Below, piece after piece: positions 1 to 64,000 of a stretch of DNA of 64,000 nucleotides. A program made the translations under genes and the position numbers. Within the stretch, counting starts at the first letter, position 1. Each line of letters begins with the position of its first letter. The notes under the pieces are model-generated. The model searched no databases. It saw only the letters and a list, made by a program, of their open reading frames with translations, and was not told the origin of the DNA. This DNA comes from Ascidia mentula (taxonomy: Eukaryota; Chordata; Ascidiacea; Phlebobranchia; Ascidiidae): contig OX387202.1 of NCBI GenBank assembly GCA_947561715.1, forward strand, positions 14,025,001 to 14,089,000, given 5' to 3'.

Positions 1-116
1 AGCTCAGCTTGTTGACATTTGGAAAAATGTATTTCGCCTGAAGGCACCATCAGTTTCTGGGCGTTATTCTGCATACACATATGATAACAAGTACTTACAA
101 CCCTGCAATCACACAG

Positions 117-3100
117 TACGTGGACGTGCAACCGAACGATGGATTCGGTACGATTCTACCGCTGGAGACGATAGAGATCGACATAATCGTTGAAACGAAA
201 CGAGCACGTGTTTATGATTTCACGCTCACCTGCCGATCGGGTATCAACAGGGACTTCCCCATCCATTGCAGAGCGGTAGGGGTGCATCCCCCACTTGACC
301 TCAGCCACCAGGTGTCGTATTTCTCAATACTGTTTTTTACACAGTAATGTTTCTTCCAACGGCATAATACACATCGTGAAACCGCTGAGCTCCTGTAGCT
401 CAGTTGGTATAGAGCGTTGGGCTTGGTTAGCCCAGGGTCGTGAGTTCAAACCTCACCGGGAGCTTAAATTTTCAAATCTTGCTCAACTTGTCTGAAAAAG
501 TGGCTGATCCAGCTTGGCTGCAATGCCAAGCTGCGAAGCCTGTAAAACTATTGTTTTTTTATTTTTGAAGGCCTGATAACAGTTTTATGTTACAGGTCAT
601 CCATTTTGCTGCAACTGCTCTCGATGACGTATCGACCGCTCTGCTACACGTGGTCAACGCTCATACGAGTGCAAACGAATTTACTCACCCCGTACCTCGG
701 ACAGGTAACTGTTTATAGCTCTTTGAGTCTCCACTTTAACTTTGCATATTTTTCACGATGTATATTTTCATGTTGTTTCCTTTTCTGTCTGAATCCTCAT
801 CATAGGTTCAATAAACTCACTGTTAATGTAGCTTCAACCCGGTCTGATCCTCTTTCCATCAAATACTTTACATTTCCAGGTAAAGGCGAAATTGTTCCGG
901 TCGGCCCGACTTCATTTGAGTTCGTTGTTCCCGAGGACGCCCCGATATTTGTCACTCCTTGTGTGGGAACTGTTAAACCAGGAGAGGTGAGGTTATTAAA
1001 CGGCTTTGTTACATCGATTTGAGCTTTTCAACGCCAATACAACGTGGCTTAACGTAGACATCCAATATATATTTTTATAGTGAGCTGAAAACAGGGCGAC
1101 TGTTTCGACCAAGCAAGTCTAATCCGTGCAGCTTTGGTGTCTATTTAGCTGGAAAGATCGTTATAGATCACAGCATAGCTGCACGGATTGAGACCTTATA
1201 GAAACATTATTGGCTATATTGCTTGTACATGATTTTTTGTTAATGTGTGTGTAGTCCACGTAAGCCTGCATTATGAGTAATAAAATACATCTGTATGACG
1301 ACGTAAATAGTCCGCTAAAAACCGCTGCGAAAGAAATCATGCGATCGCGGTTGTAACCCATCCATGTATGACGTCACAGAAATGTCACGTGACGCTTGAA
1401 TTCGCACCGAAACTGAGCGACGCGGATGTGCGGAAGGAAGCGGTCCACGTGATGCAGGAACAAAGGGAGGAGAAGGCGCGAGAGGAACAGGAGAGGATAC
1501 GTCGGGAGCAGGAGGAGCTGGTTGCTAGGCAACAGGAAGAGGAGAAAGCCGTAAGACAGAAAATGCGATATGTTTTTTCCCTAAATCGTTTCTGTGGAAT
1601 TGTTTTTGTTTAACTTTTTTGATTTCGTCATATTGAAATTATTTTTTTTTTTTACCGTCGCTTTGACCTCCTTTTGGAACACCAAAATTCCTTGCGCGCG
1701 CAAGGATCCAGTATACAGTTTCGATAAATGGATTCCATCGAATTATTTGCCTAGTATACTAAGGCGATAGCATTTTATTCAGCAAAATAATTTATTTTCA
1801 AAACAATTACGGAGAAATCCGGTACATGCTACGAACGTGGCTTCGACTGGTTTTGGTGACGTAGCTATACCTGTGCATTTTTTCACTAACCTCACGCAGT
1901 TCCGTCTGATTGTGGCCTCCTTGTTTAGGTGAAAGGTAAGAAGACTCCAAAAACTCCGTCAAAACCTAAAACAGGAGACTCGTCAAAATCGGCCAAAAGT
2001 TCGGCTAAGTCAGCTGAGAAGTTAGACCAGCCTTTACCTACCCCAGAAATGATAGATGAGAAGTAAGACGTTTATATAAAATCTCATAATAGATCATTGC
2101 AATCTACAGGAAGAAACTTAACCTTTTGTAACCTTGCAGTTCCACAGCATACAAGGCAGCAGCAGCGTCGTTGACCCGAAGTTACCCCGGTAACTTTAGG
2201 TCATTCACGATACCATGCTTTGTGGCAACCGGCAGCTGTTCGGATAGCGTAGAACCGTCTACACTTAACTTCAAGTGAGAGTTACATCATTCCTGTGTAA
2301 AAATTAAGAACGATTTCAAGAGTTTTTAATTTTTGTTTCGAATCTATTCTTTAGAGTAAGAAACTATATTTCCACCAAGAACCGTTGTGAATTTAAACTT
2401 TAGAATGTATTTTTGTTTATTTTAGTAACGCGAACACCTTATATCTGGAAGTACATTGTCCAACCATTAAACCACCTGTTGTTATTATTTCCAACCACGG
2501 TCACAACCTCACGGATTTCGGTCAGGTTTCTATTGGTCAAAACACGATTAAACCAATCAGCATCCAGAATATATCGGACCATCCGATCGAGGTACGGATT
2601 TGCGGTAAATTGTTCATAAAGATGACATCGAATAAATTCCATTGGCCAAGATGGCGTTGTCGCCGTGACTAGACTAAAGTCAAAAATGGTTTTCAACCAT
2701 CTCGCTTCCGATGAGGTTCGAACTCTCGACCCCCAGCAAATTATGCACGTTCTTTTTCTTCGCGTATTCACTCATGCGGAAAACAGCATTGGATACATAA
2801 GAAGCTTAGATTGTTTTCGTAAAATGTTTTTGAGTGAAAATTCGTAATCTGGGTACGGCCTACGCGTTGTTTGCAATACCGCCTTAACCTTATGAATTAA
2901 CAACATAATTTAAGCGTTACTAAAACTATCTATATCAATTATCGCCTAATTGGCCATGCAATTCTGATATACTTCTGTTTGTGCTTACAATGTACATAGA
3001 TGGAGTATACGATGTTATGTATTTCGGTATTTCAACCCAATAATTTGCAAAAAATTTCATAGTTGACGTTATCTGTGCTGGACACGAACGGACCTTTCCA

Positions 3101-6100
3101 AGTACTAAATGCTCTCAGAATGCTGAAGCCAGATGAAACCCATACGTTACTTGTTTCGTTTACTCCTACCGCTGGCAAAGTGGTGAGTATTACTTGTGAG
3201 AAACCGAGTTTCGAAACTCAAAACAGTTTTGAGCACACTTGCATTAGATCCCGAGCTATTCCCGGCCAGTTTTGTTTTTCTGTTTTTTGTGGGTGAATTT
3301 GCCTGCACGGAAACAGCGTTTGTAGTTAAAAACAATAATTGCTTGAAAAAACCTACCAACTCCAATTTAAACCTCACTACCCGCCTTCTATCTCAGTTTT
3401 ACGAGGTTCTGAAAATCGTCAGTACTTCTTCCGTCCTGGACGTGTGTTTGACTGGAAAAGGGGTAACCCCCGTGATACACCTCTCGCCGGAAGGTGGCGC
3501 CATAGACATGGGTCACGTGCTAGAAGGGGAAACTTCACAATCTATGTTCACGGTAAATATGTTCAATGTATCCGTATGTGCATTTTGCTATGCTGTCAAT
3601 ACAAACCTGTTTTTACTCTTATTTTCGTTGAATAAGTTGTATTTTGGGTTGTGGCTTTTGACTGAGTTCCACAATTTGATACGTGTTTGCACCAGTTGCC
3701 TATTTTTTGTTCCGGAATACTATACTAGGCACTATAATAACAAGCAAGGAAAATAAACACGTGTTATAAATGAATACAAATTTCCGCGCTGATTTTTAAC
3801 GCAAGCATAACATATGGAAAACAACTGTGGTGCAATGTTACGTCGCGTTAATAGCAAAACTGTGTTCTCAGTTGGAAAACAAGTCGTCTCTTGCTGTTAA
3901 ATACAGTATCAGAATGGACAGCGCAAGTTTACTGAAACACGAAAATCAACAACAACTACCTGAGTTTATTAGAAGAGACGGAAGGCCGGCGAAAGCTCTT
4001 GTTGGTAAATTCCGTCAATATACAGTAGAAACCGTCACGATATTGTTGGGTGTTGTTTTTTGTCGTTTGGCCATTTTAGCAAAAGAATTTGACCAAAGAT
4101 GGTTAAAAACAAATCAAATAATATTAAACACTTGTCTGTTTGTGTACCTTTCCTTCTTAATTATTTTTTTTTTGCATAATTAATTATTTCAATACAAGGT
4201 CCCCAAAACTACAATGGTTCGTGTGTGTTCGACTGCGTCCCGTGCGAGGGTGAAATAAAAACGGGGGAAACTCACGAAATAGAAATCACCTTCAATCCGG
4301 ACCACGAGAGTCGCCACTTCTCGGATGGGGCAAGGATCGTGCTCTTTAACACAGTAAGTTGGACCGGATTACATCTATGATGAGGCAAAATCCCTTACTG
4401 ATATTTACTTTATTTTGAGCCATTTTTGAGACCCAAACACTAATGTCGAAAATATATTTAGAAAACCATACATGTTAAGTAGAAGTTGTACTTCTTTTTT
4501 GCAGTTGCAAAATAGCTGTGCCAACTCTAATGCTATGAACATTCAGGATTAGGCATTTCTTTATTAACAGCCTCTTTAGAATAAGCAGTATTTTTTTCAA
4601 AGAATAAGCGGTATTGTTTTGCAAATACCTGCAGCACACTGACGTATTTCACCAGTTTGTGATTTAATATCACAGGAAGAAGCTCACGTGATTCACGTGA
4701 CAGGAAAGGGTCACGATCATATGATGTACGTCGAGGGAAACGACCCACTGGATGTCGCTGTTGAGTCTCTAGCCATTGACCGGAAGCCAGTTGAGGAAGC
4801 GGCAGGTAAAGTTTTTATATATGATTCCAACCATACGCCATTGCCACAAATCTTGTGTTTAAACTTCTCCAAGGATGCTTTTCGAATTAGAGGTCCAATA
4901 CCATTGTGAGTGCATAATAATGTGAGGACGATTAGCAAACGCCCGATAAAGTTATGCAACACAATGGAAGTTAAACCTTGCGTTTTATTTATTTGAAAGA
5001 CGACAAAAATTCATGCCATCACCACAAAAAAAAAAACCTTTTGTGTGCTTTAAGACATTTCGATTTTGATCAATAGACAATCACTGACTCAGACAAAACA
5101 GTTCCTAGAATTGACCTCAATTCAACTTCAATAAAGAGTAAAAATAGGACATGTGCAATTAAGTAATCTATATAGATGCGAATTTGAAACACAAACGTAC
5201 TTTTCAGCAGAAATGTAACAGATTTCCTCTCCGAAACCTATCTGTTTGCTTAGTTTTGATTTACACATTTTCTGTACCTGATTTTGGTTGACACACATTT
5301 TATTTATTACGTCACAGAGGCATTGGCACCCGCCAAGAACATTCTCCTTTCTTTCACAAGTCACGTGTCCGACGAGGGATTTACGGAAGCAATCCGAACT
5401 TTGGTCATTGGCTGCTTAAAGAGCAACGCATTCGCTGGACGCAAGGTATTGCCGATTTTTCAGCACGTCCGAAAGCTTACTTGAGGACTGTTTGTAAGCT
5501 TTAAGTGAGCTTGAAGTTACCAGCAAGCAATAAAATGTATTTCTAATCTGAAAGGAATTTCAGACGTATTGTAAATCCCTTTTTTCGGTCTTCTTGCATC
5601 ATTAACGTAGATATTAAGGAAAATAAAACGTAGTCGAAACTTTGGAAAAATAAAATCAACGTTTATTTGTGCAAGAACGTCGATTCCTTGGAGACTGGAG
5701 TTGCCTAGAAAGTTCTATGTTTTTTTTAATGTCTCTGTCCAAAATCTTTTTCTGTTAACGCAAGTTTTCAACAAACGCTGGTTAGATAGACACACAAGAA
5801 CTTTCTTGTGCTTAGCTTAGAAAGCCAGCTTAGATAGACACACAAGGATTTTGTCTTACACTTTGGTTACTTGAACTGTAGTAACGTTTCATGACCTCCT
5901 TTTTTCCCTCAGAACGGCGAGTGGATCGTCGATAACGTCCAATCAGCGCAGAGCAAAGGGTTTGTGGCTGATCCCCTCAAAGGAACAGTGGACGTTGATG
6001 GAACAAAGGACCTGACATTCACGTGGAACCCACCAGAAAACCATGACGTCAGTCGTAATAAAAAGTTAACTTTTTACATATAAGGTTTCTTGGCAGAAAT

Positions 6101-6483
6101 TGAAATTTAATCTGTCTTGCGAGTCCTTTGCTGGACAATACAGCAAAGCATTAGATGTTATACGTAGTAGAAATTTTACCAATAGTTAACATTTGTCCAA
6201 ATACAGCATAAAATCCTTGCTATCTGCAAATAGTAAATAAAAAGTTTAGGTGCTGACTACACAGAACAAGAAAGCCAAAGCTAAAATGTTGGACAAATAT
6301 AGCAGATGTCTCAAACACTCATTTTTGGAAAATTTTTTTTTAAATTATTAGTTGCCAACAAGCTTTATCTCGTGCTTTTTACAGCCGAGCACTCCAGTTG
6401 AAACGTCAGTGCTATTGACGCTGAAAGGTGACGTCACTATGACGTACAACGTCATTCTTACCGGCTTGGTTTCGTTCAAGTAA
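117..6483 (+). CDS. CFAP74: CFAP74-like cilia/flagella-associated protein, C-terminal part (15 exons, 5' end outside window)
   Basis: Exons read as 117-311, 596-704, 880-986, 1380-1550, 1929-2062, 2140-2274, 2426-2591, 3063-3182, 3397-3552, 3872-4004, 4199-4353, 4676-4805, 5318-5445, 5913-6047 and 6385-6483 (TAA). Every junction has AG/GT sites and the phase is continuous throughout. The product shows several Ig-like ASH/MSP-type beta domains, for example 'DGFGTILPLETIEIDI', 'CRAVGVHPPLDLS' and 'GPTSFEFVVPEDAP'. Between two of them sits a highly charged E/R/Q-rich helix (exon 4), followed by a Lys/Ser/Pro-rich linker (exon 5). This order and wording match my memory of vertebrate CFAP74, a central-apparatus protein of motile cilia; the identification is from recall, not a search. 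Bases 1-116 look like intron, with an in-frame stop upstream of the 117 acceptor. A candidate poly(A) signal AATAAA lies at 6522. A ciliary role is inferred from the family. Confidence 0.87.
389..463 (+). tRNA. tRNA-like sequence, possible tRNA-Thr(GGT) or tRNA-derived pseudogene
   Basis: It lies in the first visible intron of the CFAP74-like gene, on the same strand. A cloverleaf can be drawn: a 7-bp acceptor stem (389-395 with 457-463, one G-T pair), D stem GCTC/GAGC, anticodon stem TGGGC/GCCCA, and T stem GTGAG/CTCAC with loop TTCAAAC. The loop TTGGTTA would give anticodon GGT (Thr). Two points are against a working gene: position 37 would be T instead of a purine, and there is one extra base between the D stem and the anticodon stem. 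A tRNA pseudogene or SINE head is therefore quite possible. Confidence 0.5.
1085..1205. repeat. Decayed copy of the hammerhead-bearing foldback element
   Basis: In intron 3 of the CFAP74-like gene. The left arm, read on the minus strand, keeps GCTGCA, a 13-base stem-II hairpin and GAAACAG, but the core reads CGGATTA where CTGATGA is expected. The right arm restarts with GCTGCACGGATTGAGACC and then loses similarity. I read it as an old, inactive relative of the elements at 16571, 21331 and 55503. Confidence 0.55.
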
Positions 6484-7635
6484 AGGCAGTTTATTCTTGC
6501 TTGTTTTTGTTTTCTACGTGTAATAAACGTTATTTTTCACAGAAGTACATGCTTGTTGTTGTTTTTGTGCCAGGATTTGGGTAAGGTTGTATGAAGAAGA
6601 TTTTCTCAACCGGGGGGTAATTTCCCATCAGGAGAATGTATTTGTAAGGGAGGAATTTGGTCCAAAAAGGATTTGACCATAGAGTCTAAAACGTTTATCA
6701 ACTGCTTAGTTACTCAGCATAATATTAGGCTACTAATCTTAACATAGCACATACAAACTGATTTTCCATTTTAGTTCTGCTTTGCGACCTATGTGTCAGG
6801 TGTTAGCATAAAGCTTGGTCTTAGCAATATTAATTAGCAATTGTCAAGAAAATCCATATTGATTAGTGACACTGCCATATATCTAACTCCTGATAAAAGG
6901 CTACTCTCTAACCCAAAGTTAATCCATCAGTTTTAATACATAAACAACAGTCGCACGAATATTAACAATAAAACGTTACAAACCACGCGTACTAAAGTCT
7001 CTGTCTGTTCGAATCCTCTGTCTGTTCCAAACCTCGAATGTTAGAATAATCTTTTACCCTATGGTATGTGGCTTATATAAAAAATGCATACAGGGTCATT
7101 TGAGTTCGGATTACTCCGTTTGAAAAGACAGCTTGTTGCTGGAAGTTAGTCACAAAATAGGACGACCGGATATTTAGTTGTCTTTCGTGCAAACGAATGA
7201 ATAGCACGCTCGCCGTAAATAAGTTGACAAGTTCAAAGCGTGATTGTTATCCGACGCTAATAAAAACACGATTGATGCCACAAAAACACAACATAATATA
7301 TGAGAAATATGACGGATACATATATACTGGGTAGGGACGATTTTGAAAGAAGATTGTCAAAAGACGGACAAACAAAAATGTCCGAAGTGTAAAAAGCTGG
7401 GCTTTTCACACTGAAAAAGTGGCGTTTTGAAGAGGGCTAAAGCAAACATTTAACTGACCAGACAATCCAATTGGGAACGGTCGCGTAGGAAAACAAGACT
7501 TGGACTGGTCAGCTTGAGTACGCACAGCTCCCTTTAGTGACTTGCTACGCAGCCCAACTCAGCTATACCAAAGTAACTCAAAGAGAGCAAATTAAGCTTG
7601 TATAGTTTGCTGCTTTCCTAAGACAAATACTAAAA
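6484..7635. other. Intergenic region between the CFAP74-like gene and sulfotransferase 1
   Basis: AT-rich sequence with no coding exon that I can support. The first ~200 bases after the stop hold the CFAP74 3' UTR and are re-found, diverged, at 11.28-11.50 kb. The last ~130 bases upstream of the sulfotransferase ATG match the region upstream of copy 2 (11.86-11.99 kb), so they are part of the duplicated unit and may hold the shared promoter. Confidence 0.6.
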
Positions 7636-10413
7636 ATGGATAAAGCCAAGCCCAATGTAAAACATATGGCCGACCGATTCATTGGCCCTGGTTTGGAATT
7701 AGTTGAAGAAAAGGACAGAGTGTATATTGATGAATACAGACAGTACTACATCAATGATGTTATGAATGCTTCGACAGTTAATGCGGTTGATGGTTACAAC
7801 TTTTTGCCCGGGTTTGATGGTGCTCCAGCAAAATATGCATACGATCAATTGGAGTTTAAGAATGGAGATGTGGTGGTATCAACATACCTCAAATGCGGTA
7901 AGATACTGTTATAAAGAAATAGTGTGAATAAACATCAATTTACTATTGTATATATGTGCAGCTACATGTTGCTGCTCACAGATTGCTACTCTATTTTATA
8001 AAAACTAACTTATAAAGTTACTTAAGGTAGCTTTCTATCTTGAAGGTACGACTTGGGTAACGGCGATAGTAAAACAGATTATATACGGTCGACAGCCACA
8101 ACTTCTAGAAAAGTCGGTGAAAATGAACCAGTTTTACTCGTATTTGGAGTTTGGGCCAGGTATGTAATAATATCCTAATTTTGAACAAGGCACGAAATTT
8201 TAGTGCATATTACCAATACCAAACCATTGGAGTGCTGGGTTTGTTTTTCTAGACCTTGCGTTAGCGTATAACGTATAAACACTTATATCTTGACCACAGT
8301 TTGAATAAAGCCGCTCTTACAGTGGACATAAGAGCTCTCTTGGCACTGTTGTTTTTGGACTGTTTAAACTAGCCGGACAATCAGCCACGAAATCTGAACA
8401 GAAAGCATATGATTAACAATTGATACTTCAACTTTTCTGCCATTCACGCACTGCGCCAAGACAGCTATATACATGTAATGTAAATACAGATCATCATATC
8501 TCCAGCACATTTCAGTAAAACTGCTGTAGTTGCATTTATGTTAGTGACCTTGCAGTGATCCTACGTGACTTTGTAATGATTAACATTCACTCACGTGAAT
8601 TTGTAGTTTCCAAATATCGGGTCACGGAGAACATTGAACTGCCTCGCAAAGTTTACGGGACCCACCTACCTGAACCTTTGGTCAACATGGATAAACTCAA
8701 ACGAAAGGGAGTGAAGGTTTGTTCTGTCTGCCAATCTCGACGTGAATGCAACTAGATGCCAAGAAATTCTGTTAGTTAACACAAAACAAAACAGAACTGG
8801 TTACGTTTCCTGTATTTTTTACAAAACACGCATTCAGTTTGACTGGTTGTCAGGCACATGGCAATCAGCTGTCCCTAAAGGCAAAATTACTAACATGTGA
8901 CCATACTTGTTGTAAAGTAAATTTGCTTGCTCAGGCAATATGCATCAGATATTTTGTTTTTGCATCAAAACTGGAATCAAAAATGCAAATTATTTTTTAA
9001 AACCTAATAACAGAGTTAACCACCTTTTAATTTAAAACCTGTCCACTTTATTTTTCAGGTGGTTTGCGTGGTTCGAAACCCGAAAGATCGAGTTGTCTCC
9101 TTTTACAACTTCATTAAAGGTTTTCCCTACTTTGAGAAAGAGGAATTCAGATCAATATTTCCGAAAGAGGAAAAGGATTTCTATGATAGCTGCTTTCGTG
9201 GTACGCATTGTTTGACCGGAAAATACTTTTACACCGGGTCACAAAGCTTTCGCCAAACTTGATCCACATACAAGCCTATAAAGCATAGAAATCTGTGCGA
9301 ATATTAAAGCTACGATTTCGTGTAGTAATTGAACTCAAATATATAACCAAAAATAACAGGTGTTCACACCTAACCAATAAAATCCGCACAGATTTCTGTT
9401 TTACACAGATTTATTTGTGGATCAAGTTAGGCGAAATCTTTATGACCCTGTGTAGTAATATTTTCCTGTATGAAAAAAGTAATTCAAATAACGGTAACTT
9501 GTATATTTACATGTTGTACCCTATACAGCGGAAGCCAAAAGTATTGTGGGCATTGTGGATGATTATATGGATAGTTTGAAATCTTGGTGGAAACACAAAA
9601 ATGAGGAAAATGTTATGTTTGTCGTTTACGAAGAACTGAAAAAGGTACTATTAGTTTAGTTTTTTATCAACATAATCATAAACACAACCGTGTGAGCAAT
9701 GCTTTCGTAGCTTATCATGTATAGAAATAACATAAAACGCTAAACCTGAAAATTAAGTGGCAGTTGCAAAGCATTTGAAAGTATTTCAGAGGCTAATTGG
9801 CACGCCTGTTAACAAATAATGGAAGTCATGAACTCGAGTGCACTGGACATCAGTACCTCAGCTCAAAGTTATGGGGATAATTTATTTTTTTATTTTTTAC
9901 AAAATACCCAGAAATAGTTTCAATTAATTTTTAGATGACATAATTTGCAATAAACTCGAAAGCTCTTGGGACAAAAAAAAAAGATAAATAAGGAAAAAGG
10001 AGCTTTTTTGCCAGAAGAGTATCTGAACTATTAGATCGGTTGTCGCAGAAATGATGAAATGTAACTTGTTTTGTTGTACAGGATCCTCACGCTGAAATTA
10101 AAAAGCTCTCTTCGTTTCTCGGAGTGACATTGAACGACGAAGAGATAAACGCCATCGTGGAGAAAACATCTTTCTCAAAGATGAAGAAAGATGCGGAAAC
10201 CTCAGGAGGAGAGAAAGAGTCGCCCATCAAAATGTTTAGGAAAGGTAAATGATGGCAACATCCTTTTTTTAAATACGGTTATAAGAAATATGACGTTGGT
10301 CAGGTCAAGTCGGTGAATGGAAAGATCATCTGACGGTCGCACAATCTGAACACGTTGACCAAAAAGTCAAGGACATGTTGGCCGATACTGGGATCAAGTT
10401 TATCTACGAATAA
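7636..10413 (+). CDS. Cytosolic sulfotransferase, tandem copy 1 (7 exons, 338 aa)
   Basis: Exons: 7636-7897, 8046-8159, 8607-8716, 9059-9200, 9529-9644, 10082-10244, 10304-10413 (TAA); 1017 nt with continuous phase. It is a SULT1-type enzyme, which in this family transfers sulfate from PAPS to small hydroxyl or amine acceptors in the cytosol. Family marks: 5'-phosphosulfate loop CGTTW split across exons 1/2, the THLP segment with the catalytic His (exon 3), RNPKDRVVSFYNF 3'-phosphate-binding segment (exon 4), and the C-terminal FRKGQVGEWKDHLT PAPS loop split across exons 6/7. The loop reads YLKCGTTW: Pro of the usual YPKSGTTW is Leu and Ser is Cys. Copy 2 keeps the Pro. The start is set by alignment with copy 2; copy 1 carries four extra residues near the N terminus. 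The acceptor substrate cannot be told from sequence. Confidence 0.88.
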
Positions 10414-10829
10414 CTGAATTTTTTTGGATTGCTTATTATAAAGTCGTTCTTTCACCGCAGAAATCGAAATACATCACTCACTACCTGCATTTGTCTGTTA
10501 TTGGAAACAATATTTGATGTACGTGGTGTGATCATTTAAAGCATAAATGCTAGTTCTTGGAGCAGTATCGAATTGCCGTATTTGCATGACATAAACAGGA
10601 GAAACAAATTGTGACACTTTTGCGTTTTCGAATAGAACAACTCGTTTGGCAGATATAGAAATATGAATGATAATGAGTTATCCCAGACTGTTCCAAAAGT
10701 TACCGTATTTTTGTTTTGACATGAACATAAATTTAATTAAAAATCGTCAAGCGTATACATGTTTCCACGATTGAGAAGAAACACAATGGCCCATATACGA
10801 ATACCTACGACAACATCTCGGAGTTTGGC
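10414..10829. other. 3' flank of sulfotransferase 1
   Basis: AT-rich 3' UTR and spacer. The first ~170 bases match the region after copy 2 (from 14467). No exon, RNA gene or named repeat was found here. Confidence 0.5.
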
Positions 10830-11400
10830 TTCATAATTCAGTCCATCAAAAATTTGCAACAACAACTGCACGCGGTCACGGACTTACACCCCTGCCATTA
10901 CACAGTACGTAGACGTGAAACCAAACGACGGATTCGTTACGATTCTACCGCTGGAGACGGTAGAGATCGATATAATCGTCAAAGCAAAACGAGCACGTGT
11001 TTACGATTTCACGCTCACCTGCCGATCGGGTATCAACAGGGACTTCCCCATCCATTGCAGATCGTAAGGGGTATTTTTACGTCACATTTCATCCATTTTT
11101 GCTGCAACTGCTCGTGATGACGTAACCACCGCTCTTCTGCACGTGGTCAACGCCCACACGAGTGCAAACGAATTTACTCTTCTGTACCTCGGACAGGTAA
11201 CTGTTTATAGCTTTTTGAGTCTCTACTTGGCTCTTTATTAACTTAACCATTTGCTGGACTTACTTACTTGACGATGAAAGGTCACGTCACTCTGACGTAT
11301 GCAACGTCATTCTTATCGGCTTGGTTTCGCTCATGTAAAGGCAGTTTATTCTTGCTAATTGTTGTTTTCTACGTGAAATAAATGTTAATTTTCACTGAAG
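10830..11400 (+). pseudogene. CFAP74-like gene fragment duplicated with the sulfotransferase unit
   Basis: 10905-11063 matches the exon at 117-311 of the CFAP74-like gene, including its cacag acceptor. 11085-11197 matches the next exon (596-704) with its donor. 11275-11340 matches the end of the terminal exon (6420-6483) and continues into the same 3' UTR. The ~280-base intron between the first two exons is reduced to a few dozen bases, the twelve intervening exons are missing, and the first exon piece runs into a stop in what was the intron. This is a dead, internally deleted copy of the upstream neighbour, carried along when the sulfotransferase gene was duplicated. Confidence 0.85.
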
Positions 11401-11987
11401 TAGACACAATGTAGTGCCAGGATTTGAGTAAGGTTGTATGAAAAAGATTACTTGCAGGATTTAAATCACACTTGTGTTCATCAATATGCGCCAATTAAAT
11501 TCCCCACCGGGTGGATTTGTGTTGCAAGGGAAAAATTTCGTTTAAAAAAGGGTTGTACATGTTTATGTACTAATACTAAGAGAATAAACTGAACAATTGA
11601 TAAAACGTTTTGACACTAGAATCTAAAATGTTTGCTTCAATTGCTCAATTTCTGCTCTTTGATATTACTATTATAAACATAAAATTTACAAACCGAATTT
11701 CCTGTTGGGTGACTTTGAGTATCGTGTATGGAATATAAAAAGTTGGGAAATACTGTGTTACACCAAAGTCATTCGTAGTGCCTGTTATGCTCATACTATT
11801 CATACTACATAGGCCTAGAGTATACACAGGAGAGCTAGCGGCTGGTAGTAAATATGCTTTACAGCTTGAGTACATACAACTCTTCACACTAGTGACTTGC
11901 TGCGCGGCACAACTCAGCTATACCAAAATAACCCAAATAGAGCAGATTAAGCTTGTAATTTGCTGCTTTCCTTATTGAAATACTAAA
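11401..11987. other. Spacer upstream of sulfotransferase 2
   Basis: No coding exon supported. The part next to the ATG (from about 11860) is similar to the sequence upstream of copy 1 and is the likely shared promoter/5' UTR region. The rest is AT-rich and featureless to the eye. Confidence 0.5.
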
Positions 11988-14466
11988 ATGGATAAAGCAA
12001 AACATATGGCTGACCAATTTATTGGCCCTGGCTTGGAATTAGTGGAAGAAAAGGACAGAGTGCATATTGATGAATACAGGCAGTACTACGTCCAAAATCT
12101 TATGAACGCTTCGACAGTTAATGTGGTTGATGGCTATACATTTTTACCCGGGTTTGGAGGAGCCCCAGCAAAATATGCATACGATCAATTGGAGTACCAG
12201 AGTGGAGATGTAGTGGTATCAACTTACCCCAAATGCGGTAAGATACTTTAAAACTGTCATTGATTTAAACGTATTTTTATTCACGACTGTTATACAACGA
12301 GGCTTCATCAGGAACAAAGAAAATTAATTCACCACTGTATATATAAGAAGCTATATATGAGCAGCACACAGATTACAACTCTATTTTATAAACACTAAGT
12401 TGCAAGGTTACTTGAGGTAGCTTTCTATCTTGAAGGTACGACTTGGGTAACGGCGATAGTAAAACAGATTATATACGGTCGTCAGCCACAACTTCTAGAA
12501 AAGTCGGTGAAAATGAACCAGTTTTACTCGTACTTGGAGTTTGGGCCAGGTATGTAATATTATCCTAATTTTGCCTAACGCATATAATTTTAGTGCAAAT
12601 GACTATTGCCAAACCATTGGGGTGGTCGGTTTGTTTTTCTAGACCATGCGTGAGCGTATAACGTAACACTTATATCTCGTCCACAGTTTGAATAAAGCTG
12701 CTCTTACAGTGGACACAAAAGCTCTCCTAATGTTTACCAAGCGCCCGGCACATATGTGAACTTTGGACCGTTTAAACTAGCTGTACAATCAGCCGCGACA
12801 TGTGAACAGGGAGCATATGATTAACAATTCATATTTGAAACTGCCAGCCAAACACTGCTCCAAAATAATGTAATGTAAATATGTAAATACAATACATGTA
12901 ATGTAAATACAGATCGTCATATCCCCTGTATATTTCAGAAAAAATGCAGTAGTTGCATTTACGTTAGTGACCGTGCAGTCATCCTACGTGACTTTGTAAT
13001 GATTAACAGTCATTCACGTGACTTTGCAGTTTCCAAATATCGGGTCACGGAGAACATTAAACTGCCTCGCAAAGTTTACGCGACCCACCTACACGAACCT
13101 TTGGTCAACATGGATAAGCTCAAACACAAGGGAGTGAAGGTTTGTCGTGTGTGCCATTCTCGGAAATTCGGTGAATTAAACGCAAAAACACAGACCTGGT
13201 TACGTTTGCTGCAAATTTTGCAAAAAACGCATTCAGTTTGACTGGTGTCAGGCACATGGCAATTCAGTTGTTTCTTATAACATGTGACCAACCTTGTTGT
13301 GAAGTTTGCTTGTACAGGCAAGCAAATTTCATTGGAAATATGCATCTAATAGTCTTTTTTTCAAAGCATGAAAAATGCAAATTGATACTCAAATTCTAAT
13401 ATCAAAGTTAGCAACACGTTATTTTAAAACCTGTCGACTTTATTTTCCAGGTGGTTTACGTGATACGAAACCCAAAAGATCGAGCTGTCTCCTTTTACAA
13501 CTTCATCAAGGGTTTTCCCTACATTGAGAAAGAGGAATTTAGATCAATATTTCCGAAAGAGGAAAAAGATTTCTATGAAACCGGTTTTCGTGGTACGCAT
13601 TCATTGAACACAAGTATTTCAAAACGAGTAACCTACATGTATTTTGCATGTTGTGCCCTAAACAGCGGAAGCCAAAAGTATTGCGGGAATTGTGGATGAT
13701 TATATGGATAGCTTAAAATCTTGGTGGAAACACAGAAATGAGGAAAATGTTATGTTTGTCGTTTACGAAGAACTGAAAAAGGTATTAAAAGTAGTTCTTA
13801 CTACCAGTAATCATAAACATAACCAGTGCTTAGTAGGTCAACCACAACGTTAACTAAAATACTAAAAACTGCGTTTTGTCACGCACAAAACTAACATAAA
13901 ACGTTAAACCAGAAAATGTTTGTGTTTAGTGGCGACCGAAAAACGTTTTAATGTATTTCGAATGGTAATTGGCAGGCATGTATGAAATAATGCAAGCCGT
14001 GGTACTCGAATGCATTGGACAACACTTCAGTTTAAAGTTTTGTGGGAACTGTTCTCTTCCACCCACATAACACCAATGATTACTTTTAGATTGGTTGTCG
14101 CAGAAATGATGAAATGTAACTTGTTTTGATGTAGGATCCTTACACTGAAATTAAAAAGCTCTCTTCGTTCCTCGGAGTAACATTGAACGACGAAGAGATA
14201 AACGCCATCGTGGAGAAAACATCTTTCTCAAAGATGAAGAAAGATGCGGAAGCTTTAGTAGAGGAGAAGGAATCAGTCATTAAAATGTTTAGGAAAGGTA
14301 AATGATGGCAACATCCTTTTTCAAAACACGGTTATAAGAAATATGACGTTGGTCAGGTCAAGTCGGTGAATGGAAAGACCATCTGACGGTCGCACAATCT
14401 GAACACGTTGACCAAAAAGTCAAGGACATGTTGGCCGATACTGGGATCAAGTTTATCTACGAGTAG
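11988..14466 (+). CDS. Cytosolic sulfotransferase, tandem copy 2 (7 exons, 334 aa)
   Basis: Exons: 11988-12237, 12436-12549, 13030-13139, 13451-13592, 13666-13781, 14135-14297, 14357-14466 (TAG); 1005 nt, phase continuous. It is the closest relative of copy 1; exons and parts of introns align. Motifs: YPKCGTTW 5'-PSB loop (Cys where Ser is usual), RNPKDRAVSFYNF, WWKHRNEENVMFVVYEELKK, and FRKGQVGEWKDHLT. In exon 3 the usual THLP is THLH: the catalytic His is kept but the following Pro is changed, unlike the other three copies. All splice sites are canonical, so it looks functional, perhaps with altered substrate preference. Cytosolic PAPS-dependent sulfation is inferred from the family. Confidence 0.88.
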
Positions 14467-14953
14467 CATAAGTTATTGTGTATAAATTATTATGACGTCG
14501 TTCCTTTCCCGCAAAAATCGAAATACATCACTCACTTGCTAATTTGTTCTGTTTATTGGAAACAATATTTGATGTACGTAGTGTGAACATTTAAAGCACA
14601 AATCCTGGTTCTGGAAGCTGCATCAAATTGCCGTATATGCATTGTAATAGCTCGACACATTAAATAAATTCAAAAGTTTCGTGATATTCTTTGCAGAAAA
14701 CAAAAAATACCAGTAAGCAATGAATACATCAATAAATCGACGCTCACTGGACATCGCGTCGTGACCTTACAGACAGAAACCACGCGAAAAAGTCTTTTTA
14801 CGAGAACGACCTTCTATTGACACACACTACACTGAAAAGATTTTGCTTCGTCAGTGTGCTTTAGTTAATAATTGACTTATATTTGCAATGTACTCTTTTT
14901 TCTGATGGTGCGAAGTACGCCATTGTATTGAAGAATCGGCAGCGTTGAATCGT
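14467..14953. other. Spacer between sulfotransferases 2 and 3
   Basis: 3' flank of copy 2 followed by unique AT-rich DNA. No coding or RNA feature seen. It ends at the left edge of the 4.7-kb duplicated unit. Confidence 0.5.
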
Positions 14954-15006
14954 CTTGATCATAAGCACGACGAAAACAGACGAAACAGTTTACTAAACGA
15001 TACACC

Positions 15007-18000
15007 ATGGATCAGCTTTTCAATTTGTTTGTTTCTCCCTCAATGGAACTGGTTGATGATGAGCACAAGGTTCACGCAGAGGAATACAAGCGATGGTTGC
15101 AGACAAATTTCCTAAACCGGTCTCAACTGGATAAGGTGGAAGATTACTATTTTCTTCCGGGATTTAATGAGGATCCAACAAGATATGCCTACGATAAGTT
15201 TGAGTATAGAAGTAACGATATCTTGGTATCTACGCATCCAAAGACAGGTCGGTATAACCAGGAAGAAAGTGTGAAACTTGTTGCTAGTTCAGGTTAAGTT
15301 TATTGTAAACACATATACCCTCTATTCTATATGATTTACCCATAGCAAATATTTTGGGATTTATGGGAGCGTTGCTATTGTGAATGTGACCAATGACGTT
15401 TAGAGTAAAACCAAACAGAACAAAACTAAATGTTGTCAGTTGTCCTGAAATAATCGTGAGTCAAAACGTTTTAGTTGTTACCCCACACAGTCGTCGTGAG
15501 TAAGTAGTTTTTGTTACGATACAAATATTTTTCTATATTTAAAGGTACAACTTGGATGTCAACGATTGTGCAAAATATTGTTTATGGACGCCAACCTGAG
15601 CTTCTGGCAAAAGCTGCCAAATTTAGTCAATTCTTCACGTACTTGGAGTTTGGCCCAGGTAAATCTATCTACAGGTTATATAAACTATAGTCTTCATCCG
15701 GGTACAAATCGCGGAGTTCATTTGTTTGAAGTGCTTTTGTTCTGTATAAAACGGCACAATACACGTTTTATCTGTCTTCGCCGTAGTGGTAAACAGATGC
15801 GTTTTTAAAGGATGTGTACTGAAGAATGCATGCACTTATTCTCAATTCAAGTATTAAAATATATGTCAACGCAGCAATGTTTAATGCAATGTCAAAAAAT
15901 AAGTACTGTAAAGTTAAATTTGCCACTTCTTCAGCCCAGAGAAAAGCAGAAGTATTTACAATAACATTTCTTCTTTCGACAGCCTCCAAGTACCGAGTCA
16001 CAGAAAACGTTCCTTTACCACGACGGATTCTAGGCACCCACCTTCCTGCATCTCTCGTTAACCTTGAGAAGCTCAGACAACGTGGAGTGAAGGTTACTTG
16101 TTGGTCAATGAGAATATTTTGAAAAATTTTACTCATGAAACAGCATCGTCTAAACCAGTTGTTTTAAAGTCCTTTTATTTTATGCCCCTCGTGTTTTACC
16201 CAAGACCCCCCCCCCCCAATTGAAATCAAGCGGGAGATTGTTACTCATTTTTGACATTCAGAAATAAGGATAGTATGGATAATGATAGACGGGTTAATAA
16301 ATTGATATCAATTGGCAATGAGTGTTATCGATCTGAAGAAACTTAATGTTAATGTACATTTAGGGTGCAGTTTAACAATTCTCTACTTGTTTAGATTATT
16401 TACGTGTTGAGAAACCCGAAGGATCGCGCGGTTTCTTTTTACAACTTCGTGATGTCTTTACCTTTGATGAAAGTACCTGATACCACTCCAATTTTTCCCA
16501 AGGATGAAAAAGAGTTTTATGACAAGTGCTTCAGTGGTACTGTTTAAAGTTATTCGATAAGTACTTTGAATTGCATACAAGTGTACACACTGTTTCGACC
16601 TGTAAGGTCTCATCAGTGCAGCGAGTGACTGTCAGCTGCTGATAGACTAGCAGGCACACAGATTTCCACTTTGTGGTAGCTTTCGGCCAATCGTCTATAT
16701 GTTGAGTACCAAACTAGGTACCAATCAACATAGGTACATATCGGCGATTGGCCGAGGTTCCACAAAATGGAAATCTTTGTGCCTGCTAGTCTATCAGCAG
16801 CTGACAGTCACCCGCTGCACTGATGAGACCTTACAGGTCGAAACAGTGTGTACACTTGTATGCAGTTCTCAGTGATTATTATGGCTCTTTTGCGCATACA
16901 ACACTTTGAATTGTTTCCTGCTTAATAGCTCCCTCTTAAGGCTTAATGGAATTTGCGGACGTATTTATTTCCAGTGTATGGATGCAGTATCACATAAAGC
17001 TTTTTCATATTGTAACCTTCCGGATGTAATACAAATGTATAGATTATACAAACCCTTAAAGGTATAAACCATGCACCAAAAGCTAACTTCAACGTGGGCT
17101 TTGGGTTTTCTTATTGAAGTCCCCTTTCAAATTTTTTCAGAGGGCAAACCAAAACATATCACGAGCGTCATCGACGACTACCTTCAAGGCTTGAAAGATT
17201 GGAACAAACACAAAAATGACGAAAACGTGCTTTTTGTTGCATACGAGCAACTAAAGAAGGTATGCAGACCGCCTGTGTCAAACGATCGATGTACTTGTAT
17301 TCATTGTAACTGGACCTTATATATTCAATCATTTTGCGTTCACAAATTTCCCAATGAATCTGATTTATCAATAGGTGTTGCTTGCCGGATTAACTGCATA
17401 ATTCAGTTTCGGAGATTCCCCCGAAAATGCCTCGTGACTGTGTGTCTGACAACCCTGTCGTTAAGATATAAAAAATCCTTTTATCTACATCGTCACGAAA
17501 AACATGCTTTACAAAACTTTTTCGATCGCAGAACCCTCACGCGGAAGTGAAAAAAATAGCTGAATTTCTTGGTGAAACACTGGATGACGCAGAGATCAGC
17601 AACGTGGTCGAAAAAACGTCCTTCCAAAAAATGAAAGAAAAGGCGGAGGAAGGAGGCATTCAGGGCGCAGAAAAACTGTTTAGGAAAGGTGCAACACCAA
17701 GTTTTAAAACCATGTGCTTTTATCTCATAACGTAAAACGTGCAAGACTGTTTACTGAGAAGGATGTTATATTTGTCAGTAGTAAGATACCTCGGATTAAA
17801 TTCAACTATTTACTGGACTGGAAAAACTCGAAAAATATATTTCGCATAGGCTATTGGCATCATTCACGTATTTTTGTTGGGGCATCAGAAACCAGTTGTT
17901 GCAATATGGCTCTTTTGGCAATAATTTTCTTATTTTTACGTTTCTGTATTGCAGAAATAAAACATACCTGGCACCATCAGTAGTAATTTATCAGAAACCA

Positions 18001-18366
18001 TATTTAAATCATACAATTGAGCAATGTGGAACCATGTGGGCTGTAGACAAATGGTTGCACCTAATTTGGGTCCCCAACGGATGACGGTGACTATATAGCC
18101 GCCACAAAGTTCAACGGGCATCTTCAGCAGTATTTTTAACATTCAGACTGCAAAACGTTGCGTGATATTTATATCTTCATGCATGCATAGGTGCATTTGG
18201 AGTGTCGCATTACGTGCTACATTAAATAGGTTATATATTAACTAAATGCTGTCTAGGTCAAGTCGGTGAATGGAAAGACCACCTCACGGTCGCTCAATCG
18301 GAGCTGGTTGATCAGAAGGTTAAGGAGTTCCTGGGCGATACCGACATTAAGTTTATATACGAGTAA
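15007..18366 (+). CDS. Cytosolic sulfotransferase, tandem copy 3 (7 exons, 330 aa)
   Basis: Exons: 15007-15247, 15545-15658, 15983-16092, 16395-16536, 17141-17259, 17532-17688, 18257-18366 (TAA); 993 nt, phase continuous. It belongs to a second subgroup, distinct from copies 1/2. The 5'-PSB loop reads HPKTGTTW (Thr for Ser). THLPASLV carries the catalytic His, and RNPKDRAVSFYNF and FRKGQVGEWKDHLTVAQ are the PAPS contacts. The N terminus MDQLFNLFVSPSMELVDD differs from copies 1/2. Intron 4 holds the ~296-bp foldback element with a complete hammerhead ribozyme on the sense strand. Nearly identical to copy 4. Role inferred from the family: PAPS-dependent sulfation of a small acceptor in the cytosol. 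Confidence 0.88.
16571..16621 (-). ncRNA. Hammerhead ribozyme, type I fold, antisense arm
   Basis: Read on the minus strand: stem I CTGCA, core CTGATGA, stem II GACC-TTACA-GGTC, GAAA, stem III CAGTG..CACT, G, cleavage triplet GTA, then TGCA. The core is fully canonical. Stem I has four pairs, with the outermost pair mismatched (C opposite A). It lies antisense to sulfotransferase 3. Confidence 0.75.
16815..16865 (+). ncRNA. Hammerhead ribozyme, complete type I fold, sense strand of an intron
   Basis: Stem I is CTGCA (16815-16819) paired with TGCAG (16861-16865), plus an outer G-U. The core CTGATGA is at 16820-16826. Stem II GACC/GGTC encloses TTACA (16827-16839), followed by GAA at 16840-16842. 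Stem III runs A16843-T16859 and C16844-G16858, then one bulged T, then AGTG/CACT closing a TGTA loop. The cleavage triplet is G-T-A (16858-16860), with cleavage predicted after A16860. Every core residue of the hammerhead consensus is present. In the sulfotransferase pre-mRNA it would sit in intron 4. The alternative long hairpin formed by the whole foldback element could compete with it. Confidence 0.85.
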
Positions 18367-18683
18367 ACAAACCTACATACGGTTTGAGAATGTTTTAGAT
18401 TCTTAATTTAAAATTAAATGTTGCCGGTGTAGCTATTGAAACAAGTTTTTGTGCATTAAACCAATGATCAACACATTAAACACAAGTGGTCTAATTTTGC
18501 TTAGTTTAGAAAAACAACCGTTAGCAAACAGTTGACGTGAGTGATTGCTCCAGTTTCGGAAGTGATGACAGCACAGCATAGATAAAAGCAAACCACTTTG
18601 GTTTTGTAGCAGGTCAATAGAAATAATCAGAACCTATTATACCTTTTATATCTGTTATGTTCGTTTTATGTATTGAAAGTCTT

Positions 18684-18795
18684 TTTTTACCACAACGGGA
18701 TTTGAACCCAGAATATCCTGGGCACGAATCCCGAGTAGATTTTCATCTTGATTTTTGAGGCCGTCCCTTAACCAATGCTGCCAATCACCCGACCA
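18684..18795 (-). repeat. tRNA-derived SINE
   Basis: On the minus strand an A-box-like GGCAGCATTGGTTAAGG is followed about 55 bases later by a B box GGTTCAAATCCC and then TTGTGGTAAAAA. This is the usual layout of a tRNA-derived SINE head. The same element recurs at 23397-23503 in the duplicated unit. Confidence 0.75.
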
Positions 18796-19418
18796 AGTCT
18801 CTTGTTTGTTTCTACGCGACCACCTACAGTTCTAATGGTGTAATTTCAAAACGTCCGACCCGCGGCCTGTAGTACTCTTTCGAGCATGTGGATTTACTTC
18901 TATGATGCTGGCAAACATCCCGGCCAAATGTTGCAGTAAACGATCAAAACGTTAACAAGACATCTGTAACATATACCAGCCAAAGTCAAATACCATCAGA
19001 CAGACTTAATATTTGGCTACAGTGTGCTATAATTAGCCCTAGAGTGTTTCGTAAACCTTATCATTACATGCCTTGTAATTTACTTGCTTGTCCACAATTT
19101 CTCGTACATTCAAACATTCGAGTTATTGCATTCTTTCTTTCTTTCACAAATATTAGTTTATTCCTTTCTCCAAAGCTCTCCCCCCCTCTCTCTGTCTCTC
19201 GCTTTCGCTTTCTCTATGAGATAAAAGGCCCAACGACAATTATGTTAGGAGAAACCTGTGACAAATATCTAACATTACCATCGTGCGGGGAATTTCGTAA
19301 CTTCTACCTGAAATGTGTTTTCCGGGCAAAATTACCCATAGAAATTGAAGTTTGGGCAAAACAAAATATTTTTTTGCTTGGCTTTTTTCGGAGGTTATTC
19401 AAATTTGTTTGAAGTGAA

Positions 19419-19466
19419 CTGCATACGTATCCACTGTTTCGACCTTCAAGGTCTCACCAGTGCAGC
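19419..19466 (-). ncRNA. Hammerhead-like motif with altered core
   Basis: On the minus strand: CTGCA, then CTGGTGA (canonical CTGATGA with A6 changed to G), a perfect GACC-TTGAA-GGTC stem II, GAAACAGTGG, GTA and TGCAG. All three helices can form, but the A6 change is expected to weaken cleavage. A single arm with no right half seen. Duplicated at 24139-24186. Confidence 0.6.
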
Positions 19467-19779
19467 TTTGGTGACCAGCATACAACGATCTTGCCCGCCA
19501 CACTTCTACTTTCCACAAACATAACATTGAACCTATTGCTAAATTAAAGTGAGTTGTCAGTTTGATCTCAGCGTCGTATATTAAGGAACAGCCCAAAAGC
19601 ATTTAGCGAATCGTGATTATCAGCATCTTTCACCTTCCTTCCTCGCATACACTGTTCTTCGAAAATCGCCCGAGGGACATCAATCCAGAAATTACGTGAG
19701 TGCTGCGTGGACGGCAAAAGTACTGTCTTGATCATAAGCACGACGAAAACAGACTAAACGGTTGACTAAACGATACACC

Positions 19780-22700
19780 ATGCAGCAGTTTTTCGATATT
19801 TTTGTTTCTCCCTCAATGGAACTGGTTGATGATGAGCACAAGGTTCACGCAGAGGAATACAAGCGATGGTTTCAGACAAATTACCTAAACCGGTCTCAAC
19901 TGGATAAGGTGGAAGATTACTATTTTCTTCCGGGATTCAATGAGGATCCAACAAGATATGCCTACGATAAGTTTGAGTATAGAAGTAACGATATCTTGAT
20001 ATCTACGCATCCAAAGACAGGTCGGTATAACGAGGAAGAGAGTGTGAGACTGATTCCACAAAACCTTTGCGTTGGTTTGTAGTTAGTTGCGACTAAGTTA
20101 TTGCATCATTTACCTATAGCAAATAATTTGGAATTTGGGGGTGCGCTATGAGGTGCTATTGTAAGTGTGAAAAATGACAAGACGTTTAGAGCAAAAACAA
20201 ACTGAACAAAATTAATTGTTTTCATATATAAAACCTTTTTTTTGTTTCTCCACTGAATAGTCGTCATGAGCAACTGGTTGTAGTTACAAGACATATATTT
20301 TTCTATATTAAAAGGTACAACTTGGATGTCAGCGATCGTGCAAAATATTATTTATGGACGCCAACCTGAGCTTCTGGCAAAAGCTGCCAAATTCACTCAT
20401 TTCTTCACGTACTTGGAGTTTGGCCCAGGTAAATCTATCTACAGGTTATCTAAACTAGTCTTCATCCGGGTACAAATCGCGGAGTTCATTTGTTTGAAGT
20501 GCTTTTGTTCTGTATAAAACGGCACAATACACGTTTTATCTGTCTTCGCCGTAGTGGTAAACAGATGCGTTTTTAAAGGATGTGTACTGTAGAATGCATG
20601 CACTTATTCTCAATTTAAGTATTAATGTATATGTCAACGCAGCAATGTTTAATGCAATGTCAAATATACGTACTGTAAAGTTTAATTTGCCACTTCTTCA
20701 GCCCAGAGAAAAGCAGAAGTATTTACAATAACATTTCTTCTTTCGACAGCCTCCAAGTACCGAGTCACAGAAAACGTTCCTTTACCACGACGGATTCTAG
20801 GCACCCACCTTCCTGCATCTCTCGTTAACCTTGGGAAGCTCAGACAACGTGGAGTGAAGGTTACTTGTTGGTCAATGAGAATATTTTGAAAAATTTTACT
20901 CATGAAACAGAATCGTCTAAACCAGTTGTTTTAAAGTCCTTTTATTTGATGCCCTCTTGTTTTACCCAAGACCCCCCTCTTAAAATCAAGCGGGAGATTG
21001 TTACTCATTTTTGACATTCAGAAATAAGGATAGTATGGATAATGATAGACGGGTTAATAAATTGATATCAATTGGCAATGAGTGTTATCGATCTGAAGAA
21101 ACTTAATGTTAATGTACATTTAGGGTGCAGTTTAACAATTCTCTACTTGTTTAGATTATTTACGTATTAAGAAACCCGAAGGATCGCGCGGTTTCTTTTT
21201 ACAACTTCGTGATGTCTTTACCTTTGATGAAAGTACCTGATACCACTCCAATTTTTCCCAAGGATGAAAAAGAGTTTTATGACAAGTGCTTCAGTGGTAC
21301 TGTTTAAAGTTATTCGATAAGTACTTTGAATTGCAAATAGGTGTACACACGATTTCGACCTGTAAGGTCTCACCAGTGCAGCGGGTGACTGTCAGCTGCT
21401 GTTAGACTAGCAAGCACACAAATTTCCATTTTGTGGTACCTTTCGGCCAATCGTCTATATGTTGAGTACCAAACTAGGTACCAATCAACATAGGTACATA
21501 TCGGCAATTGGCCGAGGTTTCACAAAATGGAAATCTATATGCCTGCTAGTCTAACAGCAGCTGACAGTCACCCGCTGCACTGATGAGACCTTACAGGTCG
21601 AAACAGTGTGTACACTTGTATGCAGTTCTCAGTGATTATTATGGCTCTTTTGCGCATATAATACTTTGAATTGTTTCCTGCTTAATAGCTCCCTCTTAAG
21701 GCTTAATGGTATTTGCGGACGTATTTATTTCCAGTGTATGGATGCAGTATCACATAAAGCTTTTTCATATTGTAACCTTCCGGATGTAATTCAAATGTAT
21801 AGATTATACAAACCCTTAAAGGTATAAACCATGCACCAAAAGCTAACTTCAACGTGGGCTTTGGGTTTTCAAGCGATTCTTTTTGAAGTCCCCTATCAAA
21901 TTTTTTCAGAGGGCAAACCAAAACATACCACGAGCGTCATCGACGACTACCTTCAAGGCTTGAAAGATTGGAACAAACACAAAAATGACGAAAACGTGCT
22001 TTTTGTTGCATACGAGCAACTAAAGAAGGTATGCAGACCGCCTGTGTCGAACGACCGATATACTTGTATTCATTGTAACTGGACCTTATATATTCAATCA
22101 TTTTGTGTTCACAAATTTCCCAATGAATCTGATTTATCAATAGGTGTTGCTTGCCGGATTAACTGCATAATTCAGTTTCGGAGATTCCCTCGAAAATGCC
22201 TCGTAACTGTGTGTCTGACAACCCTGTCGTTAAGATATAAAAGATCCTTTTATCTACATCGTCACGAAAAACATGCTTTACAAAACTTTTTCGATCGCAG
22301 AACTCTCACGCGGAAGTGAAAAAAATAGCTGAATTTCTTGGTGAAACACTGGATGACGCAGAGATCAGCAACGTGGTCGAAAAAACGTCCTTCCAAAAAA
22401 TGAAAGAAAAGGCGGAGGACGGAGGCATTCAGGGCGCAATAAAACTGTTTAGGAAAGGTACAACACCAAATTTCAAACCACGTGCTTTTATCTCATAACG
22501 TAAAACGTGCAAGACTGTTTACTGAGAAGGATGTTATATTTGTCAGTAGTAAGATACCTCGGATTAAATTCAACTATTTACTGGAAATAATCGAAAAATA
22601 TATTTCGCATTGGCTATTGGCATCATTCATATATTTTTGTTGGGGCATCAGAAACCAGTTGTTGCAATATGGCTCTTTTGGCAATAATTTTATTATATGA

Positions 22701-23132
22701 ACGTTTCTGTATTGCAGAAATAAAACACACCAGGCACCATCAGTAGTAATTTTTCAGAAACCATATTTAAATCATACAATTGAGCAATGTGGAACCATGT
22801 GGGATGTAGACAAATGTTTGCACCTAATTTGGGTCCCCAACGGATGACGGTGACTATATAGCCGCCACAAAGTTCAACGGGCAGCATCTTCAACAGTATT
22901 TTTAACATTCAGACTGCGAAACGTTGCGTGATATTTAAATCTTCATGCATGCATAGGTGCATTTGGAGTGTCGCATTACGTGATAAATTAAATAGGTTAT
23001 ATATTAACTAAATGCTGTCTAGGTCAAGTCGGTGAATGGAAAGACCACCTCACGGTCGCTCAATCGGAGCTGGTTGATCAGAAGGTTAAGGAGTTCCTGG
23101 GCGATACCGACATTAAGTTTATTTACGAATAA
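19780..23132 (+). CDS. Cytosolic sulfotransferase, tandem copy 4 (7 exons, 330 aa)
   Basis: Exons: 19780-20020, 20315-20428, 20750-20859, 21155-21296, 21910-22028, 22301-22457, 23023-23132 (TAA); 993 nt, phase continuous. It is the young duplicate of copy 3, with the same motifs: HPKTGTTW, THLPASLV, RNPKDRAVSFYNF and FRKGQVGEWKDHLTVAQ. Differences are a handful of residues, for example MQQFFDIF for MDQLFNLF at the N terminus and a few changes in exon 6. The start ATG is at 19780, aligned with copy 3; an in-frame TTG further upstream has no support. Intron 4 carries the duplicated foldback element. With no lesion seen, both copies are probably expressed. Confidence 0.88.
21331..21626. repeat. 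Foldback element, duplicated copy in intron 4 of sulfotransferase 4
   Basis: Same element as 16571-16866, copied with the 4.7-kb unit. The right arm is intact. The left arm has begun to diverge: its minus-strand core is CTGGTGA and the cleavage triplet and stem I are altered. Confidence 0.85.
21575..21625 (+). ncRNA. Hammerhead ribozyme, complete type I fold, sense strand of an intron
   Basis: Identical in all ribozyme positions to the copy at 16815-16865: stem I CTGCA/TGCAG, CTGATGA, GACC-TTACA-GGTC, GAAA, stem III with TGTA loop, and GTA cleavage triplet ending at 21620. The plus-strand ribozyme stayed unchanged while the antisense one in the same element decayed. Given the small sample, this may be chance. 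Confidence 0.85.
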
Positions 23133-23396
23133 ATCAACCTACATAAGTGGTCTAATTTTGCTCAGTTTAGAAAAACAACCGTTAGCAAACAATTGACGTA
23201 AGCGGTTGCTGCAGTTTCGGAAGTGATGACAGCACAGCATATGTAAAAGCAAAACACTTTGGTTTTGTAGCAGGTCAATAGAAATAAATCAGAATATTCC
23301 TTTTATATCTGTTATGTTCGTTTCATGTATTGAAACAAATAACGTACCCGACGAATCTTCACTAACGCGATAGTCCGTGATATCAACAAGTCTTTT

Positions 23397-23503
23397 TTTA
23401 CCACAACGGGATTTGAACCCAGAATATCCTGGGCACGAATCCCGAGTAGATTTTCATCTTGATTTTTGGGGCCGTCCCTTAACCAATGCTGCCAATCACC
23501 CGA
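23397..23503 (-). repeat. tRNA-derived SINE (duplicate of 18684-18795)
   Basis: Same A box/B box layout on the minus strand as the copy at 18684, carried in the second duplicated unit. Confidence 0.75.
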
Positions 23504-24138
23504 CCAAGTCTCTTGTTTTGTTTCTACGCGTTGAAGGGACCACCTACAGTTCTAATGGTGTAATTGCAATACGCCCGACCCGCGGCCTGTAGTACCCTTT
23601 CGAGCATGTGGATTTACTTCTATGATGCTGGCAAACATCCCGGCCAAATGTTGCAGTAAACGATCAAAACGTTAACAAGACATCTGCAACATATACCAGC
23701 CAAAGTCAAATACCATCAGACAGACTTAATATTTGGCTACAGTGTGCTATAATTAGCCCTAGAGTGTTTCGTAAACCCTATCATTACATGCCTTGTAATT
23801 TACTTGCTTGTCCACAATTTCTCGTACATTCAAACATTCGAGTTATTGCATTCTTTCTTTCTTTCACAAATATTAGTTTATTCCTTTCTCCAAAGCTCTC
23901 CCCCCTCTCTCTCTCTCCCTCTCTCTCTCTTTCGCTTTCTCTATGAGATAAAAGGCCCAACGACAATTATGTTAGGAGAAACCTGTGACAAATATCTAAC
24001 ATTACCATCGTGCGGGGAATTTCGTATCTTCTACCTGAAATGTGTTTTCCGGGCAAAATTACCCATAGAAATTGAAGTTTGGGCAAAACAAAATATGCTT
24101 GGCCTTTTCGGAAGTTGTTCAAATTTATTTGAAGTGAA

Positions 24139-24186
24139 CTGCATACGTGTCCACTGTTTCGACCTTCAAGGTCTCACCAGTGCAGC
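24139..24186 (-). ncRNA. Hammerhead-like motif with altered core (duplicate)
   Basis: Duplicate of 19419-19466 with the same CTGGTGA core, perfect stem II and GTA triplet followed by TGCAG. Confidence 0.55.
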
Positions 24187-24976
24187 TTTGGTGACCATAC
24201 AACGATCTTGCCCGCCAAACTTCTACATTCCACAAACATAATATTGAATCTATTGCTAAATTGAAGTGCAAATTGCTTGAGTCGTCAGTTTGATCTAAGC
24301 GTCGTACATTAAGGAACCGCCCAAAAGCATTTAGCGAATCGTGATTATCAGCATCTTTCACCTTCCTTCCTCGTATACGATGTACTTCGAAAATCGCCCG
24401 AGGGGCATCAATCGAGAAATTACGTGAGTGCTGCGTGGATGGCAAAAATACTGTGCATGGTGATCTTTTTAGAGCTAGCATTTGATGTTTTGTGCATTAG
24501 CCCAGCTTGATTAAGAAATGCAGTAATAATTAAATTGAACTACAAAGAATATAATGGCCCGAATTGAACTAAAGTGACTAACTCATATCGTGTGTTTGAG
24601 ATTATTATATTTGTTGGACTGTTAACAGAGTTGAGAAGCGCCACATATACTGTGAATGTAGGTATGTTTTTTATAGCTGAAACTACGTTGTATAGCACTG
24701 AGCATCAACAATACGTTCGTACGACGACAAACGTTGCATGAAAGTTAATTTAACCTTGTATAGTTGTAGTTGTAAGCAATTGACCTTAACGTTATGCAAT
24801 TGACTTATTTTGTTAATGTAAAAAGTTTTCACATGCTGAAACGTTATGCGACGATGAAAGTTAGATTTGTATTTCGAATATTGACAGAATGAAAGCAGCA
24901 CGATTTTATATGTTATTTTTCAGCGGAAAATTAATCAAGTTTTAAAACTACATAAACTTGCAGCACAAGATTGATA

Positions 24977-27900
24977 ATGAAGTTTCTTGCGGAACTACTT
25001 CTGTTGGTAAGAATCAAAAGCCGTAGGCTATTTCATAGAACTTAAGTCTGTGTCACTTACCCTGAAGCAATAAATTCCGTTTATTCTCGTGATTTCCGGT
25101 TTGTCTTGTTTGGAATTTTTACCCTACCAGAAATCGAACCCATGTCTTTGGCTGGGGTCAAGCGCCTTGACCAATGCTGCTAATTGCTCTTGGATTTGTC
25201 TTTTTTATCACACCTTGATGCGTGTCTGTGATATTGTCAGTCAATCTCCCACTATTTAAATTTTGTTTTCGTTTAGGTTTCTTGCACCACCGCGTGTTTA
25301 GGATCTCACTGCTCTTTATCGATCGAAACTCACGCTATGAGTTGCATGGACGGAAATTTAACTACTGTTCCTAAAGGTGATAAGATGTAAAAAATCCGAA
25401 ATAAAAAAGGAGAAAAATTTGCTTAAAATAACTCATAATTGTGACTTTTTCGATCATCTATAAGTGAAGAATTTACTACTTCAATATTTTACAGACATTA
25501 ATTCCACAATCATCACATTAGACTTGCAAAACAACAGCCTGGCAGTAATAGTGAACGACTCTTTCGTTGCGGTAGCAAGCTTGCAGACGCTTAACCTTGG
25601 CTTTAATGAAATCCATGACATACAAATTAATGCTTTCAGGTAAGTGAACATATGACCACAGTACACAAAAGTAGCAGGCCTTTATTATCATAGTCAGAGC
25701 GAACATTGGTTTCTTAAATGGCATATTTACATTGCGATTGACATACTGTCAGGTCCCAACAGAGCGGTGCAGCCGGTGTAGGGCACCATACGGGGCTCAA
25801 ACCGGAATGTGGGGTCTATTAATATGAAGAAGAGGTCATTAACACTTTCATTGCTTCGAAACTGAGAGATTTCTATCTTAAAAGCTGCTGGGATCTCCAT
25901 CTAGTATTCTAAAAGTTCACATTTTTTCTTCTTCAAGGTCTCTTTGTTATGTGCCGTGATCAATTTGTGGGCTCGTTTTAAATGCAGCGCAAATTACGCA
26001 TAAATAGAAATATTATAATTCAATCGAATAAATTTCCAGGAAATTGACGAAACTGATTCATCTGCGCCTAAACGACAACGATTTGTCGACACTTCCCGAT
26101 TGCTTTATCAAAGATCTTTCGAACCTTGTCAAGCTGAAGCTGTCACACAACGCCATCCACACTATTGGAAACAATACGTTTAACAACCTGGTCGGACTTG
26201 AGGTGTGCAACAGGTTTAGAACATTTAACATTGTGAATTCAAGAATTAAATTACAATTAACGAAATGAAATCATTGCATTTTTGAGTGAACAACTACAAA
26301 ATAAGTGAACAGGGTATAGAATAGGCAACAAAACATATAAACCGATAAAAACTTAGAGGTTTTATAGTCAGGCCCCTCCTGTGGTGGTGATGTCGTCGCA
26401 TCGTAGCATATTGTATTACAATGTGACTGAAAACCAATCTGACACACAAAAGATTAAAACAGACCAAATGCGACATATCTCCTACTGCTTAAAAATGCAT
26501 GCAGAACATTATTATGTACGGTATCTTTTGCGCAGCACTTGGATCTGTCGAACAACCAATTGTCGACCATAGACAAAAACGCTTTCGATTCCCTCACGAA
26601 ACTTCAGACGCTGTATTTGCAGGTAAGTTGTTTTTTCCCAAATAAGTTCTAAATTAACGATTTCCGACCATATCTCTTACTTTCATCATTCGCTGATATT
26701 AGAACGTATTTTTGAAAATATCACATAATTACATCATACTTTTTAAACCTACACTTCCTTAGTTTGTTTGTTATCAATCATGTTAAAATAAAGTGTGATA
26801 TCGTACACAAAAATATGAAACAATGTAAACTATGGCCCAAGTAAAAAATATGCTATAGTCACTAGCTTACATAGTGTAACCACGTGTTTGCGTCATTTTC
26901 TAGCAATGCATTTTTAGGGCAATCGTCTACATTTTGTGAGCAGTCAGATTTTCGCCAGCAAAGCATTAAATGTTTTGTCGCTTGCCGACAACATGTTGAA
27001 GTGCAGCTGCAAGTTGCTTGATGCCGTCGGCGAAAAGTTTGCTTTCAACGTGACATGGTAAGCGGGTGTATGTTTGGCATGCGTTACGCGAAATATAGGC
27101 AACAATACCTGTTATTTCGAAAAAAGGGTGTTTTTTTAATTTAAGTAAATTGCGTTGTTAGCTAAATAGTGTGTGGAAGTCTTTGTCTGGCTATTTTACC
27201 GGCAAGACCGTTACCAAGTCGAAGTGGTTCTGTCGGCAGCTCACTTAAACATTAATGGCTCTTTTTCGTGATATACTACAAACTGTTTGCTATATCCCTG
27301 TTATTATCTTCCGTTTGCAGTGATTCCGGCAAAAACACCTCACATCTGTCAAGCCTTTTACATACGTGCGAGTCTGAAGGATCTGGCAATTCGGGGTCAC
27401 CAAAGCCTATGAAAGTAGCTACTACAACACGCGCAAAAGTACTAGTGGTAACAACAACAGCAGCAGCATCAGCAGCAGAACCACCAACAATAACAAAAGC
27501 ACCAACAACAAAATCACCACCACCACCAACAGCACCAGCACCAGCACCAACGCCAACCCCAACCCCAACACCACCAACAACAACAGCAGAAGCAGCCAAG
27601 CCCCCCAAAACGAAAATCAATCAAAAAACGGAGACAAGCCACAATAAACGAATCACTCTAGCTCCATCATTAACACAAACACCAGCTGAAACAGGAAAAA
27701 AGACAACCACGGAAAGCAAGGCCAGTTCTTTGCCACCAAGTTCATCAGTCGCTAAGTCAACTTCCTCTACGGTAAAAACGACAGTTTCTGCAGGCTCGAT
27801 TTCTCCTGCGACAGTAAATGCTGCCATAGGTAAATAGACAAACTCTGTATAGGAGCAATGCTCTTTTACGTAATGAGGCCATATTTCAATGTTTAATTCA

Positions 27901-29013
27901 GTGCATATGTTTTTCAATATATGTAATGGTGCAGAACATGGACACACTTCCATTTTTTGTTATAAGTAGCCTATATGGTATTTTAAAATTCAAAACTTAT
28001 CGCAGGAAAGGGAGTTACGATCGCTTGCAAGACTTCAGATACGAAAGAGAAGCTTTCCTGGAAATTAAACGACACAAGTTTGAAGTTTGGCAAGAAAAGC
28101 AATTATGCTTTAAAGGAAAGCAGTCTACAAGTGAAAAGTACCACATTACAGATTAAAATCTTCCAATATTCTATAGCGTTATACATAAAAATTTTTTAGT
28201 GATTTTCATGTAAAAAAAATGGTGCAGCCACACAGCACCATTGTAATAAACACCACAAAATATTTTGGAACATCCGTTCACTTGTTAAGCTTCGGCCCAA
28301 CCAGCCGATGCTTAATACTAACTAGTCTAATTTATATTCTTTTAGACTTCAGCAGATCTTCAACTGGGACCTATTGCTGCTTTAAAGGCGATACGAAATT
28401 TTCTTGTACCGTCGCAAGCCTGAAGAAACAAAAAAACGGAAAGGCGACTTCCCCAGCCGTTTTTGTCGCTATAGCGATACTCATAGTGTTTGTTATTGCG
28501 GTGGTGGGTTTCATGCTGTACAAAAGATATAGATGCTTTAGTCCGGAGCGGTACGGTTTATTGGAAAATCAGGTTTGTCATTGACTCAATATTTTTTATG
28601 TTATAACAGATCTTTGTGCGGTTTTGTTGGTCTGCAAATTGCACATTCGGCCAATTTTTCCCGCACAGTAACTTGTTTTTGCGACTGTATTTTTATTTAA
28701 AATGCAATGTACCCCATACTACCAGCGTAGACAGCCCAAAATTTGAGTGGAGTTAAATACTACATATAGGTTTAGGCGTAAGTAATTTTTTTTGTTTCTA
28801 CATCCCACCGAAAAGGACGACAGTAGGTGGGCTTAATGGCAAATATTTAATAAAAAATTAAGCTGAAGTCTTTGACTTGAATACTTGGAAGGGGCCATGG
28901 CTACCCTAATACCCTGTACCAATCGATAAACTGTCCCTTTTCTGGTTTTCTAGAATGTATTTCGATCAATGACCGACGATTATCCCGCAAGGAGAGGGGA
29001 CGATTACTTGTAG
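24977..29013 (+). CDS. LRR-Ig single-pass membrane protein, gene A (10 exons, 530 aa)
   Basis: Exons: 24977-25006, 25277-25376, 25495-25639, 26040-26202, 26536-26622, 26918-27057, 27321-27829, 28006-28137, 28346-28572, 28954-29013 (TAG); 1593 nt. Domains in order: signal peptide (MKFLAELLLLVSCTTA), Cys-rich LRR N-cap, about six LRRs (LxLxxNxL), an LRR C-cap with CSC and two later Cys, a ~150-residue Thr/Pro/Ser stalk with runs of TP and AP, one Ig-like domain (Cys, then LSWKL, then TGTYCC), a TM helix and a ~34-residue tail with YGLL and terminal DDYL. A cell-surface receptor or adhesion molecule, possibly immune, is inferred from the architecture alone. The donor of exon 8 (AAAA/GTACCA) was chosen because it restores phase and the Ig fold and matches gene B. 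I do not recognise an orthologue. Confidence 0.83.
25128..25196 (-). repeat. tRNA-derived SINE fragment
   Basis: In intron 1 of gene A. The minus strand shows an A-box-like AGCAGCATTGGTCAAGG and a B-box-like GGGTTCGATTTC at the usual distance. Confidence 0.6.
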
Positions 29014-29833
29014 GAGTGAATAAGGACAAAATTCAATGCAAGCCAACGCATATTTCATTGCATGAGATCGTCTTCCACTTTGAAGACTTGCTTACATATG
29101 TATATACAAGCAACCTGCTGCCCATACAAGCTTACTGAAAACAAGTTGACAAACAGCAACGGCGAAAATTTTTTTGTGTGCAAAATATGCGTGAACGGAA
29201 CACATTTACATTGGAACGGAGAAGGGCATAAGCACAAAACATAATTACTTGACAATTTAAGGGTGTCTACAGCATTTTATACAGCTTGCAAGCAAATGGT
29301 TTTCGTAAGTGTAGATTCGCTGCTTGAGTATGTGTGTTTTGAATGTGTTCATTGTGTATAAGCGTCTTACACATTATAAACAGGCACCAGCTTTCATAGA
29401 TTTGACATAATTCAATATCTTCGTTCGTGAAGATTTTACTAATTTGGAGTTTTTGGACTTGGTGGGTACAGTGGGAAAATGTGGACACCGTGAAAAAGTC
29501 AAATCACGTTTTAAGACACAATTGTTTGCAAACTAAGGCGACAAAAAGACAGGAAACGTTAGCTGTACACAATGCAACGCTAAACGGTATCACACGCGCG
29601 AAGCTCTGTACAAAGGGATTGAGAAAATATTGCGTCAATGCACCCAACGACATTTGTCTTTCTAAAGCCAGCACACAACTTTCAAGGGAAATTACAGTGC
29701 CTGTGGAAAGAAGTAGGGCCTGTAGATTGCAGGCCAGTACTGTCTTTCATATCAATGCTCTTATTAAATTATTGACTAATGCAGTTCGTCGCTGTTGCTC
29801 AATTGCAGTGCTGGGCGTAGAAAGAGTTCATCA
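29014..29833. other. Gap between convergent LRR-Ig genes A and B
   Basis: 820 bases shared by the 3' ends of the two genes. An open plus-strand frame (29427-29843) crosses the last exon of gene B but resembles no known protein and is taken as chance. No other feature seen. Confidence 0.5.
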
Positions 29834-32800
29834 TCAAAGGTAATCGTTGGAGCGTGCGTGGCTTGGTCGAGATGAACTCTGTCAAAAAAAACAACCATTT
29901 ACTGAACACATGCCTGATCCTTGTGACTAAAAGCATAAGTCGGTCCTGCAATGTGTTGAAGTTTTTATAGCGTCCAGTTTATTAAGCTAACAATTCGACA
30001 TCGAAGAGAATGTGATATTTTTTGTGACACACAACTTCTTGGTGACAGGTTTAAGTAGGAAATTTTTATTCGTTAGAGCAAATTGTTTCCCCATTCATAA
30101 AAACATACGCCAAGAGACAGCTCCGTTAACATGCAAATACATACCTCGTCGTTGAGTAAGCCATAAGTCTCCCCACTCTGGTTGCGTTTGTACCTCCTGT
30201 AGCCATAGCAACCGGCAAACAACACAATGCATGCGACGAAAATGACAACAATCGCTATTACGGCTGCGTTGTTTGTGGTCGGCTGGGATGGCGGTGGTTG
30301 CGCAGCCTTGACAGTCACAAATTCGCAATATGCGTTTGGCTCGGCGTCACTGCAGCAATACATTCCGCTGTCGTTCGAAGTCACATCTGTGGAAACAGTG
30401 AACATATGTAATATATGGTTTTTGGTACGATGTAATTATTGAGCACCTATAGAGCTGTCTGTTTGATTTTCAGCTTTGAATACCGATCGACAGTCTGTCA
30501 GGGTAAACTGGTTCACCGATCAACTTTAATTTCTATTACTTTTTTGTACTACTTATTTTCCGTAATTATGTTGTACTTCCTAACGTCCTATATGCGAGCG
30601 ACGCCCGCTGCGATCCAACAGTAGACGGTGATTTTCGGTGAGGAAGTCACCTACACATGGGCGCCTGATTCGATAAACCTTATGGTTTTGTTGGCGCCCT
30701 TCATGCAACACGTTTATTGTTCATGTGCGTAGCAACTATGCGTGCAAAGCGATGTGATCTGCTGCTCAATAATTACACAACCCGGCATATTGGACGTAAA
30801 AGCATGGGAACTGATAAAACTAAACAGGGTACCTAACTGAGAAACAGGCCAGCTGCAGGATCGCAGCCAGTCATACTGCGAGGCAATGGGTTGTGATATT
30901 ATGATTTGACGCTAGGTGGCGCTAGGCCACCAGACCCTGCCATGGTCAATGCAAAACCTAGCAAAACGAAACCGAACGTCTAATATGAAAAATTCGAACT
31001 GCCCGTCCTACCCACAATACAAATGCATTACAATACATTCATGACTGCGACGTGTTTTGGGGCAAACTTATGCGCAATGCTGTTTCTAACGTCCGGGCTG
31101 TGAACCAGAACACCTAAGAGAGTTTTGCCAATAGTTACTAGGTTAAGATATTGGTACCAGAGCAGATAGATTGTAATAAATTTAAATGTTTTGATGTTAT
31201 GCCCATGTGTTATCAACGCATACACACACATGTGTCAGAGAACCAAGTACGGACATTTTCCTTCATAACACATGTAGAACCAAGGTCAAGACATCGATCC
31301 TTGTAACTCGATACATGGACTTACTTGTAATGGTTATCTGTGTGTTGTTTTTGACGTAATGGTCTGAAAGTACTTCCGTGAAATTGTAAAACCAAGTGGT
31401 CGAAACGGTTTTTGGAGGCAAACCACACAGCACCGTGATAGAAACACCTAGAAAAAAGAGAAATGCTTGTAATTTAGCTCGATATCGTTATCAGTTATCC
31501 CGGTAATCTCGATATCGTCCAAACGATTTAAACCTCTTGGATTTGCCTTAGGTTTGTACCGATGCGGTTAGGAGTTTTCGAGTTTTCCGCGATTGAGAAA
31601 AAAAGGCTGTTCTTTTATTATGTTTCTTTAAAAAGGAACGCCGAAGCTAATAACTTGATAATGAGCATTGTGGCAAAAAAACGTTTCAAACACTACTACG
31701 CTGCTTCCCGCCTATTACGACTGCAATGCCAGCACGTTCGAAAGTTTTATAAAAAAATTACTGAGGCGGGAGGTAACTCCTAGATTGAGTATTCCAATGC
31801 AAAACAAGAACATGATCAAATGCATTAAGCATGCGTATGTTTGAGCTTTACCCTCTAGAAATGTCTTCGTGTCGTTGGCTGGCTTTGTCTCTAATTTTTT
31901 TGGTGGTGGTCCTGCAGTCTCTGGCGGTTTTGTTGTTGTTGTTATTGGTGGTGGTTTTGTTGTTGTTGTTGGTTTTCCTGTTGCTGGGGAATCCGTCGGA
32001 GTTTTGCAGTTCAAATCCCCGGTTATATTGCTGAGCTTCACACTCGTATTACTGCAAATACATTCGTTAAAACAAATATTGCTTCTTTAACAAAAATTAA
32101 AAAATACCTATCATACGAACTTCAAACGTTACAAAAAACTTTCAGTATGTCAAGTATATCAAGGCTTTAACCAACCAAGATCATCAGTTTTGACTCCAAG
32201 TATATTTCAAGAAAATATTTGTGTGTGTCTTTTTGTTTTCACATTCTCTCTATAACAGCAACTAAGTGGGTGAAACTCTTAACGACCTGAGAAAATATTT
32301 ATTCACAGTCTTTGGCCGACGTAAAGTAAACAAAACTATCTGACAGCTTAGTACAGGACAAGGACAAATAGGTATCAACTTGAGTACATTTTTTAAAGCA
32401 ACACTATCAAAAAATACCTATTAAAGGCAAACAGTCATTAGTTGGTCTATGAGCTGGAGACAGTAATCCACACGGTTTTGACCTATATGGTGTCTGCAGT
32501 GTTAGACTAGCTTTTTAACTGACAGGCACAGAATGTTCTACTGAAAAATACCACAAAGCAGAAAATTCTGTGTCTGTTATTTTCCACAGCTAAACTAAAA
32601 TGCCTTGGCTTCAAAGCCAGTAAACTTTGCTTACACGGAAAAGTACCACAAGTGAAAATTCGGCCCGTGTTAGTTTAAAAGCCAGCTCAACACTACAGTC
32701 TGTAGCTGCACTAAAGAGACCTTATGGGCCGAAACCACTGTCTGCAGCTCAAAAATAAACAAACTTATCATATCCGCTAGCAAGGCGATAGGAGTTTTGT

Positions 32801-35800
32801 TACCTGCTACAAACAAAGTCATCGACGTTTCCTATTGAAGCCTTCACGAAGTCAACGAGGTCACAAGTACAGTTCCAGTTGTTTCCATCCAGATTTAGAG
32901 TAGTGATATTCGTGTTGTCAGTGAACCACGTTTCGCTGATGGTCGTTAAACTATTGTCCTGGAAAAACATAAAGTAAGGTTACTGTTTTTTTGGGAAGGT
33001 TTGGAACTGTTTTAACTTATTGGCAAGGTCAGGATGAGACCAAATGGGCCGTGGACCCTGGGCCAGTCCTGCCTGCATTTCACATATAGGAAATGCCTGC
33101 ATTTTACATTGAAATATATTAACTCAGGTCTGTGATTTCTGAATGTCTGTGATTTCTGAATGTACCAAATGCGCTAAGTTTTAATTGAAATAATTTGCTA
33201 TCCTTTTAAGCACCCTAGCAATTTTTGTGAGATGCTTTCTACATTTTAGCAAACTTGCAGCGTACCAGTTGTTTCCCGTCGGCTACTATGCTGTGCTGAG
33301 GCAATAACACTTATTTTATGTGAAAAATGCTTATCCGTAGCAAGCTTCTACATATTATTTACAATGATAGCATAGTCCAAATTAAGTGAATACGTAAAAA
33401 TCAGTATATTAGGGCTAGGTCACCTGAAGTGATAGAGTTGTCAAATCGGTCAATGCAGAAAATGCCTTTTCGTCGACTGTTGAAATTTGATTAAAAGAAA
33501 GGTCCAAGGTCTGGAAAAGAAAAACGATTATGACGACCAATGCACGGCACAAAAGAATTTGCAGACTTATTTGTGGCGGCGACATTCCTGAAACAGCACA
33601 TCCCCCAAAAATGCCATGCCAGCTACATTTAATGCAATAAAAAAGATAAACATACATTCAATTAGAAAAACAAACACACTATACGATTTCTTGGTCGAAA
33701 AAGTTTGCTTTGTAACGGTTTATTGCGTCTGTCAAGTTTTTTGCCTGACCATTCGAAAAACCTAAACTATAAGATATGTTAAACCACGGTAAGCTGTCTT
33801 ACTTGCAATGCGACAAGGTTCTTCAGATCGTCAGCGCCAATGGCTGTAATTTGGTTTTTACTACCATGGAAATATTGAAGTTTTCCCAAGTCGACAACGA
33901 GATACCCAGTCAGGCTTTGAAGATTGTTTTCGTTCAAATGCAATTCACGAAGTTCAACCAGGCCTCTGGAAAGCGAACAGCTGTGGTTATGGCGTGGCAT
34001 TTTAATGGCACGTTTCAACCACAACGAGACTCGGAATTTTCGAACGCTTGTGCAGGTTTTCAAATCGATAGTATTTATAGTGTATTTCCAATGTAAATCT
34101 TTCAATGACGCACTTTTTGCGAAATGGTAAGAAGCAAATCTCGCAATTAAATCTGTTTAAAACCAGGATTAAGACGGTTGGCAATTTTAACACAACGAAA
34201 TCACTGAGAAATTTTTGTGCGCTCCGAAAAAGTTAAGCGGTTTTTAACTCCCCTGAACCAATATTTACGAAACTAACAAACATAATTTGCTAATCCGTTG
34301 ATAAAATGCGCAAGGCGGCTCCTATTCCATGGATGACATCGTATTCGCAACGCTCGCCTGGAAGACAAAGGAACCACAGACGTGGCGACGTTGGGGTATT
34401 TTCAGTTTTTTGGAAAACACCCGTCGGGTCAACAACGGTCTTCTTTGTCATTCTTTCTGGTTGGGTGGCGAACACATACCGATAGTAACCAGTCTTCGCT
34501 ATGCAGTCTCTACTTTGACGGGTTGCGAATGCATTTGATTATAAAGGCCAGTTTCACATTCTCTTCATTTTTTTAGTTTAATGTCGCGGGACATTGGTAA
34601 AGCGGGTTCAGGTTTACCTCCCACATTGTTATTTAAAATGTTATAGGGTACCACTGCAATTGCCGTTTTCCTTATAACATTACTTAAGAAAAAACAACGT
34701 TTGGGACCAAAAGCATCCCCTCGTCAATGAAATTCGTTCACCTAACCAGGGCCACCTGTAGTTTCCTTTTTCAACTTTAACGGATTAAAAATTTGGTTCC
34801 GCAAGCGAATAAAGCAGATCCAAACACACAACCTTTATAACAGCAGTTATTAGTCGTGCATTAAACAACATTTATTTCAATGCCAAGAAAAGGCCCGATA
34901 TTGTTCGTACGTCTGTTGCCGGGGCAACATTCTCACCAACGATTGGGTGGTCGCGACCCATGGAAACCCCCTGGTGTGTAGATAAAGTCACACACGCTTT
35001 ATAATCCAGTTAACCGACAGAGTATAGCTTGTCGAAAGGAATGTGCAACGTAAAGTTTTTTAACACGGCCCAAGTGCCTAAACAGGAACAACCACCTCTA
35101 CAGTGATAAAAATTTTGAAAACCTACTACAAGATTTTCGGTCCAATCAAATGCAATGTATATTTATATTAGTATAACCTGTTTTTGATAGGTAAACTGTT
35201 TGCAGAGGTGGTTTGGGTTCTATATATACACCACGTTGTACTTACGTAAAAGCATTGGCTTCAATTGTGGAAATGCGGTTGAAATCCAAGTAGAGTGCAT
35301 TTAATTTCGTCAGTTTCTTGAACATTTCGTTTCCCACCGTGGCCAACATGTTATTGCTGAAATCCAAGGTGGTTAGCGAGGTGAGGGTCTGAAAAGCGGT
35401 GTTGTCGACTGCAGTGAGCTGGTTATAACTCAAATCCAAGGTAGTTAGCGAGGTAAGGGCCTGAAAGTCTGTGTTGTTAACTGTAGTGATGTTGTTATTG
35501 CTCAAATCCAAATTAGTTAGCACGGTAAGGGCCTGAAAAGCGGTGTTGTCGACTGTTGTAAGCTGGTTATAACTCAAATCCAAGGAGGTTAGCGAGGTAA
35601 GGTTCTGAAATACTGTGTTGTCGACTGTAGTGAGCTGGTTATAACTCAAATCCAAATTAGTCAGCACGGTAAGGGCCTGAAAAGCGGTGTTGTCGACTGT
35701 TGTAAGCTGGTTATAACTCAAATCCAAGGAGGTTAGCGAGGTAAGGTTCTGAAATACTGTGTTGTCGACTGTAGTGAGCTGGTTATAACTCAAATCCAAA

Positions 35801-37009
35801 TTAGTCAGCACGGTAAGGGCCTGAAAAGCGGTGTTGTCGACTGTTGCAAGCTGGTTATAACTCAAATCCAAGGTGGTTAGTATTGTAAGGGCTTGGAAAA
35901 CGGCGTTGTCGACTGTAGTAAGGTTGTTATAACTCAAGTCCAAAGTGGTTAACGTGGAAAGCGATTGAAAAGTTGTGTTGTCGACTGCTGTAATTTGGTT
36001 GTGGCTTAAATCCAACACATTCAGTTTGGTAAGATTAACAAACAAAGTTCCATCAATGCTTGTTATGCTGTTGCCGCTTATGTTTAGAGTTGTTGTGTTT
36101 CCGTCGATATCTGCAAAAAAGTTTTTGAATTTTAAAAGTTAACCTGCGATGGTTTATCGATGGTTGAAAAAACATAAACATCGCGGCAGATTTGACATAA
36201 ATGTGTTTTGCTGCAAATCCACGCACATTTTGGTAGAAACGTGCCAAACGCAGCTAGCGTTAATAGTATGATCAATGTGGTTTTAATGTGTATGCTAACG
36301 GACAGGTGGCAAAAATCATAAATAATGCAAAAAGGTTATAAATGCATGTAAAATTCTTTAAAATGCCTGTGGACATTACCCATTGGTGTCCCCTGACCAT
36401 ATGGCATGTGCGGTCGTTAAGCCCTTTCATATGCTATCGTCGTTTTTTGTCGCACGGCGCAAATAGATCGATTGATCAACCATTATGTTTGGACATGCTA
36501 TGGTGCTATAATCGCATTGTACTAAGAACAAATCTTCATATCCCTATAATAGTGCCACGCTGTCATGGCGTTTAAGGCAGGCGAAAGGTATTGTTCGTTT
36601 CCAACAACTCGACAAGTAAAACACACAGTGAAAAGCAAAAATATCCAGAGGCGCAAATTACTCTGCGTGGAAAGACACAGCCGTGTTAGTATACATTGAA
36701 ACAAGTCGCAAGGCAAGTTCTATCGTACAGCGGCAATCTAGTAATTATGGTACATTTGGTTCGCCGTGCGCTGACGTGGAAATAGGCACACATACCTGTT
36801 GGAATAGACATTTCATTACTGCAGTTTGTGATTAAAGTTGTAATGTCGAAATCGCACTCTGTTGCAGCTAAGGCAATCAACGTCGCTGCTACCTGAAAAA
36901 ACAATTGGTAACGGTTTGCAGGCTATTTACTGTGTTTTGAAAGTAACCTGTTGCCAAAGTTCATACTTACATAAACAAAGATGCACACAGTTCTGTATAG
37001 ACAACCCAT
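29834..37009 (-). CDS. LRR-Ig single-pass membrane protein, gene B (10 exons, 671 aa)
   Basis: Exons, 5' to 3' on the minus strand: 37009-36971, 36892-36796, 36110-35246, 33965-33803, 33510-33424, 32958-32804, 32051-31852, 31447-31325, 30386-30145, 29878-29834 (TGA); 2016 nt. Paralogue of gene A with the same ten exons and phases. Domains: signal peptide (MGCLYRTVCIFVYVAATLIA), LRR N-cap, about 16 LRRs, LRR C-cap (CTCDLVDFV, then C and C), a Thr/Pro stalk shorter than in gene A, an Ig-like domain (VLCG, TTWFY, NDSGMYCC), TM helix (VIAIVVIFVACIVLFAGC), and a tail with YGLL and terminal NDYL. Exon 3 alone encodes 12 LRRs, with consensus LDLSYNQLTTVDNTxFQxL. The many N-x-T sites predict heavy glycosylation. 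A surface recognition role is inferred. Confidence 0.85.
32458..32755. repeat. Diverged foldback element related to the hammerhead family
   Basis: In the gene B intron between exons 6 and 7. Outer arms (CCACACGGTTTTGACC... and ...GGGCCGAAACCACTGT) are imperfect reverse complements, and inner arms (ACAGGCACAGAATGTTCTA.. / ..AGAAAATTCTGTGTCTGTTA) also pair. The right end keeps GCTGCACTAAAGAGACC and GCCGAAACC but the core is no longer hammerhead-competent. Confidence 0.6.
35575..35866 (-). repeat. 144-bp higher-order LRR repeat inside exon 3 of gene B
   Basis: Two adjacent 144-base blocks, each coding two LRRs ('..VFQNL..' then '..AFQAL..'), are identical or nearly so at DNA level, whereas neighbouring 72-base LRR units differ more. 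This points to recent expansion by unequal exchange in units of two LRRs. Confidence 0.85.
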
Positions 37010-37591
37010 GTCTTCTTGTAGAAGTAAATCCACCAATGCGAATCACAGCACTAATGTTTCTTATATCAACGCCGCCCTAGTCTATAGTATCTTCTAAAAC
37101 ATATTAAGATATTTTGATTGTGCTTAGTAATCTGAAACACAATAACGCGTGTACACCATCATACACCTGCACAATTTTAATGCAAATAACAGATAACTCT
37201 TTGTCAAATTCAGCAACATTAGCGTACCCAAAACATCAAGACGGCTTTTCTATCATTCTAAAAATGTAACATACTGTATAACCAGGACAAAGGCGACGAC
37301 AATAACACACTGTTCGTAACGGGAGTTGCCTGTTGCCACGTGCTGTTATCTTAACACAAGCCTACAGAACACACACTCGAAATGCTCCATCGAAATGGCA
37401 GCGCAGCGGTCGAAGGCTGGAAAACAACGGGCAAGCAAAGCTAACCAAGCGAAGCGAGGCCAACCTTTTTCACGTCATTTAGAAAAATCTTCAGTAACGC
37501 CTCTTGTAAACACAGTTCACAGACAAACAGTGCTTGGCTGCTGCTGTAACGTGACACTCTTTGAGATGATTGTCATCACGCTGAAGTCACA

Positions 37592-38047
37592 ATGCAATTA
37601 TACAGCACAAGTGTAATTTGTTGTGTAACCATTACTCTTTATTGTGCTTTATTACGTAAAACCAAACAATCATATATTTTACAATCAATGGCAAGCTTTT
37701 TTCAGAAGCGTTTTCAAAAGATTTTTTGCACATATATCAGAGAAGACATAGATTCATTGAATACATTACTGGCATTAAATGAAATTATCACACAATCACA
37801 AACAGTCACAACGAAAAAACTAATACGATATAAAAGGCGACAGTTTCAGATATCATCTTTGATGCTAAAAATAATACACCCTTGCCTACACAACAAAGTA
37901 CTCGACAATTTATTCAAAATGGAATTTCCGTGCTTTCTGCGAGGTAATTACGATCTCGACTCCTCAACGACCAACTCATGTGGTTTTATTGGAGCCAGTG
38001 ACGTCGGACTTGTCACATTCATAGTTCACCTACGTCACGCTGCTTAA
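37592..38047 (+). CDS. Unassigned ORF, 151 codons, doubtful
   Basis: Open frame of about 450 bases in an AT-rich spacer, which is longer than most chance frames here. The predicted protein is basic with a hydrophobic start (TSVICCVTITLYCALL), has no repeated motif and resembles no family I know. There is no paralogue in the window and no evident splice context. It may be noise. Confidence 0.15.
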   Translation: MQLYSTSVICCVTITLYCALLRKTKQSYILQSMASFFQKRFQKIFCTYIREDIDSLNTLLALNEIITQSQTVTTKKLIRYKRRQFQISSLMLKIIHPCLHNKVLDNLFKMEFPCFLRGNYDLDSSTTNSCGFIGASDVGLVTFIVHLRHAA

Positions 38048-39039
38048 ACTAAAGCCAGACAGACTTTCGGTGGTAAGTACTGAGCAGACAAATTTGTTAC
38101 TATACTATTACCTAGCGGGGTTAGAGATGTGATTTTTATTTTAATATCTTTTATTAAATTTTAAGTCAACACAACGGAATGTGTATTGAAGACAATTTTA
38201 ACTTGCCAGCTGGATAATTTTAGTGAGTAGGTCCAAAATTAAAGAGGTTAAAGGGTCAACACATCGAAAATAAATTCCTTCACAGGCTTGATTTCGCAAA
38301 AAGGTTAATCAATTTGCCGCTGTTTTCCAATGTTTGCCCTTATTCTTGGTGACCCCAATAGATGTGTGACTTTGCCTTGTAGGGCCAGTAGAGCCTCAAT
38401 ATAAATGACATTCTGGCATTAACTTAACATATTGTGTTTTACTAGTTATTATCAAATTGAATTTCGGTGTCAAACTCCCAAAAACTAAGGCGTTCAACTC
38501 ACGTTCAGTCGAGCAAATAGTCCCTTTTCACTGCATCCTTTTATTGCAAATAAGGTAAGGTATAGGGTAACGCCCCTTTTTGATTTGTTCATTTCATGAC
38601 TGACTGGTCACAACAAAACTCTGACGACATTACCTATAGTCAGCAGCTGTTATTTGTTCAGAACAGTTGATGCGGCAGTGGATTACATATTACTTAAAAA
38701 CACTTGGTATTCAGTATTTTCGCTGCGTTTACAATTACCCTTAATTTCCAATTACAGCAACGGGTAAACCTTCCACATATGCCTATACCATGAACGTGAC
38801 AACCACATACAAGACTTAGTGGCTGAAAGTCTGAGCAGCGCTAAGTGTGACAAGAGCGCTAACACCAAACAAAGATCGGATCCGGTTCTTCAGAAAGGGA
38901 ACTATGTCAACAAAGTAACTTATTGCCACGTTGCCTGTTCTCAACAAATATCGCACAAGACGAACCACCTCTGTGTTTCTCTACAGAGGTGTGCGCAGGT
39001 TATAAGATGTTTGCAATGTGACGTCAATTAAACTTATCG

Positions 39040-39320
39040 ATGTTGTCACGGTATACCCTCCTACTTTGATGTAAGAAAGTCAACGAAATATAAAAACATT
39101 CCCTTGTTAATGATCATAAAGGAATATTATATTTATGCATTTGATATTTATTAATAAAGGCTGTTGTTTGTGTTTCATTTACAGTTTGCTTTTTCCGTGA
39201 CAAATTGTGATCATTACAGCATTTTTACCACTCCAGGATTCGAACTACTTTTGTTCCACATATGAATCCCGATTATGATGTCTAGCATCATCATAGCTTC
39301 AAGCAAGATAACCGATTCTT
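39040..39320 (-). repeat. SINE/LINE-tail composite
   Basis: From 39216 the minus strand shows a B-box-like AGTTCGAATCC followed by a segment shared with 48720-48890, 56420-56560 and 60960-61130 (GATCATAAA...TTTATTGCA region). Older and more diverged than the other copies. Confidence 0.55.
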
Positions 39321-40066
39321 GCTTTTCTCAAAACTGACAAAATGTATTTCTAGTGCCAACCAGCGGAACAAAAAACATTCGAGCATGGCGTTTATTGAAA
39401 TACTACAAAGCGTTTTAAAGCGATTGCAAAAACATCTATAAACACGCATCAATGATTGTAAAGCTTGAAACATATGCGAGTGTTGGATTATAATGAAGTT
39501 GCAACAAGGGTGAACCAGCAGCTATTTAAGATGGGATTGAACTCCTGTCAGACTGCACATTATTAGTACGACATATTTATCGAATGTGTGAACTTTATAA
39601 GCTCTATTGGCGGAGATACAAAAAACGGTTGACCAGTTAATTGTTGCCATTGTAATCCATGCAAAAACCATCAATTTCCGAAATTTTTACCACAAAATAT
39701 ATCTTTAGGTACATTTAGCGGAAAAGCAAAACCTTTAAAACCTAACCGCTAGGCAATTGCTATTATGTCATGGACAAGTGATGTCCTAATTGCCAAGCAA
39801 CAAAAATTCAATAACTAACAGGAACACGTATTTGCAAAAGTGTCACAATAATCATGGAGAGCTGCAGATGATGAAACTTTAAAGGCCGAAGCAGTGTGTA
39901 CAAAAAGAACATGCTGATATATGACCTACTTAAGGATACAGGACGTTTAACGTTGTTTGAGCAGCATCTTTTCGTAATAAGCAGCCATAATAAACAAATA
40001 ACCCAATTGCTTGCACAACGAAACCAACATGGGGAAAATGTATCGGGAGCACCAGCACGAAAAAAA

Positions 40067-43000
40067 TCATATTTTTATCGCTGCTGTGTTTTCATCATGC
40101 TGTTTATAGAACATTTTCCACAAAAAAACACATACCAATAAAGCGCAGCTGGCAACTGGGGTAATCCAGAAGACGATCCTGTCCTTTAACGACTTTGAAG
40201 TAATGTATAGAATAATAAGCTCCGTGGCAATGCCCGCTATTGCCCCAGCCAGGTGACATACCGTTGACGTACCAATGTTTTTTGGTGTATTCAGGAAACG
40301 ACGGCAATTGAAGTAGCCAAAATCGCTCAACTCTGCAAATTCATATGTACTTGACTAATGAAAGTAAGCCTAATCTTAATTTAATGAACATCAACTTACT
40401 CTTAAGTAATAGCACGCACATCAATGCAACCAAAACTATTGTGCCGACAATGTCTGGAAAGATAAGATCATTAATATAGTATGCTGCTGCTGTTGTATAA
40501 GTACAAGTTACACTCAAGCAGTACTTACAAGACGGGACATAAAAACTTGGCAGCTTGGCCAAGACATCATCGTACTTATATGTACCAGAAATTACAGTCT
40601 GCGAACAGTGAACACAAAAACGTAAAATATAAAAAACATAACATAAACAAGTAACTAATTAATGACAATTCTAAACTTTGTTAAAAAATAACTCTATTTG
40701 TTGGAGTTTTGTGCCAGACGGTCAGACGTGTGCATGCGGTATAACTGCATAGTCGACTAGAAAGTGTTTTGCGTACATCAGAAAGGAAAAAAATTAGGCA
40801 CCCGTAAACCAATGTATGTGTGCGAGGGTCTGTAAACTATAGTTTGGGGCACATTTTGTTTTCCAATGGTCGGTGTGCAAAGTATCTTTCTAATGTGGGT
40901 ATGAAAAGATATAATTGTTATGTTAATCAGTACGAAACATCGGTGCGTTAATTAATAAATTGCTTACCCGAATGACATATGTGATGTAAGCGGCTAAAAG
41001 AGCGCACACTCCTCCGCTGGCGCCCACTAGTCGCTTGTGGGGATTAAACACTGAACTGGCAAGAGAACCTTCAAAACACAATATATCCTAAGATGGACTT
41101 TTAGTGATTTGCATGAAGCGTATATGAGACAGGCGTAATCGCAGCTAAGACATAAGAGAGCACATTCTCGTCTAATAAAAACAAAAAGTCCGATTGGAAT
41201 TATTTTTACGTGACTTACCGGCAAGTACACCTGTCACGTAGATGGCGCCAACGCACAATCTGCCATGAACCATCTCTAAGGGAATTCCCAGCAACAGTTG
41301 AAAAAGGACATTGGAGAGAATGTGTTTTAGCCTATCACAAAGACAAAAAGGAAGTGGTGGGATTCAGCAAACCAGTTCTTGGAGTTTAATGACCTACGCG
41401 AACAACCGTATGTGTAAGCCTATGTTTCACTTCGAGCATTGCATTATGGCATGCTGCTAGTAAAAGAACCCGATGCTAGAATATTCGAATTCAACCACTG
41501 CCAAAACGTGATTATTATTTCATTTTATGTATAAACTTAAATTGACGACATTTTATAGACTTATGACTAATGATGAAGCTTCTATTTTCAGCTTCCTTGT
41601 GTCAAAAGAAAGATGTTTTTTTTTGGGATTGTCTATCGGTCCATACCATTTGTGTCAAACTTCCTGATAAGCTCAAAAAACCTTACCCTTTGTGGACGAA
41701 CATGTATGTGACAAGCCTCCAAACCTCCTGACGTCTGTGAGGGTCGAATGCGAGAGAATTTTGAAATGGGTCAAAATGAGGTAAAGTGTATGTCCAGGAG
41801 AAAAACACCACCTGAAATGATAAGATTTTTTTTTTGACCAAAAAATTTATGTCAAATGACCAAAATGCCAGCAAACATTTAGGACAATTTCAATTTATTT
41901 TGGTCATTTACGATATAATATTTTTAATTTGCCGATGTAACAAAAAGAAATAAGGAAACGCATTCTTTATTAACAACAACTTTGCAACATAAACAAACCC
42001 AACACATCAAAGACACAATACTACGCATCAGGTTTATACCTCATTCGTTTCGCGCTACTTAACCATTGCGCATATGCACTGTCGTAGTTAAATTCTTTAA
42101 ACGATAATGCGTTGAGCCTCAAACGCATAAGTGTGTCGGCGGTGCAACACTGCAAACGGTTTCTTATTGGGGCTTTTAAGTGTGTTAATAGGCTAAACCC
42201 CCTTTCAACAGTTGCGTTTTCCGCATTGAAAACAAGTAACACATTTGGAATTACTGAAAGATTTGGCCAATCTTCAACCCGCGTAGCAGCTATTTTAAGC
42301 ACTTTGCGCCAGTCATCTTCTGTTTGGCAATTGCGCATTACTTCAAATTTAAAGTTTGACCATTCTGATTCGATATTTTGTTCTAATTTATAAAATGCCG
42401 CCAAATTTCTGATGCTATATTATTGCCATATGATATAATGCCATCAGAGTTCTCCGGAAAATCCTAGCAACGTGGATTGGCCTGTGCCAGATACAACTTT
42501 AGCTCTTTTTCTAAGTTGTTCTTCGCGCTCCATTATTCAGTGAGTTATGTGGTATTGTGGTCGTTCACAAAAATGTAAGCAACTTTCAAGAGTAGACTTG
42601 TTTATATAGGCAATACGCTGCGTTTGTTAAATTAAAAAAAAAAATACAGAACAATCCCTATTGTTACCAAACCATGAAACTGTATCCGTATTCTTATCGC
42701 ATAATAGTCGCAAAACCCGCGTCCTGCTGGGTGTTGTCGACCGTCGGCCGCTCTAAAACGATTCGCCGAGAATCACAAAAGCGACGTCAGGGGCAACACA
42801 AAGGGAATTTTCGCCTACCGATGCGACGCTCAAATAAGCGTCTACCAGTCAATTTCCAGTCGGACATTGTGTCCGAAACGACTTTTGTTTTTTGTGTCAT
42901 TTCTAAAAAAATTGTGTTAATGACCGACAAATGACACAAAAAAAACCCAGGTTCCACGTGTCATGTAGCTATATCTGTAGAACAGGAGTGCATAACACAA

Positions 43001-43431
43001 TTAATGATGCGTGCCATAATATTTATTAATTCGCGTGCCACGTCCTATGCATTTCCATGTGTGTGGCCCAGTTTAGTTAAATCGTCCAAATGTGCCAAGA
43101 ACACAATTTCCAAACCCATGGCGAGACAAATTTTTGAATGCGTGCCTGATATTGTGCTAAGCTGTTTTAGAAGAAGGGGGTTGGGTTATTTACTGTTCAA
43201 CGACTGTGCTAGTAAAAAGCACGAAGGTAGTGGAATCATTTTTGAACTTTTTGTGTAACTCACATTCCTAATGTGCATGCGAAGGCAGTGCATAAATTTG
43301 TTCTGAATTTGTGGGCCACGCACATGGAAAGAGCATTAATGCTTTCATAGTAAATGAAGTGCTATTACCTGAACTAAAGTGACGAGCAATATGAACGAAC
43401 AATCAGTAAATATTCTCATGACGTCAAGCAT
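40067..43431 (-). CDS. Rhomboid intramembrane serine protease R1, RHBDL type (7 exons, 263 aa)
   Basis: Exons 5' to 3': 43431-43369, 41811-41687, 41331-41219, 41068-40968, 40598-40529, 40453-40400, 40332-40067 (TGA); 792 nt, phase continuous. The rhomboid core is complete. It has the WR of loop L1 (EVWRLVTYMF), HILSN giving the oxyanion-hole Asn, GIPLEMVHG, catalytic Ser in GASGG (exon 4), and catalytic His in CHLAGAIAG (exon 7). The family cleaves transmembrane helices within the membrane; RHBDL members act in the secretory pathway or plasma membrane, and the EGF-ligand link is family knowledge only. The 1.55-kb first intron carries a hAT transposase relic. Exons 5 and 6 are longer than the single matching exon of R2-R5. 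The only copy in the array with all three active-site residues and no lesion. Confidence 0.85.
42021..42404 (-). mobile_element. hAT-family transposase fragment (C-terminal dimerisation region)
   Basis: A 127-codon frame in intron 1 of rhomboid R1. It contains the run FNAENATVERGFSLLT and a following segment with R-N-R-L and L-M-R-L-R-L, which fits the C-terminal dimerisation domain of hAT transposases. The N-terminal DNA-binding and catalytic parts are absent and no terminal repeats were found around it, so this is a dead remnant. Confidence 0.7.
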
Positions 43432-44414
43432 ATTGCTTTACAACGGTTTTCGCCCTTCAGAGCAGTTTATAAGAGCAGCTAATTTTTTATTTCCCTAGAC
43501 GTTTTACTCACATAAACGCCACAATTCTAAAATAGCCAAACTGCAAAATCAAGCTATTATGACATCACGACTGAAATGTCCAGATACATTTTAAACAAGA
43601 CAAAAAACAAAACATTGTGAATTCGCCCCTGGTTGAAAACCCCTGCTTCACAGTCAAAAGAACTTCATTTTATTATGTTTCTCAATTTGTGAATTAGTGC
43701 CCAGTGGGAGGGAGGGTAAAGTGCAGTTTCTATATGAGTTGATAAGCCTAGTAAGAAATATGTTTTTCAAACAAAATTCAAGAAAGCTCAAAAAATGTGT
43801 AATAAATCAAGCAGTTCCGACAACAAAAAATCTGGCACACATCATTTGCAAAGGTAGGAAAACATTGGTTTAAATTCTGATACTATCCACAACCGTGTTT
43901 TCCTAATTTATTTTGCTAAACCCCACAAGGTTATCAAAGTTGACAAGCATCCCCCAAACGAGTGTTTGCCTGAGTCGAAGAGCGCATCATCTAATAGTCA
44001 AAAAACGTAAAGTAAACGAACGTTTGCCTAAGACTAGCTTATAGCTCATGGAGCCTTTGATTTTTGTTAAAACCTATATAAGCCATTAGCGCAAGGGTTC
44101 CTTGAAATCTATACAGTCTGTACACAATGTGTCATAGAAATGTATTCAGTTACATACGTTCGCATAAACAACGCTAGGTACATTGAGATGTTTTTGTTAG
44201 TATGGGCCTGTCTTATTTTCTGAATTTTTTTTTTGGCACACATATTGCTTTACACCAGTTTGCCCGTACCAGTAATTTAGTTTGTAAATTATGTACTGCA
44301 ATTTGTGAGTACATTTGTTTTTATTTCACCAGTCGTGTCACTCACACAATCGTCCTAATTCGCGAGGAAAACATAAACTGCAAAAACAAGCAGTTATGTC
44401 TCCACAATCACAAA

Positions 44415-44785
44415 TGAAAATGTCCTGATATATAGATCTATCTGCATAAATTCTAATACGAGACAGATCACATCATAGGTAAGATCTAAGAGAGTCTATA
44501 CTTGACTAATGAAAACTAAAATAACCTGGGTGGTATTTTATACAAACAATCAAGTTTTACACTGAAGTAGTAAAAAATTTCGTGACTTGGCCAAAGCTCA
44601 CCTCCAAGTACACCCGTCATTTAAAATGGCCGCGCGCAATCTGGCGTGACATTGGTGACACCTCTCTTCTCCAGGGTAATTCCGCACACAAGTTGAAAAA
44701 AAAACGTTAAAAAAAGGTGTTGGAATCTGTCACATACAAAAACACAAAGTTGTTGCTTCATGCAGAAAGTGTTTACCATATTGGT
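44415..44785 (-). pseudogene. Rhomboid exon-3 relic a
   Basis: Matches intron 3 and exon 3 of the R2/R4/R5 genes (44602-44728 is the exon part, encoding a degraded FQLVCGITLE stretch). Exons 1, 2 and 4-6 are absent next to it. The exon carries length changes, so it is a dead fragment. Confidence 0.75.
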
Positions 44786-45527
44786 GTCAGCCAGCTTAAA
44801 GTTCAACTATTGAAAACACGTTGATTAAACATGATAAGAAGTTTCTTTCCACTGCTTTCTTCAGGCTTTATTTCATACTGATTGCATTACGGTTATTGTT
44901 TCGCTGCGTAAATTTCAGAACGATTAGCTTCAAGTTATTGTAATAATTGCTGGTGCTGCCACGCATATCTATGACTATAAGGCGGCTCTTCTGGCACAAA
45001 AGGTTCTAAATTTCAACGTTTCGGTTGCTATGCAGCAGCCTTCATCAGGATGTATCGAAATGTGCAAAAACACAGCTTGGTCAATTATCGAGGCGCATAA
45101 ACAGAGAAAAAACGCATTTTTTCTGTAATTAATGTATTTTGCTTTAAATCGTTCCGTTTTCATGCTGTAGTCAAAAAACATACTTACGCTTCCCTGACCT
45201 CAGTGGTGCTGGCGGTAAGGATTTAAGGATTTCGTGTCCTCTAGCCAGCATCACCAGCTAAATGATAAAAGTAAACTGCTATGTTATGCCGTCCTAATGA
45301 GTTGTTCAATGAATTTACGAACTGACTGACTGTACACGGTGAATTCAACTGTAGCCATTGGTGCGTATTTTGAAAAAGAAGAGTTTCCACACTTCATATT
45401 TTGTACACAAAGACTTCAGTAGCGTCAAACACACAATAACAGTCCATCCCCAAACCAAAGAAACAAAATTAACCATATGTCAACATTCTGTACGACAAAG
45501 CAACCAAAAAAAAAACAGTCACTCCTT

Positions 45528-47090
45528 TTGAAATCTATACAGTCAGTACACAATGTGGCATAGAAATGTATTCAATTACATACGTTCGCATAAACAACGC
45601 TCGGTACACTGAGATGTTTTTGTTAGTATGGGCCTGTCTCATTTTCTGAATTACATTAAAGCCGTTGAACTATTAACGTGTTCCTAAATACGAATGATAT
45701 TGGTATCATTTTCATACCTTTGGTTCACGAAGGCACATTTAATCTTATTTGTAACCTCCGATTGCTCGTATGCGCGTGCTTAATCGCCCATTTTTTGGAA
45801 CATATATTGCTTTACACCAGTTTGCCCATACCAGTAATTTAGTTTGTAAATTATGTACTGCAATTTGTGAGTACATTTGTTTTTATTTCACCATTCGTTT
45901 CACTCACACAATCGTCATAATTCGCGAGGAAAACAAAAACTGCAAAAACAAGCAGTTATGTCTCCACAATCACAAATGAAAATGTCCTGATATATAGATC
46001 TATCTGCATAAATTCTAATACGAGACAGATCACATCATATGTAAGATCTAAGAGAGTCTATTCTTGACTAATGAAAACTAAAATAACCTGGGTGGTATTT
46101 TACACAAACAATCAAGTTTTACACTGAAGTAATAAAAAATTACGTTACTTGGCCAAAGCTCACCTCCAAGTACACCCGCCATTTAAAATGGCCGCGGCGC
46201 GCAATCCGCCGTGAGACTTCTCCAGGGTAATTCCGCACACAAGTTGAAATAAAACGTTAAAAACAATTTGTTGGAATCTGTCACATACAAAAACACAAAG
46301 TTGTTGCTTCATATGGAAAGTGTTTACCATATTGGTGTCAGTCTTTAAAAAATGTGTCACGTCGCCGACCACCCAACTTAAAGTTCAACTATTGAAAACA
46401 CGTTGATTAAACATGATAAGAAGTTTCTTTCCACTGCTTTCTTCAGGCTTTATTTCATACTGATTGCATTACGGTTACTGTTTCGCTGCGTAAATTTCAC
46501 AACGATTAGCTTCAAGTTATTGTATTAATTGCTGGTGCTGCCACGCATATCTATGACTATAAGGCGGCTCCTCTGGCACAAAAGGTTCTAAATTTCAACG
46601 TTTCGGTTGCTATGCAGCAGCCTTCATCAGGATGTATCGAAATGTGCAAAAACACAGCGTGGTCAATTATCGAGGCGCATAAACAGAGAAAAAACGCATT
46701 TTTTCTGCAATTAATGTATTTTGCTTTAAATCGTTCCGTTTTCATGCTGTAGTCAAAAAACATACTTACGCTTCCCTGACCTCAGTGGTGCTGGCGGTAA
46801 GGATTTAAGGATTTCGTGTCCTCTAGCCTGCATCACCAGCTAAATGATAAAAGTAAACTGCTAAGTTATGCCGTCCTAATGAGTTGTTCAATGAATTTAC
46901 GAACTGACTGACTGTACACGGTGAATTCAACTGTAGCGATTGGTGCGTATTTTGAAAAAGAAGAGTTTCCACACTTCATATTTTGTACACAAAGACTTCA
47001 GTAGCGTCAAACACACAATAACAGTCCATCCCCAAACCAAAGAATATGTCAACATTCTGCACGGCAAAGCAACCAAACAAAAACAGTCAC
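45528..47090. repeat. Second copy of a tandemly duplicated ~1.5-kb block (first copy 44102-45527)
   Basis: Both copies start TTGAAATCTATACAGTC and share the run through the rhomboid exon-3 relic, the hammerhead-like motif and the end sequence with CACACAATAACAGTCCATCC. Parts recur at 52143-52665 and 59580-60125, so the block belongs to the rhomboid array unit. Confidence 0.85.
45975..46345 (-). pseudogene. Rhomboid exon-3 relic b
   Basis: Duplicate of relic a. The exon part (about 46163-46278) still reads QIVFNVLFQLVCGITLE, i.e. closer to a working exon 3, but it has no partner exons and a short deletion near the 3' end of the exon. Confidence 0.75.
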
Positions 47091-47366
47091 TCCTTTTATG
47101 CGTAAAATGGCAAGCCAAAAAGAAAATACAAAAGCTGACAATGTATGGCAGCATAAATGCTAGGCCGACGGATATTTCTGCGTGGGCGTAGACGGGTGGG
47201 AAGAAAGTTAACATTTCGACTTCATTTGTTATTTGAGCTTTAGGTAACTCGGTTCTTTATAAGTCGCCCATGCTTAGCTTTGGTGTATTGAAATATATAG
47301 TCTGGACCCTGCCGTCTTCGCCTTAAATTTGATTGGCGATCCTGATGATAGCGTATGGGCACTGTA

Positions 47367-48720
47367 TGGCATCTGAAACTTCTTTTTTCGTCAATGCCCA
47401 TAATCACCTAGCGCAACAGCATCTGGTTCCCTACACTGAGTTTCCTGTGTGTTGCCTTTGTTTCATATTTTTCCTGCGCATAGTGATATTTCACTACCTC
47501 CTAGATTAGTTTCATTCTGTCCTGTGGGCCGCTGTTGTGATGATTTGAAGGTAAAAATTCCATGCTGCATCAACGATGCAATTTCACTTCCAGTGATGAG
47601 TTGGTGCAGGTAAATTGAAGTTTCCTCGTGACGACTGACTTTACAGGCACGAATTGAAGCGAGAGACTCATCACAACCAAAGATCCCACTGATTCGACGT
47701 TCGGTGGGAGGCAGTTCGTCCAGTATATCAATCTGCAACCTTTCCCTGGGCCCCTTTTTGCTCGTGAGACTGCGCTCTTTAAATGAAGGTCGGACAATGA
47801 AAACGTTCTGACATGACACGTTTTCCCATATGGCGTTTGTGATTATGGTCAAGTAAAGACTGTAAGATCACGTTTCTTTCCAGTATTGTAGCAAAACCCG
47901 GTTATCACTTTTTGTGCTACATCGGGATTCGAACCCTGGTAAGTCTTGATTAGGTTTTGTATTTGGTATTTGTGTGTCAGTCGCCTTGCCTGATGTTGCC
48001 AATTGACGAGCTTAACCCGGTAATCAATTAAACTTGGCATTATATGGCTTGTGAAACTTCTTTTTTCGTCAATGCCCATAATCACCTAGCGCAACAGCAT
48101 CTGGTTCCCTACACTGAGTTTCCCGTGTGTTGCCTTTATTTCATATTTTTCCTGCGCATAGTGATATTTCACTACCTCCTAGATTAGTTTCATTCTGTCC
48201 TGTGGGCCGCTGTTGTGATGATTTGAAGGTAAAAATTCCATGCTGCATCAACGATGCAATTTTACTTCCAGTGATGAGCTGGTGCGGATAAATTAAGTTT
48301 CCTCGTGACGACTGACTTTACAGGCACGAATTGAAGCGAGAGACTCATCACAACCAAAGATCCCACTGATTCGACGTTCGGTGGGAGGCAGTTCGTCCAG
48401 TATATCAATCTGCAACCTTTTCCTGGGCCCCTTTTTGCTTGTGAGACTGCGCTCTTTAAATGAAGGTCGGACAATGAAAACGTTCTGACATGACACGTTT
48501 TCCCATATGGCGTTTGTGATTATGGTCAAGTAAAGACTGTAAGATCACGTTTCTTTCCAGTATTGTAGCAAAACCCGGTTATCACTTTTTGTGCTACATT
48601 GGGATTCGAACCCTGGTAAGTCTTGATTAGGTTTTGTATTTGGTATTTGTGTGTCAGTCGCCTTGCCTGCTGTTGCCAATTGACGAGCTTAACCCGGTAA
48701 TCAATTAAACTTGTCGATGT
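47367..48720. repeat. 677-bp block, two tandem copies (47367-48043, 48044-48720); third copy 60297-60955
   Basis: Copies start AACTTCTTTTTTCGTCAATG and end in a tRNA-like (B box GGTTCGAATCC, minus strand) segment. All three keep overlapping minus-strand open frames containing LQIDILDELPPTERRISG in one frame and CRLIYWTNCLPPNVESVG in another. I do not recognise either product, and the frames may be chance preserved by recent duplication. Confidence 0.8.
47904..48030 (-). repeat. tRNA-like SINE segment in the 677-bp block
   Basis: Minus strand: CAATTGGCAACATCAGGCAA (A-box-like) and, about 70 bases on, CAGGGTTCGAATCCCGATG (B box). Also present at 48580-48700, 56290-56400 and 60835-60940. Confidence 0.65.
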
Positions 48721-48990
48721 TATCACGGCAAAAAATGTAAGAATTTTAACGAAAATATAAAAACCATTTAGTAGTTAAAGAACATAAAAGTTTATTGCAA
48801 TTATGCTTTGGTATTTAGTAATTTGGACGTTTTTTTGTTGTTCGTATACATTTTCGGTTGTCCCTGACAGATTGTAATTATTGCAGCATTTTTACCACAC
48901 CGGGATTTGAACTCATGTTATTCTACATAGGTATCCCGATCATAATGTCTCTAAAGCACCATGACTGGTTGAAAAAACACAATCGGATTT
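48580..48990 (-). repeat. Composite SINE: two tRNA-like segments around a LINE-derived tail
   Basis: Read on the minus strand: a tRNA-like segment with B box GAGTTCAAATCCC (48975-48890), a ~160-base segment also found at the 3' end of the LINE fragment at 56478, and a second tRNA-like segment with B box GGTTCGAATCC (48700-48600). The same order is seen at 60830-61215. Confidence 0.6.
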
Positions 48991-49639
48991 TCACTTTTCT
49001 CAAAACTGTCAAAATATATGTCTATAGTGACACCTAGCGGAAATATAAAACACTTGAAACAAACCACAGCACAACGCTTAATAAAAAACTAAAAAGAGTC
49101 TTTAAGCGGTTGCTAGAACGTCTATCAAAAGTTGTCACTCATCATAATGCTTGAGACATATGAAGTGTTGGATCATAAATAAAACTTGCTACGAGATTTA
49201 ATTAAATTGAAGCTAGTATGCACAACGTTGCAGACAAGCTAGATTCTATTAACACAAATTCTCTACAGTTAGTTAAACTACAAGACAAAAGAGTTTAAAC
49301 GTAACTTCGTAAAAAACCAAATGTCTACAAATAGGTATCCGGTGTCCAATAATAGTACCGACGCGAAATGCCCGCCAGTGTCAAATAATTTAATTTAAAA
49401 TGTCGGAGAGATTCAAATGCAGCGAAGACAGCCCAATGATTTTAAATTTAAAATAACAGCTGATGTGGATTATGGATTTGGTATTTTGAAACTGTGACTA
49501 CTACTTAAACAAATTTAGTACAATTATAAACCTTTGAGTTCATATATATGTACATGAAATTTATTTCACAACGTAACCAACAAAGCATGAGTCCATAGCC
49601 ATCGCGAGCACGACATATGTCATCATTTTTGAAAAAGGT

Positions 49640-51660
49640 CATCGCGCCTGGAGATATTCCATGAAATTGCGTAGCTCATTAAGATGCAGTAGAGAGCCAC
49701 TGCAATCCAGAAGACCATCTTGTCCTTTAGAGACTCCCTGCATTTCTACCGGAACATCAGTCCCATGGTTAGTCCTGCTATTGCTCCAGCCACGTGACAA
49801 GGGACTGACGGACTAACTGTTGTATACCCGTTGTTGTCAAAGTAACCAAAGGTATCCAACACTGCAAATAAATGCTTATATTTCACACTGTGCAAAAGTA
49901 TTGTTTGTCGCCAAAATTTTTGTACGGCTGATATAGTTCAGCTTTAGTTTTGTTTTAATGAACCGTACAAATCTCACTTACAGAGCGTATAAAGGAACCA
50001 TTCTGCAAAAGTCGAGAAATAGTTAAGAATTTAGTCTGCAACCAGTAAAGATATAAAATACACAAAAAGGGAAAATACAAAGATACATTTAATTAAAGGC
50101 GTTTAAAACATTTTAAAAAGCACGTTCTCTTTGCTCCTCATGTGTGTCTTAATTATAATTCTCACTCTTATCTGGGGACCGCACCAGACAAGACCACTCC
50201 GGACTTTGTCGCCCAAAATAAAACAGTTGTTCACACACCGCAACATTTCAATCTTGAACAGTTATGGGGTCCCATATCGTTACTGTACACGTATATAGGC
50301 TCTTCGCGAACGGTTTGGTGACCCATGCTCTTGTCAAACACTTAAGCCTATGCAGTAAGTTAAAACAATATAGGCTACGATTTCTCAGTGGATTTGTAAT
50401 AAAAAAACATAAGCACACCATGTACTGCACAGTCTACGCGGCGGGAAAATTTGTTAAGTCTGGAAAGAGATAATCGTGAGGAACATCGGTGCAAATTATC
50501 AGTATTTCGTACGTTTGTATTGTATATGCCCACCTGAAGATCGTAGGCGAGATGGGCGCTAATAATAGCGTACACCCCTCCGTTGGCACCCACCAGCTCA
50601 CCATAGGGACCGAACACTGAAACGGCAAGAGATCCTGTAAAACATTATATGTCATGATATATAAATCTGGTTCGATCTGTTTAAATTCAAATACGAGACA
50701 GACAACATCGTAGGTAAGACCCAAGAGAGTCCATTCATGACTATAATGAAAACAAAAAGAACCTGGTTGGTATTCTATGCAGTTAATCAAGTGTTTACAC
50801 AGAAGTAATAAAACATCACGTGGCATAATGCAAACTCACCTCCAAGTACACCCGACATGTGAATGGTTGCAACCCGCAACCAGCCGTGAGACCTCTCTAG
50901 GGGAATTCCCCACACAAATTGATTGAAAACGGCGAAAAAAATGTGTTTGAATCTTTCACATACAAAAACACATAGTTGTTGCCTCATGCAGAAAATGTTT
51001 ACCATTTTGGTGTCGGACTTAAAAAAACTCAACACCTTTACCCTACGTGGAGGAGCATGTATGTGATAAACCTCCAGGCCTCTTGTGGTTTAAATGGGTC
51101 GAATGCGAGAGGGCTTTTAAATAGTTTTGGGTGAAAATCGACCCACTCACCAAGCGCAGCACCATAGTAGATGTAAACTATTACCTGTAATGAGAAGAGA
51201 AAATGGAAGATATTCTATACGCAAGATCAAGTTATTTTTAATTCCATTTTGTGATAATTCGGAGTTTTCGAACTTGCAGGCGAACGATTTGTACATATAT
51301 CTTATATAAATGAGTTAAATGATTTTTGTGTCTTGCACCGCCAGTGATTTTGCATTAAACGAAATTACACCAATGAACGTTGCAGTTAGTGCTAAAATTA
51401 CAACAAGTACAACACTGTGGCCACCGCACTGCTTGAAGCGTACATTGCGTTTTTGTTAGATTTACCGCTTTATAAACGGTGTTTTGTGTTGCTCGCTCTT
51501 TCCATGCTACCCAACGTCCTGAATAAAGCATCAACCGCTTTAACGCGTTCTTTTAAACACAAGTTCATCATTTCTCCGAATAACAAGAAAGTGTTGTTAC
51601 CTCAGCCAAACTGACGAGGAGTATGAACCACGGACGATGATTAGTGATGACGTCAGGCAT
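49640..51660 (-). pseudogene. Rhomboid R2, broken copy with Asn in place of the catalytic Ser
   Basis: Exons recognisable as 51660-51601, 51184-51042, 50952-50840, 50634-50534, 50002-49982 and 49861 down to about 49640. The first four are open and well spliced: MPDVITNH start, EWVDFHPKLFKSPLAFDP, EAWRFITYML, GIPLERSHG. The active site is changed: GANGG instead of GASGG, and Ala at the oxyanion Asn position (HIFFA). The fifth exon is 21 nt where the paralogues have 43, which shifts the frame. The last exon, though it keeps HVAGAIAGLTMG, has an in-frame TAG at 49746-49748 in its normal frame. Best read as a pseudogene; a truncated non-catalytic protein is less likely. Confidence 0.78.
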
Positions 51661-51891
51661 ATTACTTTTCACTTACAGAGGAGAGTGGCAGAAGAAATTC
51701 CACCACAAACGTTGTGTATATTTTTGTTCAATTCTGTGTTTTTAAAATTCATGAACAAATCTAACGGGGTAATGAGTCACGCATTTTTGTTTTCACATGA
51801 ATTCTGGAACACATTTGCAAAACAATGAATGTTGACTGCTGACTAAATGAATGTCACAACTAACTGTAAAACCCATGAACCACACACACAC

Positions 51892-51929
<38 letters not shown>

Positions 51930-53327
51930 CACCAGGGGTTTTCGAGCCCATGTTATTCTACAAAGGAATCCCAATCCTAATATCTCTGAAGCACCATGTT
52001 TGGTTGAAGAAACACAATCGGATTTTCACTTTTCTCAAAACTGTCAAAACATATTTCTAGTGACACCTAGCGGAAACATAAAACACTCGAAACTAACCAC
52101 AGCACAACGCCATAATAAAAAACTAAAAAGCGTCTTTAAGTTTCTTCTGGCACAAAAGATTGTAAATTTCAACGTTTCGGTTGCTATGCAGCAGCCTTCA
52201 TCAGGATGTATCGAAATGTGCAAAAACACAGCATGGTCAATTATCGAGGCGCATAAACAGAGAAAAAACGAATTTTTTTCTCTGCAATTAATGTATTTTG
52301 TTTTCAATCGTTCCGTTTTTCATGCTGAAGTCAAGAAACATATTTTGTTTCCCTGGCCTCAGTGGTGCTGGCGGTAAGGATTTCAGGATTCCGTGTTCTC
52401 CAGCCACCAAAATGATAAAAGTAAACTGGTATAAGTTATGTCACCTAAATTATGTCGACCTAATAAACTGACTGACTGACAGTACACGGTAAATTCAACT
52501 GCAGCAAAATGTGCGCACTTTGAAAATGAAGAGTTTCCATAATTCATATTTTGTACACAATGACTTTAATAGCGCCGAACACACAATAACAGACCATATG
52601 TCAACATTCTGCGCGACAAAGCAACAAAAAAAAAACAGTCACTCCTTTGTGATGTTGGATTCAGACGTTCAGTGCTGGTTGTAAAACGTGACAATTGTAT
52701 GTTGGTATTTTAAGATTTTATGTACAAAGTTCTATAGAAGAAAAGTAAACTGGTAAACCGTCTTGCTGTTACAAGCTCGTGGTTTAGCCGTAATAACAGA
52801 ATTTAGAAACCGGGAATAACTATACAATGAAAATGAATCAAATTATCAATATGCCTAATATATGAACGATTAAACGTTTGCAACATCCATAACATAAACG
52901 TAATAAAGTAATAACCCCCACCCCCCCAAAAAACAAAAAAAACAACAACAACAACAACAAACAAACAGGTGTCTTTTTCGCAATATAGTTCGTAAATACA
53001 AAATAAAAATTAAAGTCAGATTTGCCGATAATCATGGACAAAGAAGCCTTTGACTTGTGACGTCACATTTATTTTTGTATGATGTAAAGTATTGTCCTGG
53101 CCATTGTAACCTAATTTGTGCGTTCTCATATATTTAAAAGTGTTTGCTATCTTCAACATACGGCGCTTTTCTTATGCAAACAAGGCATTTTTGACGCGAA
53201 CGTCTGGTGTGACGTCAAATTCGCTACAGCAGAAAAGATTTACGATTTTCGTTCGCCGTAACTTTTTTTTAGTTGACGTTGAACCGAAAAATTTTGGTTA
53301 TATGTGTGTTGTCGAGGTATCTATAGT
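51661..53327. other. Spacer between R2 and R3
   Basis: Contains a CA microsatellite (about 51887-51929), a SINE fragment (about 51928-52020), part of the array spacer block with a hammerhead-like core (52143-52665), and a poly-C/CAA-rich patch (52915-52970). Otherwise AT-rich with no gene seen. Confidence 0.6.
51887..51929. repeat. CA dinucleotide microsatellite
   Basis: About 20 CA repeats with one G interruption. The long frame running through it is an artefact of the repeat. Confidence 0.95.
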
Positions 53328-55204
53328 TTACGCAAAGTTGCCATGAACGTGCCACATGCACATTTTTAATACGCAGTGGAGAGCCAATGCAACACAGAAG
53401 ACGATCTTGTCCTTTAGAGACTCACTGAAGTTGTACCGGAACATTAGCCCCATGGTTAGTCCTGCTATTGCTCCACCCACGTGACAAGCGATTGATGTAT
53501 GAGGTTCTGAATGCCAGATGTTGAAGTAACCAATATTATCCAAAACTGCAAATGTTAATGTTTCTTAACATTTAATTGATACATGGTCAGGTTTAAACAA
53601 ATCATATTTCACACTGATTAAAAACAATGTTTATACAATTGAAAAAAATTGTTGTTACGTGACTAATATAGGTCTGCTTCAGCACATATATATTTGAGTT
53701 AATATCAATGTCATCAGCACGCATATCGTCGAACCTATCATTTCTGACATGTTCAGCCATATATGGCAGGCTACTTCATAAGCATAAGTTGTACTCAAAT
53801 ACTACTTACACATTGGGACAACACAGATCAGAGAGTACATGATGTCACCATTCTGTAAAAGTCGAGAAATAGGAATAAAGTTAGATCACAGCCAGTAAAT
53901 ATATAACTAAAAAGGAAAAAAGGATGGAACTACTATAATGATGCAAAACGTTTGGAACATGTCTAAATTAACCTCTCTTTGTAGCATGTCTGTGTCTTAA
54001 ATGTATACGAACTATGTTGCTTACTTTTTTTCAGGGCCGCCCCAGACATAGTGCCTCCGGACTTGTTACCCCAAAAATAATAAATGGTTCACAATACACA
54101 GTTTAATTTCGTTTTTTTAGTACATCGCAACATTTCAAGCAGTATTATATGAACGGTTATCGGCCCCAGATCGTTACTAGGCACGGATATGGGCTCTTCG
54201 CGGATACGGTTTGGTGAACCATACTCTTGTCAAACACCTAAACCAGCGGTGCACAACCTGCGGCCGTACGGCCGCATGCGGCCGCGGACGCTATTTTTTG
54301 TGGCCGGCACATTTATACCAAAATACATGCATTGGCGGCAGACGTTGCTCGTGAAACTGGTTTTTAAAAGGGTCTCAAGAATTAAGCGTTTAATTAGGCC
54401 CATTTCCGTGTTTATACACATTCGTTCGCTGTAGCGAGTAGTAACTGGTGCAACCAGCGCAACCGAGACAAAGCGCAACAATACGGATGGTGACGTCATA
54501 AAACATTAATAGCACGTCGGTGAATTGTCATGTACGCATGTACAGTTGTGGAAAAGATACAAACAGTGGAATCACTCAGTCATGTCGATGAAACGCAAAA
54601 GGTTGTTAAAACAAGAGAAAAGGGCGTTTAATCCCAAATGCGAAGTGGATTATTTTATGAAGGAGACGTGAACCTAGCGTGCAACAACAAGGCAGTCATT
54701 GAATAATTCGACATTTCATTATATTGTAATATACGTAATTTGGCAAATGTAAATGATAAATAGTGCACAGTTTTCAGGTATGGAATCATTTCCATTCCTT
54801 TCAAATAATGGTCACGTCAACTTGTCGTAATTATCAGGAGTATATCGTTGGAAAAGCAGTATATTCAGTGGCGGCCGTTAGCACACAGTGGTGTGTGTGT
54901 TGCGGCCGGCAATAGCAAAAAGGTTGTGCACCCTTGACCTAAACCCATGCAATAGGTTAAAACATTATAGACTACGATTTCTCAGTAGATTTGTCATGTG
55001 CGCATCTTGCACTATACAGTACACGCGTGGGCCAAATATAACAGTGAATCTCATTAGGGCAAATTATCAGTATTTCGTACGTTTATATGGTCTATATCCT
55101 CACCAAAATATTATAGGCGAAATAGGCGCCAATAAGAGCGTATGCTCGTCCACTGGCGCCAACTAGCGGCCTGTAGGAATCAAATACTGAACTGACAAGA
55201 GATC
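53328..55204 (-). pseudogene. Rhomboid R3, 5'-truncated copy (last three exons only)
   Basis: Exons 55204-55104, 53852-53810 and 53545-53328 (TAA) correspond to exons 4-6 of R4 with the same lengths for the first two and continuous phase. The catalytic Ser is kept (GASGRA, with the second Gly changed to Arg) and the His is kept (CHVGGAIAGLTMG). Homology upstream continues only into intron 3 (to about 55380). Exons 1-3, with the start codon, loop L1 and the oxyanion Asn, were not found before the next gene. The intron between 53852 and 55104 is interrupted by a hAT element. Probably a dead copy. Confidence 0.72.
54244..54936. mobile_element. Non-autonomous hAT element, 693 bp, with 8-bp target site duplication
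   Basis: Ends CAGCGGTGCACAACC and GGTTGTGCACCCTTG are 15-bp terminal inverted repeats (13 of 15 match) with the CAG.GGT..CAACC signature of hAT elements. It is flanked by the perfect 8-bp repeat ACCTAAAC (54236-54243 and 54937-54944), as hAT transposases produce. Both ends are rich in CGGCCG. No transposase ORF, so it needs a source element. R2 keeps the uninterrupted empty site in the same intron position (about 50335). Confidence 0.92.
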
Positions 55205-55503
55205 CTGTAAAACATAATATGTCCTAATATATAGACCTAGTGCGATATGCATGAATTCAAATACGACACAGATCACATAATAATAAAGCCTATTTTCAAA
55301 TGATGGAAACAAAAATAACCTTGGTGGAATTCCATACACACAATCAAGCTGAAGTTGTAATACTTTACGCGAAATTTATCAAATTTGTGTTTTTCAATCG
55401 AGCAATAGATTAACCATAGAACTAGTTTGAAGATTCAGGTAAAAAATATGTTTAAACACCAAAATTCAAAAGCAAAGTGGAGCCAATAATATGAATTGTG
55501 TAA

Positions 55504-55554
55504 GCTGCATACAGATGGCCACAGTTTCGATCTAAAGGGTCTCATCAGTGCAGC
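55504..55554 (-). ncRNA. Hammerhead ribozyme motif, type I, left arm
   Basis: Minus strand: stem I GCTGCA/TGCAGC (6 bp), core CTGATGA, stem II GACC-CTTTA-GATC (one C-A mismatch), GAAA, an imperfect stem III, and triplet GTA before TGCAGC. Core canonical, stem III weaker than in the 16815 copy. Confidence 0.68.
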
Positions 55555-55631
55555 TGGTGTGACTGACTATTAGACGACTTTGCCGACCAAAAGCCAGGCA
55601 AAGACGTCCACTTTGGGGTCATAGTAACAAA

Positions 55632-55681
55632 GCTACACTAATGAGGCCTTGTAGGACGAAATGTGGCCATCTGTATGCAGC
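55632..55681 (+). ncRNA. Hammerhead-like motif, right arm, altered core
   Basis: Plus strand: GCTACA, CTAATGA (G5 changed to A), a GG-rich stem II, GAAA, and GTA before TGCAGC. The G5 change should abolish or strongly reduce cleavage. Confidence 0.55.
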
Positions 55682-56204
55682 TAACACAACCAAAATTAAT
55701 GGTTAAAGACCAAAAGTTCAAAGCTAACGAGCTAATGAGTATTTTTGACAAATAAGTTTGCCATAAACATATTCAGAAATTGGCTGCATCGCAATAAAAC
55801 AATCGAAATTTTTTCCTTTCAGCTAAATAAATGATTGCTAACATAATAGCTGGGCCTGCACAAGTTAACGAACAACTGATATTCCTGTGCCAAACCTGGA
55901 AATAATATACGACCATAAATACAAAAGTCTACCCAGCAGATGTTTAGCAATGTAATTCTTACTAACACGAAACAAAAGGCAACTGAATATCTTCAGGTTT
56001 ACAGTGAAGTCAATTGAAGATAGGATTACATTCCCGACATTGCAACACCACTTTGCATACACGTTCGGCAGTTCGTACGTATTTACAGAGACAAAACCAA
56101 ACCCTAACTATTTTGCAATTCTTCGCAGTGCATCATATAAAGTGCCATGGGTACATTAAGTTACGGAAGCAGCAATTGTTTCATGTTGAATTGCTGTTTT
56201 CGTG

Positions 56205-56420
56205 ATAGATTGTACACCAGGGTTTGAACCTACACTGTCTCGAATCTCATGCATAGTTTGAACTCTATTGTAGCAACACTCGGTTATCACCTTTTGTGCT
56301 ACATCGGGATTCGAACCCTGGTAATTCTCGATTAGGTTTTGTATTTGGTATTTGTGTCGGTCGTCTTGACTGATGTTGCCAATTGACGAACTTAACTCGG
56401 TTATCAATTAAACTTATCGA
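56205..56420 (-). repeat. Two tRNA-like SINE segments
   Basis: B boxes GGTTCAAACCC (about 56219-56229) and GGTTCGAATCC (about 56309-56319) on the minus strand. The second belongs to the family seen at 47904, 48580 and 60835. Confidence 0.6.
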
Positions 56421-56477
56421 TGTTGTCACGGCAAAAAATGTAAGAAATTTAACGAAAATATAAAAACCATTTAGTAG

Positions 56478-56924
56478 TTAAAGATCATAAAAGTTTATTG
56501 CAATTATGCTTTGGTATTTATGAATTTGGCTGTTTTTTTTGTTTTTCGTATACAGTTTCGGTGTCCGTGGCAGATAAATCACATATCTGGCACATAACAA
56601 CGCACAATTTAAAAAAAGTTTACTTGGCAAATCAGAATGCATTCCAAAAAGTTTTTCTGCATCTGTTAAAATTAAATTTTGTCTTATTCTAGCACTTAAA
56701 TATGAAATTACATCCTCCCAGTATACATTTACAATGGGGCATGAACAAAAAAGATGACACACAGTTTCCACTTGCTTCTTGCAGAAAACGCACATGTTAC
56801 TAATTACTTTCCCAAAAGAATGTAATTGTTTGTTGGTTGTAACGGCATTGAGATTTAATTTAATTTGGAAGCTTCTTAATTTGGTTTCTATGGTTGATTT
56901 GTAGACGATTTGCACTTTTCTCAA
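56478..56924 (-). mobile_element. LINE fragment: C-terminal end of ORF2 with zinc-knuckle region
   Basis: A 148-codon frame with CVFCKK, then E-T-V-C-H-L-F-C-SC and W, the Cys/His arrangement found after the reverse transcriptase of many non-LTR retrotransposons (zf-RVT type), preceded by L-R-S-F-Q-I-K-L. The rest of ORF2 is missing (5' truncated). Its last ~25 codons and the bases after the stop also occur, without the upstream part, in the composite SINEs at 48720-48890 and 60960-61130, which suggests this LINE type supplied their tails. Confidence 0.7.
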
Positions 56925-57567
56925 AACTGTAAAAATATATTTCTAGTGACACCTAGCGGAAACATAAAACACTCGAAACTAACCACGGCACAACGCTTAA
57001 TAAAAAAACTAAAAAGCGTCCTTAAGCGGTTGTTAGAACGTCCATCAAAAGTCGTCACTCATCATAATGGTTGAGACATATGAAGTGTTGGATCATAAAT
57101 GAAACTTGCTACGAGATTGAATTAAATTGAAGCCTGCACAACGTTGCAGACAAAGCTAGATTCTATTAACACAAAATCTCTACAGTTAGGTAAACTACAA
57201 GACAAAACAGATTAAACGTGACATCGTGAAAAAGAAATGTCCACAAATGGTTAGAGCTTACGGGTTACCCAGTGTCCAATAATAGAACTGTCGCAAAATG
57301 CCCGTCTGTGTAAAATGATTTAAAACGTCGGAAAACCTTAAATCAAGACTGCCCAATAATTGTGAATATCGAAGAACACCACATGAAGACTATGGATTAG
57401 ATAGTTAACTCTGACCAGTACTTAAAATTGACAAAATTAGTACAATTATAAAACTTTAAGTTCATATATTTATACATATGCAATTTGTTGCACAATGTAA
57501 CCAAAAAGACTCTAGTACATCGCACCCCAGCATAACCTACGTCATAAATTTTTATCACGTCATCGCG

Positions 57568-59319
57568 CTATAGTCCTACGGCCAGTAAGATATTCCATAA
57601 AATTGCCCAGCTCATTAAGCTGCAGTAGACAGCCACTGCAATCCAGAAGACGATCTTGTCCCTTGCGGACTTCTTGAAGTTGCACCGGAACATCAGCCAT
57701 GTGGTTAGTCCTGCTATTGCTCCACCCACGTGACACGCGAGTGCCACACCCACTTTTGAATGCCCTTTGTAGAAGTAAGCAGAGGTATCCAACGCTGCAA
57801 ATAAATGTTACTTCAGATCCAATTGACACACGGTCTTGTTGAATCAAATTATGTTTCACATAGTAATGTTTAACCAATTGACAAAAAATTTTGCTACAAT
57901 CGTCGCTTATTTTTTTGATTAACCGTTTAACTCTCATACACATCGTCGAGTGAACATCAATATAACAGGCACGAAAGACCTCAAACCTAAGTTTTTTGCG
58001 ACATGTGCAGCCACATGGGGCAGAGTGCTTTACAAGTAATGTAGAACTCAAATATTACTTACACACTAAAACAACAAGGATTAGATTGCACAGGACGGAG
58101 CCATTCTGAAAAAGTCGAGAAATATTTGTGAAGTTAGTCTGCAACCAGAAAATATATAAATGATATTAAAGGGGAGAATATGAAGATACAACTAATTGAA
58201 GGCGTTTGAAACACTTTAAAATATATGGACCGCATCAGACAGCACCCCTCCGGACTTCTCAGTGGATCTTTATTCAAAAAACATTTTTGGTACGCAGCAC
58301 CATGTACTGCATGCATGGTCTACGCGGCGGGACAAATGTAACAGCAAACAGTTCGGCAAAAATAATTGTGAGGAATATCAGTTCAAATTATCAGTATTTC
58401 GTACGTTTGTATAGTATATGCTCACCTGAATATTATAGGCGAACCGGGCGCTGATCAGAGCGTACACTCCCCCACTGGCACCCACTAGTATTAGATAGGG
58501 ATTGTACATTGAACTGGCAAGAGATCCTGTAAAATATAATGTGTCCCAATACATAAACCTGGTGTGATAAACATTAATTCAAATACTGCTGGCGGGTGGG
58601 TTGGGATTCTGTGCAGACAATCAAGAGTTTACACTAAAGTAACAAAACATCACGTGACTTAATCAAATCTCACCTCCAAGTACACCCGACATATAAATGG
58701 CTGTAACCCGCAATCCACCGTGAGACCTCTCTAGGGGTATTCCACACACAAGTTGAATGAAAACGGTAAAAAAAATATGTAGCAATCTATCACATACAAA
58801 AACACAAAGTTGTTGCTTCGTGTAGAAAGGGTTTTGCTATATTAGTTAGTCTTAAAAAAAAATCTCAACACCTTACCCTGCATGGAGGAGCATGTATGTG
58901 ATAAACCTCCAGGCCTCTTGTCGTTTAGATGGGTCGAATGCGAAAGGGCTTTCAAATATTTTTGGGTGAAAATTGGTCCACTCACCAAATGTAGCACCAT
59001 AGTAGATGTAACCGATTACCTGTAATGCGAAGAAAATGGGGTAAATACTTCACAGAAATTTTCACATAGGCCAAAGTGCTTTGTCTTAAACCACCTGTGA
59101 TTTAGCATTAAACGATTTTAATTAGACCAACGAACGTTGCATTTAATGCTAATGTTTCAACAATTCAAACACGTTATGTTCGATACAAGATTATTATTTC
59201 TCTGATTAATAAGAATAAGTTTTTACCTCAGCCAAACTGATGAGAAATAAAAACTTCGGACAAGGATAATTATTTTTCTTCTGGTGTGCGGAATCGATAA
59301 TATTGATGTTGTCAGCCAT
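57568..59319 (-). CDS. Rhomboid-family protein R4 (6 exons, 239 aa)
   Basis: Exons 5' to 3': 59319-59227, 59019-58877, 58786-58674, 58526-58426, 58105-58063, 57794-57568 (TAG); 720 nt, phase continuous, canonical splice sites. It has EAWRFITYML in loop L1, GIPLERSHG, the catalytic Ser in GASGG and the catalytic His in CHVGGAIAG, and a final TM helix (FWIAVAVYCSLMSWAILWNIL). The residue at the oxyanion-hole Asn position is Thr (HIFFT where R1 has HILSN), so activity may be reduced. The N-terminal cytoplasmic part is longer and more charged than in R2 and R5. Second intact copy of the array; substrate unknown. Confidence 0.83.
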
Positions 59320-61904
59320 ATTACTTTACACCTACAGCAGATAGTACCAAATGTACTTCTGTCACAAACGTTGTGAATAATTTGTTTAAATCTATGTTTC
59401 CTAACAAATGAACTATCGTAACTCCCTCGTGGTCACAAATAAAATGCTTACAAACACACTAGCCTATAGCTATTTAGTCCTGTCATCCTCCTTTAGTATG
59501 CATGTTGACTGTAATAGGTATCTATGCCAAACTTTTGGGCGAATTGTTTCAATACAATCGAAATTCAATTCCTCATAGAAATGTATCATGTCACCGACTC
59601 CCACCCAACATCAAAATCAACTATTGGAAACACGTTGATTAAATATGATAAGAAGTTTCTTTCCACTGCTTGCTTCAGGCTTTATTCAAACTGATTGCAT
59701 TACGCTTATTGTTTCGCTTTCAGTTAATGTATTTTGCTTCAAATCGTTTCGCTTTTCATGCTGTTGTCAAGAAACATGCTTATTCTTCCCTGGCATCAGT
59801 GGTGCTGGCGGTAAGGATTTAAAGATTCCTGCAGCAAAATGTGCGTACTTTGAAAATGAAGGGTTTTCACAATTCATGTTTTGTACACAATGACGTTAAT
59901 AGCGCCGAACACACAATAACCGTCCATATGTCAACATTCTGCGCGACAAAGCAACCAAAAAAAAAACAGTCACCCCTTTGTGCGTAAAAAGGCAGACCAT
60001 ACAGAACTGGTGATACACAAAGAAAATGAAGAAACACAGTTGGTAAGAGTTACAACAAAATAATACAAAAGGTGACAATGCATGGCGGCATAAATGCTGG
60101 GCCGACAGATATTTCTGCGTGGGCGAGGACGGGTGGGAAGAAAGTTAACATTTCGACTTCATTTGTTATTTAAACGATAGGTATCTCGGTTCTTGAAAAA
60201 GCGAACGGACGGCGAAAGAAGTCGCCCATGCTTAACCCTGCCGGCTTCGTCTTAAATTTGATTGGTGACCTTTATAAAAGTGTATGGGCACTGTATGGCA
60301 TGTGAAACTTTTTTTTTTTCGTCAATGCCCATAATCACCTAGCGCAACAGCATCTGGTTCCCTACACTGAATTTCCCGTGTGTTGCCTTTGTTTTAATAT
60401 TATTCCTGCGCATAGTGACCCTTCACTACATCCTATGTCCTGTGAGTCGCTGTTGTGATGTTTTTAACGGTAAAAATTCCATGCTGCATCAACGATGCAA
60501 TTTCACTTCCAGTAATGAGTTGGTGCGGATCAATTGAAGTTTCCTCGTGACGACTGACTTTACAGGCACGAATTGAAGCGAGAGACTCATCACAACCAAA
60601 GATCCCACTGATTCGACGTTCGGTGGGAGGCAGTTCGTCCAGTATATCAATCTGCAACCTTTCCCTGGGCCCCTTTTTGCTTGTGAGACTGCGCTCTTTA
60701 AATGAAGGTCGGACAATGAAAACGTTCTAACATGACACGTTTTCCCATATGGCCTTTGTGATTATGGTCAAGTAAAGACTGTAAGATTTCTTTCCAGTAT
60801 TGTAGCAAAACCAGGTTATCACTTTTTGTGTCACATCGGGATTCGAACCCTGGTAATTCTTGATTAGCTTTTGTATTTGGCATTTGTGTGTCAGTCGCCT
60901 TGCCTGTTGTTGCCAATTGACGAGATTAACTCGGTTATCAATTAAACTTATCGATGTTGTCACGGCAAAAAATGGAAGAAATTTAACGAAAATATGAAAA
61001 CCTTTAGTAGTTAAAGATCATAAAAGTTTATTGCAATTATGCTTTGGTATTTATCAATTTGGGTGTTTTTTTTGTGTTTCGCATACAGTTTTGGTTGTCC
61101 CTGACAGATTGTAATTATTACAGCATTTTTACCACACAACGATTTGAACCCATGGTATTCTACATATGAATCCCGATCATGATGTCTCTGAAGCACCATG
61201 ACAGGTTGAAGAAACACAATCCGATTTACACTTTTTCTCAAAACTGTCGAAATGTATGTCTAGTGACACCTAGCGGAAACATAAAACACTCGAAACTAAC
61301 CACAGTATAGCGTTTGATGAAAAACTAAACATCGGTCAATTGCACGACCTATATATCTAGAAAACCAGGATATATTGGGTTCAAATCCCGATGTGGTCAA
61401 TAAAATCGTTACTCATCGTAATGTTTGAGACATATCAAGCGTTGGATTATAAATGTAACTTGCTACCGAATCGAACAAAAGTACAACAAGTATGTACAAC
61501 GTTTAACACAGAGCTAGATTCTACAAACACAAATTTTCTCAAAACTTTAAGTTCAACTACGAGAAAACAGTTTAAGCGTAACTTAGTCAATAAGGTATCC
61601 AATAATAGTATTGACTGTCAAATAATTCATTGCGAAACGTATAGGAGAGCCTGAAATGCAGCGAAGACAGCCCAATAATTTTGAATGTAAAACAACAGCA
61701 GACGTGGATTATGGCTTTGGTATTTTAAAACTCTGTCCAGTGCTTAACAAATTTACTACGATTTTTAAACCGTTTAGTTTGTATGTGTATATATGCAATT
61801 TGCTGCACAACGTAACCAAAAAGACATTAGTCCATCTTCATCCCTAGCACAACCTACGTCGTAGTTGTACTACGGCCTGGAGATATTCCATAAAATTGCG
61901 TAGC
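59320..61904. other. Spacer between R4 and R5
   Basis: Upstream region of R4, then array spacer block (59580-60125), the third 677-bp-type block (60297-60955), a composite SINE (60830-61215) and the unit's 3' flank of R5 (61230-61880). No intact gene seen. Confidence 0.6.
60830..61215 (-). repeat. Composite SINE (tRNA-like, LINE-derived tail, tRNA-like)
   Basis: Same order as at 48580-48990, with B boxes near 60838-60850 and 61138-61150 on the minus strand and the shared LINE-like tail between them. Confidence 0.6.
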
Positions 61905-63875
61905 TCATAAAGCTGCAGTAGACAGCCACACTGCAATCCAGAAGACGATCTTGTCCTTAAGAGACTCTTTCACATTGTACCGAAAAATCAGTCCCATGGT
62001 TAGTCCTGCTATTGCTCCACCCACCTGGCCCGCGACTGATAAACGCAATAGTGAAAGTTGGCTGTCTTCGAAAACTGTAAATGAATATTTTACATGTGAT
62101 TGACACACGGTCAGTTTGAATCAAGTTATATGACACACTGCAAAAGTAATGCTTGACAATTGACAAAAATTGTTTCCAGAATTATCACGTGACTGATGTA
62201 GGATTGCTTTATAGTTTTAGTTTAACGAACCGTATAATTGCCATGCAGGCAGGCTCGTTTATAAGTATAAGTTAAACTCAAATACCACTTACAAAGTAGG
62301 ATAACATCCAACAGATACGATATGCCGGCGTTACCGTCCTGTAAAAATTAATATATAGGAAGTTAGCCCGCAGCCAGTAAATATATAACAAAAACGGAAA
62401 AAGATGCAACTAATTGAGAGCGTTTGGAACATGTCAAAATCAACCTCTCTTTGTTGCTTGTTTGTGTCGTGAATGTATACGAACTATGTTGCTTAGTGTT
62501 ATCCATGGGCCGCACAAGATAACACAGGCAGCACAAGACAAAGTCCAGTTCTGGTTTCTGTACATTTTAAACACTATTATCCAATCTTGAACGGTTATCG
62601 GGTCACATATCGTTACTGCGCACGTATTTAGGCTCTTCGCGGATACAGTTTGGTGTTTCATGCACTTGACAAACACTTAAACCCATGCAGTAAGTTAAAA
62701 AACAATAAAGGCTTTAACTTAGGTACTTGCCATAAAACAACAGTATAAGAAAAAACGAACAAATTTGGGGTCTTCATTTTTGAAACACCGTTGTCATTTA
62801 TCAGTATTTCGTACGCTTATGCAGTCTATCCTCACCCCAGTAACATAGATGATGTGAAAAGCAACAAGAGCGTTTCCTCCTCCTTTGGCACCCACTTGTA
62901 TCTGATAGGGATCGTACACTGAACTGGCAAGAGATCCAGTAACGCATAACATGTCCTGATGTCCTGGATCGATCTGCATAAATTCAAGTGCGACGCATCG
63001 TAAGTAAGACCTAATGAAAAAGGCCATTCTTAACTAATAAAAACAAAAATTGCTGTGAGGGGGTATTCCATGCAAGTGACTATACCGAAGTAAAAATTCG
63101 TGACTTAATCAAAACTCACCTCCAAGTACACCCGACATATAAGTGGTTGCGACGCGCAATACGCCGTGAGACCTCTCTTGGGGTATTCCGCACAAAAGTT
63201 GAATTAAAACGTTACAAACAATGTGGTAGAGTCTGTCACATACAAAAACACATGGTCGTTGCTTCATGAAGAAAGTGTTTTACCGTATTATGGCGTCAGT
63301 TGCCAAATAAACTCAACACCTTACCCTCCATGGAGGAGCATGTATGTGATAAACCTTCAGGCCTCTTGTCGTTTAGATGGGTCGAATGCGAGAGGGCTTT
63401 CAAATACTTTTTGGTGATGATCGGTCCACTCACCAAGCGTGGCAACATAGTAGATGTAAACGATTAACTGCAATGTGAACAATTCTATGCGTGACTTTAC
63501 ACAAGATTAGGTTATTTTTAATCCCATTTTATGACAATACGTAGTTTTCGGACTTGCAGGCAAAGAATTTGCACATATATCTTATGTAAATGAGTTGAAT
63601 GTCTTTTGTGTGTTGCGCCGTCAGTGATTTTGCATTAAATTGAAATTACACCAATAAACGTTGCAGCAATTACAATACTCTTGCGACCGCACTGCTCGCC
63701 AGCGCATCAAAGTGTTCATTGCCTCTATGAAAGAGCGTTGTTTGTTGCTCGCTCTTTCCGCGTTCTTTTCAATACAAGATTATTATTTTTCTGAATAACA
63801 AGAAAGTGTTGTTACCTCAGCCAAAATGACGAGGGATATGAACCACAGATGATGCTTAGTGATGATGTCAGGCAT
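61905..63875 (-). pseudogene. Rhomboid R5, broken copy lacking catalytic Ser and His
   Basis: Exons recognisable at 63875-63816, 63467-63325, 63232-63120, about 62936-62836, 62352-62296 region, and about 62081-61905. Lesions: Trp of EAWRFITYML is a TGA stop (63357-63359), and the acceptor before the fourth exon reads TG instead of AG. The active site is also gone: GAKGG replaces GASGG, and GQVGGAIAG replaces HVGGAIAG, while the oxyanion Asn survives (HIVCN). Most of the rest is still open, so inactivation is not very old. Confidence 0.78.
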
Positions 63876-64000
63876 ATTACTTTTCACTTACAGAGGAGAG
63901 TGGCAGAAGAAATTCCACCACAAACACGTATTTTTTTCCACATGAATTCAAGAACACATTTGCAAAACCATGACAGTTATAAGTGATTTTATTTTGTTGT
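63876..64000. other. Upstream flank of R5
   Basis: Matches the flank upstream of R2 (51661-51730 and 51790-51830), i.e. the array unit continues. No further gene seen before the window ends. Confidence 0.5.

What the first reader, a model, noticed from the sequence alone, without database searches (positions are those of the whole stretch)
16815..16865. Complete type I hammerhead ribozyme in intron 4 of a sulfotransferase gene
All core positions fit: CTGATGA, a 4-bp stem II closing a 5-base loop, GAAA, a stem III hairpin, a GTA cleavage triplet, and a 5-bp stem I (CTGCA/TGCAG) that brings the ends together. Such a combination is very unlikely by chance, and it recurs at 21575-21625. Hammerheads are known in animal retroelements, satellites and some introns; I know of no description of this one. 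If it cuts co-transcriptionally it would sever the intron between exons 4 and 5, which could affect splicing or release an intron RNA.
Basis: partly seen in the sequence, partly recalled or inferred. Interest (0 to 1): 0.88.

Follow-up and report, generated by a model that had tools for sequence, protein, structure and literature searches.

The report
Ribozyme retrozyme inserted by Penelope machinery
The hammerhead ribozyme is real, but it is one of many copies of a tiny mobile RNA element in this genome, and its copies carry the same insertion scars as Penelope-like retrotransposons, which points to what moves such elements.

Summary
The motif is as described (16814-16866: core, three stems, GTA triplet), but it is not a one-off intronic ribozyme. 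It is the right arm of a 329-bp inverted-dimer insertion (16574-16902) between 11-bp target-site duplications (TSDs). The "recurrence" at 21575 is the same insertion in a gene duplication. Core-bearing motifs number about 1,900-2,000 in this 196-Mb genome. The commonest forms are better type I hammerheads (GTC, 7-bp stem I) in tandem units of 285-294 nt: an animal retrozyme. Rfam gives no hit at gathering score for the window or eight other copy-bearing loci.

Strongest new point: insertions carry the footprint of Penelope-like elements (PLEs). Of 23 close opposite-strand pairs, 22 are head-to-head (19 without segmental duplicates). Of 21 independent inverted copies, 18 have a TSD of 8-14 bp, each with one end 2-16 nt and the other 33-48 nt past the cleavage site. 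Of 17 head-to-head PLE pairs in this genome, 15 show the same pattern, one fails, one could not be aligned. In the papers I opened, PLE mobilisation of retrozymes was argued from co-occurrence and shared features. Folding predicts that the opposite arm buries the window ribozyme. No RNA data were available.

The parts
16563..16573 (.). left target-site duplication ACTTTGAATTG
16574..16902 (.). inverted-dimer (head-to-head) retrozyme insertion, two 5'-truncated units with 3' ends pointing outward
16572..16620 (-). left-arm type I hammerhead on the minus strand, GTA triplet, 4-bp stem I; short end (2 nt past cleavage; the last two bases overlap the TSD, so the boundary is ambiguous by 2)
16682..16754 (.). 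spacer between the two inverted-repeat arms
16814..16866 (+). right-arm type I hammerhead (the finding), predicted cleavage 16860|16861
16861..16902 (+). long 3' tail (42 nt past the cleavage site)
16903..16913 (.). right target-site duplication ACTTTGAATTG
21334..21661 (.). same insertion in the duplicated gene copy (TSD 21322-21333 / 21662-21673); + hammerhead at 21574-21626; left-arm core mutated (CTGGTGA)
55467..55688 (.). independent third inverted retrozyme in the window, decayed, TSD ACCAAAATT at 55458-55466 / 55689-55697, tails 43 and 13 nt
16395..16538 (+). sulfotransferase exon upstream of the insertion (approximate bounds)
   Evidence: PF00685 E 3.9e-07, profile 93-131
17131..17259 (+). 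sulfotransferase exon downstream of the insertion (approximate bounds)
   Evidence: PF00685 E 8.3e-05, profile 135-166

Best explanation
The feature is a decayed copy of a non-autonomous, non-LTR animal retrozyme: a ~285-294-nt unit with a type I hammerhead. Tandem transcripts would be cut at GUC|UGCAG and the unit RNA, probably circularised, would serve as template (cutting and circularisation are inferred, not shown). The genome's GIY-YIG Penelope-like elements supply endonuclease and reverse transcriptase (inferred from the footprint). Both strands of an AT-rich target are cut about 12 bp apart and each 3' end primes a cDNA on sense retrozyme RNA, one starting 2-16 nt and the other 33-48 nt past the cleavage site. 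The two cDNAs meet at their truncated 5' ends, leaving a head-to-head dimer between target-site duplications. The footprint is shown; the enzymology is inferred from it and from the published in vitro PLE. The window copy inserted in a sulfotransferase intron before that gene was duplicated.
For: Genome counts: exact 25-mer 588; TGCACTGATGA-N9..15-CGAAACAG 1,966; CGAAAC-N10..18-TCTGCAGCT 1,869; reversed controls 0, 0 and 2. Commonest forms AGCTGCA-CTGATGA-GACC-TTACA-GGTC-GAAA-CAG...CTG-TC|TGCAGCT: two such forms make up 28 of 57 descriptor hits. Tandem units of 285-294 nt; one array of six + units and one inverted unit sits inside a single 12-bp TSD (L094), its five bounded units 98.6-100% alike. 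3' ends bimodal: of 76 ends (window, L001-L048, L078; segmental duplicates included), 8 run into the next unit, 40 stop 1-22 nt past cleavage, 28 stop 32-50 nt past, none at 23-31. Close opposite-strand pairs (<=600 bp): 22 head-to-head (19 after dropping three segmental duplicates), 1 tail-to-tail. 21 independent inverted copies: TSD of at least 8 bp in 18 (mode 12), one short and one long end in each of the 18; cross-paired flanks meet both criteria in 11 of 420. PLEs: 121 GIY-YIG hits, a lower bound; pairs within 5 kb 17 head-to-head, 0 tail-to-tail. Of the 17, 14 give automatically a 12-15 bp TSD with one short and one long end, ends differing by 28-65 nt (13, one), and one more does by eye (C72:17897k); cross-paired control 0 of 182 at >=11 bp. 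LINE-type endonuclease (PF14529): 27 hits, closest two 35 kb apart. Literature: PLE inverted pLTRs, 31-bp tail optional on one of them, TSDs of 8-10 bp in the cases given (PMC3846280, passages); PLE protein cuts and extends both strands and starts at two internal sites (PMC11167929, main text); animal retrozymes with PLEs as candidate mobilisers (PMC7229834).
Against: No Rfam hammerhead at gathering score in the window or in eight copy-bearing loci; best RAGATH-1-hammerhead 29.1 bits against 56.3 required. No covariation in the 24-sequence alignment, though sequences were mostly chosen by an exact core. Three of 21 inverted retrozymes lack a TSD of 8 bp (L022, L030, L093); four more loci (L013, L020, L092, L095) escaped the detector: L095 has a 12-of-13-bp TSD by eye with 14/37-nt ends, L013 none, L020 and L092 gave no result. 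Of 17 PLE pairs one (C73:5470k) shows no TSD and one (C52:16704k) could not be aligned. No homology between retrozyme units and 30 PLE loci except where a retrozyme copy itself lies (L078) or a possible relative (L068); other matches E 0.02 or worse, so the helper PLE family is unknown. Published PLE data do not fully fit: the in vitro study saw no difference in start site between strands, and found the hammerhead not needed for insertion (PMC11167929); the rotifer study prefers self-priming on an antisense template for head-to-head copies (PMC3846280). No RNA data.
Confidence: 0.87

Rival explanations
1. A MITE (DNA transposon) whose terminal inverted repeats look like hammerheads by coincidence.
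For: The window copy looks like a palindromic MITE: arms of 125 nt, 92% complementary, 73-nt spacer.
Against: The two outer ends of one insertion are unequal (2-16 against 33-48 nt past the cleavage site in 18 of the 18 copies with a TSD). Centres differ from copy to copy; spans between the two cleavage sites run from 110 to 503 nt in one-plus-one copies. Single and tandem copies exist. The hammerhead core is 91% alike between subfamilies A and C whose remainder is 43% alike (the sampling asked for the core).
Confidence: 0.02
2. Retrozymes mobilised by a LINE, with inversions from LINE-type twin priming.
For: Retrozyme papers leave LINEs open as helpers (PMC7229834, discussion). Long open frames with a LINE-type endonuclease exist here.
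Against: As I recall it (no call), twin priming inverts an internal 5' piece, so only one outer end would be a 3' terminus; here both are, at two preferred positions. PLEs show the same pattern. The 27 LINE-endonuclease hits lie at least 35 kb apart, although that does not sample truncated LINE copies.
Confidence: 0.07
3. PLE machinery, but by self-priming on an antisense template (as proposed for rotifer PLEs) instead of priming from both cut strands.
For: Authors of PMC3846280 prefer this for head-to-head PLE copies with palindromic junctions.
Against: Self-priming does not by itself explain why both outer ends stop at two different preferred start sites, one each. Both-strand extension is shown in vitro (PMC11167929). 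Junction palindromes were not analysed here.
Confidence: 0.2
4. An intronic hammerhead exapted to cut the sulfotransferase intron and affect splicing or release RNA.
For: Sense orientation in an intron; the right-arm ribozyme letters are the same in both gene copies.
Against: Triplet (GTA) and stem I differ from the commonest family form. The opposite arm is transcribed first, and the predicted fold buries all 53 nt. The two copies come from one insertion. Relatives lie on several contigs.
Confidence: 0.04

Closest known systems
Animal non-LTR retrozymes (Cervera & de la Pena 2020, PMC7229834; abstract, introduction, three results sections, discussion and searched passages seen)
   Same: Canonical type I hammerhead, ~300-bp units in tandem, GC below 50%, TSDs longer than 4 bp, coexistence with PLEs carrying minimal hammerheads.
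   Different: Head-to-head TSD-flanked copies and the short/long end pairing are not in that main text ('inverted', 'head-to-head' and 'opposite orientation': 0 occurrences); supplements not seen.
Penelope-like elements (PMC3846280 abstract and passages; PMC11167929 abstract and main text)
   Same: Head-to-head inverted copies, tail on one of two inverted ends, short TSDs, AT-rich targets, two internal RT start sites, type I hammerhead.
   Different: PLEs encode RT and GIY-YIG endonuclease and carry a minimal hammerhead; this element is ~290 nt with a canonical hammerhead and no convincing homology to the PLE loci compared.
Plant LTR retrozymes (PMC4918200 seen in search listings only; as described in PMC7229834)
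   Same: Non-autonomous ribozyme-bearing retroelement with a small circRNA.
   Different: Type III hammerhead in LTRs, 4-bp TSD, Gypsy-type helper.

Membership tests
Type I hammerhead ribozyme | Core CUGANGA / GAAA / UH with three stems, stem I open-ended | tested here: met
   the core definition is partly recalled
Type I hammerhead ribozyme | Rfam hammerhead model at gathering score (a detection rule, not a defining feature) | tested here: not met
   best 29.1 bits against 56.3
Type I hammerhead ribozyme | Covariation of the stems | tested here: inconclusive
   none in 24 sequences chosen mostly by an exact core
Type I hammerhead ribozyme | Self-cleavage in Mg2+ | not testable with these tools
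   -
Animal non-LTR retrozyme | Unit of 170-400 nt in tandem copies with one type I hammerhead per unit | tested here: met
   285-294 nt, up to six units on one strand
Animal non-LTR retrozyme | GC below 50% | tested here: met
   0.47-0.48 in three units; the paper's Figure 1 legend says below 45%, which is not met
Animal non-LTR retrozyme | TSD longer than 4 bp | tested here: met
   8-14 bp in 18 of 21 independent inverted copies
Animal non-LTR retrozyme | No LTR, primer binding site or polypurine tract | not tested
   -
Animal non-LTR retrozyme | PLEs with minimal hammerheads in the same genome | tested here: met
   121 GIY-YIG hits; hammerhead-like motifs beside three PLE families read by eye
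Animal non-LTR retrozyme | Expressed as linear and circular RNA | not testable with these tools
   no RNA data
Mobilised by PLE machinery | Head-to-head inverted copies, one end with tail and one without, within one TSD | tested here: met
   retrozymes 18 of 21; PLEs of the genome 15 of 17
Mobilised by PLE machinery | PLE protein reverse-transcribes retrozyme RNA | not testable with these tools
   -
MITE | Same terminal sequence at both ends of one insertion | tested here: not met
   unequal ends in 18 of 18 copies with a TSD

The most novel reading that the evidence does not exclude
Retrozymes and PLEs integrate by one asymmetric two-strand priming reaction. The two target 3' ends prime on sense RNA at two different start sites on either side of a hairpin, each site used once per event, so a head-to-head insertion has exactly one short and one long end. 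Retrozyme RNA thus behaves as a natural trans-substrate of the PLE enzyme, with a circular RNA giving tandem arrays in one step.
Probability: 0.55. Interest if true: 0.75.

Novelty: new variant of a known kind. Interest (0 to 1): 0.6.

Why it matters
What moves animal retrozymes is an open question; PLEs were proposed because they co-occur, are tandem and carry hammerheads (PMC7229834). A shared and unusual integration scar ties retrozymes to PLE enzymes more directly, gives a genome test that can be run on any animal with retrozymes, and suggests a rule (one short end, one long end) for how PLE enzymes prime on both strands.

Tried and rejected
Rfam at gathering score and at loose E-value: Hammerhead_3 in a wrong register (25.8 bits) and RAGATH-1, both far below threshold. 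Covariation: none in 24 sequences; not used as evidence. Single-strand fold of the 61-nt motif alone was not unusually stable (z -0.97). Homology between retrozyme units and 30 PLE loci: nothing convincing (later PLE loci L079-L123 not compared). A hairpin bracketing the two start sites in PLEs and retrozymes was seen by eye and not tested. Inner junctions of the inverted copies were printed and not analysed. Species: not identified; a literature search by genome span gave nothing. Idea that the two window copies are independent recurrences: rejected. The single tail-to-tail pair (C1:1562446+/1562687-) looks like two neighbouring insertions, judged from places only. Literature for an earlier report of inverted retrozymes or of the PLE footprint in retrozymes: searches (listings of 22, 23 and 49 were capped at 20 of 32, 22 and 31 papers); I saw none in what I opened: PMC7229834 and PMC11167929 (sections), PMC3846280, PMC7761336, PMC8969392, PMC11722881 and PMC8490949 (passages; abstract too for PMC3846280). 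Other listed papers were not opened; subscription papers, preprints and supplements were not seen.

Full report
Observation. The motif at 16815-16865 is as described. A type I descriptor finds it three times in the window, never in the reversed sequence or in ten shuffles. It sits in the right arm of a nearly palindromic stretch (16557-16681 / 16755-16879, 92% complementary, 73-nt spacer), with a second hammerhead on the minus strand in the left arm. The recurrence at 21575 lies in a ~4.77-kb tandem duplication. Rfam at gathering score finds only a tRNA. At loose thresholds RAGATH-1-hammerhead reaches 17 bits here and 29.1 bits in a consensus-type copy against 56.3 required; eight copy-bearing loci also give no hit at gathering score.

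A large family. The window lies in a 195.8-Mb genome. The exact 25-mer of the core occurs 588 times, looser patterns 1,966 and 1,869 times, reversed controls 0, 0 and 2. Of 57 descriptor hits in the window and loci, 28 are one of two forms with AGCTGCA-CTGATGA-GACC-TTACA-GGTC-GAAA-CAG...CTG-TC|TGCAGCT, a better type I hammerhead with GTC and a 7-bp stem I; the window copy has GTA and a shorter stem I. Copies occur in tandem with units of 285-294 nt, GC 0.47-0.48 in three units. Three subfamilies: unit identities 76-80% (A against B) and 53-61% (C against A or B). In a three-way alignment the core is 91-100% alike while the rest is 43-72% alike; the sampling asked for the core, which inflates this contrast. 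These are the features of animal retrozymes (PMC7229834).

Ends. Measured from the cleavage site, the 76 3' ends found in the window, L001-L048 and L078 fall in two classes: 40 at 1-22 nt, 28 at 32-50 nt, none between, and 8 that run into a next unit (segmental duplicates included). Among 232 distinct copies on contigs C1 and C2 (only the first 100 places of each of three searches are listed), neighbours within 600 bp are head-to-head (-/+) 22 times, tail-to-tail once, same-strand 15 times; three of the 22 are segmental duplicates by their shared TSDs, leaving 19. The end finder picked up 25 inverted copies, 21 after dropping four segmental duplicates. Of the 21, 18 have a flanking direct repeat of 8-14 bp, mode 12, 76% A+T, and in each of the 18 one end is 2-16 nt and the other 33-48 nt past cleavage; flanks paired at random meet both criteria in 11 of 420. 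L022, L030 and L093 fail. Four more loci (L013, L020, L092, L095) were not picked up: L095 has a 12-of-13-bp duplication by eye with ends at 14 and 37 nt, L013 none, L020 and L092 gave no result. For the window copy the TSD is ACTTTGAATTG at 16563-16573 and 16903-16913, tails 2 and 42 nt; a third, independent inverted copy lies at 55467-55688 with TSD ACCAAAATT.

The same scar in PLEs. GIY-YIG domains give 121 hits, a lower bound since 150 of 382 candidates were scored; one array has an 892-residue frame with RT and GIY-YIG domains. Pairs within 5 kb are head-to-head 17 times, tail-to-tail never, same-strand 6 times. Of the 17, 14 show automatically a 12-15 bp TSD with one short and one long end, differing by 28-65 nt (13, one); one more shows it by eye; one (C73:5470k) shows no TSD and one (C52:16704k) could not be aligned. 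Control flanks never reach 11 bp in 182. The 27 LINE-type endonuclease hits lie at least 35 kb apart. Published PLE work describes these features: inverted pLTRs, a 31-bp tail optional on one of them, TSDs of 8-10 bp in the cases given, some copies without TSD (PMC3846280), and an enzyme that cuts and extends both strands and starts at two internal sites (PMC11167929). Two published points do not favour my version: no difference in start site between strands and no need for the hammerhead in vitro, and a self-priming model for head-to-head copies.

Mechanism. I infer that PLE enzymes in this genome use retrozyme RNA in trans. Both strands of an AT-rich target are cut with a ~12-bp stagger; each end primes a cDNA on sense RNA, one at each of the two start sites; truncated 5' ends join in the middle. 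One TSD enclosing seven units (L094) fits a circular or multimeric template copied in one event, although later homogenisation cannot be excluded. Shown: family, ends, TSDs, orientation, shared scar. Inferred: cleavage, circularisation, the enzyme.

The intron. Pfam places sulfotransferase exons on both sides in the sense direction. The RNA of the insertion folds into one long hairpin in which every ribozyme nucleotide pairs with the opposite arm; forcing the ribozyme costs about 85 kcal/mol. Because the opposite arm is transcribed first, efficient self-cleavage of this intron is unlikely. The long hairpin might matter for RNA editing or small RNAs; not tested.

Novelty. The retrozyme is a new family of a known kind. 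The head-to-head, TSD-flanked copies and the short/long end pairing shared with PLEs were not in what I opened from searches; PMC7229834 has no occurrence of 'inverted', 'head-to-head' or 'opposite orientation'. PLE mobilisation of retrozymes itself is a published hypothesis (PMC7229834; PMC7761336; PMC8969392).

Noticed in passing
window 45011-45048, 46593-46630, 52167-52204 (minus strand): Three copies of CTGATGAAGGCTGCTGCATAGCAACCGAAACGTTGAAA, which look like a minimal PLE-type hammerhead; the one read further (45011) is followed by a GTGCCAGAAGAGC...TGGCA hairpin as in a PLE family of this genome: probably PLE remnants.
   Followed up: partly
L061-L065 (C67:6134028-6146916): Tandem and head-to-head PLE array of five GIY-YIG hits, three with an open frame of 892 residues, suggesting recent PLE activity.
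   Followed up: partly
window 35349-36015: Tandem repeat of a 72-bp unit, about 9 copies.
   Followed up: no
window 19436-19460 and 24156-24180 (minus strand): Further retrozyme fragments with a mutated core (CTGGTGA), about 4.72 kb apart like the tandem duplication.
   Followed up: no
L068, about 694-760: A divergent hammerhead-like motif (CTGATGAGAATTAATATGTCGAAACAG...CTGTCTGCCGC), possibly a fourth retrozyme subfamily.
   Followed up: no
L079-L087, L102-L121: In PLE families of this genome a hairpin seems to bracket the two end sites (for example CCACCAG...CTGGTGG); seen by eye, a possible recognition element for the reverse transcriptase.
   Followed up: no
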